36,583 nucleotides of DNA. It comes from Pseudomonadota bacterium. Lineage in GTDB: Bacteria > Pseudomonadota > Gammaproteobacteria > Pseudomonadales > Moraxellaceae. Shown here piece after piece: positions 1 to 36,583 of the stretch (the first letter of the stretch is position 1; each line of letters starts with the position of its first letter). The position numbers and the translations under genes are program-made. Under the pieces are notes generated by a model. It did not search any database. It worked only from the letters and a program-made list of their open reading frames with translations, and was not told the origin of the DNA. The stretch covers positions 1 through 36,583 of the forward strand of contig JAJZHM010000008.1 of assembly GCA_021804485.1 (NCBI GenBank), in the 5' to 3' direction.

Positions 1-50
1 CTGTAGTTCATGTTGTTGCTGTTGCTATCGTGGCACACCCCGGAGCTCGA

Positions 51-1781
51 TCAGGGCGTTGTGGGCTCGCCAGTTGAGGTATCGAGCAGATACGCGGAGT
101 TATTGGCAGTGCCGCTGAAGTTGAACATATCCATGATCGACCCTGTTGTAGCGTCAAATGATCCGCCGCCAAGACGCTGACCATTCAACCAGTTATCCTC
201 AATGAAACGGACAATGGATGACTGTGAAATCTGCACATGACTGACGTAGTTCGATTTGGCCCAAGGTGATATGACCATGAAGGGTAAACGTGCACCTGGA
301 CCACAGCGACCATTGACAGGCAGGCCAGATAGCCCACTCATGGCTGTTCCCTTACCACATTGACCTGCGCCGTTGAGCTGGTCAGCAATAGGGTCATGCG
401 ATGCATTTGTTGGGCTGATGAACGCATGGTCATACCAGCCATCAGAATCATCCCAAGCAATGATGACGGCGGTGTTCTTCCAGTCGGGTTGTTTCATCAG
501 GAAGTTGATCATGTTTGTGGCAAATGCCTGTTCGTCCAGAGGGTCTGAATATCCGGCATGACCATCTTGAAAAGCAGGGGCCTTGATATAAGAGACGGCA
601 GGGTAGTTGCCTGCGTTGACGGCATCCATAAAATCATGGTAGTCATACTCATGGTTGGCAGGATCCAGTGTTTTGCCGTCTGCCTCATAGGTATATCCAA
701 TAGTTGCCACTGAGCTTGGGCGAAGGTGTTGCGGATTAGAGGTGGATTTGTAGTACTGGAACCAGTTGTGGTGCTGAATGTAGTCGGTAACATTCTTGTT
801 GTAAATGTTTGATAAAGTCGAGCGTTTGCAGCCAGTTGTTCCATTGGTGTTGGTTGCCGTAAGATCAAACCCGGCCATGAACCCGCCCCAGGTAATATTG
901 GCGGAATTTAACAGGTCACCAATGTTTTTGCCTGTCATCAGGATGGTGTTGGTTGTACTGGAGCAGACATCATAGGCGGGGTCCACGTCATTAACCAGTG
1001 TGTTGCCACCTTGCCCATCGCTGATGTAGTAGGAGGAGTAAGCCCAGTATGGGTTGCTGGTCGATGGGGCTGCATTAAAGGGTGCAGTATTTGACAAGAC
1101 GAGTTGCACACCATTGGTCTGCCCAGAGACAGCTTCCAGAGCTCCGGGGGTGGATGGTCCGTAGGTGTCCGCATAGGAGTTGTCGCTCATGGCATAATGC
1201 TGAGCATAGTTCCACATAGCGGTAACCGTATTGCCGTCGAAGTAGCCCATGACCTGTCCACTGGAACCAAAGGGACCTGTTCCGCCATTTGTGCCAAAAC
1301 CGGTGTATTTCGGGAACAGATCCATCAGGCCATTATCAAAGGCCAGCTGTTCGGCGGTATAGGCATGGTTCTGATCAGCAGTCCCTGCCTGGGAACGATC
1401 CAGACGAAAAGGGTTGGATGCGCCCGTGCCGTTATTAGCGTTGCTGAAATTCGGGTTGTTGTTGAGCAGCGATGTTGTCAGCCCATTTACGGAGGGCGTT
1501 CCGGCAGATGCAGTGAAAACAGGCTCGCCAGAGGGATTGGTGGCATTCGGATATGTTCCGAAGTAATGGTCAAAAGAAACGTTTTCGTTATAAAGAACCA
1601 CGAGATGTTTGATGGGAGTTGCCGTGGTAGTGTTGTCTGCGTTCCACGTAATGCCCTGCGCTGAACTTTTTGCAGTCTGCAAAGAGGCAGTATTGGCGAC
1701 GCTTGGATTGGTGCTGTTGCAGCCGGCAAGGCTGCAAGCGACAGCACCTGCAGCAAGCATAATTGAACGGGGCTTGATCAT
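51..1781 (-). CDS. Secreted phospholipase C / acid phosphatase-family lipoprotein
   Basis: A phosphoesterase-family protein (PF04185 type: phospholipase C, AcpA-like acid phosphatases) that should hydrolyse phosphate esters outside the cytoplasm. I chose the ATG at 1781 (576 aa): an AGGAG ribosome site lies 6 nt upstream, and the protein then begins with a lipoprotein signal whose lipobox is LAGC with Cys21. A TTG further upstream (1826) is in frame but has no such support. Family motifs seen: NENVSFDHYFGTYP (residues 65-78, the metal and nucleophile region), a DNSYADTYGPSTPGAL block, a GHAGYSDPLDEQ block, and WDDSDGWYDH near the C-terminal third. The usual ENRSFDHYFG motif has V for R. Length is normal for the family. 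The gene is divergent from the 2003-3450 unit. A candidate Pho box in front fits phosphate-starvation control. The family is firm; lipase versus phosphatase cannot be decided from sequence. Confidence 0.85.
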   Translation of the reverse strand: MIKPRSIMLAAGAVACSLAGCNSTNPSVANTASLQTAKSSAQGITWNADNTTTATPIKHLVVLYNENVSFDHYFGTYPNATNPSGEPVFTASAGTPSVNGLTTSLLNNNPNFSNANNGTGASNPFRLDRSQAGTADQNHAYTAEQLAFDNGLMDLFPKYTGFGTNGGTGPFGSSGQVMGYFDGNTVTAMWNYAQHYAMSDNSYADTYGPSTPGALEAVSGQTNGVQLVLSNTAPFNAAPSTSNPYWAYSSYYISDGQGGNTLVNDVDPAYDVCSSTTNTILMTGKNIGDLLNSANITWGGFMAGFDLTATNTNGTTGCKRSTLSNIYNKNVTDYIQHHNWFQYYKSTSNPQHLRPSSVATIGYTYEADGKTLDPANHEYDYHDFMDAVNAGNYPAVSYIKAPAFQDGHAGYSDPLDEQAFATNMINFLMKQPDWKNTAVIIAWDDSDGWYDHAFISPTNASHDPIADQLNGAGQCGKGTAMSGLSGLPVNGRCGPGARLPFMVISPWAKSNYVSHVQISQSSIVRFIEDNWLNGQRLGGGSFDATTGSIMDMFNFSGTANNSAYLLDTSTGEPTTP

Positions 1782-1825
1782 CCGGGTCTCCTGAACGGTT
1801 TGGGGTGAACTGGGAAATTTGTTCA

Positions 1826-1859
1826 AGATTAGGGTGTTTTTATTGCTGTTTTATGTCAG
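1826..1859 (-). promoter_or_regulatory. Candidate Pho box and -10 element of the phosphoesterase gene
   Basis: Read on the minus strand, 1859-1842 is CTGACAT, AAAA, CAGCAAT. This has the 7+4+7 layout of a PhoB box (consensus CTGTCAT, A/T-rich four, CTGTCAT); the first half matches 6 of 7 and the second 4 of 7. Ten nt further on is TAATCT (1831-1826), a reasonable -10 at the spacing typical of Pho promoters, where the box replaces the -35. The start codon is 45 nt beyond. The second half-site is weak, so this is a candidate only. Confidence 0.38.
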
Positions 1860-1881
1860 TGAAGGTTTTGAGATGCATCGC

Positions 1882-1905
1882 AGGATGTGAGGTTGTTCAC
1901 ATCCT
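1882..1905. promoter_or_regulatory. Perfect 9-bp inverted repeat between divergent genes
   Basis: AGGATGTGA, six-base spacer, TCACATCCT. It lies in the divergent intergenic region, 101 nt upstream of the phosphoesterase start and 98 nt upstream of the PA2779-family start. A T-rich run (TTTTT at about 1911-1915) follows on the plus strand. Because it sits between two outward-facing genes, an operator is likelier than a terminator, although the stem plus T-run could end a plus-strand transcript. I do not recognise it as a known regulator's site. Confidence 0.4.
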
Positions 1906-2002
1906 AATAATTTTTACATGAAGTTAACTGGCTTGTGTCTGAGGATCATATTAGGATTTCTGGCCTGAATCCACAGAAAAAACCAATACAGGAGGAGTGG
2001 TG

Positions 2003-2407
2003 ATGAAAAAGATGAGTCAGCGTTTGTGCGTTCAGTGCCTGATTTTGGCATTGATGGTTGTCTGGATTCCGGCACGGGCCGATTTTGTAGCCAGTCAGCA
2101 ACTGGTTCATCCCGATTCCGACTCTGCACAGCGTGCGCATGAACTTGCCGTGGTTGAGACATTCATGCAACGTTCAGAGGTTCGTCAGCAGTTACAGGAA
2201 TGGGGGGTTGATCCTGTCGATGCAGCGAACCGCGTGCAGGGGCTGAGTGATGCCGAAGTGCATCAGCTCTATGAGAAGGCGGGGCAGCAGCCTGCCGGGG
2301 GTATGGATATTCTGGGAACCCTGATCTTTTTGTTTGTGCTGCTGCTCGTCACTGATATTTTGGGATTGACCAAAGTCTTTCCATTTACACGCTCGATCCG
2401 TCGCTGA
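2003..2407 (+). CDS. PA2779-family small exported protein with C-terminal membrane anchor
   Basis: A 134-aa protein resembling the Pseudomonas PA2779 family, whose function is unknown to me. The ATG at 2003 is chosen because GGAGGAG (1991-1997) sits 5 nt upstream; two in-frame GTG codons at 1997 and 2000 overlap that site. An N-terminal signal sequence ends near PARA; a soluble, helical, charged region follows (residues 28-92); then PAGG, one membrane helix (about 97-118) and a basic end (RSIRR). The next gene, a cysteine peptidase, starts within this stop codon (TGATG), so the two are translationally coupled. The order Gly-Gly, helix, basic tail looks like a processing or sorting signal, and C39-type peptidases classically cut after double glycine. 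The peptidase-substrate relation is my inference. Confidence 0.82.
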   Translation: MKKMSQRLCVQCLILALMVVWIPARADFVASQQLVHPDSDSAQRAHELAVVETFMQRSEVRQQLQEWGVDPVDAANRVQGLSDAEVHQLYEKAGQQPAGGMDILGTLIFLFVLLLVTDILGLTKVFPFTRSIRR

Positions 2408-3450
2408 TGCGTTATCTGGGGCTTGCTGCCCTGTGTGTTGCCCTGACCGGCTGTGTTCTGCATCCGGTCCGGGCTCCAGCTTCTTTCTGGGGAGCCCGTA
2501 CGATCCAGCATCCCTTTGGGATGATCAACAATGATGGCGATCAGTGTGGCCCAGCGGCTTTGGCTGGGGTGTTGCAGAATATGGGAGCACCGGTTCAGGC
2601 CAGTGTCTTGCGTGCTTCAATGTATCTGCCAGCCCGGTCAGGAAGTCTTGGTATTGAGCTTACTGCCAGTGCCCGTCGGCAGGGGATGCTTGTTCTGCCT
2701 GTGTCTAAACAGCAGCAAGGGCTTGTGCGGGCATTACAGCGCGGTGCCAATCCGATTGCGCTGGTCAATCTCTCCCTGCCTTGGGTACCGCGCTGGCACT
2801 TTGTGGTGGTCACCGGAGTAGATCCAGTGCATCAGGAATGGCTGGTTCAGGTGGGTCGAGGCCATGACCCGGAGCGTTGGCCGGATCGGGTTTTGCAGCA
2901 TGTTTGGCGACGCTCCGGCTATTGGGCGATTGCTGTTTTTGATCCGCAGCATTTGCCTCATGACCTACCTCTTGACACTGGTTTGGAGGCAGCGCTGGCG
3001 CTGGAGCTTGTACAGCCCGGAAAGGCGGCTGCCGTTTATGCCCAGTTCATGGTAGCGCATCCCGATGATTCGCGGTTGCCGGATCTGCTGGCCAATGCCT
3101 TGCGGGAGGCGGGACGGATGACTGATGCGGGCTACTGGTATCGCCAGCAAGTGGTGCGCTTTCCGAAGCAATGGCAGGGCTGGAATGACTGGCTGACGTG
3201 GTTGATGACACAGGGGCAGGGTTGTCTGCCTGCAGGACAGCAGGCGGTGCAACATGCCCTGATTTTTCAGCAGACAGCGAATGCAGATGTGCTGCGGGCG
3301 ACAGTGCAGTCTTGGAAGGAACAGTGCGGGCATGATGATGCCGGGCCCGCCGTTGGTTCTGAATGGCGCGATGCTCCGCAAGAGGGGGTTGCAGAGGGGC
3401 ATAATGCTGAACGGCTTCATTCATCTCGGGCAAAACCAGCGCCACCGTGA
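2407..3450 (+). CDS. PA2778-family C39-like cysteine peptidase lipoprotein with TPR-like tail
   Basis: A 347-aa predicted lipoprotein: signal with lipobox LTGC (Cys16), then a papain-like C39-type domain with catalytic Cys47 in GDQCGPAAL and His131 in PRWHFVVVTG. From about residue 190 it is helical and TPR-like (ALELVQPGKAAAVYAQF and following). It should be anchored in the periplasm and act on peptide or protein substrates. It starts on the stop codon of the PA2779-family gene (1-nt overlap), so the two products probably work together. The last 35-40 residues (from about 309) look unstructured, and the final 404 bp overlap, in antisense, the end of the DedA-family gene. The family call follows from the motifs and the gene pair; substrate is not known. 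Confidence 0.85.
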   Translation: MRYLGLAALCVALTGCVLHPVRAPASFWGARTIQHPFGMINNDGDQCGPAALAGVLQNMGAPVQASVLRASMYLPARSGSLGIELTASARRQGMLVLPVSKQQQGLVRALQRGANPIALVNLSLPWVPRWHFVVVTGVDPVHQEWLVQVGRGHDPERWPDRVLQHVWRRSGYWAIAVFDPQHLPHDLPLDTGLEAALALELVQPGKAAAVYAQFMVAHPDDSRLPDLLANALREAGRMTDAGYWYRQQVVRFPKQWQGWNDWLTWLMTQGQGCLPAGQQAVQHALIFQQTANADVLRATVQSWKEQCGHDDAGPAVGSEWRDAPQEGVAEGHNAERLHSSRAKPAPP

Positions 3451-4771
3451 TCAGACTGAGCGCAGCGAGCACAACGATACTCATCTCTCGGGCTGTCAGG
3501 GTTTGGCTGCAGAACCGGTAGTAAAAATAGCGCAGAATGGCTAGAAGCCCAATACCAAGCAACAACCCTCCAAGAGCCGCAGAAAAGGGGTGATGGTGCA
3601 GGTAAAGTGATGAACACAGGGTCAGCATGATCAGTGTGGTGACAAAGGCCAGTGGACGGGCATGTTGGGCAGGGCCAAGAGCCCGGGCCATAACGATGCC
3701 GATGAATCCCCAGATCATCACGGTTGTCAGGGATTGGGGGCTGGGATAGTCGATCATGCTGCAGGCGCAGAACGGACCGAAGTTCTGGATGAGCCAGGGA
3801 AGGACCCACAAGGCAAGCAAGCCGTTTACGGTCCCCATCAGTGCCGTGCCATAAGCACCACGCCCAACCCAGTAGAAAATGAGCAATCCTGAAAAGGTTA
3901 ACATCGGCTTATGGTAGGAGAGCACCGACAGGGTCACAAATAGATAGTCGAGGAAGGGCTGTTTGAGGCTGTCGAGGCCGTCGAGCATACGCTGGTCAAG
4001 GTAGGTAAACGATGGGCTGTCGAGGTGCAGTCCAATCAGATAAAACAACAGCAGAGCCAGAAAAGCCAGAGGTAGTGGGCCGAGTTGATCGTATCCGGGT
4101 GTGCGTCGCAAGAGCAGATGGTAGTCAGGAATCAGGTTGCCACAACGGTTCAATATGGGTAGGAAGAGCCGGTGCAAGAACAGGATGGTTTTAATGACAA
4201 AGGCGATTGAGATGATCAGTCCCAGTAAAAACCAAAGCTGATCCTTGCCGGGCATGAGGGGGTCATCAAAAGCAGAGCCAATGAGATAGCCCGGAAATAT
4301 ATGCACAGGCGCCCAGGCCAGCGCCGACAGGAAATTCATGGCGATGAACCGCCAGGTGGACATGTTCAGAATGCCGGCACAGAGTGGAACAAAGGTTCGT
4401 AGTGGACCAATGAAGCGGCCAATGATGATGCTTTTCCCCCCGTGGCGTTCGAAAAAGGCTTCGCCCTGCTCGAGCCACTGGGGATGACTGCGAAAAGGCC
4501 ACATCAGTTCCATGCGCTTCTGGAAATGTTTGCCAAGAAAAAAGCTGATGCCATCACCAAACATAGCTCCGGCCATGCCGGATATCATGACGAGCAAAAA
4601 ACTGAGGTCATCCCGCCCGGCAATGAGGGTTAGGCCGAACATTAGGGCAATGCCCGGCACAATAATGCCGGCGACGGCAAGTGCATCAAGGGTGGCAACC
4701 GAAAAGATGAACAGTGGTACGACACTGGCGTGAACATTAAGCCAGCTGTAAAGGCTTTGCCAGTTGCTCAT
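3047..4771 (-). CDS. DedA-family membrane protein with degenerate PAP2 domain and overprinted tail
   Basis: 574 aa. Residues 1-200 are a DedA/VTT domain (membrane-embedded, proposed lipid scramblase or transporter family) with the signature GRFIGPLRTFVPLCAG (about 118-133) and a FGDG motif. Residues 230-445 form a second membrane block resembling PAP2/LssY-type fusions, but its catalytic motifs are altered: PSGH reads PSPQ (343-346), and the SRxxxxxHxxxD motif reads SSLYLHHHPFSA (387-398), losing the Arg and Asp. Phosphatase activity is therefore unlikely. Residues 451-574 are Pro/Ser/His/Ala-rich, without membrane segments, and lie wholly antisense to the peptidase gene; they look like readthrough of a lost stop codon. 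The start at 4771 has AGGA about 8 nt upstream. The DyP gene lies 132 nt upstream on the same strand. The DedA call is firm; the real C-terminus is uncertain. Confidence 0.85.
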   Translation of the reverse strand: MSNWQSLYSWLNVHASVVPLFIFSVATLDALAVAGIIVPGIALMFGLTLIAGRDDLSFLLVMISGMAGAMFGDGISFFLGKHFQKRMELMWPFRSHPQWLEQGEAFFERHGGKSIIIGRFIGPLRTFVPLCAGILNMSTWRFIAMNFLSALAWAPVHIFPGYLIGSAFDDPLMPGKDQLWFLLGLIISIAFVIKTILFLHRLFLPILNRCGNLIPDYHLLLRRTPGYDQLGPLPLAFLALLLFYLIGLHLDSPSFTYLDQRMLDGLDSLKQPFLDYLFVTLSVLSYHKPMLTFSGLLIFYWVGRGAYGTALMGTVNGLLALWVLPWLIQNFGPFCACSMIDYPSPQSLTTVMIWGFIGIVMARALGPAQHARPLAFVTTLIMLTLCSSLYLHHHPFSAALGGLLLGIGLLAILRYFYYRFCSQTLTAREMSIVVLAALSLITVALVLPEMNEAVQHYAPLQPPLAEHRAIQNQRRARHHHARTVPSKTALSPAAHLHSLSAEKSGHVAPPAVLQADNPAPVSSTTSASHSSPAIASESAPLAGDTSSPHQSSVPPPARHWPADPATANHRDALP

Positions 4772-4903
4772 CCTGCCATCCTGGAGCTTTGGGATGGTTT
4801 TTGATAAATAGCCACATCACGATTGCGCCATGAAAGATATTTCACGGTACGCTGTACTCCTTGCCGGAAACGGGACCGATCGATCGGGTCATGGAGTATA
4901 TCA

Positions 4904-5785
4904 TCAGCCCAGATGCAGCGCGCGCAAGTCCAGATGCCCCTGATGCATGGGCGGGCACCAGAAAAAAGCGCCATCAACTGGCCTGCTTAAACGGAAAAGG
5001 TGGTCAACAAGACCATCATCACAACCACTCATCCGGCGCAGTTGGGCAATAAGAGGCCTTGTTTGGGCTGCAAAAGCCTGAAAGAGGAGTCCTCCGTGCA
5101 TCGACTCAATCCAGGGCATGGATCTTCGCCACATGAATGCCGTTGGCTGAAAGTCTTCTTGAGCTGTGCGGCGAACATGGGCGGAAGAAGAAGCCTCATC
5201 CAGTTCAATATCCTCTTTGATGGTTCGGCCAATAATGGCTTCTTTGCAGGATTCGCCCATGTGATCAAGGACATCCCAGCGATGTTCCCAAGTCTGAACC
5301 AGGACGCAACTTGAGCCACGGATGCCGGTGAGATCATCATGGACGAACGCCACATCGCTAATCTGATCGCCGTGGGGATTTTCGGTGCCGTCGTGAAATC
5401 CACTCAGATCACGCCCCTGTCGAAAGAGAAAAAGCTCTCGTGTGGCTACCAGTTGGAAGGCCGGTTTGAGTTGGCTGGCTAAAGTACGGCTATTCAGAAA
5501 GAGATCACCAGGATCATCACCTCGCAGCCATAGCCATAGTGCCCGAGGAACAGAGGGCATGGCGATCGCTGCATCAAAAACGGGAAGTGGTGTCATGCCT
5601 GGAATGGCAACACCAAGGTGTTGCAACAACGGTGCGCCTAAGCCAACAACGACCGAAAGTCCATCAACACGGGTTTTCAGTTGCTCAAGTGCGTGTTTGA
5701 CGGCATCGCCTTGATCCAGGTCAAATAACAGCACCCGTCCGTGGCGTGGTAATGGTGCAATAATTCCGGACTGGGCAATTCGCAT
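4904..5785 (-). CDS. DyP-type heme peroxidase
   Basis: A 293-aa dye-decolorising peroxidase of the cytosolic YfeX-like kind: it oxidises substrates with hydrogen peroxide through a b-type heme. Seen: the family signature GFHDG (129-133, catalytic Asp132), the proximal heme ligand candidate His203 in SSSAHVRRT, and a downstream Arg in FMWRRS. There is no Tat or Sec signal, and no encapsulin gene nearby. I chose the ATG at 5785 because GGAGGAG lies 8 nt upstream and the resulting length is normal; in-frame starts at 5833 and 5824 would add an unconserved leader. The gene diverges from the Ser/Thr kinase and may be co-transcribed with the DedA-family gene downstream. Confidence 0.92.
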   Translation of the reverse strand: MRIAQSGIIAPLPRHGRVLLFDLDQGDAVKHALEQLKTRVDGLSVVVGLGAPLLQHLGVAIPGMTPLPVFDAAIAMPSVPRALWLWLRGDDPGDLFLNSRTLASQLKPAFQLVATRELFLFRQGRDLSGFHDGTENPHGDQISDVAFVHDDLTGIRGSSCVLVQTWEHRWDVLDHMGESCKEAIIGRTIKEDIELDEASSSAHVRRTAQEDFQPTAFMWRRSMPWIESMHGGLLFQAFAAQTRPLIAQLRRMSGCDDGLVDHLFRLSRPVDGAFFWCPPMHQGHLDLRALHLG

Positions 5786-5884
5786 AGGGTCATCTCCTCC
5801 ATGAGTGCTTGGCTGCGTAGTCATTTTGGCCATTAAGTGCTAAGTTAGCAAGTCTATGCACTGTAATTCTGGACATCGGGAATT

Positions 5885-7258
5885 ATGTACGCTGAACCGG
5901 AAATACCGGGATGCAGAATCGAGCACCTTCTGGCCGAAGGAGGAACAGCCTGGGTCTATGCGGCCAAACAGGAGGCTCTTCGACGTCCGGTTGCGGTCAA
6001 GGTTGTCAAAGCCGGCGATCCAGGGTTGGTCGAGCGCTTCCTGCTTGAAGCACGATTGCTGGCAGCCATGAACCACCGGCATGTCGTCACCATTTACGAT
6101 GTTGGTACCCTTGCAGATGGTCGTCCCTATCTGACCATGGAAAGGCTGGAAGGTGGCGATCTGCGTTCACGCATGGCCAGCCGGAACTGGCAGGACCATG
6201 AAGTTCTGGACTGGATGCGGCAGCTGGCCTCTGCGCTTGAGGCCATTCATCGACAGGGGGTCGTCCATCGAGATGTAAAACCAGGCAATATCCTGTTCCG
6301 GCGAGATGGTTCTCTGGTTCTGAGCGACTTCGGGATTGCCAAACATCATGAAATCGATCTTGATCTGACCCAGACAGGAACGATTGTCGGTAGCCCGGCA
6401 TATGCCAGTCCGGAACAGGTCTCAGCTGCAAAGCTGGATGCCCGCAGCGATCAGTACAGTATGGGAGTGGTTCTGGCCGAGTTGCTGCTTGGGCGTAACC
6501 CATACCGGGCAGACCAATACACTGCGACGCTGATCAACCATCTGCAGATGCCGGCCCCGCAATTGCCGGTCCGATTTGTGTGCTGGCAACCCTTGCTGGA
6601 TCGTTTGCTGGCCAAGCAGCCCGAAGATCGTTTTCCAGACATGGTGGCTGTGCTCAAAGCATTAGGGGGCATGGCTCAGGGCTCTTCCGGCGAAGAACCG
6701 ACACTGGTGGGAATCCCTGCCTATCGTCCGGCAGGAGCCGGGGTGGCAAGAAGGCGTATCCAGATATCCGTTCTGGTCCTACTCTTCGGTGCGGTGCTCA
6801 GTCTTGCTGGTGTCTGGGGTTATCGCTACTGGCAGACAACTAAATGGCTGTCGCTGGCGGGGCAGCGTCGGGCGCAGGGGCACTTGCTTCAGCCTGAGAC
6901 GGATAATGCGGTGTATTATTATCGGCGTGTTCTTGATCGCAATGCGTCCAACGCTTTGGCTCGTGCCGGTTTAAGTGCCATCATTACGGATTTTGTCGGC
7001 CGGGTGCACGCCGATGAGGCAGCCGGACAATGGGCATGGGCTGAGCGGGATATTGGCCATATGGCAGAGGTTGATCGCTTTGATCCCCGGGTAGCCCGGA
7101 TGCGTAGCGAGTTAATTCAGAGTCAACAAATCTGGGCGAAGAACCACTCCGTCAAAACAACCGGAAAAAAAGAGGTGCGATCGGGTCGTCATCACAAGCA
7201 TGATCAGACTAAGCCCAGTCACACCCGTTTCGGCTCCTGGTTGAAAAAGCTTTTCTGA
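5885..7258 (+). CDS. Transmembrane Ser/Thr protein kinase (Hanks type)
   Basis: 457 aa. The kinase domain (residues 8-262) appears complete: a glycine-loop equivalent EGGTAWVY (18-25), ATP lysine K39 in VAVKV, HRDVKPGN (128-135) with catalytic Asp130, DFG (148-150) and an activation segment ending GSPAYASPEQ. A single membrane helix spans about 292-314. The outer part (315-430) is helical and TPR-like rather than PASTA, and the end is very basic (KKEVRSGRHHKHDQ). The kinase should sit at the inner face of the membrane and sense through the periplasmic part. The start has only a weak ribosome site. It faces away from the DyP gene and ends 2 nt from the convergent acyl-CoA dehydrogenase. No phosphatase, FHA or type VI secretion gene is adjacent, so its pathway is unknown. 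Confidence 0.92.
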   Translation: MYAEPEIPGCRIEHLLAEGGTAWVYAAKQEALRRPVAVKVVKAGDPGLVERFLLEARLLAAMNHRHVVTIYDVGTLADGRPYLTMERLEGGDLRSRMASRNWQDHEVLDWMRQLASALEAIHRQGVVHRDVKPGNILFRRDGSLVLSDFGIAKHHEIDLDLTQTGTIVGSPAYASPEQVSAAKLDARSDQYSMGVVLAELLLGRNPYRADQYTATLINHLQMPAPQLPVRFVCWQPLLDRLLAKQPEDRFPDMVAVLKALGGMAQGSSGEEPTLVGIPAYRPAGAGVARRRIQISVLVLLFGAVLSLAGVWGYRYWQTTKWLSLAGQRRAQGHLLQPETDNAVYYYRRVLDRNASNALARAGLSAIITDFVGRVHADEAAGQWAWAERDIGHMAEVDRFDPRVARMRSELIQSQQIWAKNHSVKTTGKKEVRSGRHHKHDQTKPSHTRFGSWLKKLF

Positions 7259-7260
7259 AC

Positions 7261-8436
7261 TCAGAGCATACGCGCAATGATTTCCTTCATGATTTCATTG
7301 GTACCTCCGTAGATGCGATTGGCCCGCATGTCAATCCATGCCCGGGCTATCGGGTAATCGAGCATGTATCCATAACCACCGTGCAATTGTACGCAGGCAT
7401 CCACGACTTTGCAGAGCAGGTCTGAGCACCAGTATTTGGCTGCAGCAGCAGCGTCAATACTCAGTGAACCATCAAGAATTTGTTGCATGCACCGATCGAC
7501 AAACACGCGACCAATCTGGATTTCAGATTTGAGTTCAGCAAGTTGAAAGCGGCTGTTCTGGAATGATGCGACTGGTTTTCCAAAGACTTTGCGGTCGCGG
7601 ACATACTGCAGCGTCTCCGCATAGGCATATTCAGCACCCGCGATACACATGATGGCAATCATCAGGCGTTCCCAGGCCAGTTCCTGCATCAGCATGATGA
7701 ATCCCATCCCTTCATGGCCAAGGATTTGATCAGCGGGAACACGCACATCCTGAAAGAACAGTTCACAGGTGTCCTGTGCTTTCATGCCGACTTTTTTCAG
7801 CGGGCGTCCTTTGCTGAATCCTGGAGACCGGGTATCAACAAGAAAGAGCGAGAGTGCTGCTGATCCGGGTTTGTCATGATTGGTGCGGGCAACGACGATG
7901 ACGAGATCGCTAAGGTATCCATTGGTAATAAAGATCTTGGCACCGTTGAGGATGTAACTGTCACCATCACGGACAGCGCGTGTCTGAACATTTTGCAAAT
8001 CCGAGCCGGTTCCGGGTTCGGTCATGGCAATGGCGGCAATCACTTCGCCGCGTGCCATAGGTGGCAGCCATTGCTGCTTCTGTTCTTCATTGCCAAAATT
8101 CAGCAGGTAATTGGCAACAATATCCGAATGCAGCGCAAATCCACAGCCGGAATCGCCGGCATAGGCCTGCTCCTCCATGAGAATCATGCTGTAGCTGCGA
8201 TCAACTCCTGAACCACCATAGGCTTCGGGCAAGGTCGGACAGAGCAGGCCAAGGGCCCCAGCTTTCAGCCAGAGTTCCCGATCCACATGTTGCTGAGCTT
8301 CAAAACGTTCGCGATGCGGGACAACTTCTTCAGCAAAAAACCGTCGGACGGTATGGCGAAATGCAGCATGATCTTCATTGAACAGGGTTCGAGGCATCAT
8401 CCAGGGTATATCATTCAGCGGGTCCATAAGGCACAT
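7261..8436 (-). CDS. Acyl-CoA dehydrogenase with catalytic Glu at the isovaleryl/long-chain position
   Basis: A 391-aa flavoprotein that introduces the alpha-beta double bond in an acyl-CoA and passes electrons to ETF. Family signatures: AMTEPGTGSDL (137-147), FITNG (169-173), the RDRKVFGKPVASFQ segment, and QLHGGYGYM. The position that is the catalytic Glu in medium-chain enzymes (YEGT) is Gly here (IYGGTNEI). Glu256 in ELAWERLMIA matches the alternative catalytic base of isovaleryl-CoA and long-chain dehydrogenases, so the enzyme should be active on branched or long acyl-CoA. The start is ambiguous between ATG at 8436 and 8427; neither has a clear ribosome site. It diverges from bioB and converges on the kinase gene. 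Substrate is not determined. Confidence 0.93.
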   Translation of the reverse strand: MCLMDPLNDIPWMMPRTLFNEDHAAFRHTVRRFFAEEVVPHRERFEAQQHVDRELWLKAGALGLLCPTLPEAYGGSGVDRSYSMILMEEQAYAGDSGCGFALHSDIVANYLLNFGNEEQKQQWLPPMARGEVIAAIAMTEPGTGSDLQNVQTRAVRDGDSYILNGAKIFITNGYLSDLVIVVARTNHDKPGSAALSLFLVDTRSPGFSKGRPLKKVGMKAQDTCELFFQDVRVPADQILGHEGMGFIMLMQELAWERLMIAIMCIAGAEYAYAETLQYVRDRKVFGKPVASFQNSRFQLAELKSEIQIGRVFVDRCMQQILDGSLSIDAAAAAKYWCSDLLCKVVDACVQLHGGYGYMLDYPIARAWIDMRANRIYGGTNEIMKEIIARML

Positions 8437-8476
8437 CCATTGATGTAAGTTTTATGACCATTAGTCTGGACCTAGA

Positions 8477-8505
8477 TTGCCAGAAATGATGGATGCTTGT
8501 AAACT
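8477..8505 (+). promoter_or_regulatory. Sigma-70-type promoter of the bio operon
   Basis: TTGCCA (8477-8482) and TAAACT (8500-8505) are separated by exactly 17 nt. They match TTGACA 5 of 6 and TATAAT 4 of 6. The -10 lies inside the left arm of the BirA-type operator, so bound BirA would block polymerase. This is the likely transcription start region for bioBFHC. Confidence 0.6.
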
Positions 8506-8528
8506 AAAAAAATGAAATCAGTTTACGA
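8497..8528. promoter_or_regulatory. BirA-type biotin operator in front of bioB
   Basis: Left arm TTGTAAACT (8497-8505), 14-nt spacer, right arm AGTTTACGA (8520-8528). The arms are inverted repeats with one mismatch and match the known BirA operator TTGTAAACC, N14-15, GGTTTACAA. The site overlaps the -10 and ends 8 nt before the bioB start codon, so it can explain biotin-dependent repression of the whole operon. The birA gene is not in this window. Confidence 0.8.
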
Positions 8529-8536
8529 GGTTGGGT

Positions 8537-9547
8537 ATGATTCGGCATGACTGGACACGACAGGAGATTGAGGCGCTTTTTGCCCTGCCGCTGGGGGATT
8601 TGGTATTTCAGGCACAGGGGGTACACCGGCGCCATTTTGATGCAACTGAACTGCAGGCATCCACCCTGATGTCCATCAAGACAGGGGCCTGTCCCGAGGA
8701 CTGCGCCTACTGTTCTCAGTCAAGCCGTTATGCAACCGGACTTGCCCGAGAAAAGCTGGTTGATGTGGATGCTGTTCTGGAGCAGGCGCATGCGGCGCGC
8801 GCGTCTGGCTCCAGTCGGTTCTGTATGGGTGCTGCCTGGCGTTCGCCCCATGATCGGGATATGCCGGTATTGCTGGAGATGGTGCGACAGGTCAAGGCGC
8901 TTGGCCTTGAAACCTGCATGACTCTGGGGATGCTCAAGGAAGGGCAGGCTGAGGCTTTTGCCGAGGCGGGACTGGATTACTATAACCATAATCTGGATAC
9001 CTCCGCCGAGTACTACAGTGAGATTGTACACACCCGTACCTACGAAGACAGGTTGGATACTCTAGCGCAGGTTCGTCAGGCAGGGATCAAGGTTTGCAGT
9101 GGTGGCATTCTGGGAATGGGCGAGGAGCGATCCGATCGGGCTGGGTTGTTATTACAGCTTGCAACTTTGCCGGCTCACCCGGAATCAGTGCCGATTAACC
9201 GGCTGGTACCGATTCCGGGAACTCCGCTTGAGAATGCTCCTGAACTTGATGAGTTTGAATTTGTTCGAACCATTGCTGTGGCGCGAATTCTGATGCCTGC
9301 TTCCTGGATTCGTCTGTCTGCTGGTCGGGAGCGGATGCCGGACAGCCTGCAGGCACTTTGTTTTATGGCTGGAGCCAATTCCCTTTTCCTAGGCTGCAAA
9401 CTGCTTACTACTCCCAATGCCGCCATGGATCACGATCAGCAGTTACTGGCCAGACTGGGGATGCACCTGGCTGCCCCAAAACCCGTTGTAGCACCGCCGC
9501 GTCCTTATTATGATGCCATGCAGCCGGAACTGATCCAGCATGTCTGA
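8537..9547 (+). CDS. bioB: Biotin synthase
   Basis: Radical SAM enzyme inserting sulfur into dethiobiotin, the last step of biotin synthesis. 336 aa from the ATG at 8537, with GAGG 8 nt upstream; a TTG at 8531 in the same frame has no better support. The radical SAM cysteines are Cys52, Cys56 and Cys59 in [13 protein letters not shown]. Further family signatures are [20 protein letters not shown], and GGILGMGE; the C-terminal [14 protein letters not shown] block carries the family's late Arg/Cys region. Length is normal. It is the first gene of the bio operon and overlaps bioF by 8 nt. A BirA-type operator lies directly upstream. Confidence 0.97.
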
Positions 9548-10703
9548 ATGGAGTGCCATGCTGGCAGCCCGGGCAGAGGAGGGGTTGTACCGGGTACAGC
9601 GCGCTCATGCCGGAGTACAGTCGGTATGCCTGCAAGGGACTGAGGGTGAGCGCTGGCTTAACTTCTGCAGTAACGATTATCTTGGCATGGCGGCAGATCC
9701 TCAGCTGGTTGAGGCACTTGCCGAGGGAGCACGGCACTACGGGGTCGGTTCGGGGGCATCCCATCTGGTTTGTGGTCATCACGAATGCCATGAGCAACTG
9801 TGTGCGGAACTGTGCGACTGGACCGGTAGGGACAGGGCTCTGCTTTTTGCGAGCGGCTGGCAGGCCAATCTGGCGGTGATTGACAGTTTTTGCCAAGCGG
9901 GTGACTGGGTGTTGCAGGATCGCCTCAATCATGCCTCGTTGCTTGATGCCGGGCGTTTGGCCCGTACCCGTCTGCATCGTTATCCGCATGCGGATGTGCG
10001 GGCAGCCCAAAATTGGGGGAAGGAGGATCGTAGGGTTCGCATGCTGGTTAGTGATGCTGTATTCAGTATGGATGGCGATCTGGCCCCGGTGCAGGAACTT
10101 GTCGGGTTGGCACAGTCCCGGCAAGCGTTGCTCTTTCTGGATGATGCCCACGGACTTGGTGTTCTAGGTGATCAGGGGCAGGGCTGGGCAGCGCAATGGT
10201 CGCAAAAGGACTGTCCCTTGCTGGTGCTGGCCTTCGGCAAGGCTCTAGGCGGGCAAGGCGCCTGCGTCCTAGGTCCTGCAGAAATGATGGAATGGATGGT
10301 GCAGATGGCCCGGCCTTATATTTATACCACCGCCATGTCGCCGGCAATGGCCTTTGCCATGCAGGCAAGTGTCCGGATCGTTCGCGACCAGCATGAGCGT
10401 CGGTTGAGACTGCGGGCGAGAATTGCCCAGTTCCGGGAAGGCTGCCGTAGAATGGCACTGCCTGTTATGCCCAGTGAAACGGCAATTCAGCCGTTGATGG
10501 TTGGTGATACCCGGCAGGCTATGGCGCTTGGTCAGGGTCTGGCAGAGGCCGGAATCTGGGTGAGTGCCATCAGGCCACCGACGGTGCCGCGTGGGACGGC
10601 GCGCTTGCGCGTTACCCTCAGCGCCGCCCACAGTACAGAACAGGTTGCTGAACTGCTGGCTGCACTGAACCTGCTTTGGCCCACTGCCTTGCGCACGGAG
10701 TGA
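9540..10703 (+). CDS. bioF: 8-amino-7-oxononanoate synthase
   Basis: PLP enzyme condensing pimeloyl-[ACP] with L-alanine to give 8-amino-7-oxononanoate (KAPA). 387 aa. Seen: [11 protein letters not shown] (41-51), [12 protein letters not shown] (70-81), [10 protein letters not shown] (201-210, the PLP-nitrogen Asp and the His stacked on the ring), and the Schiff-base Lys234 in [11 protein letters not shown]. The start ATG overlaps the end of bioB by 8 nt and the stop overlaps the bioH start, so translation is coupled throughout. Length is as expected. Confidence 0.96.
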
Positions 10704-11371
10704 TGGCAATGGCTCAGGCTGCAGGCATGATTCTCAATGGCTGGGGTTGGAGCCCGGCACTCTGGTCCGTGGAGTCGGAATGGTTTATTCCTGACTATAG
10801 CGAAGTCAGTATGGACCGGCAGCTTGACAGGCTTGTCAACTGCTGTGTTGTGAATGAACCGCTGCATCTGGTGGGCTGGTCAATGGGTGGGTTGTTGGCC
10901 CTGCGTCTCGCGCATGAACGCCCCGAGTGGTTTCGCTGTGTCTCGTTGCTGGCCTGTAATCCCTTTTTTTTGGGTGACCGGGACTGGCCGGGGGTGGGAA
11001 TGCCGTCATGGTCCAGTTTTGCTGCGGCATTGCTTCAATCGCCGGTGGATCAGTGGTGGCGCTTTGTTGCCCTGCAGTTGCAGGGGGAGGCCCACCCTGC
11101 AGCCATGATGCGTCAGATACGCCAGAATCCGGACTGGCGACCTTCGGGGCACTGGGTGGAACAGTTGGACTGGTTGCAATTTGATGCGCGTCCCTTGCTG
11201 ACTCATGTCCACGTTCCTTGCAGGGTGCTGCTGGGTGGGCAGGATCGTCTTGTGCCGCCTGCTCTGTCCGGGATGTGGCCATCAGCCTGGCAGGTTGATG
11301 TCTGGGAAGAGGTCGGTCATCTTCTGCCCTTACATTCGAATCGCCTACAGACCTGGTTGAACGAGAAATGA
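10703..11371 (+). CDS. bioH: BioH-like pimeloyl-ACP methyl ester carboxylesterase (short form)
   Basis: Alpha/beta-hydrolase that releases methanol from pimeloyl-ACP methyl ester, giving pimeloyl-ACP for BioF. The ATG at 10703 overlaps the bioF stop (TGATG) with GGAG just upstream, giving 222 aa; an upstream in-frame start at 10676 lies inside bioF. The triad is visible: Ser60 in GWSMGG, Asp181 in GGQDRLVP, His206 in VGHLLPLH. The protein begins directly at ILNGWGWSPALW, which corresponds to the LLHGWG loop, so the first strands and about 30 residues found in E. coli BioH are missing. Position between bioF and bioC supports the role. The short form and N for H in the oxyanion motif are unusual. 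Confidence 0.85.
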   Translation: MAMAQAAGMILNGWGWSPALWSVESEWFIPDYSEVSMDRQLDRLVNCCVVNEPLHLVGWSMGGLLALRLAHERPEWFRCVSLLACNPFFLGDRDWPGVGMPSWSSFAAALLQSPVDQWWRFVALQLQGEAHPAAMMRQIRQNPDWRPSGHWVEQLDWLQFDARPLLTHVHVPCRVLLGGQDRLVPPALSGMWPSAWQVDVWEEVGHLLPLHSNRLQTWLNEK

Positions 11372-12159
11372 ACGAGATGAACCGGTTCCAGCGGCGGGTG
11401 CATGAGGCGTTCGATCAGGCTGGCATGTTCTACGATCGTCATGCTGTACTGCAACGACAGGCTATGCTGAAACTGCTGACGCTCCTGCCTGAATCCAGCC
11501 ACCAAGTGCCATTCTGGCTGGATGTGGGCTCAGGAACCGGACTGGTTTATGAAGCGCTGGCGGCCCAATTGCCGGCTATTGATGTTGTCTGTTTTGATCT
11601 CGCCGCCGGAATGCTGAAGGTTGCAGGCACTAAGGGGAGCAGGCTTCTGGTTCAGGGTGATATGCACCGTCTACCCTTTGCCGATGCTTCGTTACCTGTG
11701 GTGATTAGCAATTTTGCCCTTCAATGGACTGATCATCCGAAACATCTGCTTGCTGAGTTCTCAAGGGTTTTGAGCGATGAAGGCATTGTCGCATTTTCTG
11801 TGCCGGTGCAGGGTTCCCTGCAAGCCTTGAGCAAGGGATGGGCAGCGGCAGGGCTGGTTCCGCCCATTAATGAATTGCCCTCAGGCAAGGACTGGCTTGA
11901 TGCAGTTCAAAAGAACGCATTAAGCGTTGTGCAGATATGGAACGATCGTCTGGAATATCGGGATGATGATGCTCGTCAGGCACTGGCTCTGGTGCGGGAT
12001 CTTGGGGCGGGAACCCGAAAAAAACCAGCTATGGGACTTATGAGTCCTCGTCGCTGGCAGAAGGTGCTGAATGCCTGGTCGCTGCTCAGTGAGGGACGTG
12101 GGTATTGTATTGATTATGAGGTATTGTGGATGGTTTTGGCCAAAAAACCGCCATATTAA
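11368..12159 (+). CDS. bioC: Malonyl-[ACP] O-methyltransferase
   Basis: SAM-dependent methyltransferase that caps malonyl-ACP so that fatty-acid synthesis can build the pimelate chain. 263 aa. Seen: the N-terminal FDQAGMFYDRHAVLQ segment typical of BioC, the SAM-binding LDVGSGTG (motif I, about 51-58), DLAAGML after it, and ISNFALQWTDHP, close to the BioC signature NLALQWC. The start codon overlaps the bioH stop by 4 nt (ATGA). It ends the bio operon here; bioD, usually next in Pseudomonas, is absent, and no hairpin terminator follows. Confidence 0.93.
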   Translation: MNEMNRFQRRVHEAFDQAGMFYDRHAVLQRQAMLKLLTLLPESSHQVPFWLDVGSGTGLVYEALAAQLPAIDVVCFDLAAGMLKVAGTKGSRLLVQGDMHRLPFADASLPVVISNFALQWTDHPKHLLAEFSRVLSDEGIVAFSVPVQGSLQALSKGWAAAGLVPPINELPSGKDWLDAVQKNALSVVQIWNDRLEYRDDDARQALALVRDLGAGTRKKPAMGLMSPRRWQKVLNAWSLLSEGRGYCIDYEVLWMVLAKKPPY

Positions 12160-12202
12160 AAAAATACAATAAAATCATGTTGATGGATTTGTTGTTTCTT
12201 GG

Positions 12203-12235
12203 TTTTCCACGCGGTTATCCACGGACATTGTGGAT
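12203..12235. other. Cluster of DnaA-box-like 9-mers between bioC and the dehydrogenase genes
   Basis: In the 271-nt gap between bioC and the next gene are TTTTCCACG (12203-12211) and TTATCCACG (12215-12223), 12 nt apart, and the inverted form of AATCCACAA just after; ATCCAC and GTGGAT (12217-12235) form a small inverted repeat with a 7-nt loop. TTATCCACG differs from the DnaA box TTATCCACA at one position. It could equally be an operator for the downstream gene. Nothing else in the gap is recognisable except a short inverted repeat, CTGTA...TACAG, near 12345-12360. Confidence 0.3.
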
Positions 12236-12430
12236 TGTTTGATAGGATTCTAACGATCGCCTGAAGAAAAAACCGATTGGTCACAAATTGCGCTACAAGT
12301 GTGCATTTATCTGTCCTAGAATCAAGGCACCTTCAGAACCAAAGCTGTACTGGCATACAGTTGCGTTCTGTCCCATGGACGACATGTTCGTGTTCAGGAT
12401 TTCTCCGCTCTTAAAGTGAGGATATACAGC

Positions 12431-14230
12431 ATGACTCAGTACAAGGCTCCTTTGCGTGATATTCAGTTTGTCTTGCATGAAGTACTCAATGTTGAACAGC
12501 ATTATGCCGGCATTCCCGCCTATGCTGAAACCAATCGTGAGTTGGTGGACAGTATCATTGAAGCCGGTGCGCAGTTTGCTGAGAACGAGTTGTCCCCAAT
12601 CAATCGCAATGGCGATGAAGAAGGATGCCATTTCGAGGATGGAGTGGTTACTACCCCCAAAGGCTTCAAGGAAGCTTATACCAAGTTTGTCGAACTGGGT
12701 TTTGGCTCGCTCAATGCTGAGTCCGAGTTTGGGGGCCAGGGTCTGCCTTCTTCGCTAGGAATCGTGATCAGTGAATTAAATGGCACGGCCAACTGGTCGT
12801 GGGCAATGTATCCCGGTCTTTCCCATGGTGCGGTCAATACCCTTGAAGCGCATGGTTCCCCTGAGCAGAAAGAGACTTATCTGCACAAGCTGGTGAGTGG
12901 TCAGTGGACAGGCACCATGTGTCTGACTGAGTCCCATGCTGGTTCAGATCTCGGTATCATCCGCACCCGTGCCGAGCCACAGGCTGATGGTAGTTATGCT
13001 ATTACCGGTACCAAAATCTTCATCTCGGCGGGCGAACACGATATGGCCGAGAATATTGTTCATATCGTCCTTGCCCGACTCCCGGATGCACCCAAAGGCA
13101 CCAAGGGGATTTCTCTGTTTATCGTTCCCAAGTTCTTGCCGGATGCCGATGGTAATGTGGGTGCTCGCAATGGCGTTAAGTGTGGATCCATTGAACACAA
13201 AATGGGGATCAAGGGCTCAGCCACCTGCGTCATGAACTTTGATGCCGCTACCGGCTTTTTGGTTGGCCCACCTAATCGCGGTCTGAACTGCATGTTTACC
13301 TTCATGAATACGGCTCGTATTGGTACCGCTCTTCAGGGTGTCTGTGCGGCTGAAGGTTCGTTCCAGGGCGCACTGACTTATGCTCGTGATCGTTTGGCCA
13401 TGCGTTCACTTTCGGGCCCGAAGACCCCAGAAAAGGAAGCTGATCCAATCATCGTGCATCCTGCGGTACGACAGATGCTGCTCACCCAGAAGGTGTTTGC
13501 TGAAGGTGGTCGAGCCATGGTGTACTGGCTGTCAACCCAGACCGATGTTGTCCTCAAGGGTACAAGCGAGGAAGAGCGCAAGCAAGCTGATGACATGATG
13601 AGCTTTTTGACACCGATTGCCAAGGCATTCCTGACCGAGGTGGGCTATGAAGCGGCCAATCATGGTGTGCAGGTTTATGGTGGTCATGGCTTCATTCGGG
13701 AATGGGGTATGGAACAGATTGTTCGTGATACCCGTATCGCTCTGCTCTATGAAGGCACAACGCAAATTCAGGCACTGGATCTGCTGGGTCGCAAAGTATT
13801 ACAGACGCAGGGTGCCATGCTGCGCCAGTTCACTAAAATCGTCCACAAGTTCTGCAAAGCCAATGAGGATAATCCCCAAATGGCTGATTTTGTTTCTGAA
13901 TTGAATCGTCTGAATCAGGAATGGGGTGAGTTGACCACAGAAATTGGTATGCGAGCCATGCAGAATGCTGATGAAGTTGGTGCTGCAGCAGTCGACTATA
14001 TGATGTATTCCGGCTACATTACCATGGGTTATCTGTGGGCGTGGATGGCTCAGGTTGCTCAGCAGAAGATTGCGGCTGGAGAAGGTGATGCTGCCTTTTA
14101 TCATGCCAAAATCCAGACGGCAAAGTTCTACTTCAAGAAGATTCTGCCGCGCACCCAGTCGCACCGTGCGGTGATTCAGGGTGGTCTGGATGTCTTGATG
14201 CAGGTTGATGCCGAACATATGGCCTTCTGA
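12431..14230 (+). CDS. Acyl-CoA dehydrogenase, DmdC-like large form (paralogue 1)
   Basis: 599 aa from the ATG at 12431, with GAGGA 8 nt upstream; the in-frame GTG at 12416 is unlikely. A large acyl-CoA dehydrogenase with an N-terminal extension (YKAPLRDIQFVLHEVL) and a C-terminal extra domain, as in DmdC/FadE-like proteins of Pseudomonas. Motifs: MCLTESHAGSDLG, KIFISAGEHD, an IEHKMGIKGSATC block, and the catalytic Glu in LLYEGTTQIQALDL. It should desaturate an acyl-CoA and reduce ETF; DmdC relatives act on 3-methylmercaptopropionyl-CoA, but many homologues act on ordinary fatty acyl-CoA. The next gene is a paralogue. Substrate cannot be assigned. Confidence 0.93.
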   Translation: MTQYKAPLRDIQFVLHEVLNVEQHYAGIPAYAETNRELVDSIIEAGAQFAENELSPINRNGDEEGCHFEDGVVTTPKGFKEAYTKFVELGFGSLNAESEFGGQGLPSSLGIVISELNGTANWSWAMYPGLSHGAVNTLEAHGSPEQKETYLHKLVSGQWTGTMCLTESHAGSDLGIIRTRAEPQADGSYAITGTKIFISAGEHDMAENIVHIVLARLPDAPKGTKGISLFIVPKFLPDADGNVGARNGVKCGSIEHKMGIKGSATCVMNFDAATGFLVGPPNRGLNCMFTFMNTARIGTALQGVCAAEGSFQGALTYARDRLAMRSLSGPKTPEKEADPIIVHPAVRQMLLTQKVFAEGGRAMVYWLSTQTDVVLKGTSEEERKQADDMMSFLTPIAKAFLTEVGYEAANHGVQVYGGHGFIREWGMEQIVRDTRIALLYEGTTQIQALDLLGRKVLQTQGAMLRQFTKIVHKFCKANEDNPQMADFVSELNRLNQEWGELTTEIGMRAMQNADEVGAAAVDYMMYSGYITMGYLWAWMAQVAQQKIAAGEGDAAFYHAKIQTAKFYFKKILPRTQSHRAVIQGGLDVLMQVDAEHMAF

Positions 14231-14254
14231 GTTGGGTCAGTGAGGTACTTTTGA

Positions 14255-14281
14255 GCAAAAGCCCGCCTTGCGGGCTTTTGC
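14255..14281 (+). terminator. Strong hairpin between the two paralogous dehydrogenase genes
   Basis: GCAAAAGCCCGC, loop CTT, GCGGGCTTTTGC: a perfect 12-bp stem with a GC-rich core and a T-run in the right arm. It is 24 nt after the first dehydrogenase stop and leaves only 39 nt before the second dehydrogenase start. It should terminate, or strongly reduce, readthrough into the second gene. Confidence 0.85.
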
Positions 14282-14320
14282 ACGTTGAATGAACGAAATT
14301 TCGCTTGTGAGGAAGACATC

Positions 14321-16096
14321 ATGCCAGTGTATAAAGCCCCGTTGCGGGATATGCGTTTTGTTGCCTTTGAGGTGTTTCAGGCCGATAAGTTCTGGGTCTC
14401 GAATCCTGCTTTTGCTGAAATCGATCGTGAAGTGGTCGATGCAGTCCTGGAAGAAAATGCCCGTTTCAATGAAGAAGTGGTGATGCCGCTGAATCGCAGC
14501 GGTGATGAGGAAGGTTGCCGTATTGAAGGTGACAAGGTTAGTACGCCGGCTGGATTTCAGGCGGCGTTCAGGCAGTATGCGGAAGGTGGCTGGATCGGAC
14601 TTGGTGCGGAAACAGACTATGGTGGACAAGGGTTCCCCAAGATGGTGACCGTCATGACCGACGAGATTCTCTATGCCTGTAATCCGTCTTTTGCACTTTA
14701 TCCCCAACTGGGTATTGGCGCAGCTTTGGCACTGTCGCAGCATGCCAGTGAAGAAATCAGAAAACTTTATCTGCCACGCATTTATTCCGGTACGTGGTGT
14801 GGCACCATGTGTTTGACGGAACCGCATGCCGGCACGGATCTGGGCATCATTCGCAGCCGTGCGGAACCCCAGGCGGATGGAAGCTATCGAATCACCGGTA
14901 CCAAAATCTTTATCACCGGTGGTGAACATGATCTGGCAGAAAATATTGTCCATCTGGTTTTGGCCAAATTGCCGGATGCTCCCGCCGGTTCCAAAGGTAT
15001 TTCCTTGTTCTTGGTTCCTAAATTTCTGGTGGATAACGATGGTCATCTGGGGGCCCGCAACGCCGTCAAGGTCGGCTCGATCGAACACAAGATGGGAATC
15101 AAGGGGTCGGCAACCTGTGTTATGAACTTTGATGGTGCCCAAGGCTGGCTGATTGGAAAAGTCAATGAAGGCTTGGCCGCTATGTTTGTCATGATGAACT
15201 ACGAGCGTCTGTCCATGGGGATGCAGGGACTGGGAGCCTCTGAAATTGCTTACCAGAACGCTGCAGCCTACGCCCGTGACCGGTTGCAGGGACGGTCGGC
15301 TCGCGGTGTGCAGCAGAAGGACAAGATGGCCGATCCACTGCTGGTTCATCCGGATGTTCGGCGCATGCTGTTGACCGTACGCGCCAACAATGAGGCGGCG
15401 CGCTGTTTTGCCATGTATGTTTCCAAGGCACTTGATGAAAGCCGCTATGGTATGACTGAAGAAGTGCGGCGAGTGGCCAGTGACAAGGTGGCATTGTTTA
15501 CTCCGATCGCTAAGGCATTTCTTACCGATCGTGGCTTTGATGCCTGCGTCATGGCGCAGCAGGTGTTCGGTGGTCATGGCTACATTCGTGAGTGGGGTAT
15601 GGAACAGTATGTTCGGGATACCCGTATTGCCCAGATTTATGAAGGAACTAACGGCGTACAGGCGATGGATTTGGCCGGACGCAAGGTTGTACGCAATCAG
15701 GGCGCATCAGTGCAGCTTTATCTGAAGGAAGTACGTGCCTTGCGTGCAGAGCTTGGCGCGGGACTTGAGGTGTTTGCGATCAGTTTGAGTCATGCTGCCG
15801 ACGTTCTGGAAGAGGCGACCCAGGTACTGCTTGAGCAGGCTGCCTTGGATGTTGATTCGATCAGTGCGGCCTCGGTAGACTTCCTGCACCTTTTCGGACT
15901 GGTGGCCTATGCCCATATGTGGAGCATGATGGCGCAGGTTGCCCTGATACATCAGAATGATGATGCGTTTTATCGCAACAAGTTGCAGTTGGGTCATTAT
16001 TTTATGCAGCGCATGCTCCCGGAAATCGACAGTCGTTTGCAGACCATCAAGTCCGGTGCTCAGACCATGATGGCGTTTGCCGAAGGGTATTTCTGA
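14321..16096 (+). CDS. Acyl-CoA dehydrogenase, DmdC-like large form (paralogue 2)
   Basis: 591 aa from the ATG at 14321, with GAGGA 7 nt upstream; a TTG at 14285 would add an unconserved leader. Same architecture as the preceding gene: YKAPLRDMRFVAFEVF at the N-terminus, MCLTEPHAGTDLG, KIFITGGEHD, the IEHKMGIKGSATC block, and the catalytic Glu in QIYEGTNGVQAMDL, followed by the extra C-terminal helical domain. The close match over long blocks indicates an old tandem duplication. A terminator hairpin ends 39 nt before the start, so it needs readthrough or a promoter overlapping the hairpin. The beta-propeller gene follows 4 nt after its stop. Substrate is unknown. Confidence 0.93.
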   Translation: MPVYKAPLRDMRFVAFEVFQADKFWVSNPAFAEIDREVVDAVLEENARFNEEVVMPLNRSGDEEGCRIEGDKVSTPAGFQAAFRQYAEGGWIGLGAETDYGGQGFPKMVTVMTDEILYACNPSFALYPQLGIGAALALSQHASEEIRKLYLPRIYSGTWCGTMCLTEPHAGTDLGIIRSRAEPQADGSYRITGTKIFITGGEHDLAENIVHLVLAKLPDAPAGSKGISLFLVPKFLVDNDGHLGARNAVKVGSIEHKMGIKGSATCVMNFDGAQGWLIGKVNEGLAAMFVMMNYERLSMGMQGLGASEIAYQNAAAYARDRLQGRSARGVQQKDKMADPLLVHPDVRRMLLTVRANNEAARCFAMYVSKALDESRYGMTEEVRRVASDKVALFTPIAKAFLTDRGFDACVMAQQVFGGHGYIREWGMEQYVRDTRIAQIYEGTNGVQAMDLAGRKVVRNQGASVQLYLKEVRALRAELGAGLEVFAISLSHAADVLEEATQVLLEQAALDVDSISAASVDFLHLFGLVAYAHMWSMMAQVALIHQNDDAFYRNKLQLGHYFMQRMLPEIDSRLQTIKSGAQTMMAFAEGYF

Positions 16097-16100
16097 GAAC

Positions 16101-17021
16101 ATGGGCAAACAGCCAGCTTTACTGCGCTGGGAGTTGCCAGGCGCAGGTCCTGAGGATATTGTGGTCGATGCTTGCGGCCACATTATCACCGGAGTGGAGG
16201 ATGGCCGGATTTTAAGGGGCGATCCGGTAACGGGTCGCTGGACAACGCTGACCCAAAGTACGGGACGTCCCCTTGGTTTAGAGGTTGATGCTGAAGCTGG
16301 GCTCTGGATCTGTGACAGCCCGAATGGGTTGTTGCATCTGGATGCCAATCGACAGGTTCTTCGATCCAGGGTGACCTGTATCGGTGCACAGCCCTTGCGT
16401 TTTTGCAGTAATGTTGTTGCGGATGGTAAAGGGGGTGCCTATTTTACTGCCTCCAGTATGCGCTACCCACTGACTTCGTATCGCCGTGATCTTCTCGAGC
16501 ATGTGCCAAGTGGTATGCTGGCACATGTTGACGCCGCAGGGCATGTTTCTGTTCTGGCCAAGGATCTTGGTTTTGCCAACGGACTGGTTCTTATGCCGGA
16601 TCAGTCTGCTTTGGTGGTGGCAGAGACCGCACTTGCGCGTCTGATTCGTTTTGATCTGTCCACTCGCGCCCTATCGGTATGGGCGGATCTGCCGGCCATG
16701 CCGGACAATATGAGTTTGGATGCCGAGCGTGGACTTGTCTGGGTGGCGCTGGTGTCTCCCATACCTTCGACATTGGCTCTGCTTGGGAAAGCTCCATTGC
16801 CCGTCCGCCGTGCTGTGGGGCTGCTGCCGGAAATGCTTCTGCCTCAACCTGCTGACAGGGCATGGGTACAGGCTTACGATCAGCAAGGATGTTTGGTTCG
16901 GGATTTTTGCTGGAAAAATGTGGGGTACCGGGCGGTGACCGGTGTCTGTGCCCGTGGGGACCGGCTCTATATGGGAAGTTTGCAGGAGCGGGCCATTGCC
17001 TTTTGCAGACTGCCTGACTAA
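16101..17021 (+). CDS. SMP-30 / strictosidine synthase-like beta-propeller protein
   Basis: 306 aa from the ATG at 16101, 4 nt after the dehydrogenase stop and so probably co-transcribed. It resembles the SMP-30/gluconolactonase/strictosidine synthase-like six-bladed propellers. Visible repeats are PEDIVVDACGHIITG, LGLEVDAEAGLWICD, the NGLVLMPDQSALVVAET block, then RFDLSTRALSVWADL and MPDNMSLDAERGLVWVAL. Such proteins hydrolyse lactones or esters using a metal held by Glu, Asn and Asp residues. No signal peptide is seen, so it is likely cytoplasmic. The neighbours suggest a role in lipid or lactone catabolism, but this is inference. An in-frame TTG at 16077 lies inside the preceding gene. Confidence 0.75.
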   Translation: MGKQPALLRWELPGAGPEDIVVDACGHIITGVEDGRILRGDPVTGRWTTLTQSTGRPLGLEVDAEAGLWICDSPNGLLHLDANRQVLRSRVTCIGAQPLRFCSNVVADGKGGAYFTASSMRYPLTSYRRDLLEHVPSGMLAHVDAAGHVSVLAKDLGFANGLVLMPDQSALVVAETALARLIRFDLSTRALSVWADLPAMPDNMSLDAERGLVWVALVSPIPSTLALLGKAPLPVRRAVGLLPEMLLPQPADRAWVQAYDQQGCLVRDFCWKNVGYRAVTGVCARGDRLYMGSLQERAIAFCRLPD

Positions 17022-17089
17022 ATCATAGTAAAACACTAGGATTTAGCGGTGGGATTTGTTAACCTCATTGCATTGATGATGTAGAGAGG

Positions 17090-17440
17090 ATGAATCAAAC
17101 CATGTCAGAATCGGCAGGAATGGTCCTGACGGATCGTGCAGCTGAAAAAGTGCGCAAGCTTCGTACTGGCGAGGATAATCCCAACTTGCTGTTACGGGTC
17201 TATATTACTGGGGGTGGCTGCGCTGGTTTTTCCTATGGATTCAGTTTCGATGAGTCGACCCGTGATGGCGACAGCATCTTTAGCAACGGTGATGTACGCA
17301 TGGTCGTTGACAGTCTGAGTATTCAGTATCTGATGGGTTCTGAGGTTGACTACAGCGAAGGTTTGCAAGGTTCGCGTTTTGTCATCAATAACCCCAATGC
17401 TCAGACCACGTGCGGTTGCGGCTCTTCTTTTTCGGTCTGA
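17090..17440 (+). CDS. erpA: Iron-sulfur cluster insertion protein ErpA
   Basis: A-type carrier that delivers Fe-S clusters to apo-proteins such as IspG and IspH, and is therefore needed for isoprenoid synthesis. 116 aa. The three cluster-binding cysteines are present: Cys44 in GGGCAGF, and Cys108 and Cys110 in the terminal [10 protein letters not shown]. The [18 protein letters not shown] block before them is characteristic of ErpA. ATG 17090 gives the normal length; ATG 17102 is an alternative start. It is monocistronic, convergent with the MerR-type regulator, and 68 nt separate it from the propeller gene. Confidence 0.95.
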
Positions 17441-17447
17441 ACGTTTG

Positions 17448-18365
17448 TCAGGTTTTGCTCTGGTTTTTCAGGGCTGTGGCGATGTCGCGTAGATGCAAAA
17501 AATAGTGGACACCCTTGATGCGGGGGATTCCACTAATTCCGGCACCTCCGACCCAAAGACTTGATGATTCGGGGAGCGTCTTACGAGCTAAGGCGATGGC
17601 CTTGATCACGCGACTGCGTTTGCAATCCAGACTGAATGACAGGCAGATCATACCAAACGATCGCTGTAAGGCATAGTCAAGCAGACTGTTCAACGGTATA
17701 TTGACGCCGAGGCTGGTACAGCAAATGCCCTGCTGGGTCAGAACAATTTCCAGCATAAGAAGCCCCAAGCCATAGGTGTCTGGGGCTACTGTGCTTAGTA
17801 AGGCCTGCTGTGCTGGCGGCTTGTGTGTATGGGGCATTTGGTTCAACTGGCAACGCAGCAGATTTTGCACCTGTTCGCTATAAATGTGTTCATGGACCAG
17901 GCTAAGTTCACCTTGCAACCAGGCATGACCAATGCTGTCGTTCAGCGGTGGCAGCCAATGTTCAATAAATTCATGTGGTCCAAGTACCGCCAGTCTTTCT
18001 TGCATCAACGTCTGCAGGTCGTGGTGCTGACCGCTCAGAATTAAACCGACGGCATGGCTGTAATCGTGGGCATGAGCCAGACTGTGGGGGGGCACGCTCA
18101 GGTTTGTGCTTAACGAGCTCTGCAGTTCTTCCAGGCTGAGATGCAGGACTCGCGATGGTTTATGCCCCTGATCAAGCAGACGTTTCACCAGAGTCAGTTT
18201 GTCTCTGTGTTGCTGGGAATAATAACGTATGCCTCGTGCATCACGTTCAGGTACGGGGAATTGGTAGCGACGTTCCCAGATGCGCAAGGTGTCCTTGCTG
18301 ATGCCCGTTTCCCGCTCCACCTCGGCAATGGACAGATAATGTGCAGCATTCAGTTCGGTTGCCAT
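17448..18365 (-). CDS. MerR-family regulator of the CarH/LitR type, lacking cobalamin ligands
   Basis: 305 aa. N-terminal MerR helix-turn-helix (about 10-75: IAEVERETGISKDTLRIWER, then RYQFP and RYYS), followed by a four-helix bundle and a Rossmann-like B12-binding domain, the layout of CarH/LitR light-responsive repressors. The bundle retains Wx9EH (Trp149, Glu159, His160), which packs on adenosylcobalamin in CarH. The lower-ligand motif DxHxxG reads DTYGLG (196-201), with Tyr198 in place of His; the residue after Trp149, a His in Thermus CarH, is Leu150. B12 photosensing by the usual chemistry is therefore doubtful. It diverges from the LOG-family gene, and no carotenoid, photolyase or LOV gene is nearby. 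The DNA-binding role is firm; the signal is unknown. Confidence 0.85.
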   Translation of the reverse strand: MATELNAAHYLSIAEVERETGISKDTLRIWERRYQFPVPERDARGIRYYSQQHRDKLTLVKRLLDQGHKPSRVLHLSLEELQSSLSTNLSVPPHSLAHAHDYSHAVGLILSGQHHDLQTLMQERLAVLGPHEFIEHWLPPLNDSIGHAWLQGELSLVHEHIYSEQVQNLLRCQLNQMPHTHKPPAQQALLSTVAPDTYGLGLLMLEIVLTQQGICCTSLGVNIPLNSLLDYALQRSFGMICLSFSLDCKRSRVIKAIALARKTLPESSSLWVGGAGISGIPRIKGVHYFLHLRDIATALKNQSKT

Positions 18366-18450
18366 AATTCTGTCCAGTGTTTCAGTCGATCAGGATAAAA
18401 AAACCTTTGTGTGTCCAAGACATAATGAATTTAAAAGGAGTCAATCTGTT

Positions 18451-18513
18451 ATGTCCATTCTGGGTGATCGTCCCGGATTATTCAAGTACTATACACATGA
18501 AAGGCTGGAATAA
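18451..18513 (+). CDS. Possible 20-residue leader peptide upstream of the LOG gene
   Basis: A short frame (ATG 18451, TAA 18511-18513) with AAAGGAG 10 nt upstream, in the 227-nt divergent region between the MerR-type regulator and the LOG-family gene. I recognise no motif or homologue. A longer overlapping frame (52 residues from about 18425) is also open. The good ribosome site is the only support, so it may be chance. Confidence 0.15.
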   Translation: MSILGDRPGLFKYYTHERLE

Positions 18514-18592
18514 TGGCCAGGATGGGTGTGATTCGAGAGATGCTTGTGGAACCATGCTAGACTCGAAAACACGGTTTTAGGAGATATGCACC

Positions 18593-19243
18593 ATGCTTGA
18601 TAAAAAAATGCCCGAAGCTTGGCGGGTGCTGCGTATTCAGGCAGAATTGGTGGATGGCATCGAACATCTGGCTAGGATTGGTACTGCGGTGACGATTTTT
18701 GGAAGTGCGCGTCTCAAGGAAGATCATGTTTACTACCATGAAGCACAGCATTTGGCGGGTTTGCTGGCTGATGAGGGGATTCCGGTTATTACCGGAGGTG
18801 GCCCTGGTATTATGGAGGCAGGAAATAGGGGTGCCTATGGTCGCGGCAAGCTTTCGATCGGTCTGAATATCAATTTGCCTATGGAGCAGAATCCCAATGC
18901 CTATCAGGATATTCGTTTAAGTTTCCGATACTTTTTCATCCGTAAGTTCATGTTTGTCAAACATGCCCTCGGATTTGTCATTTTTCCAGGCGGTTTTGGA
19001 ACCCTTGATGAGCTTTTTGAAGCAATTACCCTGATTCAGACGGAAAAAATCGAGCATTTTCCAGTGATTCTGGTTGGTTGCAGTTATTGGCAGGGTCTGC
19101 TGGACTGGCTGGAACATCAGGTTCTGCAGCTTGGTTGTATTGATCGGCATGACCTGAAACTTTTCCATGTTGTCGACCATGCTGATGAGGCCATGAGCAT
19201 CATCCGGCAATACGTCAGCATGCGTCATGCAGACGAAGAGTAA
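18593..19243 (+). CDS. LOG-family protein (lysine-decarboxylase-like fold, TIGR00730 type)
   Basis: 216 aa, cytoplasmic. It shows the Rossmann-like LOG/MoCo carrier fold: TIFGSAR (34-40), GGGPGIMEAGNRGA (68-81) and the active-site signature PGGFGTLDE (132-140). Family members are cytokinin-activating nucleoside-5'-monophosphate phosphoribohydrolases or related nucleotide hydrolases such as PpnN; none is a lysine decarboxylase despite old names. The start is supported by GGAG 9 nt upstream. It is followed after 6 nt by the L,D-transpeptidase-like gene, so the two probably form one transcript. The nucleotide substrate is not known. Confidence 0.9.
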   Translation: MLDKKMPEAWRVLRIQAELVDGIEHLARIGTAVTIFGSARLKEDHVYYHEAQHLAGLLADEGIPVITGGGPGIMEAGNRGAYGRGKLSIGLNINLPMEQNPNAYQDIRLSFRYFFIRKFMFVKHALGFVIFPGGFGTLDELFEAITLIQTEKIEHFPVILVGCSYWQGLLDWLEHQVLQLGCIDRHDLKLFHVVDHADEAMSIIRQYVSMRHADEE

Positions 19244-19249
19244 GTATGT

Positions 19250-19735
19250 ATGGCAGAGAACTGGGTGCGGGTGCGGGTCAATGATCAGATACTTGATCTG
19301 ATGCGGGACGAAGACGTCATCCGGTCATACCCATGCTCGACTGCAGCAAAGGGCATAGGTGAACTGAAGAACAGTGGCCAGACCCCGCGTGGCTGGCATG
19401 TGATACGGGCACGGATTGGCGAAGGCGTGTCCGTTGGCAGTGTGTTTGTCGGACGTCGTCCGACCGGTGAGATATGGTCTCCTGAGTTGGCCCAGATGTA
19501 TCCGCAGCGAGACTGGATTCTGACTCGGATTCTCTGGCTCAGTGGTCTGGAGCCTGGTTTGAACCGGCTTGGGCACTGCGACACCATGCAGCGTTATATT
19601 TATATTCATGGTACGCCACCAATCGAACCGGTTGGAGTCCCGGGATCACACGGCTGTATTCGCATGCATGAGCCAGACCTGCTGGATCTGTTTGGGCGGG
19701 TTCAGGCCGGAACTCGGGTTCTGGTACAGGGCTGA
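19250..19735 (+). CDS. YkuD-type L,D-transpeptidase domain protein without signal peptide
   Basis: 161 aa. The YkuD catalytic motif is present: His120-Gly121 followed by SHGCIRM (133-139) with nucleophile Cys136. The domain runs nearly the whole length. There is no N-terminal signal or membrane helix (the protein starts MAENWVRVRVNDQILDL), unlike periplasmic enzymes that cross-link peptidoglycan or attach lipoproteins. Either it acts on a cytoplasmic or leaked substrate, or it is exported otherwise. The start lies 6 nt after the LOG gene; the ribosome site is weak. The domain call is firm, the location and substrate are not. Confidence 0.87.
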   Translation: MAENWVRVRVNDQILDLMRDEDVIRSYPCSTAAKGIGELKNSGQTPRGWHVIRARIGEGVSVGSVFVGRRPTGEIWSPELAQMYPQRDWILTRILWLSGLEPGLNRLGHCDTMQRYIYIHGTPPIEPVGVPGSHGCIRMHEPDLLDLFGRVQAGTRVLVQG

Positions 19736-19871
19736 TCAAACACAAAGGGCTTGTCGCGAAGATGACGCCAATACGGAACAATTGCCAAGTATAAGGTCCT
19801 ATCGGATTGTTATGTGAACAATGCTCGGCCCGCCATTTTCATACTCGTGGGTGTTAGCTCGCTCATAAGGG

Positions 19872-20296
19872 TTAACTATACAATAGTTCAATAAAATAAT
19901 GCAGGTGAGTCAGTTCCTGAAATGAATATCTGAACCGGAATTTTTCGGTATAACGGATAATGTTAATAAAAATACCAATCAGTTTCATGGAGTTATTCAT
20001 AATGAAGTTGATTCGGTAAGAGTGTTTCTGAGTTTCTTCTGGGTAATCATGCATTAGCTTGTTACGAATGACTGCCAGTGACGAAAAGTCTTCAGCCGAG
20101 GGTAATGCTCCAAGTCGTTCCATGAGATTAGATTGGTCCCGATTACTGATATCCATGGATTCCTGTTCGACGGTGGCAATATTCTTGAAAATATTGCCTT
20201 GTTCATTGAGTAGAGGAGTCGATCAGCGACACTTGCCGTTGATTTGATTGATAACTCCAGCGCACGGAGATCACGCTCAAGTTCTGTTGCTGTCAT
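19872..20296 (-). pseudogene. Frameshifted HEPN (HepT-like) protein gene
   Basis: Two overlapping minus-strand frames make one protein of about 140 residues. The first begins at ATG 20296 (TATELERDLRALELSIK...); the second, open from about 20210 down to the stop at 19872, carries the rest, including LNEQGNIFKNI and the motif RNKLMHDYP. That motif has the RxxxxHxY spacing of the HEPN RNase active site and of the tyrosine that is AMPylated in HepT. The switch falls at 20205-20220 (minus-strand reading CTC CTC TAC), consistent with a 1-bp deletion or a sequencing error. No MntA-type nucleotidyltransferase lies beside it. The local sequence is more AT-rich than the neighbours, suggesting transfer. 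The short palindrome GGCAATATT/AATATTGCC lies within it (20175-20198). Confidence 0.6.
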
Positions 20297-20390
20297 GAAG
20301 TGGGGCAACGACGTGCCACTTATCTTCGTGTGCAAATCCAGGTCGCATAAAACGCTGTATGAGTAGCTGTAAGGTCGGGGGAGAGTTCAT
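20277..20390 (-). CDS. Possible 37-residue ORF overlapping the start of the HEPN gene
   Basis: ATG at 20390, stop at 20277-20279. It overlaps the HEPN gene start by 20 nt, as a coupled partner would, and contains a fairly normal composition (FMRPGFAHEDKWHVVAPLHD). No clear ribosome site and no recognised family. It may be the remnant of an upstream partner gene, or chance. The rest of the 19736-20458 stretch, outside this and the HEPN gene, shows nothing I can support. Confidence 0.2.
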   Translation of the reverse strand: MNSPPTLQLLIQRFMRPGFAHEDKWHVVAPLHDSNRT

Positions 20391-20458
20391 TGCGACCGGT
20401 TTAGCATGTTCTGGTGATGTGGTATGCTTGCATCTTTAGGATATTCGAGAATACTAGC

Positions 20459-21391
20459 ATGCAGCTGCGTCGAGGCTTGCACAATGTGCCCCGCTTGGAA
20501 CAGGGTCGGGCAGTGACCATCGGAAATTTTGATGGGGTGCATCTTGGGCATCAGCAAGTGCTGCGACGTCTGATTGCAGAGGCGCAGCGTATTCATGCTG
20601 TTTCGAGCGTGATCATCTTTGAACCTCAGCCGATGGAATATTTTATAGGGGATCGTGCGCCAGCCCGTTTGATGCGCTGGCATGACAAGGTTCAGGAATT
20701 GCGTCGGATTGGTGTCGATGAAGTCATTGTTCTGCCTTTCAATAAATCCTTGCAATCCCGATCCGCTGATGATTTTGCCCGGAACGTACTCCACCGGTGT
20801 CTGGGCGCCCGTCTGGTGCTTATGGGTGATGATTTTCGCTTTGGTTGTGATCGGCAGGGTGATGTGTCTTTTTTGCGTAACCGGGCCGATCAGCTGGAGA
20901 TGGAGGTTCTGGATTCGGCTTCGGTCTGTCAGGCTGGGGAACGAATCAGCAGTACCCTGTTACGCACCCTGCTTGCAGAAGGGAAGATGGAAACGGTGGC
21001 GAATTTGCTGGGACGCTCCTACAGCATCAGTGGGCGGGTCATGGTGGGCGATCAACTGGGACGCACCCTTGGGTTTCCGACGGCCAATATCCTGTTACGC
21101 CGTCAGGTATCGCCCTTGTCAGGGGTTTTTACGGTTGAAGTCCATACGGGACACCGAACCCTGCCTGGGGTGGCTAACGTGGGTCGGCGTCCCACAGTGG
21201 GAGGTACCCAGATGCGTCTTGAGGTTCATTTGCTTGATGTTCATCTGGATCTTTATGGGGTTCGTCTGGAAGTGGTTTTTTTGCATCAGTTGCGTCGGGA
21301 ACAGAAGTTTGCTTCGCTTGAAGAACTTAAGGCAGCCATTGCTGCCGATGTGGCACAAAGCCGCCGTTATTTTCAGGAACGATACCATTGA
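20459..21391 (+). CDS. ribF: Bifunctional riboflavin kinase / FAD synthetase
   Basis: Converts riboflavin to FMN and then FAD. 310 aa from the ATG at 20459, which gives the normal length; an in-frame start at 20414 would add 15 unconserved residues. The N-terminal nucleotidyltransferase half has IGNFDGVHLGHQ (21-32) and GDDFRFGCDRQGD; the C-terminal kinase half has GRTLGFPTANI, GVANVGRRPT and the late LEVHLLD block. It heads the ribF-ileS-lspA-fkpB-ispH block, a conserved gammaproteobacterial order. The ribosome site is weak, and I see no FMN riboswitch in front. Confidence 0.96.
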   Translation: MQLRRGLHNVPRLEQGRAVTIGNFDGVHLGHQQVLRRLIAEAQRIHAVSSVIIFEPQPMEYFIGDRAPARLMRWHDKVQELRRIGVDEVIVLPFNKSLQSRSADDFARNVLHRCLGARLVLMGDDFRFGCDRQGDVSFLRNRADQLEMEVLDSASVCQAGERISSTLLRTLLAEGKMETVANLLGRSYSISGRVMVGDQLGRTLGFPTANILLRRQVSPLSGVFTVEVHTGHRTLPGVANVGRRPTVGGTQMRLEVHLLDVHLDLYGVRLEVVFLHQLRREQKFASLEELKAAIAADVAQSRRYFQERYH

Positions 21392-21464
21392 TGCTGCCTG
21401 TTTCGGTGGAAGTTTTTGTGCTGGTTTTTGGTAAGGATTAGCCGGATAACCGGCAGGTGATGAT

Positions 21465-24248
21465 ATGACGCTGGACTATAAGGCAACCCTGAATCTCCCG
21501 GAGACTTCGTTTCCCATGAAGGGCTCTTTGCCGACCCGTGAGCCTGAACAACTGGCGCGTTGGCAGCACATGCATCTGTACCGTCGTTTGCGAGAAGAGC
21601 GTGCTGGGGCTCCGCTTTTTGTTCTGCATGATGGCCCTCCTTATGCCAATGGGCAGATTCATATTGGTCATGCAGTGAACAAAGTGCTTAAGGATATGAT
21701 TGTCCGCTCGCGCAGCATGGACGGAATGGATGCGCCTTATGTGCCGGGTTGGGACTGTCATGGTCTGCCGATTGAATTGAATGTCGAAAAAATGGTGGGT
21801 AAACCGGGTGTCAAGGTTAATGCTGCCGAGTTTCGTCATCATTGTCGCACCTATGCTGCGGGGCAGGTTGCGGAACAATCCCGAGATTTTCAGCGCTTGG
21901 GTGTTCTTGGAGACTGGGAAAAACCTTATCTGACCATGAACTTCCAGCAGGAAGCGGATATTGTGCGGGCGTTGGCACAACTGGTGGCGCATGGGCATGT
22001 ACACAAAGGCATGAAGCCGGTGCACTGGTGTCTGAATTGTGCTTCAGCGTTGGCCGAAGCCGAAGTCGAATATCAAGATCGGGTTTCGCCAGCCATTGAT
22101 GTTGCCTTTCAGCTGGTGGATCCCGCTTTGCTTTTTGCACGTGCATCGCTTAACTCGGAGGGCAAGCCGGCAGCCTTCGTCATCTGGACGACAACGCCGT
22201 GGACCTTGCCTGCCAACCGGGCGGTCTGCATTCATCCGGAACTGGAATATGTGCTTGTCGATACAGGTAGTCAGATTCTGGTTCTTGCTGATTCTCTCTC
22301 TGATGCAGCCTTGCAGCGCTACGGAGTGGCATCGTCTCAGCGCCTGGGTACGTTGAACGGTTCAGTTCTTGAAGGATTACTGTTGCGTCACCCATTTCTG
22401 GATCGGCAGGTTCCGGTCATTCTTGGGACGCATGTGACGGCCGATGCCGGAACAGGTTGTGTGCACACTGCGCCAGCACATGGTCAGGATGACTACGTGG
22501 TGGGTTTACGCTACCAACTGAATGTGGATAATCCGATCAGTGGCGAGGGTGTCTTTCATGCGGATATCCCTTATGTGGCCGGGATGTCCGTTTTTAAGGC
22601 CAATGAAACAATCCTAGAGGTACTGAGTGGTCAGGGGGTGTTGCTGGCACATCAACCCCTCAAACACAGTTACCCGCATTGTTGGCGCCATAAAACCCCG
22701 ATTATCTTCCGGGCAACGCCCCAGTGGTTTATTCGTATGGATGCCCTTGGTTTGCGTCAGCAGGCACTTGATGCCATCGCAACAGTTCAGTGGGTGCCAG
22801 ATTGGGGTCAGGCGCGGATCCAGTCCATGGTCGATCAACGTCCTGATTGGTGTATTTCACGACAGCGTAGCTGGGGTGTGCCGATTCCCTTATTTGTCCA
22901 TAAGGAGACGGGAGCGCTGCATCCGGATACCGCAGAACTACTGGAACGGGTTGCCCAAGCCATGGAGCAGGGAGGAATTGAAGCATGGTTCTCTGCACCT
23001 GACCATCAATGGCTCGGGGCGGAGACCCAAGACTACGAGCGTGTCAAGGATACACTGGACGTCTGGTTTGACTCAGGGGTTACCCATGCCGCTGTGCTGG
23101 ATCGTCGCCCTGAGCTGAAGAGGCCGGCGGATCTTTATCTGGAAGGTTCGGATCAGCATCGCGGCTGGTTTCAGTCCTCGTTGCTGAGTTCGGTCGGCAT
23201 GACGGGACTGGCGCCTTATCGACAGGTTCTGACACATGGCTTTACTGTTGATGAGCAGGGTCGAAAAATGTCCAAGTCCCTTGGCAACATTGTCGCACCG
23301 CAGAAGATCATTGACAGCATGGGTGCGGATGTATTGCGGCTTTGGGTGGCTGCGTCGGATTTTCGCGGGGAGATGTCGGTCAGTAATCAGATTTTGAGTC
23401 GGACGGCTGAGGCCTACCGACGTATCCGCAATACGCTGCGTTATCTGCTTGCCAATCTGCATGACTTTGAGCCGTCTAGGGATGCCGTTGTGGATGAGGA
23501 CCTTCTGGCTCTGGATCGATGGATGCTGGATCGGGCGGCACGCGTGCAGGAAGAAATCATCGAGGCCTACCATGCCTATCAGTTCCACGTGATTTATCAC
23601 AAGTTGCATAATTTTTGCAGCCTGGATTTGGGCAGTATTTACCTGGATATTATCAAGGATCGGCAATATACCCTGAAGCGGGAATGCCTGGCACGCCGTT
23701 CAACCCAGACGGTGCAATGGCATATGGCTGAAGCATTGGTGCGCTGGATGGCGCCGATCCTCTGTTTTACTGCCGAGGAGGTATGGAGCCATCTTCCGGG
23801 TAAGCGTACCGATTCTGTACATCTGGCGACTTGGTACGATCGCCTGTCTCCCCTGCCAGCCCAGACCGACCGGCCGGAGTGGACCGCTGCCTTTTGGGAT
23901 GAGGTGATGCAGCTCAAAACTCGGGTTAATAAACAGATTGAGCTGGCTCGCAGTGAACAGGGTATTGGCTCGGGGCTTTCAGCGGAAGTGGAACTGGAGC
24001 TAGAGCCAACACTTCTGGAAAAAGTACAGGTTCTCGGGGATGAGTTTCGTTTTGTTCTGATTACTTCCCGGGTCATGCTTGCTCCGGCTGCAGCAGAAGT
24101 CATTGTTGTTCGTCCCAGTCAGGCAGCTAAGTGTGTGCGCTGCTGGCACTATGTTGATGATGTTGGCCAGCATGCGGATCACCCTGAACTATGTGGCCGT
24201 TGTGTCAGCAATGTTGTGGGTGCGGGAGAATCCAGGAGGTTTGCGTGA
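21465..24248 (+). CDS. ileS: Isoleucyl-tRNA synthetase
   Basis: Class I aminoacyl-tRNA synthetase charging tRNA-Ile, with an editing domain that removes valine. 927 aa. Seen: HIGH (66-69) in [12 protein letters not shown], the editing-domain [22 protein letters not shown], the [13 protein letters not shown] block, KMSKS (601-605), and the C-terminal zinc site with Cys890, Cys893, Cys910 and Cys913. This is the bacterial, mupirocin-sensitive type in length and C-terminal zinc finger. The start has AGGTGA just upstream. Its stop overlaps the lspA start (TGATG). Confidence 0.98.
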
Positions 24249-24730
24249 TGCAGCATCGGTTTCCTTGGCTCATGATCAGCCTGCTGGTCATTGGACTGGA
24301 TCAGTGGAGTAAAGCGCTGATCAGTCAGCATATGGTGCTTTTCCAGTCTATTCCGCTCATCCCAGGCTGGTTCAGTTTGACCCTTCTGCATAATACCGGC
24401 GCAGCCTTCAGCTTTCTTTATGGAGCGGGGGGCTGGCAGCGCTGGTTGTTTTCTGCGATTGCGGTTGTGGTCAGTTTGGGCTTGCTGCTCTGGCTGTTTC
24501 GCATGCCGGTCCGACTGCGTATCCTGCCACTGGCCGTCAGCCTGATCCTAGGAGGGGCCCTTGGCAATCTGCTTGACCGGGTGCGCCTGTCTTATGTGAT
24601 CGACTTTATTCATGTCTATCACGAGACGTGGCATTTTCCTGCCTTTAATCTGGCTGACTCAGCCATTACGGTCGGTACCATTCTGTTGCTGATTGACATG
24701 TTCTTTCTGGAGGAATTGCGCCGTGCTTGA
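24248..24730 (+). CDS. lspA: Lipoprotein signal peptidase (signal peptidase II)
   Basis: Inner-membrane aspartyl protease that removes lipoprotein signal peptides after lipidation. 160 aa with four membrane helices (about 5-23, 63-83, 90-108, 139-155). Catalytic Asp119 in YVIDF and Asp137 in FNLADSAI, plus GNLLDRV and HNTGAAFSF, are intact. ATG 24248 overlaps the ileS stop, with AGGAGG 8 nt before it. It serves the predicted lipoproteins in this window (51-1781, 2407-3450, perhaps 34185-34574). Confidence 0.96.
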   Translation: MQHRFPWLMISLLVIGLDQWSKALISQHMVLFQSIPLIPGWFSLTLLHNTGAAFSFLYGAGGWQRWLFSAIAVVVSLGLLLWLFRMPVRLRILPLAVSLILGGALGNLLDRVRLSYVIDFIHVYHETWHFPAFNLADSAITVGTILLLIDMFFLEELRRA

Positions 24731-25190
24731 CCGTATCAGTCAAGGTGATTGGGTGCAGTTGCATTTTAGTATGCATTTGGCCGATGGCGCACTGATCGAC
24801 AGCTCACGTCAGCGCACTGTAGCTCCGCAGCTGTGTGTCGGATCAGGTACATTACCGGAACACTTTGAGCGGCTTCTGCTGGGGCTTAAGGAGGGTGATC
24901 GCCGTTCCTGGGTACTGCCTGCCGAGAAGGCTTTTGGTACGCATCAGTCTGAGCATATCCGTACCTTTAACCGAGCAGAGTTTGCCAATATGGACCTGGC
25001 GCCAGGTTTGGTTATTTCTTTTGCCGATCGGGCACGGACCGAGCTTCCCGGTGTTGTTCAGCGTGTTTCTGAACAGGAGGTTGTGGTCGACTTCAACCAT
25101 CCGCTTGCAGGCCGGGACATTGTTTTTGAAGTGGAAATCGTGGCGGTTCGTTCCCATGAAATCCAGCCTGTTCAGGTTAAGGGAGCTTGA
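24723..25190 (+). CDS. fkpB: FKBP-type peptidyl-prolyl isomerase, SlpA/FkpB type
   Basis: 155 aa, cytoplasmic. SlyD/SlpA-type [24 protein letters not shown] at the start, the [20 protein letters not shown] block, an inserted-in-flap region with FNRAEF, and [19 protein letters not shown]. It catalyses proline cis-trans isomerisation and acts as a chaperone. I chose GTG 24723: it overlaps the lspA stop by 8 nt and has GGAGG shortly upstream; an in-frame start at 24693 lies deeper in lspA. The place between lspA and ispH matches the enterobacterial and Pseudomonas order. Confidence 0.9.
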
Positions 25191-25194
25191 GCAT

Positions 25195-26163
25195 ATGCGT
25201 ATTCGTCTTGCCAATCCTCGCGGCTTCTGTGCCGGTGTAGATCGGGCCATAGAGATTGTTCACCGGGCCTTGGATGTATTTGGGCCTCCAATTTATGTGC
25301 GTCATGAGGTTGTGCATAACCGGTTTGTGGTGGATGAGTTGCGTCAGCGCGGAGCGGTTTTTGTCGATGAGCTGCATGAGGTTGCGGATGGCGGCATTGT
25401 TATTTTTAGCGCTCATGGGGTTTCGCAGGCCGTGCGCCAAGCTGCTGAGAACCGGCATCTGCGAGTCTTCGATGCCACCTGCCCGTTGGTGACCAAAGTT
25501 CATCTTGAGGTGTTACGCTATGCCCGTGCCGGGATTGATACCATTCTGATCGGTCATGCTGGGCATCCCGAGGTTGAAGGAACCATGGGTCAGTACGATA
25601 CCGGACAGGGAGGGCAGATTTTTCTGGTTGAGAACGAGGCTGATGTCCAGTCTCTTGAGGTACCTAATCCAGAGCAACTGGCGTTTGTGACCCAGACGAC
25701 CTTGTCGGTGGATGATGCCGCCCGGGTGATTGATGCCCTCAAGCAGCGCTTTCCCCGAATTCAGGGCCCACGCAAGGATGATATCTGTTACGCCACCCAG
25801 AACCGTCAGGATGCGGTGCGTGCGTTGGCCAGTCAGTCGGGTCTGGTTCTGGTGGTTGGTTCACCGAACTCATCGAACAGCAATCGGCTGCGGGAACTGG
25901 CAGAACGTTGCGGAGCACAGGCCTATCTGATCGACTCGGCTGCGGATGTTGATCCCAGCTGGTTGAAAGGTGTTGAGCAGATTGGTGTTACCGCCGGAGC
26001 ATCCGCTCCGGAAGTACTGGTTCAGGAAGTTGTCGAACGTCTGCGCCAGTTGGGCGGACAGGATGTACAGGAAGCTGAGGGGCGTCCGGAGTCGATCGTC
26101 TTCAGTATGCCGCGTGAATTACGTATTCCCACCACTGATGCAACACACCATGAGGAGGCATAA
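25195..26163 (+). CDS. ispH: 4-hydroxy-3-methylbut-2-enyl diphosphate reductase
   Basis: Last enzyme of the MEP pathway: an Fe-S enzyme reducing HMBPP to IPP and DMAPP. 322 aa from the ATG at 25195 with GGGAG 9 nt upstream; a long in-frame extension back to 24835 lies inside fkpB and is not real. Cluster ligands Cys12 (GFCAGVDRA), Cys96 (ATCPLV) and Cys198 (CYATQNRQ) are present, with the catalytic Glu126 in [10 protein letters not shown]. It links to undecaprenyl-phosphate supply and to the ErpA cluster carrier encoded at 17.1 kb. Confidence 0.98.
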
Positions 26164-26164
26164 G

Positions 26165-26764
26165 ATGTCGGATAAGGAGTATATTCGTCGTTGTATTGAG
26201 CAGTCGCTTGTGGTTAAGCAGCAGGTCCTGGCGGATTCAGAACTTTTGGATCGGGTTCAGTCCGTGGCTGAGCGCTGTATTCAGGCTTTTCGTGCCGGCA
26301 ATAAGGTGATGCTGGCAGGTAATGGCGGTTCTGCTGCCGATGCCCAGCACATTGCTGCCGAGTTTGTCAGTCGTTTTGATTTTGATCGTCCTGGTATTCC
26401 CTCTATTGCGTTGAGTACCGATACCTCGATGTTAACGGCGATCGGTAATGACTACGGCTATGAACATGTTTTTCGGCGTCAGGTACAGGCACAGGGGCGC
26501 GCAGGCGATATTCTGATCGGTATATCAACATCCGGAAATTCCCGCAATGTCCTTATGGCTGTAGAAGAGGCACAGCGCATGGGGATTGTCACGGTCGCCC
26601 TCACTGGTTCGGCAGGAGTTCTGGGAGATCGTTGCGATTATGCCTTGAAAGTACCCTCTACCCATACGCCACGCATCCAGGAAAATCATATCCTGCTTGG
26701 ACATGTTCTCTGTGGGTACATTGAGGAAGTGCTTTTTGCAGATGTGAAGAAACCAAAATCCTGA
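26165..26764 (+). CDS. gmhA: SIS-domain phosphoheptose isomerase (GmhA-like)
   Basis: 199 aa, starting 2 nt after ispH with GGAGG 7 nt upstream. SIS fold: AGNGGSAADAQHIAAEF (51-67) and GISTSGNSRNVL (119-130). Residues equivalent to the zinc and catalytic set of GmhA are present at the same spacing: His62, Glu66, Gln172 and His180. It should convert sedoheptulose 7-phosphate to D-glycero-D-manno-heptose 7-phosphate for the LPS inner core. The alternative is a DiaA-like replication protein, which shares the fold; the intact metal residues favour GmhA. No other heptose gene is nearby. Confidence 0.75.
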   Translation: MSDKEYIRRCIEQSLVVKQQVLADSELLDRVQSVAERCIQAFRAGNKVMLAGNGGSAADAQHIAAEFVSRFDFDRPGIPSIALSTDTSMLTAIGNDYGYEHVFRRQVQAQGRAGDILIGISTSGNSRNVLMAVEEAQRMGIVTVALTGSAGVLGDRCDYALKVPSTHTPRIQENHILLGHVLCGYIEEVLFADVKKPKS

Positions 26765-26777
26765 TACGCAATCAGGA
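26759..26777 (-). terminator. Hairpin between convergent genes
   Basis: TCCTGAT, loop ACGCA, ATCAGGA, followed on the minus strand by a short T-run (TTTTGG). It overlaps the stop codons of both the isomerase gene and the acetyltransferase gene. The stem is only 7 bp, so it is modest; it best serves the minus-strand transcript. Confidence 0.4.
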
Positions 26778-27299
26778 ATGAGCGCGGCGTGGATGGATCA
26801 GGGCCATCAACAGGATATCGACCCAGCTGCCGTCAATAAAGGCTGCCTGTTTCAGGCGGCCTTCTTCAACAAATCCCGTCTTGAGATAAAGAGCCACTGC
26901 AGCACTGTTATTGGCAAACACGCTTAGAGCGATTCGGCTGAGATGCAGATGATTCCAGCAATAATCGATGGCAAGTGCAAAAGCTTCTTTCCCCAGTCCC
27001 TGGCTACGATCCTGTTCCGATCCAATACGCAAACCGAGTATGGCAGACTGGTGAACAGCATCAATGTTCCAGATCTGGACATAACCGATCGCGGTGCTTG
27101 AGCCTACTCTGCGGATGATCATCAGGACCCGGGAGGGATCAGGAAGACGCGGAAACCACAGTTCTTCCTGCTGTTTCCAGAGTGGAGGGCGGTAGGTTTC
27201 GTTGTACTGGGCGGCTTCAAGGTCATCAGCCCACTGAAAAAGCAGACTGAAATCCTGGGGAAGGACCGGTCCAAGAAACACATTGGTTCCACTCAGCAT
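26772..27299 (-). CDS. GNAT-family N-acetyltransferase (RimJ/RimL-like)
   Basis: 175 aa. The C-terminal GNAT core shows the acetyl-CoA loop RSQGLGKEAF (about 116-125), the NNSAAVALYLKTGFVEEG segment and the family's order of strands. It is like the small-molecule or ribosomal-protein acetyltransferases of the Rim group; substrate unknown. It is the last gene of the long minus-strand series, 9 nt after the patatin gene, and is convergent with the SIS gene. The ribosome site is weak. Confidence 0.85.
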   Translation of the reverse strand: MLSGTNVFLGPVLPQDFSLLFQWADDLEAAQYNETYRPPLWKQQEELWFPRLPDPSRVLMIIRRVGSSTAIGYVQIWNIDAVHQSAILGLRIGSEQDRSQGLGKEAFALAIDYCWNHLHLSRIALSVFANNSAAVALYLKTGFVEEGRLKQAAFIDGSWVDILLMALIHPRRAHS

Positions 27300-27308
27300 G
27301 GCAAGGAT

Positions 27309-28820
27309 CTACATAGTCATATGGCTTTGTCCCCGATGCAGATGCATACCGCGCAGGTTCAGAGCATCAAGGATTTCGTCAAGAGTCTGGGAAATAAGAG
27401 CCGCATTGCGGATCATGGACATTTTCGGCCAGGTGGTCCGTCTGCCAGACTGGATCATACGCGCAATATCCTGTTCCTGATAATCGAACAGGGTGTTGCG
27501 CCAGCGAAAGGCGTCTCCAGGCAGAATCACATTAATGTCGCCCAGATAGTTCTGACTGAGCATGGCTGTCAGATAGGCGACTTGTGCGGCAAGGGCTTTG
27601 CCTCGGCCTCCACCTCGATGGGCCAACAGTCGTTCCAGCACAACCAGAATTTCGCTGAGAATGGCAACGGAAGCCTCTGAGCTGACCTGAAATAATCCTC
27701 GATGATCCCGAGCAGTAATATCCTGTATGAAAGGCAGGACCAGCGGATTGATCATGCTGACAATGAAGTGGTTGACGCCGTACAGTCGCGCCATACGCTT
27801 GGCGGGCAGGTCGTTGGAAAGCGACCCATCAACCCATCGCCTGGTTTCAAGATAAGGACGGGGTTTGCCATCAAATCCACGGGCGAAGAGTCGCTCTGGG
27901 GCCATCAGGCCAGGGATGGCAATTGAGGCGGACAGGGCTGAGCGCACATAGACGTTGGGTGAGGTGATCGCATTCATCAGTCGTGAGGATTGATGTCGTT
28001 CTGCAGGAGATATGGATATGTTGATGTAGCGTCCGGTCCGCTCAAATGCTTCCTGAAAGGTGATGTCACGAGGAATGATCTCATCCAGGAAGTGCTCACG
28101 CGCCCATTTGGCCTGGGACTCACTCAACCGGCCACGCAGTAGATCGAGCATACGTGTGCGGTTGGGTTCATGATAACGCTTTTGCAGAAAATATCCGGCC
28201 TTGAGTTCTGCGTCCGTGAGCGTACCGAGTTGGGCTGCAACAATGGCGCCAGCACTGGAACCGGAAATGACATGGGGCAGAAGATCGTGCTGAATCAGTT
28301 CATGAACCATGCCGTGGTGGAAGTATACCAGACCTGCCCCACCACTGAGCAGCAAGGCAGAACGACCATAACAGTGACTGGCCCTGCGAAAGAAATCAAT
28401 CTTTTCTTCAAGGCTGATTTCCGAGTCGGGCGTTTGGTGCAGTGTGCGCAAGGATCGGGCAATGGTACTGACATAGTGCTCGATCAGCAACTTGGTGCCG
28501 GCTTTGGCTTGGTGGTAGAGCACAGGTTTGCCCATGCCCCCCATATTGCCGTGCACACCTTCATTCAGGGCATAGAGCAGTTCGCAGGAAGCACCGCTAT
28601 CCAGAAAGCTTAACAGCTTGTCAAGCCGGTTCCTGACCTCGCGATAGTCGTACAGTGGGGTTTCAAGCGTTTCGCGCCAGAGACGGGCACCACTGCGAAC
28701 ATCATGTTCTTCAGCCAGAGCCAGCCACTCTTGATACGAGGACGCAGCCTGCATCAGTTTTTCCAGATCGGGCAGCGTTCGCCCTATGCGTTGGCTCAGC
28801 ATATGCAGCGCCGCAGTCAT
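27309..28820 (-). CDS. Patatin-like phospholipase with N-terminal DUF3336-type region
   Basis: 503 aa. N-terminal helical region (1-150) as in DUF3336-patatin proteins related to the yeast TGL lipases; then the patatin core: oxyanion loop LLLSGGAGLVYFHHG (157-170), nucleophile Ser189 in GSSAG, and Asp331 in WVDGSLSND forming the Ser-Asp dyad. It should hydrolyse phospholipid or triacylglycerol acyl chains; no signal peptide, so it acts at the cytoplasmic side. The start has GAGG about 7 nt upstream. It lies 42 nt downstream of mltB and 9 nt before the acetyltransferase gene. Confidence 0.9.
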   Translation of the reverse strand: MTAALHMLSQRIGRTLPDLEKLMQAASSYQEWLALAEEHDVRSGARLWRETLETPLYDYREVRNRLDKLLSFLDSGASCELLYALNEGVHGNMGGMGKPVLYHQAKAGTKLLIEHYVSTIARSLRTLHQTPDSEISLEEKIDFFRRASHCYGRSALLLSGGAGLVYFHHGMVHELIQHDLLPHVISGSSAGAIVAAQLGTLTDAELKAGYFLQKRYHEPNRTRMLDLLRGRLSESQAKWAREHFLDEIIPRDITFQEAFERTGRYINISISPAERHQSSRLMNAITSPNVYVRSALSASIAIPGLMAPERLFARGFDGKPRPYLETRRWVDGSLSNDLPAKRMARLYGVNHFIVSMINPLVLPFIQDITARDHRGLFQVSSEASVAILSEILVVLERLLAHRGGGRGKALAAQVAYLTAMLSQNYLGDINVILPGDAFRWRNTLFDYQEQDIARMIQSGRRTTWPKMSMIRNAALISQTLDEILDALNLRGMHLHRGQSHMTM

Positions 28821-28862
28821 GACTACCTCACAAGACTTGGTACCTATGTTCTGCCATTATGA

Positions 28863-29861
28863 TCACAGTGGCGCAGATTTCGCAAGCGCATCCTGAATTG
28901 CGTTACTGAGTTGCCATACAGCCATGGCATACAGTGGGCTATGGTTATAACGGGTGATGACAAAGAAATTGTCATAGGCCAGCCAGTATTCGGAACCATG
29001 GTCCCCATGCAGACGGACAACATTGGCAACGGTCGTTGGGTTCATGGATGGGTTCTGCCCTGGAGCAATACCCCAGTCGGCCCAGTCTTTCAAGGTGGCG
29101 GTACTGCGAAGATCGGTGTTGAGGTGCAGGTCGTAGCGATCGCCGGAAATCCGCGCCAATTCAGCGACGGGGCCAGTTCGCCAGCCAGCATCGTGCAGAT
29201 AATGAGCAATTGAGCCGATGGCATCCGCAGGCTGGTTGATCAGGTCAATATGGCCATCTTGATTAAAATCTACCGCTTCTTTCAGCCATGAAGAGGGCAT
29301 GAACTGGGGATAGCCTATAGCTCCGGCATAGGAGCCAAGTGGTTTGGATGGGTCGATGTGCTGTTGCTGGCACAGCTGAAAATAAGCGAGCAGTTCTTCA
29401 CGGAAGAAATGAGCGCGTTCAGGTTCGTCAAAGGCAAGAGTACTGAGGCTGTCAAGAACATGATAACGGCCCTGCTGGGCGCCATAACGGGTTTCAACGC
29501 CAAGAATGGCGACAATGACACTGGCGGGAACCTGATACTGCTCTTCGGCTCTGGCGAGTTCATCGCGATGCTGCTGCCAGAAGAGAACCCCTTGCTGTAT
29601 GCGAGATTGAGTCAGGAAAATTGGGCGGTATTGCTGCCATTGCAGATGTTCGGCCGGCGCTGCTATGGCTTGTATAACGTCGGGCTGATAACGGGCTTGC
29701 TGAAACCAGTGCTGCAATTGATCGGTTGAGGCAACGCCAAGTTCAACCGCATGGGTAATGAATGCCTGTACTTCCGGGTAGTCTGGGTAGGCACCGTGAT
29801 GGGATGCAGGTGCGTGCAGGCAATGCACCCCGAAGAGCCAGCAAAGGAGTTTGTGTGCCAT
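28863..29861 (-). CDS. mltB: Membrane-associated lytic murein transglycosylase B
   Basis: 332 aa. Cuts the MurNAc-GlcNAc bond in peptidoglycan with formation of the anhydro product. Catalytic Glu123 in GVETRYG, the family block SYAGAIGYPQFMPSSW (177-192), and an EF-hand-like calcium loop DFNQDGHIDL (198-207) as in Slt35. The leader (residues 1-20) is short and contains Cys7 and Cys14, but the residues before them do not form a good lipobox, so anchoring is uncertain. The start has GAGG upstream and lies 7 nt after rodA, so it is part of the mrdA-rodA-mltB series, matching elongation-linked wall turnover. Confidence 0.88.
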   Translation of the reverse strand: MAHKLLCWLFGVHCLHAPASHHGAYPDYPEVQAFITHAVELGVASTDQLQHWFQQARYQPDVIQAIAAPAEHLQWQQYRPIFLTQSRIQQGVLFWQQHRDELARAEEQYQVPASVIVAILGVETRYGAQQGRYHVLDSLSTLAFDEPERAHFFREELLAYFQLCQQQHIDPSKPLGSYAGAIGYPQFMPSSWLKEAVDFNQDGHIDLINQPADAIGSIAHYLHDAGWRTGPVAELARISGDRYDLHLNTDLRSTATLKDWADWGIAPGQNPSMNPTTVANVVRLHGDHGSEYWLAYDNFFVITRYNHSPLYAMAVWQLSNAIQDALAKSAPL

Positions 29862-29868
29862 GTTGACC

Positions 29869-31020
29869 TCAGTTCATGAGTTTTTTGTGTGCATGGATAG
29901 ACATCAGTAACCCGAAACCAGCCAGCAGGGTCACCACTGCAGTTCCCCCATAACTGACGAAGGGCAAGGGGACACCAACAACAGGCAGGATGCCGCTGAC
30001 CATCCCCATGTTGACAAAGACATAGACAAAGAAAGACATGGCTAGTGAACCGGCAAGAAGGCGACCGAAACACTCCTGGGTTGTCGCTGCGATGTGCAGG
30101 CTTCGGGTAATGAGAATTGCATAAAGTATGATCAGAGTGATGACTCCGATCAGACCAAGTTCTTCACTGAACGCTGCAATGACGAAATCAGTGTGGCCCT
30201 CGGGCAGGAAGTCGAGATGGGACTGGGAGCCATGTAGCCAGCCTTTCCCCCAGAGTCCTCCCGAGCCAATGGCAGTTTTGGACTGGATGATATTCCAGCC
30301 ATTACCAAGCGGGTCTGATTCGGGGGAAAACAGAGTAATGATGCGCTCACGCTGATAATCATGCATCAGATGCTTCCAGGCAAACCAGCCGGTGGGAACG
30401 GACGCAGCCGCAGCCATGATTAGGATCCACCAGGGCAGTCCGGCCAGAAACAGGCTGAAAAAGCCTGAACTGAAAACCAGGATGGCCGTACCCAGATCAG
30501 GCTGATGAGCGATAAAGGCGGAAGGAATCAGCATCAGGAGCAGACTTGCCAGCATTGTTTTCATGCGCGGTGGCAGGCTGCGCAGGGAAAGATACCAGGC
30601 CATCATCATCGGTAGGGCAATTTTCATGAACTCGGAGGGCTGAATACTGGTGACGCCTGGAATGGACAGCCAGCGTCGTGCCCCAAGTCGTACCTGCCCA
30701 ACGGCTGCAACAGCTATGAGCAAGAACATGCCCAACATGTAGAACCATGGGGACCATGCCCGATAGAGACGGGGAGGAATCTGGGCCAGACTGATCATAA
30801 GCATAAATCCGAGGGCAAAGGAACCCGCTTGTTTTAGCATCATTTCCGTGTTGCGTCCGGTTGCCGAATAAAGCTCAAACATGCCAACGATCATGGTAAT
30901 CAGCAGGGTAGTGCAGAGTACGGGATCCAAGTGCAGGGTATTCCACCAGTTTCGCTTCTGCGGAAAGATGCGCCCGTCGTTGGGAGCGTGACGGAGAAAC
31001 CGGTTCTGTGGCTGATTCAT
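29869..31020 (-). CDS. rodA: Rod-shape peptidoglycan glycosyltransferase RodA
   Basis: SEDS-family polymerase that makes glycan strands from lipid II during elongation, paired with PBP2. 383 aa, about ten membrane helices. Family features: GARRWLSIPGVTSIQPSEFMK (about residues 112-132), HQPDLGTAI (172-180), FLPEGHTDFVIAAFSEELG (264-282), and the C-terminal PLPFVSYGGTAV block. The Asp of HTDFV is the catalytic Asp in the family. Its start overlaps the mrdA stop by 4 nt (ATGA). The gene is also called mrdB. Confidence 0.96.
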   Translation of the reverse strand: MNQPQNRFLRHAPNDGRIFPQKRNWWNTLHLDPVLCTTLLITMIVGMFELYSATGRNTEMMLKQAGSFALGFMLMISLAQIPPRLYRAWSPWFYMLGMFLLIAVAAVGQVRLGARRWLSIPGVTSIQPSEFMKIALPMMMAWYLSLRSLPPRMKTMLASLLLMLIPSAFIAHQPDLGTAILVFSSGFFSLFLAGLPWWILIMAAAASVPTGWFAWKHLMHDYQRERIITLFSPESDPLGNGWNIIQSKTAIGSGGLWGKGWLHGSQSHLDFLPEGHTDFVIAAFSEELGLIGVITLIILYAILITRSLHIAATTQECFGRLLAGSLAMSFFVYVFVNMGMVSGILPVVGVPLPFVSYGGTAVVTLLAGFGLLMSIHAHKKLMN

Positions 31021-32918
31021 CGAATGAGATTCACGGCAGGTTTGGGTGTGATTTGGGGTTCAGGGGTATAAATGGGCTTGCTGGGGTATTTGCCAAGCAG
31101 CCAGTAATCAAACATGGCGCGGGCAATAGGCGCAGCCGCACTACCACCATGCTGACCATTTTCCACCAACACGACAACCGCGATACGCGGAGCCTCAACC
31201 GGGGCGAAGGCTATGAACCAGGCGTGATCACGAAATCGTTCCGGTGTGAGGGCTGCATTATATTTCTGACCATTAAGCCCACGGACCTGAGCTGTTCCAG
31301 TTTTTCCAGCCATGGTGTAGGTCAGGCCCATTCCGACAGAGCGGGCCGTGCCATGGGGGCCACTGACCACAGCAGCCATGGCCTGATGCAACTGATCCCA
31401 GTTTTTGGGGTCGTGGATTGGTATTTGACCCAAAGGGTGGTTGGCCGGGTCGTATGGAAAAGGACCCGAAATGCTGCGCAGCAGGTGAGGGCGGATGATG
31501 TGCCCGCCATTGGCAAGAATGGCTGTTGCTGTCGCCAGTTCCAAGGGTGTTACCGTAAAGTAGCCTTGACCAATGGCAACGGACAACATTTCACCTGGAT
31601 ACCAGGCAGCCTTGAATGTTTTGCGTTTCCAGGACGTTGAGGGCAGGGTTCCAGAGCGTTCATGGACCAGATCGACACCGGTTTTTTCTCCGAAGTCAAA
31701 TTGTTGCATCCAGTCGTGGAATCGATCAACGCCCAGTTTGGCTCCGACTTGATAGAAAAAAGTATCACACGATTGTTCAACGGCAAGAAAAAGGTCCACA
31801 ATGCCATGACCACCCTTTTTCCAGTCATGAAAAATATGGGAGTCCCCAGGAAGTTTGTAATAACCAGGGTCTGATATTTTCCAGTTCCAGTCGATGACGT
31901 TGAGTTCAACTCCCCCCAATCCCTCAAAGGGTTTAATGGTTGAACCGGGAGGGTAAACACCCTGTAAGGCTCGATTATAAAGGGGTTGATTGGGGTCGTC
32001 TCGAAGTGCTTTGTAGAGTTTGAATGGGATACCGCTGACAAAGGGGTTAGGGTCAAAGCCTGGCGTACTGACAAAGGCAAGGATTCCTCCCGTCTGAGGG
32101 TCAATGGCGACAACCGCACCACGGCGATCGCCAAGGGCGTCGTAGGCAATTTGTTGCAGGTGCATGTCCAGAAAAAGAGTCAGATCGTCCCCCCGTACGG
32201 GGGGGGTGCGTTCGAGGATACGGATCAGTTGGCCATGGGCATTGGTTTCGACATGCTGGTAGCCAGGCCTGCCATGCAGGATGTTTTCATAGTATTTTTC
32301 AAGGCCGGTTTTACCGATGAGTTGCGTACCATCGTAGACTTCTGGATCAAGTTCTTGTTGTTCTGTAGGCGAAATTCGGGATACATAACCCAGCGCATGG
32401 GAAAGCAGGGGTCCGAAGGGATAGTGGCGCGCCAGATCAACACTGATGTTTACACCCGGGAGACGATAGCGCTGTTCCGAGATTCGGGCAATGTCCTGGT
32501 CGCTGAGTCTGAGTTTGATCGGGACATCCTCGTAATGATGCATGGTTGAGGCTTTGTCGCGGATACGCTCAAGATCGTCCGGGCTCAGTTGCAACATGGG
32601 TGTGAGCGCCTGCAGGGTCTGTTCAAAGTGCCCCGTACGGTCCCGGTTGAGGGTCAGGGAGAAGGTTGGCTGATTGTCGGCAAGGATGAGGCCATTGCGG
32701 TCAAATATAATCCCCCGAGGTGGGGGAATTGCTTCAAGGTGGACCCGGTTGTTTTCCGACAAGGCATTGTAGAGGGAGTAGTCACGTACTTGCAGTGTAT
32801 AGTAACGCCCAAACAAGCCAAGCAGTGCCATTCCAATCAGCACAACTAGAACGAGTGCACGCTGTCTGAAGAGCCGTGCTTCTTGCTCATTGTCTTTAAT
32901 GTTAAGGGGGCGTGGCAT
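31017..32918 (-). CDS. mrdA: Penicillin-binding protein 2 (elongation transpeptidase)
   Basis: Class B PBP cross-linking new wall during elongation with RodA. 633 aa from the ATG at 32918 (the TTG at 32960 adds 14 residues without support). N-terminal membrane helix about 19-37; pedestal domain with PRGIIFDRNG; transpeptidase domain with Ser326-x-x-Lys329 in PPGSTIKPFEG, SCD (383-385), and KTG (539-541). All catalytic motifs are intact. Its stop overlaps the rodA start. The WecA-like gene is 112 nt upstream on the same strand; no obvious ribosome site is seen. Confidence 0.96.
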   Translation of the reverse strand: MPRPLNIKDNEQEARLFRQRALVLVVLIGMALLGLFGRYYTLQVRDYSLYNALSENNRVHLEAIPPPRGIIFDRNGLILADNQPTFSLTLNRDRTGHFEQTLQALTPMLQLSPDDLERIRDKASTMHHYEDVPIKLRLSDQDIARISEQRYRLPGVNISVDLARHYPFGPLLSHALGYVSRISPTEQQELDPEVYDGTQLIGKTGLEKYYENILHGRPGYQHVETNAHGQLIRILERTPPVRGDDLTLFLDMHLQQIAYDALGDRRGAVVAIDPQTGGILAFVSTPGFDPNPFVSGIPFKLYKALRDDPNQPLYNRALQGVYPPGSTIKPFEGLGGVELNVIDWNWKISDPGYYKLPGDSHIFHDWKKGGHGIVDLFLAVEQSCDTFFYQVGAKLGVDRFHDWMQQFDFGEKTGVDLVHERSGTLPSTSWKRKTFKAAWYPGEMLSVAIGQGYFTVTPLELATATAILANGGHIIRPHLLRSISGPFPYDPANHPLGQIPIHDPKNWDQLHQAMAAVVSGPHGTARSVGMGLTYTMAGKTGTAQVRGLNGQKYNAALTPERFRDHAWFIAFAPVEAPRIAVVVLVENGQHGGSAAAPIARAMFDYWLLGKYPSKPIYTPEPQITPKPAVNLIR

Positions 32919-33030
32919 GGTTTGGTTGTTGGCTGGCCTGTTGCTGCCTATTGTACGCAAATGTCAGGAGCATGGGCGAAACAACCCAACAGAAAAACAC
33001 TTCATCATGCGAATTAATATCAAAAATAAA

Positions 33031-34128
33031 TTAGTGAGACTTTTCAGCAATTTTTACTTCCTGCATGTGGCTCATGGCATCCCCGCGAACAGACTTGAGC
33101 CACTTCATGATGCGCCAAGCGAAATGGGTTAATACACCATGCAGAACCAACAGAAGAACAAAGAAAAATGCCATGATCCAAGCAGGAATGCCTGCATGAA
33201 TGCCCATAACGCCACACCAGCCAAGCAGAATGCCACAGGCAATAATACCGTACACCGTATTCTGCACACTAAAACCGGCGCGAAGCAGAATATGATGCAG
33301 GTGCTCTTGGTCGGGGGCAAAAGGATGCCGTCCCTTGATGAGGCGTCGTGTCATAACTCCAAGGGTGTCAATCACGGGAATAGCCATGATCCAGAGTGCG
33401 CTGATTGGTTCAATCGCGTGTTCAGCGGGTGAGGAAAGATGAATAGCTGACCAAGCCAGAAAAAGTCCCAACGTCATGCTGCCAGCATCACCCATGAAGA
33501 TACGGGCTTTCTTGCGCCAAGGTGCGCGCATGTTTAGCAGCAGAAAGCCGACAACAGAACTGGCCATGAGGATGTTAAGATTGGCCTGGTGCTCAAGACC
33601 GACTTTGTGGGCTGTGAAACCAAAAAACACGAGGGAAACCAGACTGAGGCCGCCTGCCAGTCCGTCTAGGCCATCAGCCATGTTCAGGGCATTGATCAGT
33701 CCGACGGTTCCAATGACAGTCATGAAATAGGAGCCAGCCAATCCAAGGTGGATCGCGCCCTGACCAAAAAGGTTGCCGAGTTCGACAATCCGTGTTTGTC
33801 CAAAAAACCATAAATAACTTGCAGCCAATACCTGGATAAGCAGCCGTAGCCGGGCACTTAACTGAAGTTTGTCATCAGCCAGACTGACCATCATCAGGAT
33901 GCCAAGGGGTAGTTCAAGATGGATGAAATTGGTACTTTGCTGACCGAAGGCAAATACGGTTAATGCAAACGCTACCATAATCCCAATCCCACCAACCAGC
34001 GGGATCTCGCCAACGTGTGACTTTCGATGATCAGGCCGATCTACCAAGCCAATGCGTGAAGCCAATGGTATTAAAGCGTAGATCAAAAGCATGCTGAGCA
34101 AGGCAGGTATGAAGTACATCATAGGCAA
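33031..34128 (-). CDS. wecA: WecA-like undecaprenyl-phosphate GlcNAc-1-phosphate transferase
   Basis: Polyprenyl-phosphate sugar-1-phosphate transferase starting O-antigen, ECA or capsule assembly on the undecaprenyl carrier. 365 aa, about ten membrane helices. MraY/WecA motifs: DRPDHRKSHVGEIPLVGGIG (30-49), Asp85-Asp86, NMADGLDGLAGG (149-160), FMGDAGSM (211-218), and the sugar-recognition loop HPFAPDQEHLHH (268-279), which is WecA-like rather than MraY-like. TTG 34128 has AAGGA 6 nt upstream; ATG 34122 or 34119 are alternatives. The neighbouring YjbH-type gene supports a polysaccharide role. Confidence 0.82.
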   Translation of the reverse strand: MPMMYFIPALLSMLLIYALIPLASRIGLVDRPDHRKSHVGEIPLVGGIGIMVAFALTVFAFGQQSTNFIHLELPLGILMMVSLADDKLQLSARLRLLIQVLAASYLWFFGQTRIVELGNLFGQGAIHLGLAGSYFMTVIGTVGLINALNMADGLDGLAGGLSLVSLVFFGFTAHKVGLEHQANLNILMASSVVGFLLLNMRAPWRKKARIFMGDAGSMTLGLFLAWSAIHLSSPAEHAIEPISALWIMAIPVIDTLGVMTRRLIKGRHPFAPDQEHLHHILLRAGFSVQNTVYGIIACGILLGWCGVMGIHAGIPAWIMAFFFVLLLVLHGVLTHFAWRIMKWLKSVRGDAMSHMQEVKIAEKSH

Positions 34129-34184
34129 TTAGATTCCTTCCAATTCTGGCGCACAATCCATAACAACGACAACCTTGGCAACAT

Positions 34185-34574
34185 TTAAGACCGACAGAGG
34201 AACCAATCATGTGGCTCAACATCGAGAATATCACCTGCTTTCATTGCAATTCCATGAAATGTGCTTCCTGTGGGTGAGACATCCTCAATCTCGACGCGCA
34301 TAAGTCCTGATTTCCACCAGAGCATATGTGCCTGGAGCAAGGTGGGTATCCCAATACCCAAGGCTTCCGTGTGACAGACCTTTGTACCCGGAACGATGGC
34401 ATCATTAAGGTTAATATAATAATCCATTACCTTGCGTTGTTCCATACCTTGTGTCTGACTGGAATGATTTGGTGGGGTATCGTTGGCAAAATAATCTAGG
34501 GTGTGATTCAGCAGAGAACATCCGTAGAGGATTTGTCCAGCTAAAATGATCACGGGAATCCGGTGGTTGATCAT
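34185..34574 (-). CDS. Small lipoprotein-like protein of unknown function
   Basis: 129 aa. The start overlaps the YjbH-PAP2 stop by 4 nt (ATGA), so the pair is coupled. A hydrophobic leader (HRIPVIILAGQILYGC) could be a lipoprotein signal with Cys19, but Tyr at -2 is unusual for a lipobox. The rest is a small, probably beta-rich domain (PGTKVCHTEALG, then LMRVEIEDVSPTG and MKAGDILDVEPHDWFLC) that I do not recognise. It is likely periplasmic or at the outer membrane, and works with the upstream gene. It lies 56 nt before the WecA-like gene. Slightly AT-richer than its neighbours. Confidence 0.7.
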   Translation of the reverse strand: MINHRIPVIILAGQILYGCSLLNHTLDYFANDTPPNHSSQTQGMEQRKVMDYYINLNDAIVPGTKVCHTEALGIGIPTLLQAHMLWWKSGLMRVEIEDVSPTGSTFHGIAMKAGDILDVEPHDWFLCRS

Positions 34575-36583
34575 GGTTTGAGATCCCAGCGAATGGCAAT
34601 GCGATCGGGTGCCGCACTGATATGCAACTGATCAGGCTTCCATTTTCCACCTTCCCAGAACAGGGTGCCAAGAGTGGCGCCCAGAATACTGCTGGCGACC
34701 GTGTCCGAGAACCAGTGATTCTGACCCACCACGCGTGCTACATTGGTAATACCGGCAACGCCGAAGAGCCAAGGGGCATTGTATTCTTCGGCAAAAGGAG
34801 TGAGTACGGCCCAGCTGACAATGGTATGTCCACTTGGGAAGCTGTCGGTTTTCTTACCGGCACTTCCTGATAACCAGTGAAAGCTGTGATTGCCTTGCTG
34901 AAGGGTGGGACGAGAACGGCCAACTGCGCTACTGATCGCCAGTGTGGCGACGTAAGAACTGACCGCCGCTTCAGCGGATGCATACGAGGTGCGGGAAAGG
35001 CGTGGATCGTCCGTGCCAAAGGCTGTGGCGGCAACGGCCACATCAGCAACCCAAGGGAGATCATTGCCGACATTCTTGAAACTGCGCCAGAAAACGCTCT
35101 GCCTGTGTTGCCCTGCCCAGCGATTGGCTGAAGTATCAAGCAAGGTACTGCCGAGTAACAAGCCTGTTCCTGCGAGGATGGGAACAGTCCAGTTTTGTTC
35201 CGTCATGCTGTGATAGGCGCCACGAAGATCCCTGAATCCGCGATCAAAAGGATGCCAGCCCATGACCTGTCCCTGTTTCCATGACGGTGTGGCAGGTTCA
35301 TCCAGACCACCAAAATGAAGAAGTGGGTCCCCAGGACGGTAGGTGTCGTCGGTATAGAGGACGCTCATGTTTTGTCGTAACTGATCCTCACTTGCAAAAC
35401 CAGCAAAATATTCCTTGAGTGCAGTTATGTCATAGAAGTTGTAGATGGCATGCTTGTTGTAAATGATTGTCAGCTCGCGTAAGTCCCAAGGGCCCTGCTG
35501 GATGATCGTCCGGGCAGCCAGGCCTACAGCCAAACTTGGCTCGAAGAGTCGTTGGTTGGTGACATGAAGCGTCATGCGTCGAGCGTTATCTTCTTGAATC
35601 TGGATATTGCGAAAACCAAGGGTGTTTAGAGCGGCGGTCAGCTGAGGTGTTTCCGGGTCGACGGAATATGCATCCAGAGATCCGGATCGCGGCTTTGACA
35701 GCAGTTCTGGAGATGGTTCGTAAAGATGTGCCGGATCTTTGGAGGATGTACCTTCAACACGTGCAGCGATGGGGTCAGTTGCCGTGTGGTAATCAAGAGT
35801 CTTGTCCGAGCGCGCCTGTGTAAAACCGTAGAGTGAAACCTGGCGATTGAGCATAGCGCCACCGTCACGCAACAGAGGCTGCCACATGAACTGCGTTGTC
35901 AGGTCGCTGGAGCGTGGTGATGCAACATCCAAGGGTATGTTGACATAAAGACCTTTATCGAAGCTGCCTTCACCAAACTGCTGGCTGGAAACATTTGTTT
36001 TGGTGAAATAACCACCCATCTCAATGCCATTACTAAACTTTTTGTGCACATCAAAGGTTGCACCACGGTCTTTGGCGAGATACTGGCCGATTTTAATGTC
36101 GGAATAAACATCATGCCAGCCCGTATCCCAGTATAGTGACAGATGGCCTGTCATGACATGGTAGGGCAGGAATCCAAAATGTTGGGCGAAATCGCGCTGG
36201 CGAACCTCATTGAGGTCGACGCCAAAGGAAAATGGGGCGCTGAATGGACGGTATAACCATTCGCCACCCGCACCAGCGTACATCATTTCCAGATAACCGG
36301 CGTACAAGCTCCAGTACTGATTGTCACCCAAAGTACCAATATGTGTCAGTTGCCAGTGATCCATGTTGAGGCGTGATGTTTCGACATAGAATCGGATATT
36401 GGTGCGAACCCGAGGAAGGTTGCTGGGTGCATCGTAGGTGAAGTTATTATAGTTGTTCAGAACATCATACTTAAGCAGCAGTTCGCTCCAGGTGCGCGTT
36501 GCCATATGCCACTGCAGGTTAAGGGTTGGGGTTAGTTCATAGAGGACAAAGCCGTTAGGTCCGCCAATGAAATGGCTCAGGCT
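34571..36583 (-). CDS. YjbH-type outer-membrane protein fused to a PAP2 phosphatase domain (5' end cut by window)
   Basis: The frame is open to the window edge (26 more codons before the ATG at 36505, including HFIGGPNGFVLYEL), so the start is outside; 670 residues are visible. The first 400 or so match the YjbH/YmcA (GfcD) group of outer-membrane beta-barrels for exopolysaccharide export: SLYAGYLEMMYAGAGGEWLY, FGVDLNEVRQRDFAQHFGF, and the FGEGSFDKGLYVNIP block. The last 190 residues are a PAP2 domain: GRSRP, FPSGHT (about 34827-34840), and ARVVGQNHWFSD (about 34700-34740) with the Arg, His and Asp retained. The Lys of the KxxxxxxRP motif is Ser. A periplasm-facing phosphatase joined to an export barrel suggests carrier or lipid dephosphorylation near polysaccharide export. 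The role is inferred. Confidence 0.82.
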   Translation of the reverse strand, partial: SLSHFIGGPNGFVLYELTPTLNLQWHMATRTWSELLLKYDVLNNYNNFTYDAPSNLPRVRTNIRFYVETSRLNMDHWQLTHIGTLGDNQYWSLYAGYLEMMYAGAGGEWLYRPFSAPFSFGVDLNEVRQRDFAQHFGFLPYHVMTGHLSLYWDTGWHDVYSDIKIGQYLAKDRGATFDVHKKFSNGIEMGGYFTKTNVSSQQFGEGSFDKGLYVNIPLDVASPRSSDLTTQFMWQPLLRDGGAMLNRQVSLYGFTQARSDKTLDYHTATDPIAARVEGTSSKDPAHLYEPSPELLSKPRSGSLDAYSVDPETPQLTAALNTLGFRNIQIQEDNARRMTLHVTNQRLFEPSLAVGLAARTIIQQGPWDLRELTIIYNKHAIYNFYDITALKEYFAGFASEDQLRQNMSVLYTDDTYRPGDPLLHFGGLDEPATPSWKQGQVMGWHPFDRGFRDLRGAYHSMTEQNWTVPILAGTGLLLGSTLLDTSANRWAGQHRQSVFWRSFKNVGNDLPWVADVAVAATAFGTDDPRLSRTSYASAEAAVSSYVATLAISSAVGRSRPTLQQGNHSFHWLSGSAGKKTDSFPSGHTIVSWAVLTPFAEEYNAPWLFGVAGITNVARVVGQNHWFSDTVASSILGATLGTLFWEGGKWKPDQLHISAAPDRIAIRWDLKP

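Follow-up and report, generated by a model that had tools for sequence, protein, structure and literature searches.

A candidate double-glycine processing pair formed by a predicted lipid-anchored C39-like peptidase (PA2778 family) and a PA2779-family protein

The peptidases of C39 exporters, such as ComA, LahT, PCAT1, and CvaB, are described as cutting their substrates after GG, GA, or GS, and in the substrates of LahT an Ala is almost always found at position -3 (PMC6363468; PMC10885120). A C39 protease that is active in the periplasm has been reported in Pseudomonas: FapD, which is needed for amyloid secretion and whose Cys is essential, and its authors remark that periplasmic C39 peptidases are yet to be characterised (PMC5557850). 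In a separate group of systems – GlyGly-CTERM/rhombosortase, PEP-CTERM/exosortase, and LPXTG/sortase – the target carries a motif, then a helix, then the end of the protein, and enzyme and target share genomes. For GlyGly-CTERM, single targets can sit beside the enzyme (PMC3237569).

Here we describe a two-gene locus that resembles all of these systems in part. It lies in a 36,583-nucleotide stretch of DNA from a Moraxellaceae genome (hereafter, the window), and it consists of a PA2779-family gene followed by a PA2778-family gene (Table 1). Like the exporter peptidases, PA2778 combines a predicted C39 fold with Cys, His, and, in most members, Gln; like their substrates, PA2779 carries GG, GA, or GS before the proposed cut, with Ala at -3. 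Unlike the exporter peptidases, PA2778 is predicted to be exported and lipid-anchored, includes a TPR domain and no ABC transporter domains, and shows no Asp at the canonical position; unlike the exporter substrates, PA2779 has its motif near the C-terminus, in front of a membrane helix, and does not follow the -12, -8, -7 spacing. The likeness to FapD, drawn from its published description, is that of a periplasmic C39-type cysteine protease (by prediction in the case of PA2778) encoded with its presumed substrates, whereas FapD acts in amyloid secretion on a target that is still unclear in PMC5557850, and PA2778 includes a TPR domain and stands in an arrangement of two genes. The pair shares with the sortase-type systems the order of motif, helix, and protein end, as well as the presence of enzyme and target in the same genomes. 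It differs from GlyGly-CTERM/rhombosortase in that PA2778 is a predicted cysteine peptidase with a soluble domain and that the putative targets seen here, the PA2779 proteins, form one homologous family.

Both families are already catalogued, as NCBIfam NF033919 (PA2779_fam) and NF033920 (C39_PA2778_fam) and as Pfam DUF6627, models that name the families and to which the window proteins belong. The PA2779 protein scores 109.8 bits with NF033919 (cut-off 40) and 88.9 with DUF6627 (cut-off 27), and the PA2778 protein 169.8 bits with NF033920 (cut-off 150). The two NCBIfam numbers are consecutive, and the curators may have regarded the families as a pair. Our search, which covered few subscription journals, found no paper naming PA2779 together with PA2778, and the accessible parts of the Pseudomonas literature that it returned assign no function to PA2779, PA2778, or DUF6627. 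What would be new is that double-glycine processing of the C39 kind takes place in the periplasm, and at a membrane anchor near the C-terminus.

Table 1. Features of the PA2779/PA2778 locus, in window coordinates.
Feature	Position	Strand	Basis
PA2779-family gene (DUF6627), 134 aa, stop included	2003..2407	+	ORF and profile matches
Signal peptide, probably cleaved after Ala26 (...PARA/D)	2003..2080	+	Ala in 151/158 aligned members; cleavage inferred
Helical domain, predicted periplasmic, residues 37-95, four helices in model	2111..2287	+	Model (pLDDT 78.0, pTM 0.45); alignment
PAGG motif (residues 97-100), with Gly100 preceding the proposed cut	2291..2302	+	Sequence, alignment
C-terminal hydrophobic helix and tail MDILGTLIFLFVLLLVTDILGLTKVFPFTRSIRR	2303..2404	+	Kept in the majority of paired copies; diverged in 10/12 unpaired copies
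Overlapping stop/start codons TGATG	2405..2409	+	Sequence
PA2778-family cysteine peptidase gene, predicted lipoprotein, 347 aa, stop included	2407..3450	+	ORF and profile matches
Lipobox Cys16 (LTGC16)	2452..2454	+	C in 146/147, one gap; next residue never Asp (0/147)
C39-like peptidase domain, residues 34-180	2506..2946	+	Predicted model; structure and sequence matches
Catalytic Cys47, by homology	2545..2547	+	Alignment; 146/147, one gap
Catalytic His131, by homology	2797..2799	+	Alignment; 144/147, three gaps
TPR domain, residues 185-309	2959..3333	+	Predicted model; structure matches

The PA2779-family frame starts with ATG at 2003, with GTG at 1997 as an alternative start. Its TGA stop (2405-2407) and the ATG of the PA2778 gene (2407-2409) have one base in common, which confirms the original prediction of a TGATG stop/start shared by both genes. 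This arrangement recurs among 195 distinct pairs: the PA2778-frame start codon that lies closest to the PA2779 stop overlaps it by four bases in 58 and by one base in 19. The source genome holds a second PA2779/PA2778 pair on contig C166, where the peptidase match is confined to profile positions 1-179 and its open frame ends no more than 2 bases from the locus edge. On the minus strand (window 3047-4771), a frame of 574 aa that contains a VTT (DedA-like) domain lies tail-to-tail with the PA2778 gene, and the two frames overlap by 404 bases.

In the PA2779 protein, the signal peptide is followed by a variable linker and then by the helical domain, whose model had a best match in the PDB of only E 3.6. 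After the hydrophobic helix the window protein ends TKVFPFTRSIRR, in agreement with the earlier description of an exported 134-aa protein with PAGG, a hydrophobic helix, and an RSIRR end. Among 158 aligned PA2779 proteins (three further distinct matches out of 161, with 21.7, 14.8, and 6.3 bits, were left out), the motif has Pro in 153 and its first Gly in 149, and its last position is G in 98, A in 38, and S in 19; Ala precedes the two-residue site in 157. Part of this set was collected with sequence from the window protein itself: loci L011-L090 were found through its peptide patterns, one of which, GLTKVFPF, contributed to the finding of 80 of the 158 members. Residues of the tail are well conserved in the aligned set (T in 137, D in 141, G in 146, T in 149, and F in 145 of the 158), but in loci L011-L090 this conservation is biased because this pattern was among those used. 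A fairer set is provided by the 77 members that a profile search, and not the peptide patterns, brought up, though NF033919 itself spans the motif. In these, the site reads GG in 36, GS in 17, GA in 17, AG in 2, AS in 2, GQ in 2, and GE in 1. Among the regions compared, conservation is highest in the four-residue motif, at 3.72 bits (helical domain, 2.24; helix, 2.49). Gly-Gly itself is therefore not invariant, but 70 of the 77 sites fall within the GG/GA/GS range that C39 peptidases accept. The refuting condition named in the original proposal, a Gly-Gly that is not conserved in the family, thus holds only in the literal sense. The leader pattern of C39 substrates, Leu-12, Glu-8, and Leu-7, was absent at those spacings when the alignment was inspected by eye.

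The PA2778 model (pLDDT 81.5, pTM 0.79) has the ComA peptidase as its best Foldseek match (E 1.5e-4), and TPR domains match its residues 170-294. In the VIA comparison, it aligned with ComA over 134 residues (Z 17.9, rmsd 2.1), and similar scores were obtained with PeiR (Z 18.1), a Bacillus C39-like protein (Z 17.5), PCAT1 (Z 17.1), and LahT bound to its leader (Z 16.7). At the sequence level, the PA2778 profile matched the Bacillus C39-like protein (2.3e-7), LahT (E 4.7e-4), and ComA (0.037), and PF13529 and PF03412 were found in 38/39 and 35/39 members, respectively, at E<=0.1; taken alone, the window protein stays under the PF03412 cut-off, with 18.3 of 22 bits. The PA2778 domain is predicted to adopt the C39 fold, a likeness that by itself shows no function. 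The original prediction of a lipoprotein of C39-like fold with intact Cys47 and His131 is upheld by both the sequence and the predicted structure. In the 347 residues, only the C39 and TPR domains were found, and ABC transporter domains are absent.

Of 147 PA2778 proteins, 117 have Ala directly after the lipid Cys. In E. coli, lipoproteins in which a residue other than Asp follows the lipid Cys are predicted to go to the outer membrane. Because Ala or another non-Asp residue stands at this position, PA2778 would probably be sorted to the outer membrane, on the far side of the periplasm from the site where PA2779 would be cut.

With regard to the other catalytic positions, the oxyanion Gln is present in 138 of the 147 aligned proteins; the window copy has Asn, at a place where two extra residues make the alignment uncertain, and in CvaB the change Q26N is reported to have a minimal effect (PMC3335142). 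The same source describes the C39 catalytic Asp of CvaB, Asp121, as essential, since D121A, S, and N all lose secretion. In the sequence alignment of the 147 PA2778 proteins, nothing corresponds to this canonical Asp (D-P) at its expected position: residues 147-149 read LHS in 66, LRS in 56, and are other or gapped in 25. Another acid, such as Asp139 (132/147), could serve as the third catalytic residue.

The missing Asp would also fit a reading in which PA2778 binds PA2779 without cutting it, as a C39-like chaperone or tether, and in which the Gly-Gly serves to break the helix where it meets the membrane. Such a role has precedent, as cut-inactive C39-like domains are described as tethering substrates in type I exporters (PMC6363468), and a related short family has no Cys in the 19 copies read (19/19). 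However, Cys47 and His131 are intact in all 196 adjacent peptidases that cover both positions, and a helix break would not explain why, among the 77 profile-found members, the second-last motif residue is G in 73 and the last is G, S, or A in 74. We consider binding without cleavage unlikely. The 196 copies were drawn from 229 distinct PA2778-like frames. Eight adjacent rows with peptidases that were broken or truncated at a contig end (L068, L089, L179, three pieces of L192, and two of L206) were left out, as were L180 (contig end) and L005, L007, and L010 (TPR match only).

Away from PA2779, the picture is different: 20 of the 21 non-adjacent C39-like homologues with upstream sequence available have lost the Cys. 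Nineteen of these are short, have no TPR, and carry one genus label (g239), and the other is a full-length copy in G171 (L191). The 19 short proteins are probably one old family, and therefore the Cys losses may be two independent events and not twenty. The short C39-like lipoprotein, mostly 225-250 aa long, has a match in 127 of the 149 genomes of this genus. The copies read (L255-L260, L278-L289, and L301) comprise 16 of 128 short genus-sample matches and three phylum-sample copies with the same genus label; in addition to the loss of Cys, Arg or Gln replaces His in 18 of them. As judged from its residues, this lipoprotein is a conserved pseudo-peptidase. Its identification as FapD was rejected, since the Cys is lost and the neighbours of L255/L256, inspected by eye, are unlike the fap operon. 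The exception among the 21 is L261, in which Cys and His are intact and which adjoins a 291-aa, weakly PA2779-like protein (19.9 bits) without Gly-Gly before its helix. This is a distant arrangement (1132-2004 and 2162-3157), with a lipoprotein in which TPR (by eye) precedes C39, and a caspase-like protein (by eye) is also found beside it.

The two families mark the same genomes. Near relatives are encoded in 198 stretches of a public genome collection, and three samples, which partly overlap, were compared. In the class sample (274 genomes), PA2779 proteins occur in a quarter of the genomes (68) and PA2778 in 65, all of them inside the 68; the remaining three comprise two contig-end matches and one sub-cut-off match. 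Pairing by chance is excluded by this distribution (Fisher p 5.7e-60). In the phylum sample (398 genomes), the 40 genomes in which PA2779 exceeds its cut-off are also the 40 with full-length PA2778, by a criterion set in this analysis. Short or weak PA2778-like matches alone occur in another seven genomes, of which one, G536, passes the curated cut-off with a short Cys-less homologue and has no PA2779. In the genus sample (149 genomes), 18 genomes have full-length PA2778, and these together with G791 are the ones in which PA2779 exceeds its cut-off; the short PA2778-like proteins are the ones found in 127 genomes. When the curated cut-off alone is applied to this sample, 10 of 28 genomes pass by a short Cys-less homologue, and only G791 among these has PA2779. 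The expectation that the family would always co-occur with PA2778-type peptidases is thus borne out near-perfectly for full-length PA2778 (65/68, 40/40, and 18/19 in the three samples).

At the level of the locus, the peptidase lies downstream of PA2779, on the same strand and within 700 bases, in 151 of 161 distinct rows; the other ten comprise three false matches, one contig end, one pair with an intervening gene, and five unpaired copies. The intervening gene (L196 in G268, 2389-3369) encodes a 327-aa membrane protein that is TerC-like by eye. In G202 (L192), a broken PA2778 gene adjoins a PA2779 gene with a PAAS motif and an unusual tail, possibly a decay of the pair; G061, of the same genus, also has PAAS, but its peptidase is unbroken. 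When flanking ORFs were clustered in 120 loci, the two members of the pair were found in 81 and 74, and no other cluster in more than 26. Mean-field couplings computed for 196 pairs (effective 152) gave top inter-protein values of 1.88 and 1.46, versus 0.90-1.41 for the best of six re-pairings, an excess that may merely reflect shared ancestry, which re-pairing also destroys.

Twelve PA2779 copies are unpaired, five in the class sample and seven in the genus sample, and 11 of them are in genomes with a pair elsewhere. The exception is G791, in which a full-length peptidase was not found. In the genus sample, an unpaired copy is present in 6 of 18 pair-bearing genomes versus 1 of 131 others (Fisher 8.8e-6). 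The seven genus-sample copies (L293-L299) lie near TrpS-like or ScpA-like genes (named by eye), and these similar neighbours suggest one ancestral place. The site reads PAGG in nine unpaired copies, PAAG in two, and TAGA in one, so that PA[GA]G is kept in 11 of the 12, whereas a plain hydrophobic end replaces the usual tail in ten (L158 and L163 keep it) and a basic residue after the helix is missing in ten (it is present in L158 and L184). Eleven genomes, representing ten unpaired copies and one tandem copy (G039), were compared with their paired copies: identity was 33-82% in the domain and, in the tail, 20-29% in ten genomes and 56% in G099. A plain tail is also seen in at least one paired copy, L185. 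Because most unpaired tails diverge and lack the basic end, the kept features are the site and a hydrophobic end, and not a tripartite sorting signal.

This bears directly on the suggested relation to sortases, exosortases, or rhombosortases. The motif and the hydrophobic end of the proposed tripartite tail are retained, but the basic C-terminal residue, present in the window copy, is absent after the helix in 10 of 12 unpaired copies, unlike in sortase-type signals. In the source genome, which is 94% complete, rhombosortase TIGR03902 gave 0 matches at E<=0.001 (the control rings below the cut-off in 14/14), and exosortase PF09721 likewise gave 0 at this threshold (the control rings in 1/14). 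On both grounds, the link to these enzymes is not supported. Cleavage of the tail by another protease, a rhomboid, with PA2778 acting elsewhere, would fit the features described for GlyGly-CTERM and rhomboid substrates, namely small residues ahead of a helix whose N-terminal side faces outward (PMC3237569). We regard it as very unlikely, since the source genome has no rhombosortase match at that threshold, no GlyGly-CTERM model appears among 25 of the 37 families listed for 57 members, and the basic end is missing in 10 of 12 unpaired copies.

The tail itself could also be the product. PA2778 would then cut PA2779 to yield a hydrophobic C-terminal peptide of 30-35 residues acting in or on membranes, with the N-terminal part as a long leader of the double-glycine type. 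The helix and the stretch that follows are well conserved in the aligned members (with the GLTKVFPF bias in 80 of the 158), and a common domain with differing tails resembles the shared leaders and diverse core peptides known for LahA. However, a plain hydrophobic stretch takes the place of the tail in 10 of 12 unpaired copies, apart from the pair itself no neighbour is common to more than 26 of the 120 loci, and expression appears to be constitutive, which would be unusual for a toxin or a signal; we find this reading quite unlikely. P. stutzeri DSM4166 carries a PA2779-family gene, PSTAA_2481. In P. stutzeri, RNA-seq was used to select 26 candidates for strong, constitutive promoters; a PA2779-family gene is one of them, and the measured strength of its promoter is reported to equal that of the reference promoter (PMC10155442), which suggests a household role in the envelope. 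Of 157 regions upstream of PA2779, 10 contained a loosely defined sigma-70 pattern (mean of 0.74 in shuffles) and 0 an AlgU-type promoter (mean of 0.57 and maximum of 4 in shuffles); with the latter result, a stress regulon is not claimed. A transposon insertion located between the PA2779 and PA2780 genes of P. aeruginosa is described as giving small colonies with increased PA2780 expression, and was followed up through PA2780 (PMC3985676). The purpose of the pair is probably a constitutive envelope function.

We therefore return to the reading that we prefer, in which PA2778 cuts PA2779 after PAG[G/A/S] and frees the helical periplasmic domain, and which we consider reasonably likely. It builds on what was observed – the families, the predicted C39 and TPR folds, the motif, the co-occurrence, and the conservation of Cys and His – and from this we infer the export and topology of PA2779, the cleavage itself and its site, and which fragment would be active. 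PA2779, as the dedicated pro-protein of PA2778, would leave the cytoplasm through Sec and stay anchored in the inner membrane through its C-terminal helix, so that the P-A-G-[G/A/S] motif faces the periplasm. PA2778, as a lipid-anchored periplasmic double-glycine (C39-type) cysteine peptidase whose TPR domain may bind the substrate, would cut after the motif and release the helical N-terminal domain into the periplasm. The unpaired copies may be cut in trans in the same genomes. Several points count against cleavage: the missing canonical Asp, the Asn in place of the oxyanion Gln in the window copy, the possible outer-membrane location of PA2778, the absent leader spacing, the imperfect co-occurrence when the curated cut-off is used alone, GQ/GE in three and AG/AS in four of the 77 sites, the PA2779 gene kept beside a broken peptidase in G202, the unpaired copy without a full-length peptidase found in G791, and the usual tail in L158 and L163. 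In the original proposal of a dedicated processing pair, the core is independently supported by the co-occurrence, the GG/GA/GS range, the intact Cys and His, and the motif kept in unpaired copies, but the sortase link found no support and nothing was found for re-anchoring of the freed protein. A broader reading, for which the case is evenly poised, is that of a C-terminal release system, absent from the literature covered, in which a lipid-anchored periplasmic C39-TPR peptidase recognises PAG[G/A/S] ahead of a membrane helix and frees members of a single family of small helical proteins, including copies encoded elsewhere in the genome.

With a defined candidate cut site and a partner, the question can be tested with one blot. 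If the proposal is true, double-glycine processing would extend from a cytoplasmic export machine to the membrane release of periplasmic proteins, and the two genes would offer an uncomplicated model system for periplasmic C39 peptidases.
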